Positions 1 through 10,213 of a stretch of DNA of 10,213 bases are shown here, one piece after another. Positions within the stretch are counted from its first letter, which is position 1, and every line of letters starts with the position of its first letter. The notes below the pieces were generated by a model. The model was not told the origin of the DNA and did not search any database. It worked only from the letters and a program-made list of their open reading frames with translations. The position numbers and the translations under genes are program-made. The DNA comes from Opitutia bacterium (GTDB lineage Bacteria > Verrucomicrobiota > Verrucomicrobiia > Opitutales > Opitutaceae): the NCBI GenBank assembly GCA_003157575.1, contig PMKA01000459.1, positions 1,508 to 11,720 of the forward strand. Reading direction: 5' to 3'.

Positions 1-1000
1 CCATGAACGAGGTGCCGCCCTTCAGCCCGTCGCCCATCACCTTCATCGCCCGGAGCAGCGCACACGTCTTCCAGTCGCCCTCCGCGCCAAATCCGTAGCC
101 GTCCGCCATCAGGCGCTGCACGGCGAGCCCGGGCAGCTGACGCAGACCGTGAAGGTCCTCAAACGTCGTGGTGAAGCCCTTGAAGCCGCCCTCCTCAAGA
201 AATGCGCGCAGGCCGATCTCGATGCGTGCTCCGTAGCGCAGCGAATCGTACCGCGCGCCGCCCTTGCGGAGTTCCTTCGCAACGGCATAGCGCGCCTCGT
301 ACTCGGCGCAGAGCGCGTCGACGGCCCCGTTGTCGATCGCCGCATCGGAGATCTTCGCGACGAGGTCGCCCACCCCATAGCCGTTGACGGAAAATCCGAA
401 ACGCATCTCGGCGGACACCTTGTCGCCCTCGGTCACCGCCACCTGGCGCATGTTGTCTCCGAATCGCGCGAATTTCGCCCCCTGCAGATCGTGCCATCCC
501 CGCGCCGCGCGCATCCAGGCGGCCAGCCGGTCCTGGACCTCGGGGTCCTGCCAGTGCCCGACGACGACCTTCCGGCCGAGGCGCATGCGCGTGTGGAGGA
601 ACCCGGCCTCGCGATCGCCGTGCGCGGCCTGGTTGAGGTTCATGAAGTCCATGTCGATCTCCCCCCATGGGAGGTCGCGATTGAACTGGGTGTGGAGATG
701 GACGAACGGCTTCCGGAGCACCGAGAGGCCGCCAATCCACATCTTCGCCGGCGAGAAGGTGTGCATCCAGAGGATGAGCCCTGCGCAATCCGGATCGCGG
801 TTTGCTTCGAGGCAGAGGCTGCGAATCTCGTCGGGCGTCGTCAGGAGCGCCTTGAACGCAACGTGCAGCGGGATGCGGTTCGCGGCGTCCAGGGCCTCTG
901 CGATCGCAGTGGAGTTGGCGGCGACCTGCTTGAGCGGGCCGGGGCCGTAAAGATGCTGGCTGCCGGCGATGAACCAGATTACCGGCGTTTTGGGTTTCAT
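1..1000 (-). CDS. araA: L-arabinose isomerase, N-terminal two thirds (cut by window edge)
   Basis: This cytoplasmic enzyme converts L-arabinose to L-ribulose, the first step of the isomerase pathway. The ATG is at 1000-998 and 333 codons are visible before the window ends; the E. coli enzyme has 500 residues, so about a third is missing. The N-terminus contains GSQHLYGP, followed by [20 protein letters not shown], the stretch [51 protein letters not shown] and AEGDWKT. These all line up with AraA. Glu307 corresponds to catalytic Glu306 of E. coli. The visible part stops at GGTSFM, just before the second catalytic Glu. The gene follows araB on the same strand, 160 bp downstream, with a hairpin repeat in the gap. 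No clear Shine-Dalgarno sequence precedes the start. The identification is firm; only completeness is unknown. Confidence 0.97.
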
Positions 1001-1038
1001 GGGAAAGAAGCGGTAGGTTTGGGAAATTGAGCTCGTTT

Positions 1039-1095
1039 GCAGGAGCCTGTTTGCAGGCGACTCTGGAGAAGGATCGCCTGCAAGCAGGCTCCTAC
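1039..1095. repeat. REP-like inverted repeat between araB and araA
   Basis: Two 22-bp arms (1039-1060 and 1074-1095) are inverted copies with 20 of 22 positions matching, separated by a 13-bp loop. Each arm contains its own small stem, GCCTG...CAGGC around a short loop. The arm consensus (GTAGGAGCCTG followed by CTTGCAGGCGA) resembles repetitive extragenic palindromes, which occur in many copies in some genomes. As RNA it would form a long stable hairpin in the araBA transcript. It could protect upstream araB mRNA or reduce araA expression. No T-tract follows on the minus strand, so a simple intrinsic terminator is unlikely. Multicopy status cannot be judged from one window. Confidence 0.8.
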
Positions 1096-1160
1096 ATCGA
1101 TCATTAATGCTGAAAGAAGGGTCATTGAGCGAATTCAATCCGGACCGGCTGACATGCGCG

Positions 1161-2831
1161 CTACTCGCTGCTCACCGCCCGCTCCTTGATGGCCAGCAGA
1201 TCCTTCATCACACGGGAGAGATCCGCCGACTTGTTGAGGCCGCCAAAAGAGTCGTGAAGCTGCCGGTACACGACGTAGAGCTGGTTGTAGGTTTCTTGCG
1301 CAGCCGCGCCGGGCTTGTATTGCTTCGATTTGATCGAGGACATCGCCTTCTGCGCGCTCGCGAAATCCTTGTGGGCTCCGGCCAGCACCGCCGCCGAAAC
1401 CGCCGAACCGAGCGCACACGCCTGGCTGGAACCCGCGACGAGCATCGTGCAGCCCGTGACGTCTGCATAGATCTGCATCAGCAGCGGGTTTTTCTCCGCG
1501 ATGCCGCCGGCGCAGACCACCCGGTCGATCGACACGCCGTATTCCCTGATCCGTTCGATGATCGCGCGTGCGCCGAACGCCGTCGCCTCGATCAGGGCGC
1601 GGTAGATCTCGGCCCGCGTTGTGTGAAGCGTCTGGCCAAGGACCAGCCCCGAAAGCGTCTGGTCGACCAGGATCGTGCGGTTGCCGTTGTTCCAGTCGAG
1701 CGCCACCAGGCCGCTTTGCCCGGGTTTCAGCTGCGCGGCCTCCCGGGACAGCCGGGAATGGAGCGCGCCGTCGCCCTCGCACACAACCTCAATCCACCAT
1801 TTGAAAATGTCCCCCACAGCAGACTGGCCCGCCTCGATCCCGTAGTACCCGGGGAGGATCGCGCCCTTTACGATGCCGCAGATCCCGGGAATGTCGGGCA
1901 CGTGTTTTGCCGCGGAAACCACACCGCAGTCGCAGGTGGACGTGCCGATGACCTTGACGAGCGTGCCCTCGGTGACGCCGCAGCCGATCGCGCCGTAATG
2001 CACGTCGAACTCGCCGATCGCGATCGGAATGCCGGCCGTCAGCCCGAGCCTGGCCGCCCACTCCGGGGAGAGCCGGCCGGCCGGCTCGGTGGCGTCATAA
2101 GCCTTCTCGTACAGGCGGTCGCGAAGCGCGGCCAGCTTAGGGTCGAGCAGCGCGAGAAACTCCTTGTCGGGCAGCCCGCCCCATTCCTCGCAAAAAAGCG
2201 CCTTGTGACCCGCCGCGCAGATGCCGCGCTTGACCCTGGTCGGATCGGTCACGCCCGCCAGCACCGACGGCACCCAGTCGGCGAGTTCGACCCACGACCA
2301 GGCCGCGTCGAACACCTCCGGGGCAACGGCCAGGCAGTGCCAGATCTTCGACCACCACCACTCCGACGAATACGTGTTGCCGCACTTTGCGATGAACTGC
2401 GGCCGGTGTTTCGCAGCGAGCTCCGTGATGCGCCCCGCCTCGCGCCATCCGGTGTGATCCTTCCAGAGCCAGCATTGCGCGGCGAGGTTCTTCCGCCACT
2501 TCTTGTCGAGCGCGAGCGGCCGGTTGTTGCGGTCGACCGGAATCGGGCTCGATCCGGTGGTGTCGACGCCGAGACCGATGACCTTCGCGGCGTCAAAGCC
2601 ACGGTGTTTCTTCGCCGCCGCCAGCGCGCCCTTCACGCTCCGTTCAAGGCCATAAAGGTAGTCGCCCGGGTGCTGCCGCGCGAGATGATGGTCCTTCGGG
2701 TCGAGCAGGATGCCCTGTTTGCCGCCCGGATAGTCGACGACGCAGGCGCCAAGTTCCGCGCCGTCCTCGCAGCGCACGACCAGCGCGCGAACCGAATTGG
2801 TGCCGTAATCAATGCCGAGGGCGAATGACAT
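1161..2831 (-). CDS. araB: Ribulokinase (FGGY-family sugar kinase)
   Basis: The gene encodes 556 residues (E. coli AraB has 566). The product phosphorylates L-ribulose to L-ribulose 5-phosphate with ATP in the cytoplasm. The start ATG at 2831-2829 gives [19 protein letters not shown], the N-terminal phosphate-binding strand of FGGY kinases. The reading frame stays open further upstream, but that extension has no family match. Further landmarks are [13 protein letters not shown] (about 88-100), WLWKDHT (121-127), [10 protein letters not shown] (154-163), [12 protein letters not shown] (202-213), the catalytic-base segment GEFDVHYGA with Asp276, [13 protein letters not shown] (292-304), and the C-terminal ATAFGARAI and [11 protein letters not shown]. 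All match ribulokinase rather than xylulokinase or glycerol kinase. It is the first gene of a leftward araBA unit, divergent from the regulator. A GC-rich inverted repeat, GCCGGC at 2858-2863 and 2872-2877, would lie in its leader. GGAG lies 13 nt before the ATG, which is rather far for a ribosome-binding site. Confidence 0.97.
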
Positions 2832-2889
2832 TGTTGGGAGAAAGCTCCAACACGGTAGCCGGCGGACACCGGCCGGCGATTGCACTTTT

Positions 2890-2904
2890 ACTTGACCGTC
2901 AAGT
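2890..2904. promoter_or_regulatory. 15-bp palindromic operator for the LacI-type regulator
   Basis: ACTTGACCGTCAAGT is a perfect inverted repeat: 7-bp half-sites ACTTGAC/GTCAAGT around one central base. It lies in the 94-bp gap between divergent araB and the regulator gene, a position typical of autoregulated LacI-family operators. Its TTGACC also serves as the likely -35 of the regulator, so binding would block that promoter. A near-copy (13 of 15 matches) overlaps the araD start at 6745-6759. That the palindrome is present is certain; that this regulator binds it is inference. Confidence 0.8.
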
Positions 2905-2919
2905 GAACCGCCCCACCCT
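2892..2919 (+). promoter_or_regulatory. Possible regulator promoter (leaderless geometry)
   Basis: TTGACC (2892-2897), a 16-bp spacer and a poor -10 CACCCT (2914-2919) precede the ATG by 6 nt. There is no Shine-Dalgarno sequence before the ATG. The same spacing (TTGAC, 16 bp, -10, start codon 7-8 nt later) recurs at 4137 and 5077. The -10 is weak, so this is tentative. Confidence 0.35.
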
Positions 2920-2925
2920 GCCCGC

Positions 2926-3969
2926 ATGGCCCGCATGACGATGGCGATGCTGGCGCGCGAACTGGGGGTTTCGAAGAACACCGTCTCGCTCGCCCTGAGG
3001 CACGATCCGCAGATTCCCGCCGCGACGCGCGAGCGCGTGCAGGCCGCCGCGCGCCGCTGCGGGTACACGCCGGACCCGGTCATTTCGCACCTGATGGCGG
3101 CGCTTCGCGTGTCGCGCACCGCGCGGACCGTGCACACGATCGCCCTCCTCAACGCGAACCGCGATCGCGACGCCTTTCGATCCCATCCGACGATCCCGGT
3201 GTACGTCGCGGGATGTCAGCGGCGCGCGAATTCGCAGGGTTACGCCACGGACACGTTCTGGCTCCACGACCCCGGACTCGACGGCCCCCGTCTCAACCGG
3301 ATCCTCGCCGCACGGGGCATCCGCGGGGTGATCGTGGCCGGCATGATGGAAGAGAACCGCCTGCCGGCGCGCTTCGCGGCCACATGGGCGCGCCACGCCT
3401 GCGTCGTCACCGGCGTTCGCACCCATGAACCGACGCTGTCGTTCTGCTGCGTCGACCATCACGCCCTGGTGCTGCAGGCGGTCGAACACGCCGTTGCGCT
3501 CGGCTACCGCCGGCCCGGACTCGTGATCGACCAAAGGATCGACCGCCTCGTCGAAGGACGCTTCTCGTCAGGCATGTTGATCGGCCAGCAGGAACTTCCC
3601 CCGGGCGACCGCGTGCCGCCCTTCTACGACGTGGCCGAGGCGCGCGACGATCCCGGACGCTTCCTGGCCTGGTGTGACCGCGAGCGGCCCGATGTGATCT
3701 TCACCCTTTATAATGTGGTGCGCCGCTGGCTCGAAGCGCACGGGCGCCGCGTCCCGCATGACATCGGTCTCATCCAGCTCGAACGCCGCAGCGGGGATTC
3801 CGACTGGGCCAGCATGGACCAGCACAACGACCGGGTCGGCGAGGCGGCCGTCGACATGCTCATCTCGCTCCTCCAGAGCAACGAGCTCGGCGTTCCCGCC
3901 TATGCCCGCGCCACGTTGATCGGGGCGAGCTGGGTGCCGGGGCGCACCGTGCGGCAGCGGACCGCATAA
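2926..3969 (+). CDS. LacI/GalR-family transcriptional regulator, probable arabinose repressor
   Basis: This is a 347-residue DNA-binding regulator. Residues 4-56 form the LacI-type helix-turn-helix: MTMAMLARELGVSKNTVSLA, then RHDPQIPAATRERV and AARRCGY. The hinge helix reads YTPDPVISHLMAALR instead of the usual proline-asparagine pattern of E. coli LacI. The rest is a periplasmic-binding-protein-like sugar-sensing domain, with VHTIALL opening the first lobe, GIRGVIVAGM in the middle, and a C-terminal DIGLIQLERR...DWASMDQHNDRVGEAAVDML that matches the dimerisation/effector region. It is divergent from araB across a palindromic operator, so it most likely represses the ara genes and responds to arabinose or a pathway sugar. 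Which ligand it senses cannot be read from the sequence. The ATG at 2926 places the recognition helix at the normal distance from the N-terminus; no ribosome-binding site is visible. Confidence 0.9.
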   Translation: MARMTMAMLARELGVSKNTVSLALRHDPQIPAATRERVQAAARRCGYTPDPVISHLMAALRVSRTARTVHTIALLNANRDRDAFRSHPTIPVYVAGCQRRANSQGYATDTFWLHDPGLDGPRLNRILAARGIRGVIVAGMMEENRLPARFAATWARHACVVTGVRTHEPTLSFCCVDHHALVLQAVEHAVALGYRRPGLVIDQRIDRLVEGRFSSGMLIGQQELPPGDRVPPFYDVAEARDDPGRFLAWCDRERPDVIFTLYNVVRRWLEAHGRRVPHDIGLIQLERRSGDSDWASMDQHNDRVGEAAVDMLISLLQSNELGVPAYARATLIGASWVPGRTVRQRTA

Positions 3970-3998
3970 GATGAAGACGCCGGCCGAAGACGTCATGT

Positions 3999-4141
3999 CT
4001 TGACTCTTGACTGGCGACGATCCGGAGGCAGCGGGTCCTATGCGGTTGGGCTTTAATTGCCGTTGAGACGTAATCCCTTGACGCGCCAGCCGGCGGTCGG
4101 GCCTCGTCGTAGGCGTTGCGCCGAGAAAGAACCCGCTTGAC
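3999..4141 (+). repeat. Four CTTGAC hexamers downstream of the regulator, two in tandem
   Basis: The 201-bp gap between the regulator and the antitoxin contains CTTGAC at 3999-4004, 4006-4011, 4077-4082 and 4136-4141, all in the same orientation. The first two form a perfect tandem CTTGACT repeat. The hexamer equals most of the half-site of the 2890-2904 operator, but no facing half-site is present. A small hairpin, AAGAC/GTCTT (3987-3991 and 3997-4001), sits just after the regulator stop. It lacks a T-tract and is at best a weak terminator. Confidence 0.4.
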
Positions 4142-4164
4142 AGCCGTACGCTTAACCGTACGCT
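4137..4164 (+). promoter_or_regulatory. Promoter of the toxin-antitoxin operon
   Basis: A consensus -35 TTGACA (4137-4142) is followed after 16 bp by TACGCT (4159-4164), which keeps the first, second and last bases of a -10 hexamer. The expected transcription start falls at or next to the ATG at 4171. There is no Shine-Dalgarno sequence, so the mRNA is probably leaderless. The operator repeats lie in the spacer and over the -10. Confidence 0.55.
4144..4164. promoter_or_regulatory. YefM-type operator: two CGTACG palindromes 12 bp apart
   Basis: CCGTACGCT occurs at 4144-4152 and again at 4156-4164, giving palindromic CGTACG cores at 4145-4150 and 4157-4162 with a centre-to-centre distance of 12 bp. 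The E. coli yefM-yoeB operator is known to use two TGTACA cores with this spacing. The repeats overlap the predicted promoter immediately upstream of yefM, as expected for autorepression by the antitoxin-toxin complex. Confidence 0.7.
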
Positions 4165-4170
4165 CTTGGC

Positions 4171-4413
4171 ATGACATCCATTCCCGTCACCCAAGCTCGT
4201 TCCAGGCTCTATCAGCTTGTCGACGACACCGCCGCTTCCCACGTCCCCGTCCAGATTACCGGCAAGCGCAACAATGCGGTTTTGGTGGCCGAGGACGATT
4301 GGCGGAGCATTCAGGAGACGCTCTACCTTCTGTCGATACCTGGAATGCGCGAATCCATTCGGAAGGGATTGCGGGAGCCGTTGGGGAGAGCCGAGACTGA
4401 AATCGCCTGGTGA
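4171..4413 (+). CDS. yefM: Antitoxin of the Phd/YefM family
   Basis: This is an 80-residue antitoxin, close to the usual 75-90. The N-terminal half has the YefM DNA-binding fold: ITVTQAR-like start (SIPVTQARSRLYQLVDD), then VPVQITGKRNNAVLVAEDDW, matching the strand-turn-strand and the conserved V/L-V-A/S-x-x-D/E-W/Y motif. SIQETLYLLSIPGM corresponds to the conserved LEETAYLL segment. The C-terminal tail would wrap the toxin. The stop overlaps the toxin start by 4 bp (GTGA), the usual antitoxin-first coupling. It probably represses its own promoter through the CGTACG repeats just upstream. The ATG at 4171 is chosen because it directly precedes the conserved start; there is no ribosome-binding site, fitting a leaderless mRNA. 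Confidence 0.9.
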   Translation: MTSIPVTQARSRLYQLVDDTAASHVPVQITGKRNNAVLVAEDDWRSIQETLYLLSIPGMRESIRKGLREPLGRAETEIAW

Positions 4414-4673
4414 CTTGGCGGCTCTATTATACCAAGCAAGCCCTGAAGGACGCCAAGAAGCTGGCGTCCAGCAATCTTCGGCCCCAAGCAGAACGCCTGC
4501 TTGAGATTTTGAAGAAGGATCCGTTTCAAAGCCCGCCAGGATTTGAGAAGTTGGTCGGAGATCTCGATGGTGCATGGTCCCGGCGGATTAACATCCAGCA
4601 CCGACTTGTGTATCAGATCTACCCGGAGAAACGGGCGGTGAAAATCATTCGGATGTGGACCCATTACGAATGA
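4410..4673 (+). CDS. yoeB: YoeB-type toxin (ribosome-dependent mRNA interferase)
   Basis: The gene encodes 87 residues and starts with GTG inside the antitoxin stop (GTGA overlap). YoeB toxins cut mRNA at the ribosomal A site; YefM neutralises them. The protein has the RelE/YoeB fold: WRLYYTKQALKDAKKL, then PFQSPPGFEKLVGDLDGAWSRRINIQHRLVY, and a C-terminal RMWTHYE. E46, R65 and the terminal His85-Tyr86 match the active-site residues E46, R65, H83 and Y84 of E. coli YoeB, so the toxin looks catalytically intact. It has one extra residue after the His-Tyr. The motif WSRRI followed by HRLVY is the hallmark distinguishing YoeB from RelE. With the intact antitoxin this is probably a working module. 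It lies in a block that separates araD from the rest of the ara genes. Confidence 0.93.
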   Translation: MTWRLYYTKQALKDAKKLASSNLRPQAERLLEILKKDPFQSPPGFEKLVGDLDGAWSRRINIQHRLVYQIYPEKRAVKIIRMWTHYE

Positions 4674-5076
4674 AGGAGCCGAGTCGGGCATGAGGTCGCG
4701 CTTGTCGCCGACGATCACAGCAGCTACGGCGGCAAAGAACCCGCGGCCTTCCAAAAGACGGCCGGGATAAACGCCTGTTTCGAAGAAAGCCGATCCAAAG
4801 GGGCCGTGGTTTGTGGTCTTTTTGGCTTGGCGGCGGGCGCGGGGGCGGCATGCCGCTCCCGGCCGGACACCTTGCGGCTTGCCTCGTGGCGGCTGCCCGT
4901 CTACAGCATGGCCGCCCATGGCGGTGGTTATGCCCCGCACCACGTGAGTGCGGCCACTCGCTCACGCTCGCGGCTACCCTCGTGGCGAAACGGTCCGCGA
5001 CTCCTGATTTCCACGTTCCTCTCCCGACCAATAGGTTCGTCCCCAGTGTCGGCTGTCGGTTCATCCGAGGTTGCTG
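4674..5076. other. About 400 bp without a convincing gene
   Basis: No open frame on either strand here has a recognisable product. The frames that stay open are rich in Arg, Ser, Pro and Ala and look like shadows of GC-rich DNA. Around 4820-4990 the sequence is full of short palindromes and partial repeats: CCGCC/GGCGG around CAT at 4912-4924, GGCATGCC near 4850, and the word CCTCGTGGCG at both 4882-4891 and 4978-4987. This could be a decayed element or a non-coding repeat. No transposase, terminal inverted repeat pair or tRNA was found. Confidence 0.5.
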
Positions 5077-5104
5077 TTGACCGAAACAGCCTCCGCTGTA
5101 GATT
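5077..5104 (+). promoter_or_regulatory. Promoter of the small ORF/nucleotidyltransferase pair
   Basis: TTGACC (5077-5082), a 16-bp spacer and TAGATT (5099-5104) form a good sigma-70-type promoter, with TG just before the -10 region. The GTG at 5112 lies 7 nt after the -10, where transcription should begin. This supports a leaderless mRNA starting with that codon. Confidence 0.6.
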
Positions 5105-5111
5105 GCAGCGG

Positions 5112-5324
5112 GTGAAGCGGATCTTCAATCGAGCTATTCGCGCAATTACCCGGTCGGAGTTTTCGGCCCGGGTGGATGCTATTCATGTCGCATCGCGCGC
5201 AACCATGGCCCGCATGTCTGCGGAGGGCAAGGGCTGGGAGGGGCTCAAGGGAAACGTCTCGCTGCTCGGGTTGAGAATGGATTCCGGTTCCCGGGCCAAA
5301 AGGGTCTTCGGCGGCCGCCGCTGA
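5112..5324 (+). CDS. Small basic protein of unknown function (70 aa)
   Basis: I do not recognise this protein. The GTG at 5112 is chosen because it sits 7 nt after a good promoter; the frame stays open further upstream but only into non-coding-looking sequence. The product begins VKRIFNRAIRAITRSEFSAR, contains an Ala/Met-rich helix (HVASRATMARMSAEGKGWEG) and ends SGSRAKRVFGGRR. It is strongly basic, with no Cys pair, signal peptide or membrane segment. Its TGA stop overlaps the ATG of the next gene (TGATG), so the two are almost certainly co-translated. A small basic protein coupled in front of a nucleotidyltransferase-fold protein recalls toxin-antitoxin or defence pairs, but no family match supports an antitoxin role. 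It may also be a leader ORF for the next gene. Confidence 0.5.
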   Translation: MKRIFNRAIRAITRSEFSARVDAIHVASRATMARMSAEGKGWEGLKGNVSLLGLRMDSGSRAKRVFGGRR

Positions 5325-5869
5325 TGGCGGATAGACTTACACGGCCTCACGACGACCGGGCATTGTTTTCCGCATGTCCTGACTTGACGATTGTTGGCGG
5401 GCAGGCCGTCAATCTTCGGGCCATCACCTACCTTGATGAGGCGCGGGCCGACTCTGAACGATTTGGTTCGCTGGATCTCGATGTGTTGGCGCGAATGCGG
5501 GCCAGCGACATCATTGCTGCCCTGCCAGAGTGGAATCACGAAAAGACACCTCTTTGGGCCTTTGGGGACGGACGCGTGCTGACGTTGACGTCAAATTCCG
5601 ACGATGGGCGGCCTCTTGTAGTCGAGGTGCTGCATTCCGTTCCCGGGCTTGATCAAGAAGACCTTGATTCTGTCGTGGAGATTCAGAAGGACGAAGCGAC
5701 GTACCGCTTGCTGGATCCGGTGGCGATGTTGAAAGCTAAAGTCACCAGCATCCGCCTCTTTGACCAGACGGACCGCCAAGATAGGCCTCATTTGCAGATC
5801 ATTGCCAAATGTCTGCCGCTTTTTCCGAGAGAGACGCTCATCAACAGGCACTCGAAGACGCTCCTCTAG
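5324..5869 (+). CDS. Nucleotidyltransferase-fold protein (AbiEii-like), truncated by frame break
   Basis: The gene encodes 181 residues. The N-terminal LTIVGGQAVNLRAITYL (21-37) carries the double glycine of nucleotidyltransferase-like proteins, and FGSLDLDVLA (47-56) has the D-x-D pair (Asp51, Asp53) expected to bind metal and nucleotide. A later YRLLDPVAMLKAKVTSIRLF and RQDRPHLQIIAKCLPLF resemble the helical part of AbiEii/AbiGii-type proteins, where a Lys and an Asp-Arg-x-H-like segment are conserved. Members of that group act as toxins or modifiers of tRNA, but the substrate here is unknown. The stop at 5867 comes early. The expected C-terminal helical continuation is found in the -1 frame (5809-6051), so the gene is either broken by a one-base change near the T-run at 5820-5824 or read through by frameshifting. 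Its start overlaps the stop of the small upstream gene. Confidence 0.65.
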   Translation: MADRLTRPHDDRALFSACPDLTIVGGQAVNLRAITYLDEARADSERFGSLDLDVLARMRASDIIAALPEWNHEKTPLWAFGDGRVLTLTSNSDDGRPLVVEVLHSVPGLDQEDLDSVVEIQKDEATYRLLDPVAMLKAKVTSIRLFDQTDRQDRPHLQIIAKCLPLFPRETLINRHSKTLL

Positions 5870-6051
5870 AAGCAGCGTTCTGCGGGACGTTACACAGAGC
5901 ATTCAAGGCACTAACGGACAGACGGATCAGGAAGATCCTGCGCCAGGAAGGCATCGACATCCTCTTGCTGATTCCTCCTGAGTTGAGCCAGTCCCCGATA
6001 GAACAAGTCAGGACAGCATGTCTGCATCAACTGTCGCGACTCGCGGGCTAG
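5809..6051 (+). pseudogene. Out-of-frame C-terminal part of the nucleotidyltransferase-like protein
   Basis: This frame, -1 relative to the preceding gene, stays open to a TAG at 6049-6051. It encodes a helical continuation including AFKALTDRRIRKILRQEGID and ILLLIPPELSQSPIEQVR. If the frames are joined at the T-run 5820-5824, the result is a single protein of about 242 residues reading CLPLF then SERDAHQQALED. The C-terminal pattern (a basic helix, then an Ile/Leu-rich segment followed by Pro) fits the tail of nucleotidyltransferase-like proteins. As a separate gene it would begin at an ATG inside the upstream gene, with no ribosome-binding site. A sequencing error, a true inactivating mutation or programmed slippage are all possible; the site is not a canonical slippery heptamer. 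It ends 4 bp from the convergent araD stop. Confidence 0.55.
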
Positions 6052-6055
6052 GGCC

Positions 6056-6748
6056 TCAGCGCTGGCCGTAGGTCGCCCCGGGCCCGTGCTTGCGCTTGAA
6101 ATGCCGGCGGAGCAATTCCGGCTCGATCGGTTCGCGCCCGGGCGCGAGCGCGAGCGTCTGAAACGCCATCTGGGCGACAATCTCCAGCGCCGCCGCCGTC
6201 TCCACGGCCTTCGCGCCGGTCGGCCCCCACGCAAACGGTCCATGCCTCCACACCAGCACCGCCGGAACGTCGAGCGGATCGCGGTCGCGAAACGTCTCCA
6301 CAATCACGTTGCCGGTGTTCCACTCGTATGCATCGGCGATCTCCTCAGCCGTCATCGGCCGCGTGACCGGCACCGCTCCGTTGAAATAGTCCGCATGCGT
6401 CGTCCCGAAACACTGCACGGGCCGCCCGGCCTGCGCGAAACTCACCGCGTGGCGCGAATGGGTGTGCACCACCGCGCGGATTCCCGCGAATGCCTGGAAC
6501 AGCCGCCGGTGCGTCGGAGTGTCGGACGACGGCCGCAGACTGCCTTCCACCACGCGACCCTCCATGTCGACCAGCACCATCGTCTCCGGCGTCAGTTCGC
6601 CATAGGGCACACCGCTCGGCTTGATCGCAAAAACGCCGGCCCCGGGGTCGGCCACGCTGACATTTCCAAACGTGAGATCGACCAGACCCGACGCGCCCAG
6701 CCGGCGGTTGGCCTCGTATGCTTCGTCGCGGAGTGTTCGATGCAACAT
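6056..6748 (-). CDS. araD: L-ribulose-5-phosphate 4-epimerase
   Basis: The gene encodes 230 residues (E. coli AraD has 231). This cytoplasmic class II aldolase-family zinc enzyme converts L-ribulose 5-phosphate to D-xylulose 5-phosphate, the last step before the pentose phosphate pathway. The ATG at 6748-6746 gives MLHRTLRDEAYEANRRL, aligned with the E. coli N-terminus. FGNVSV, IKPSGV and SSDTPTH are present. Metal ligands Asp76, His95 and His97 (in HTHSRHA) and His169 (WRHGPFAWG) are intact, as are Asp120 (THADYF) and Tyr227 near the C-terminus (ATYGQR), matching the catalytic residues of the E. coli enzyme. It stands alone, separated from araBA by about 4 kb containing the regulator and a toxin-antitoxin block. 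An operator-like palindrome covers its start codon. The reading frame stays open upstream of this ATG, but that extension has no family match. Confidence 0.97.
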   Translation of the reverse strand: MLHRTLRDEAYEANRRLGASGLVDLTFGNVSVADPGAGVFAIKPSGVPYGELTPETMVLVDMEGRVVEGSLRPSSDTPTHRRLFQAFAGIRAVVHTHSRHAVSFAQAGRPVQCFGTTHADYFNGAVPVTRPMTAEEIADAYEWNTGNVIVETFRDRDPLDVPAVLVWRHGPFAWGPTGAKAVETAAALEIVAQMAFQTLALAPGREPIEPELLRRHFKRKHGPGATYGQR

Positions 6749-6759
6749 GACGGTCAAGA
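6745..6759. promoter_or_regulatory. Second regulator operator, overlapping the araD start
   Basis: ACATGACGGTCAAGA matches the reverse complement of the 2890-2904 palindrome at 13 of 15 positions, keeping a perfect TGAC-G-GTCA core. It covers the araD ATG and overlaps a -10-like TATCTT (minus strand, 6762-6757) that lies 8 nt before the ATG. Binding here would block araD initiation. No good -35 is visible, and no Shine-Dalgarno sequence, so araD may also be leaderless. Confidence 0.65.
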
Positions 6760-6789
6760 TAAACACCCTTGCGGCGCCGAAACGGCGAG

Positions 6790-6817
6790 AAAAAAGAGCC
6801 CGGTTGGCAGGCCCGGG
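6790..6817 (-). terminator. Probable intrinsic terminator after the metallophosphoesterase gene
   Basis: Read leftwards, CCCGG (6817-6813), a 9-nt loop and CCGGG (6803-6799) form a 5-bp GC stem, followed after 3 nt by six T (6795-6790). This would stop transcription from the metallophosphoesterase gene before the araD start at 6748. The stem is short, so termination may be partial. A second hairpin without T-tract, GCAGCG/CGCTGC at 6859-6864 and 6875-6880, lies closer to the stop codon. Confidence 0.5.
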
Positions 6818-6891
6818 ATCACCCGCATCCTCTGCCCCCGGTTCGCCCACTGAGCCGCGCAGCGTTCAACACCCCGCTGCAGTGACCGACT

Positions 6892-8013
6892 TCACTCCTT
6901 CCGTAGAGTGATCCGCAGGATCTCGCCCGGCTGCCAGAGGCGCATCCGGGGCCCCCACGTCCCGGTGCCGCGTCCGACAATCAGCGTCATCCCGCCCACT
7001 TCCCAACGTCCGCCGACATAGGGGGTGGTCATCCGGACGATGTAATTGAACGGCCAGATCTGCCCGTTGTGCGTGTGGCCGCACAGCATGAGTCCGACCC
7101 CCAGCGAGGCAGCCGTCTTCACCTGTGCGGGCGAATGGGACAACAACACGACGGCGCCCGGGGGCCGGCCCGCCAGCGCGCGCTCGACCGCCTGCTCGCC
7201 GCCGCCAAACTGCCGGCGCGCACCGAGGTCATCCACCCCTGCAAGCACGAGCCCGGGCGCGAGCACGGCCGCCCGGTCGCGCAAGACCGTGTAGCCCGCC
7301 GCTTCAAGCAGCGCCACGCTGCGGTCAAGCCCGGCATAATACTCGTGGTTCCCCGTCACGGCCCAGACACCGCGGGGCGCCCGGAGCGTCCGGAGCACCG
7401 GCAGCAGCGGCTGCAACGATCCCACTTCGCTGTCGACCAGGTCGCCGACAATTACAACGGCATCCGGCTCCAGTTCGTCGAGCTGCGCGACGAGGCTCTC
7501 CATCCACTTCCTTCCGATCAGCGTGCCCAGGTGGAGATCCGACACCGCGACGAGCACCATCCCGTCGCATTCCTTCGCGAGCCCGGCCAGCCGCACCTCG
7601 CACCGGGTCACGACCGGCGGCCGCATCCCCTGGACGAATGCCACGGCGGAGAGCAGAAACGCCACGAGGACCGCCCCTCCCCTGATCATCGGGACGTGGC
7701 GTTGGAACAACCAGCCGCCGGCCGTGATCGCTTCCGCGGCCAACAACGCCACAAGCAAAAGGAACAGCACGCCCACCCAGTTCGCCGCGAAGAATTCCAG
7801 GGGCCGCCCGAGCACCGCCAGATGCCTGGCGTTCAGGAGGCGGGCCAGCGGGAAGCTGGCGGCGAACCCCAGGGCCGTCAGGAACACCGCATGACGCCCG
7901 AGGTGGTCCGCCACCCACGGCACGGACGCAAGCCGCCAGAACACATATCCGTGCATCGCGGCCCAGACTGAAAGGACGATCAGGATGAACATGGCAAATC
8001 GCAGTCGCGTCAC
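6892..8013 (-). CDS. Membrane-anchored calcineurin-like metallophosphoesterase
   Basis: This is a 373-residue protein. Residues 5-25, 42-60, 76-96 and 112-129 are hydrophobic and form about four membrane helices. The rest is a metallophosphoesterase domain with all five signature blocks: SDLHLG (Asp159, His161), VGDLVDSE (Asp191), TGNHEYY (Asn222, His223), LSHSP (His293) and CGHTHNGQIWP (His313, His315). This arrangement matches the YkuE-like/COG1408 group, whose members are membrane-linked phosphoesterases; some act on lipid-linked or UDP-sugar substrates. The substrate here is unknown. The start is the GTG at 8013-8011, which overlaps the upstream TGA (GTGA, read leftwards), showing translational coupling to the DUF2293 gene. 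The frame remains open upstream of the GTG but runs through that gene and has no family match. Confidence 0.92.
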   Translation of the reverse strand: MTRLRFAMFILIVLSVWAAMHGYVFWRLASVPWVADHLGRHAVFLTALGFAASFPLARLLNARHLAVLGRPLEFFAANWVGVLFLLLVALLAAEAITAGGWLFQRHVPMIRGGAVLVAFLLSAVAFVQGMRPPVVTRCEVRLAGLAKECDGMVLVAVSDLHLGTLIGRKWMESLVAQLDELEPDAVVIVGDLVDSEVGSLQPLLPVLRTLRAPRGVWAVTGNHEYYAGLDRSVALLEAAGYTVLRDRAAVLAPGLVLAGVDDLGARRQFGGGEQAVERALAGRPPGAVVLLSHSPAQVKTAASLGVGLMLCGHTHNGQIWPFNYIVRMTTPYVGGRWEVGGMTLIVGRGTGTWGPRMRLWQPGEILRITLRKE

Positions 8014-8723
8014 GGCTGACCCTCCGCGGCCGACGCCACGGCCGGCCGTGCGGCGGTCTCCCATTTCCGGAGGACGCGGTCGATCTCCGCCCGCACCTCC
8101 TCGCGCGCCAGCGGACGGTCGCCATGCTTCGCCAGCAGCTTGTCGTAAGGCGTGTGTTTGTGCCGGATGCGGGCCACGACCGCGAGACGCAGCGCCTGCC
8201 GGTCGAGCTGTTTTGCCGCGGCGGACCGGCCCACGCGTCCGGAATGCTTCTCGCAGGTCCACGCCGCGATCTGCGCCGCCTCTTCGGCGGGGCAGCCCGG
8301 AAATTCCAGACGGATGGCGCCCGTCACCGCCGCCAGAAAGGCCGGCTCCTGCGCCTCCCGCGCCTGGGCAGCCCTCTCGCGCCTGCGCTCGCGGATGTCC
8401 GCGTCCGCCAGGCATTCCTCCTCCGCCTTTCGGATCGCCGCCGGATCGGCGAGTATTCCCTGCCTTTCGTAGACCTGGCGGCTTCGCGACCACTGCACCA
8501 CCACGGCGCGAAGCGGGGAGTATTTCGTGGCCCGGCGGGTCAGCGCGGCATCCCCGCGGGGGAGATATTCAAGATGCTCCAGATCGGCGCAGTCGAGACA
8601 GAGCGGCTGCTCCTTTTCGAGGCGGATCCAGTCGCCCTTGGAAATCTCCCGCCCGCAATCCGCGCACTTCCCCTCGCGGCGCGTGATGAAAACGACGATG
8701 TCCTCTTTGTCGGCGGAGTTCAT
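8010..8723 (-). CDS. DUF2293 protein with N-terminal zinc-ribbon-like cysteines
   Basis: This is a 237-residue soluble protein. The N-terminal region has two cysteine pairs, Cys20-x2-Cys23 and Cys42-x2-Cys45 (GKCADCGREI and PLCLDCAD), spaced like a zinc ribbon. A charged Arg/Glu/Ala-rich segment (about 95-130) probably forms helices. The C-terminal part, with AIRLEFPGCPAEEAAQIAAW, VARIRHKHTPYDKLLAKHGD and REEVRAEIDRVLRKW, matches the DUF2293 pattern (RH-x-T-x-YD-x-LL). Its biochemical function is unknown to me. The ATG at 8723 is chosen over the further open upstream frame because it follows a promoter by 13 nt and directly precedes the cysteine region. It overlaps the metallophosphoesterase start by 4 bp, so the two proteins are made together and may cooperate. 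Confidence 0.85.
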   Translation of the reverse strand: MNSADKEDIVVFITRREGKCADCGREISKGDWIRLEKEQPLCLDCADLEHLEYLPRGDAALTRRATKYSPLRAVVVQWSRSRQVYERQGILADPAAIRKAEEECLADADIRERRRERAAQAREAQEPAFLAAVTGAIRLEFPGCPAEEAAQIAAWTCEKHSGRVGRSAAAKQLDRQALRLAVVARIRHKHTPYDKLLAKHGDRPLAREEVRAEIDRVLRKWETAARPAVASAAEGQP

Positions 8724-8736
8724 GATCCAGGGTCTC

Positions 8737-8764
8737 AAGATACGGAGCGCCGTCCTTCCGGCAA
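8737..8764 (-). promoter_or_regulatory. Promoter of the DUF2293-metallophosphoesterase pair
   Basis: Read leftwards, TTGCCG (8764-8759), a 16-bp spacer and TATCTT (8742-8737) form a sigma-70-like promoter 13 nt before the ATG at 8723. The leader would be only about 7 nt long, and no Shine-Dalgarno sequence is visible. Confidence 0.5.
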
Positions 8765-8892
8765 GACGGGAAGATTGGCTGCGACCCTCCGTTCCGTGCC
8801 GTCCGAAATCCTCCAATTTGGGCGCGCAACGCCACGAAGGCGTCGCGTCTCCACAAAGCGCCTGAATTCCCGAGGGAAACGACCGGAGCAAG

Positions 8893-8925
8893 AAAAACGC
8901 CGGCCCACACGGGGCGGGCCGGCGT
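8893..8925 (-). terminator. Strong intrinsic terminator of the symporter operon
   Basis: A perfect 10-bp GC-rich stem (8897-8906 with 8916-8925, ACGCCGGCCC/GGGCCGGCGT) has a 9-nt loop. Read leftwards it is followed directly by a T-run (8897-8893). It lies 28 bp after the stop of the small membrane protein gene and 170 bp before the DUF2293 start, separating the two operons. Confidence 0.9.
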
Positions 8926-8952
8926 CGCGGAGGGGGGGACCGGCTTTGGAGC

Positions 8953-9168
8953 CTACTTCTTGTCTTCGGGAGTTTTGCCCGAGGCGATCTTTGCGAGCGC
9001 GAGCATGGCGGCGCCAAAGACCAGGAGCACGATGCCCCAGATCAGGTTGATGTTGATGCCAAGGGAGCACTTGTAGATTCCGGAACCGGAGGAGATGCCA
9101 TACCCGGTCAGCAACAGACCGACGATCGAAAACATGAGGCCAATCGGCCAGCGGATATCGAGACCCAT
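8953..9168 (-). CDS. Small two-helix membrane protein downstream of the symporter
   Basis: This is a 71-residue protein. Residues about 8-26 (PIGLMFSIVGLLLTGYGI) and 41-62 (NLIWGIVLLVFGAAMLALA) are membrane helices, joined by a short loop with one Cys (YKCSLGI), and the end is charged (GKTPEDKK). The start MGLDIRWPIG is preceded by AAAGGA 8 nt before the ATG, one of the few clear ribosome-binding sites in the window. It begins 18 nt after the symporter stop, so the two genes are one transcript. I believe small proteins of this type recur beside sodium/solute symporters in Verrucomicrobiota, but cannot verify this here. A role as symporter subunit or stabiliser is inferred from position only. 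Confidence 0.8.
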   Translation of the reverse strand: MGLDIRWPIGLMFSIVGLLLTGYGISSGSGIYKCSLGININLIWGIVLLVFGAAMLALAKIASGKTPEDKK

Positions 9169-9186
9169 GACGGAGTTCCTTTCTTG

Positions 9187-10213
9187 TTACCAGAAGATGA
9201 CGTTGAGGACGACGCAGCATGCGAGGAGCAGCGAGCCGAAGACGGCGGGACGGAGGAAGAAGTTCTGCTCCTCCTCCTTCAGCCTCGGGGTCAGGGAATA
9301 GACCAGCCCCTTCATCTCGTCCACGGTCTTCCTCTGGGCGGTCAGCAGCGAGATGACCGCCGTGGCCAGCAGGCAGACGGTGAATGCGGTGGCGGCGAGC
9401 CAGAAGTTCTGGGCCATGTCGCTCGGGAAGGCGACCAGCTGCGCGAGATAGCCGCCCTTCACGCCGGGCAGGTTGCCCACCGTGAGTGTGACAGCGTGGA
9501 AGAGCGCCGAGGTGCCCATGCCGAGGATGAGGCCGATGAAGGCGCCCGTGCCGGTGCAGCGCGACCAGAACATGCCGAGCAGGAAGGTGGCGAAAAGCGG
9601 GGCGTTCACGAAACCGAAGACCAGCTGGATGATGTCCATCGCGTTGGTCCACCGGCTCGCAAAGTACGCGGCCGCGATGCTGAGCAGGATGCCGACGACC
9701 GTGATGAACCGGCCCATCCACATGTAGTGGCTGTCGGTCCGGTTCGGGGCGATGTAGGCCTGGTAGAGGTCATAGGTCCACACGGTGTTGAAGGCGGTGA
9801 CGTTGCCGGCCATCCCCGACATGAACGAGGCAAGCAGGGCGGTGAGCGCGAGGCCGAGCATGCCCGGCGGGCAGTAGCGCTTCACGAGCGAGAGGATGAC
9901 GCCGTCGTAGTCGTTCTCCGTAACCGCATCCTGAATACGGGCGCGGACGATCCCGTCCTCCAGCCTCCGCGCGGCGTTGTCGGCGACGAGTGCGTCGACT
10001 CTGGCCCTGTCCATCTTCATGCCGACGGCCTTGATGATCGCGTCCGAGGAGCCCGCGCCGGAATCCAGGGCGGCGACCGCAGCCTCCATCCTCGCCTCGT
10101 GGACGGGGGGCGACGGCAGGCGGTAGCCCTTGCCCGGCATGACGGCGAGCGCCACGGCGAGCATGCCGGGGATGATCACCAGCGCGGGGAAGAGCATCTT
10201 CGGAATGGCCGCG
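9187..10213 (-). CDS. Sodium/solute symporter (SSS family), C-terminal part
   Basis: 342 codons are visible; the N-terminal half lies beyond the window edge. The protein is an inner-membrane Na+-coupled transporter. A helix (KMLFPALVIIPGMLAVALAV) is followed by a hydrophilic loop of about 90 residues. Next comes LLASFMSGMAGNVTAFNTVW then TYDLYQAYI, which matches the conserved helix with Ser/Asn/Thr residues around the sodium site in SGLT-type proteins. Further helices include ITVVGILLSIAAAYF, MDIIQLVFGFVNAPLFATFL, GAFIGLILGMGTSALFHAV, the segment FWLAATAFTVCLLATAVISL, and a C-terminal SLLLACCVVLNVIFW. Location near ara genes suggests arabinose or an arabinose-containing sugar as substrate, but the operon is closed off by its own terminator and its promoter lies outside the window. 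Confidence 0.92.
   Translation of the reverse strand, partial: AAIPKMLFPALVIIPGMLAVALAVMPGKGYRLPSPPVHEARMEAAVAALDSGAGSSDAIIKAVGMKMDRARVDALVADNAARRLEDGIVRARIQDAVTENDYDGVILSLVKRYCPPGMLGLALTALLASFMSGMAGNVTAFNTVWTYDLYQAYIAPNRTDSHYMWMGRFITVVGILLSIAAAYFASRWTNAMDIIQLVFGFVNAPLFATFLLGMFWSRCTGTGAFIGLILGMGTSALFHAVTLTVGNLPGVKGGYLAQLVAFPSDMAQNFWLAATAFTVCLLATAVISLLTAQRKTVDEMKGLVYSLTPRLKEEEQNFFLRPAVFGSLLLACCVVLNVIFW

Follow-up and report, generated by a model that had tools for sequence, protein, structure and literature searches.

An odd palindrome between araB and a LacI-type gene predicts an arabinose regulon in an Opitutaceae genome

A perfect 15-bp palindrome lies between araB and a divergent LacI-family gene in a draft Opitutaceae genome, and a close copy of it covers the start of a distant araD, which raises the question of whether the LacI-type protein is a local arabinose regulator that acts through both sites. 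The window, that is the whole 10,213-nt stretch of DNA analysed, carries araA (L-arabinose isomerase; 2..1000, minus strand, continuing beyond the window edge; Pfam), araB (ribulokinase of the FGGY type; 1161..2831, minus strand; Pfam and NCBIfam), the LacI-family regulator gene (2926..3969, plus strand, 347 residues, LacI HTH and Peripla_BP_3 domains) and araD (L-ribulose-5-phosphate 4-epimerase; 6056..6748, minus strand; Pfam and NCBIfam). Pfam matches on the locus comprise AraA domains, FGGY kinase, LacI together with Peripla_BP_3, class II aldolase and SSF. In NCBIfam, AraB passed the cut-off of one ribulokinase model and missed that of another, while AraD passed one subfamily cut-off and missed that of the equivalog. 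The 3.2-kb segment separating araB from araD (2832..6055) holds the palindrome, the regulator gene, a YefM/YoeB-type pair (PhdYefM antitoxin and Txe/YoeB toxin genes; 4171..4673, plus strand; Pfam and NCBIfam), which nothing points to as a member of the regulon, and a 181-residue ORF of no known family (5324..5869, plus strand). This ORF had no match in Pfam, PADLOC or NCBIfam, and none of these searches backed the labels AbiEii or nucleotidyltransferase for it.

The palindrome ACTTGACCGTCAAGT (2890-2904, plus strand) is an odd dyad, ACTTGAC-C-GTCAAGT, in the 94-bp gap that extends from the araB start at 2831 (minus strand) to the regulator start at 2926 (plus strand), and constitutes the predicted main operator. 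The predicted second operator, ACATGACGGTCAAGA at 6745-6759, is a 13-of-15 copy differing at two positions from ACTTGACGGTCAAGT, the opposite strand of the first site, and it spans the araD start codon, whose ATG on the minus strand corresponds to plus-strand positions 6746-6748. Both sites are present as the earlier note on this DNA had described them. When the window was dinucleotide-shuffled 200 times, two or more matches with at most three mismatches arose once (mean 0.13). We consider it about 85% probable that the LacI-type protein is a local arabinose regulator and that both the operator shared by araBA and its own gene and the copy at araD are explained by its action.

The regulator displays an N-terminal LacI-type HTH (PF00356, 42.2 bits against a cut-off of 27) and a periplasmic-binding-protein-like sensor domain (PF13377, 33.8 bits against 26.5); no NCBIfam model reached its cut-off. 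Of 150 family genomes, 53 carry the regulator, in 56 copies that share 46-100% identity with it along most of its length (in one, along a part); the next row stands at 40%. Geminisphaera colitermitum TAV2 is among the carriers of an ortholog. The region from -200 to +5 was scanned with the pattern unchanged for 55 copies, including one row of 39-40% identity and leaving out L104 (too little upstream sequence) and L128 (partial gene). Matches with at most three mismatches were found in 38 of the 55 regions (37/54 without L129, a copy of 39% identity with one internal stop that was counted in), some of them near copies within a genus so that the rows are not all independent, compared with 0.19 expected from shuffles and 0 for a reversed control. 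These 38 sites, of which two are exact, ten have one mismatch, 16 have two and ten have three, begin 18-118 nt ahead of the regulator start codon. A search of the phylum revealed an ortholog in 30 of 387 genomes, 13 of them outside Opitutaceae, and nine of these 13 present a match at the same threshold (control 0); araB is the divergent neighbour in ten and lies on the same strand in one, and araD-araA is divergent in two. The dyad with a gap of one base, CTTGAC-N-GTCAAG, was found at 22 of 29 loci against 5-6 in shuffles, its central base being mostly A or C among relatives. These recurrences across the phylum support reading the neighbouring protein's motif from the palindrome, and they supply, for a LacI-type arabinose regulator present in several families, an operator motif open to test. 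No match with at most three mismatches was found in 17/55 regions within the family and 4/13 in other families. Some of these regions contain odd near-palindromes changed in both halves: four genomes of one genus, whose helix reads SKAT rather than SKNT, have CCTTAACCGTTAAGA or a similar element, L087 has ACATTACAGTAATGT, and L328 and L329 have GTATGACAGTCATAT (6/7 pairs). In L332 the odd dyad takes the form ACTTTACAGTAAAGT. Such joint change of both half-sites is the behaviour of a dimer's operator and not of a -35 box.

The genes accompanying the site point to arabinose metabolism. At 28 of the 55 loci araB is divergent from the regulator and starts within 600 nt. Where araB is otherwise placed on the locus, a site with at most three mismatches lies up to ~250 nt before it in six of nine cases (L076, L077, L092, L094, L115 and L121, but not L082, L084 and L097), and in G005 araB has an exact site before it although the regulator is 18 kb distant. 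Sites upstream of araB were observed at 9/15 loci in regulator-bearing genomes, the araB region being without one in six such genomes, compared with 0/15 in genomes lacking the regulator. Across 23 regulator-bearing genomes of the family there are 29 one-mismatch sites; in 16 cases the site stands ahead of the regulator, of araB, of an arabinofuranosidase (PF09206 in G102, PF06964 in G072) or of a sugar ABC operon (G074 and G109). The other 13 have no ara link; eight are located within ORFs, and among the five that are not, one stands ahead of a different gene of the LacI type and another ahead of a sulfate-permease gene. Eighteen genomes without the regulator contain 22 one-mismatch sites, of which 20 fall within ORFs, one at an ORF end and one before a homolog of 40% identity. 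The predicted ara regulon of the LacI-type protein is thus well supported by sequence comparison.

The evidence lies in close matches and in their placement. In the window's own genome, a draft of 3.99 Mb in 546 contigs that is ~74% complete, the motif is matched exactly once and with two mismatches six times, the araD site among the six, and no one-mismatch match occurs; the other five two-mismatch sites are outside the window and fall within ORFs, 392-1486 nt past the ORF start. At up to three mismatches there is no genome excess (74 matches versus 143 for the reversed control pattern), so only close matches are informative, and over the family even one-mismatch matches are outnumbered by the control, which means that position, not number, carries the evidence. 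The symporter (SSF) gene, put forward as a further target, has no site, and nothing else matches within three mismatches on the 16.4-kb contig; that suggestion does not hold.

Comparison of six genomes of the window's genus shows the regulator in the window's genome alone; the five relatives have neither regulator nor araD site. In four of these (G016, G060, G086 and G125) araB follows araD on the same strand after a gap of roughly 50-85 nt, and in G108 araD was found and araB was not at the threshold used. In the window, by contrast, 3.2 kb including the regulator separate the two genes, and nucleotide similarity to G016 ends at 2831, the araB ATG, and resumes at 6059, at the araD end. The 15 bases at the araD start have 6-9 mismatches to the motif in the five relatives versus two in the window, and the four of 15 bases at which window and G016 differ are each changed toward the motif. 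The plain reading of the alignment would be insertion of the segment followed by gain of an operator at araD, although the relatives may instead have lost both regulator and araD site. On the former reading, one can trace base by base how a regulator entered an operon and a second operator arose.

That the araD match arose by chance, with araD regulated otherwise or not at all and the intergenic palindrome as sole operator, appears unlikely. It would agree with the genome's five other two-mismatch matches, each of which falls within coding sequence, with the overlap of the start codon and one half of the site, which fixes three bases, and with 29 other araD loci read in family genomes, none of which has such a site (best match 4-7 mismatches). 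However, five background matches in 3.99 Mb amount arithmetically to ~1.5e-4 for 120 bp around one start, and araD elsewhere mostly follows araBA, where no site of its own is needed. Random change of 30-40% per base seldom gave an equally good match, the fraction of runs being 6.6e-5 to 8.4e-5 with G016 as the starting sequence and 1e-5 to 1.9e-5 with G060, figures that apply to a single case, selected after the fact in one draft genome. Of the proposed link between araD and araBA, position, rarity of the match and the genus comparison speak in favour, all from one species, and araD is less firmly predicted as part of the regulon.

Two further alternatives concern the palindrome itself. Its conserved TTGAC is followed by A or C in 35 of 38 sites, resembling TTGACA, and the left half of the motif is better conserved than the right, as would suit a promoter -35 box in place of an operator. 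This is nonetheless highly improbable, as no sigma-70-like promoter was found in 2750-3000, eight of the 38 sites begin merely 18-20 nt ahead of the regulator start codon, too near to be that gene's -35, the halves co-vary (TTAAC/GTTAA, TTTAC/GTAAA and TTAC/GTAA variants) and one-mismatch sites track the presence of the regulator. It is also very unlikely that another LacI-type regulator of similar motif serves the site while the neighbouring gene acts elsewhere: although Opitutaceae contain many LacI paralogs, one of the one-mismatch sites precedes a different LacI-type gene in G127, and in G101 such a site accompanies a homolog with 39-40% identity, the site travels with the regulator's ortholog group even where araB is elsewhere, and in one genus changed helix residues go with changes in both half-sites.

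From the sites, their conservation, their genes and the gene orders, all observed by computation, we infer how the LacI-type protein would control the locus. In the gap that separates its gene from araB, a regulator dimer would bind ACTTGAC-N-GTCAAGT, the odd palindrome, and most likely repress both araBA and its own gene until released by L-arabinose or a closely related derivative; a dimeric, arabinose-released repressor fits both the LacI family and the positions of the sites. The regulator, its operator and passenger genes were presumably placed between araD and araB, which are adjacent in relatives. Severed from araBA, araD would have acquired, rather than retained, its weaker operator copy and would probably be repressed in step, since protein bound across its start codon would be expected to block initiation or elongation.

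AraC controls the arabinose pathway in E. coli, and a GntR-type AraR in Bacillus and an NrtR-type AraR in Bacteroides regulate the same pathway; all three belong to other protein families than the window's regulator. The earlier note regarded a LacI-type protein with a non-standard hinge helix as less familiar in this role, but LacI-type examples from Corynebacterium and Bifidobacterium are already on record. Judged by title, AraR of Corynebacterium glutamicum is, like the window's regulator, a LacI-type protein, an arabinose-responsive repressor of arabinose genes, from another phylum (Kuge 2014; Kawaguchi 2009). Bifidobacterial AraQ is likewise a LacI-family protein predicted at arabinose genes (araBDA), and is described as a global regulator with no effector identified (PMC5928203, PMC6882875), in contrast with the window's regulon, which looks local. 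No verrucomicrobial arabinose regulon was found in open-licence PMC papers, and Verrucomicrobia do not figure in the text of a LacI-family survey (PMC4052901). The site pair is real and the predicted arabinose regulon of the LacI-type regulator well supported; its operator centre is unusual, and its history at araD instructive.

A palindromic operator before its own gene, a trait of LacI/GalR proteins, is here of the rarer odd kind: of 1303 LacI-family factors in that survey, 1251 have even palindromes, CG-centred in most, and 4% odd ones (PMC4052901). The hinge leucine (LacI Leu56) is Leu in 54/55 relatives and invariant in 29 aligned, while the hinge alanine (LacI Ala53), usual and not obligatory, is replaced in all 55 (V 33, L 13, I 4, M 2, T 2, N 1). 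EbgR-like factors (LacR, GalR and RafR), as described in PMC2329647, share the single central operator base and the missing alanine with the window's regulator; they differ from it in also lacking the leucine and in an operator centre of C or G as opposed to mostly A or C. A further mark of that subfamily is an insertion before helix 3. Elsewhere a kept hinge leucine accompanies CG-centred even operators, and its pairing with an odd operator is open to a simple binding test. Somewhat short of even odds is the broader proposal of an arabinose repressor class found throughout Verrucomicrobiota that would use an odd C-N-G operator despite its hinge leucine, whose member here would have moved into araDBA, the severed araD gaining a start-codon operator by few point changes. 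The hinge, which the earlier note singled out as non-standard, is not special to this regulator: among 13 readable LacI paralogs from three genomes, nine are likewise without the usual alanine. The idea that the hinge dictates the odd operator received no support from three alanine-less paralog groups, short of a firm rejection. No conserved element was found in the third group (30 loci). A nine-locus group was ambiguous, with even CTGAAC-NN-GTTCAG present at 5/9 loci (shuffles 3) and odd CGCAAT-N5-ATTGCG at 7/9 (shuffles 2-3). The first group, also of 30 loci, displays an even-spaced, imperfect element with a CTAA-NN-TTAG core that is not CG-centred, GTCTAA-NN-TTAGAC matching with at most two mismatches at 14/30 loci against 4-5 in shuffles.

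The DNA segment lying between araD and araB displays a G+C content of ~0.56, lower than that of its flanks (0.65-0.67). Within this segment are located a YefM/YoeB-type toxin-antitoxin pair (4171-4673) and an open reading frame of 181 amino acids with no known family (5324-5869). In the araB-araA gap, a stretch of ~65 bp (1038-1103) matches, on both strands, a single place in a same-genus relative lacking the regulator (G016; L190, 6870-6937), and thus constitutes an inverted repeat common to the window and to G016.

Upstream of the regulator, several relatives (loci L083-L091 and others) present a further conserved stretch ahead of the operator, which reads TGGTAAAC or CTCGTAAAC. Two genomes carry the regulator twice near araB genes (L115 and L121), with upstream sites that differ. 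A one-mismatch site is also located 73 nt before a different LacI-type gene in genome G127 (L340, 1501-1515), the arabinose regulator of which has a helix with SKAT in place of SKNT. A separate group of LacI paralogs (L251-L280) displays a conserved element around CTAAC-N-N-TAGACT upstream of the LacI-type genes, often positioned 50-60 nt before the start. The LacI-type query returned ~188 first-look candidates in genome G005, compared with ~10-40 in most other genomes of the family.
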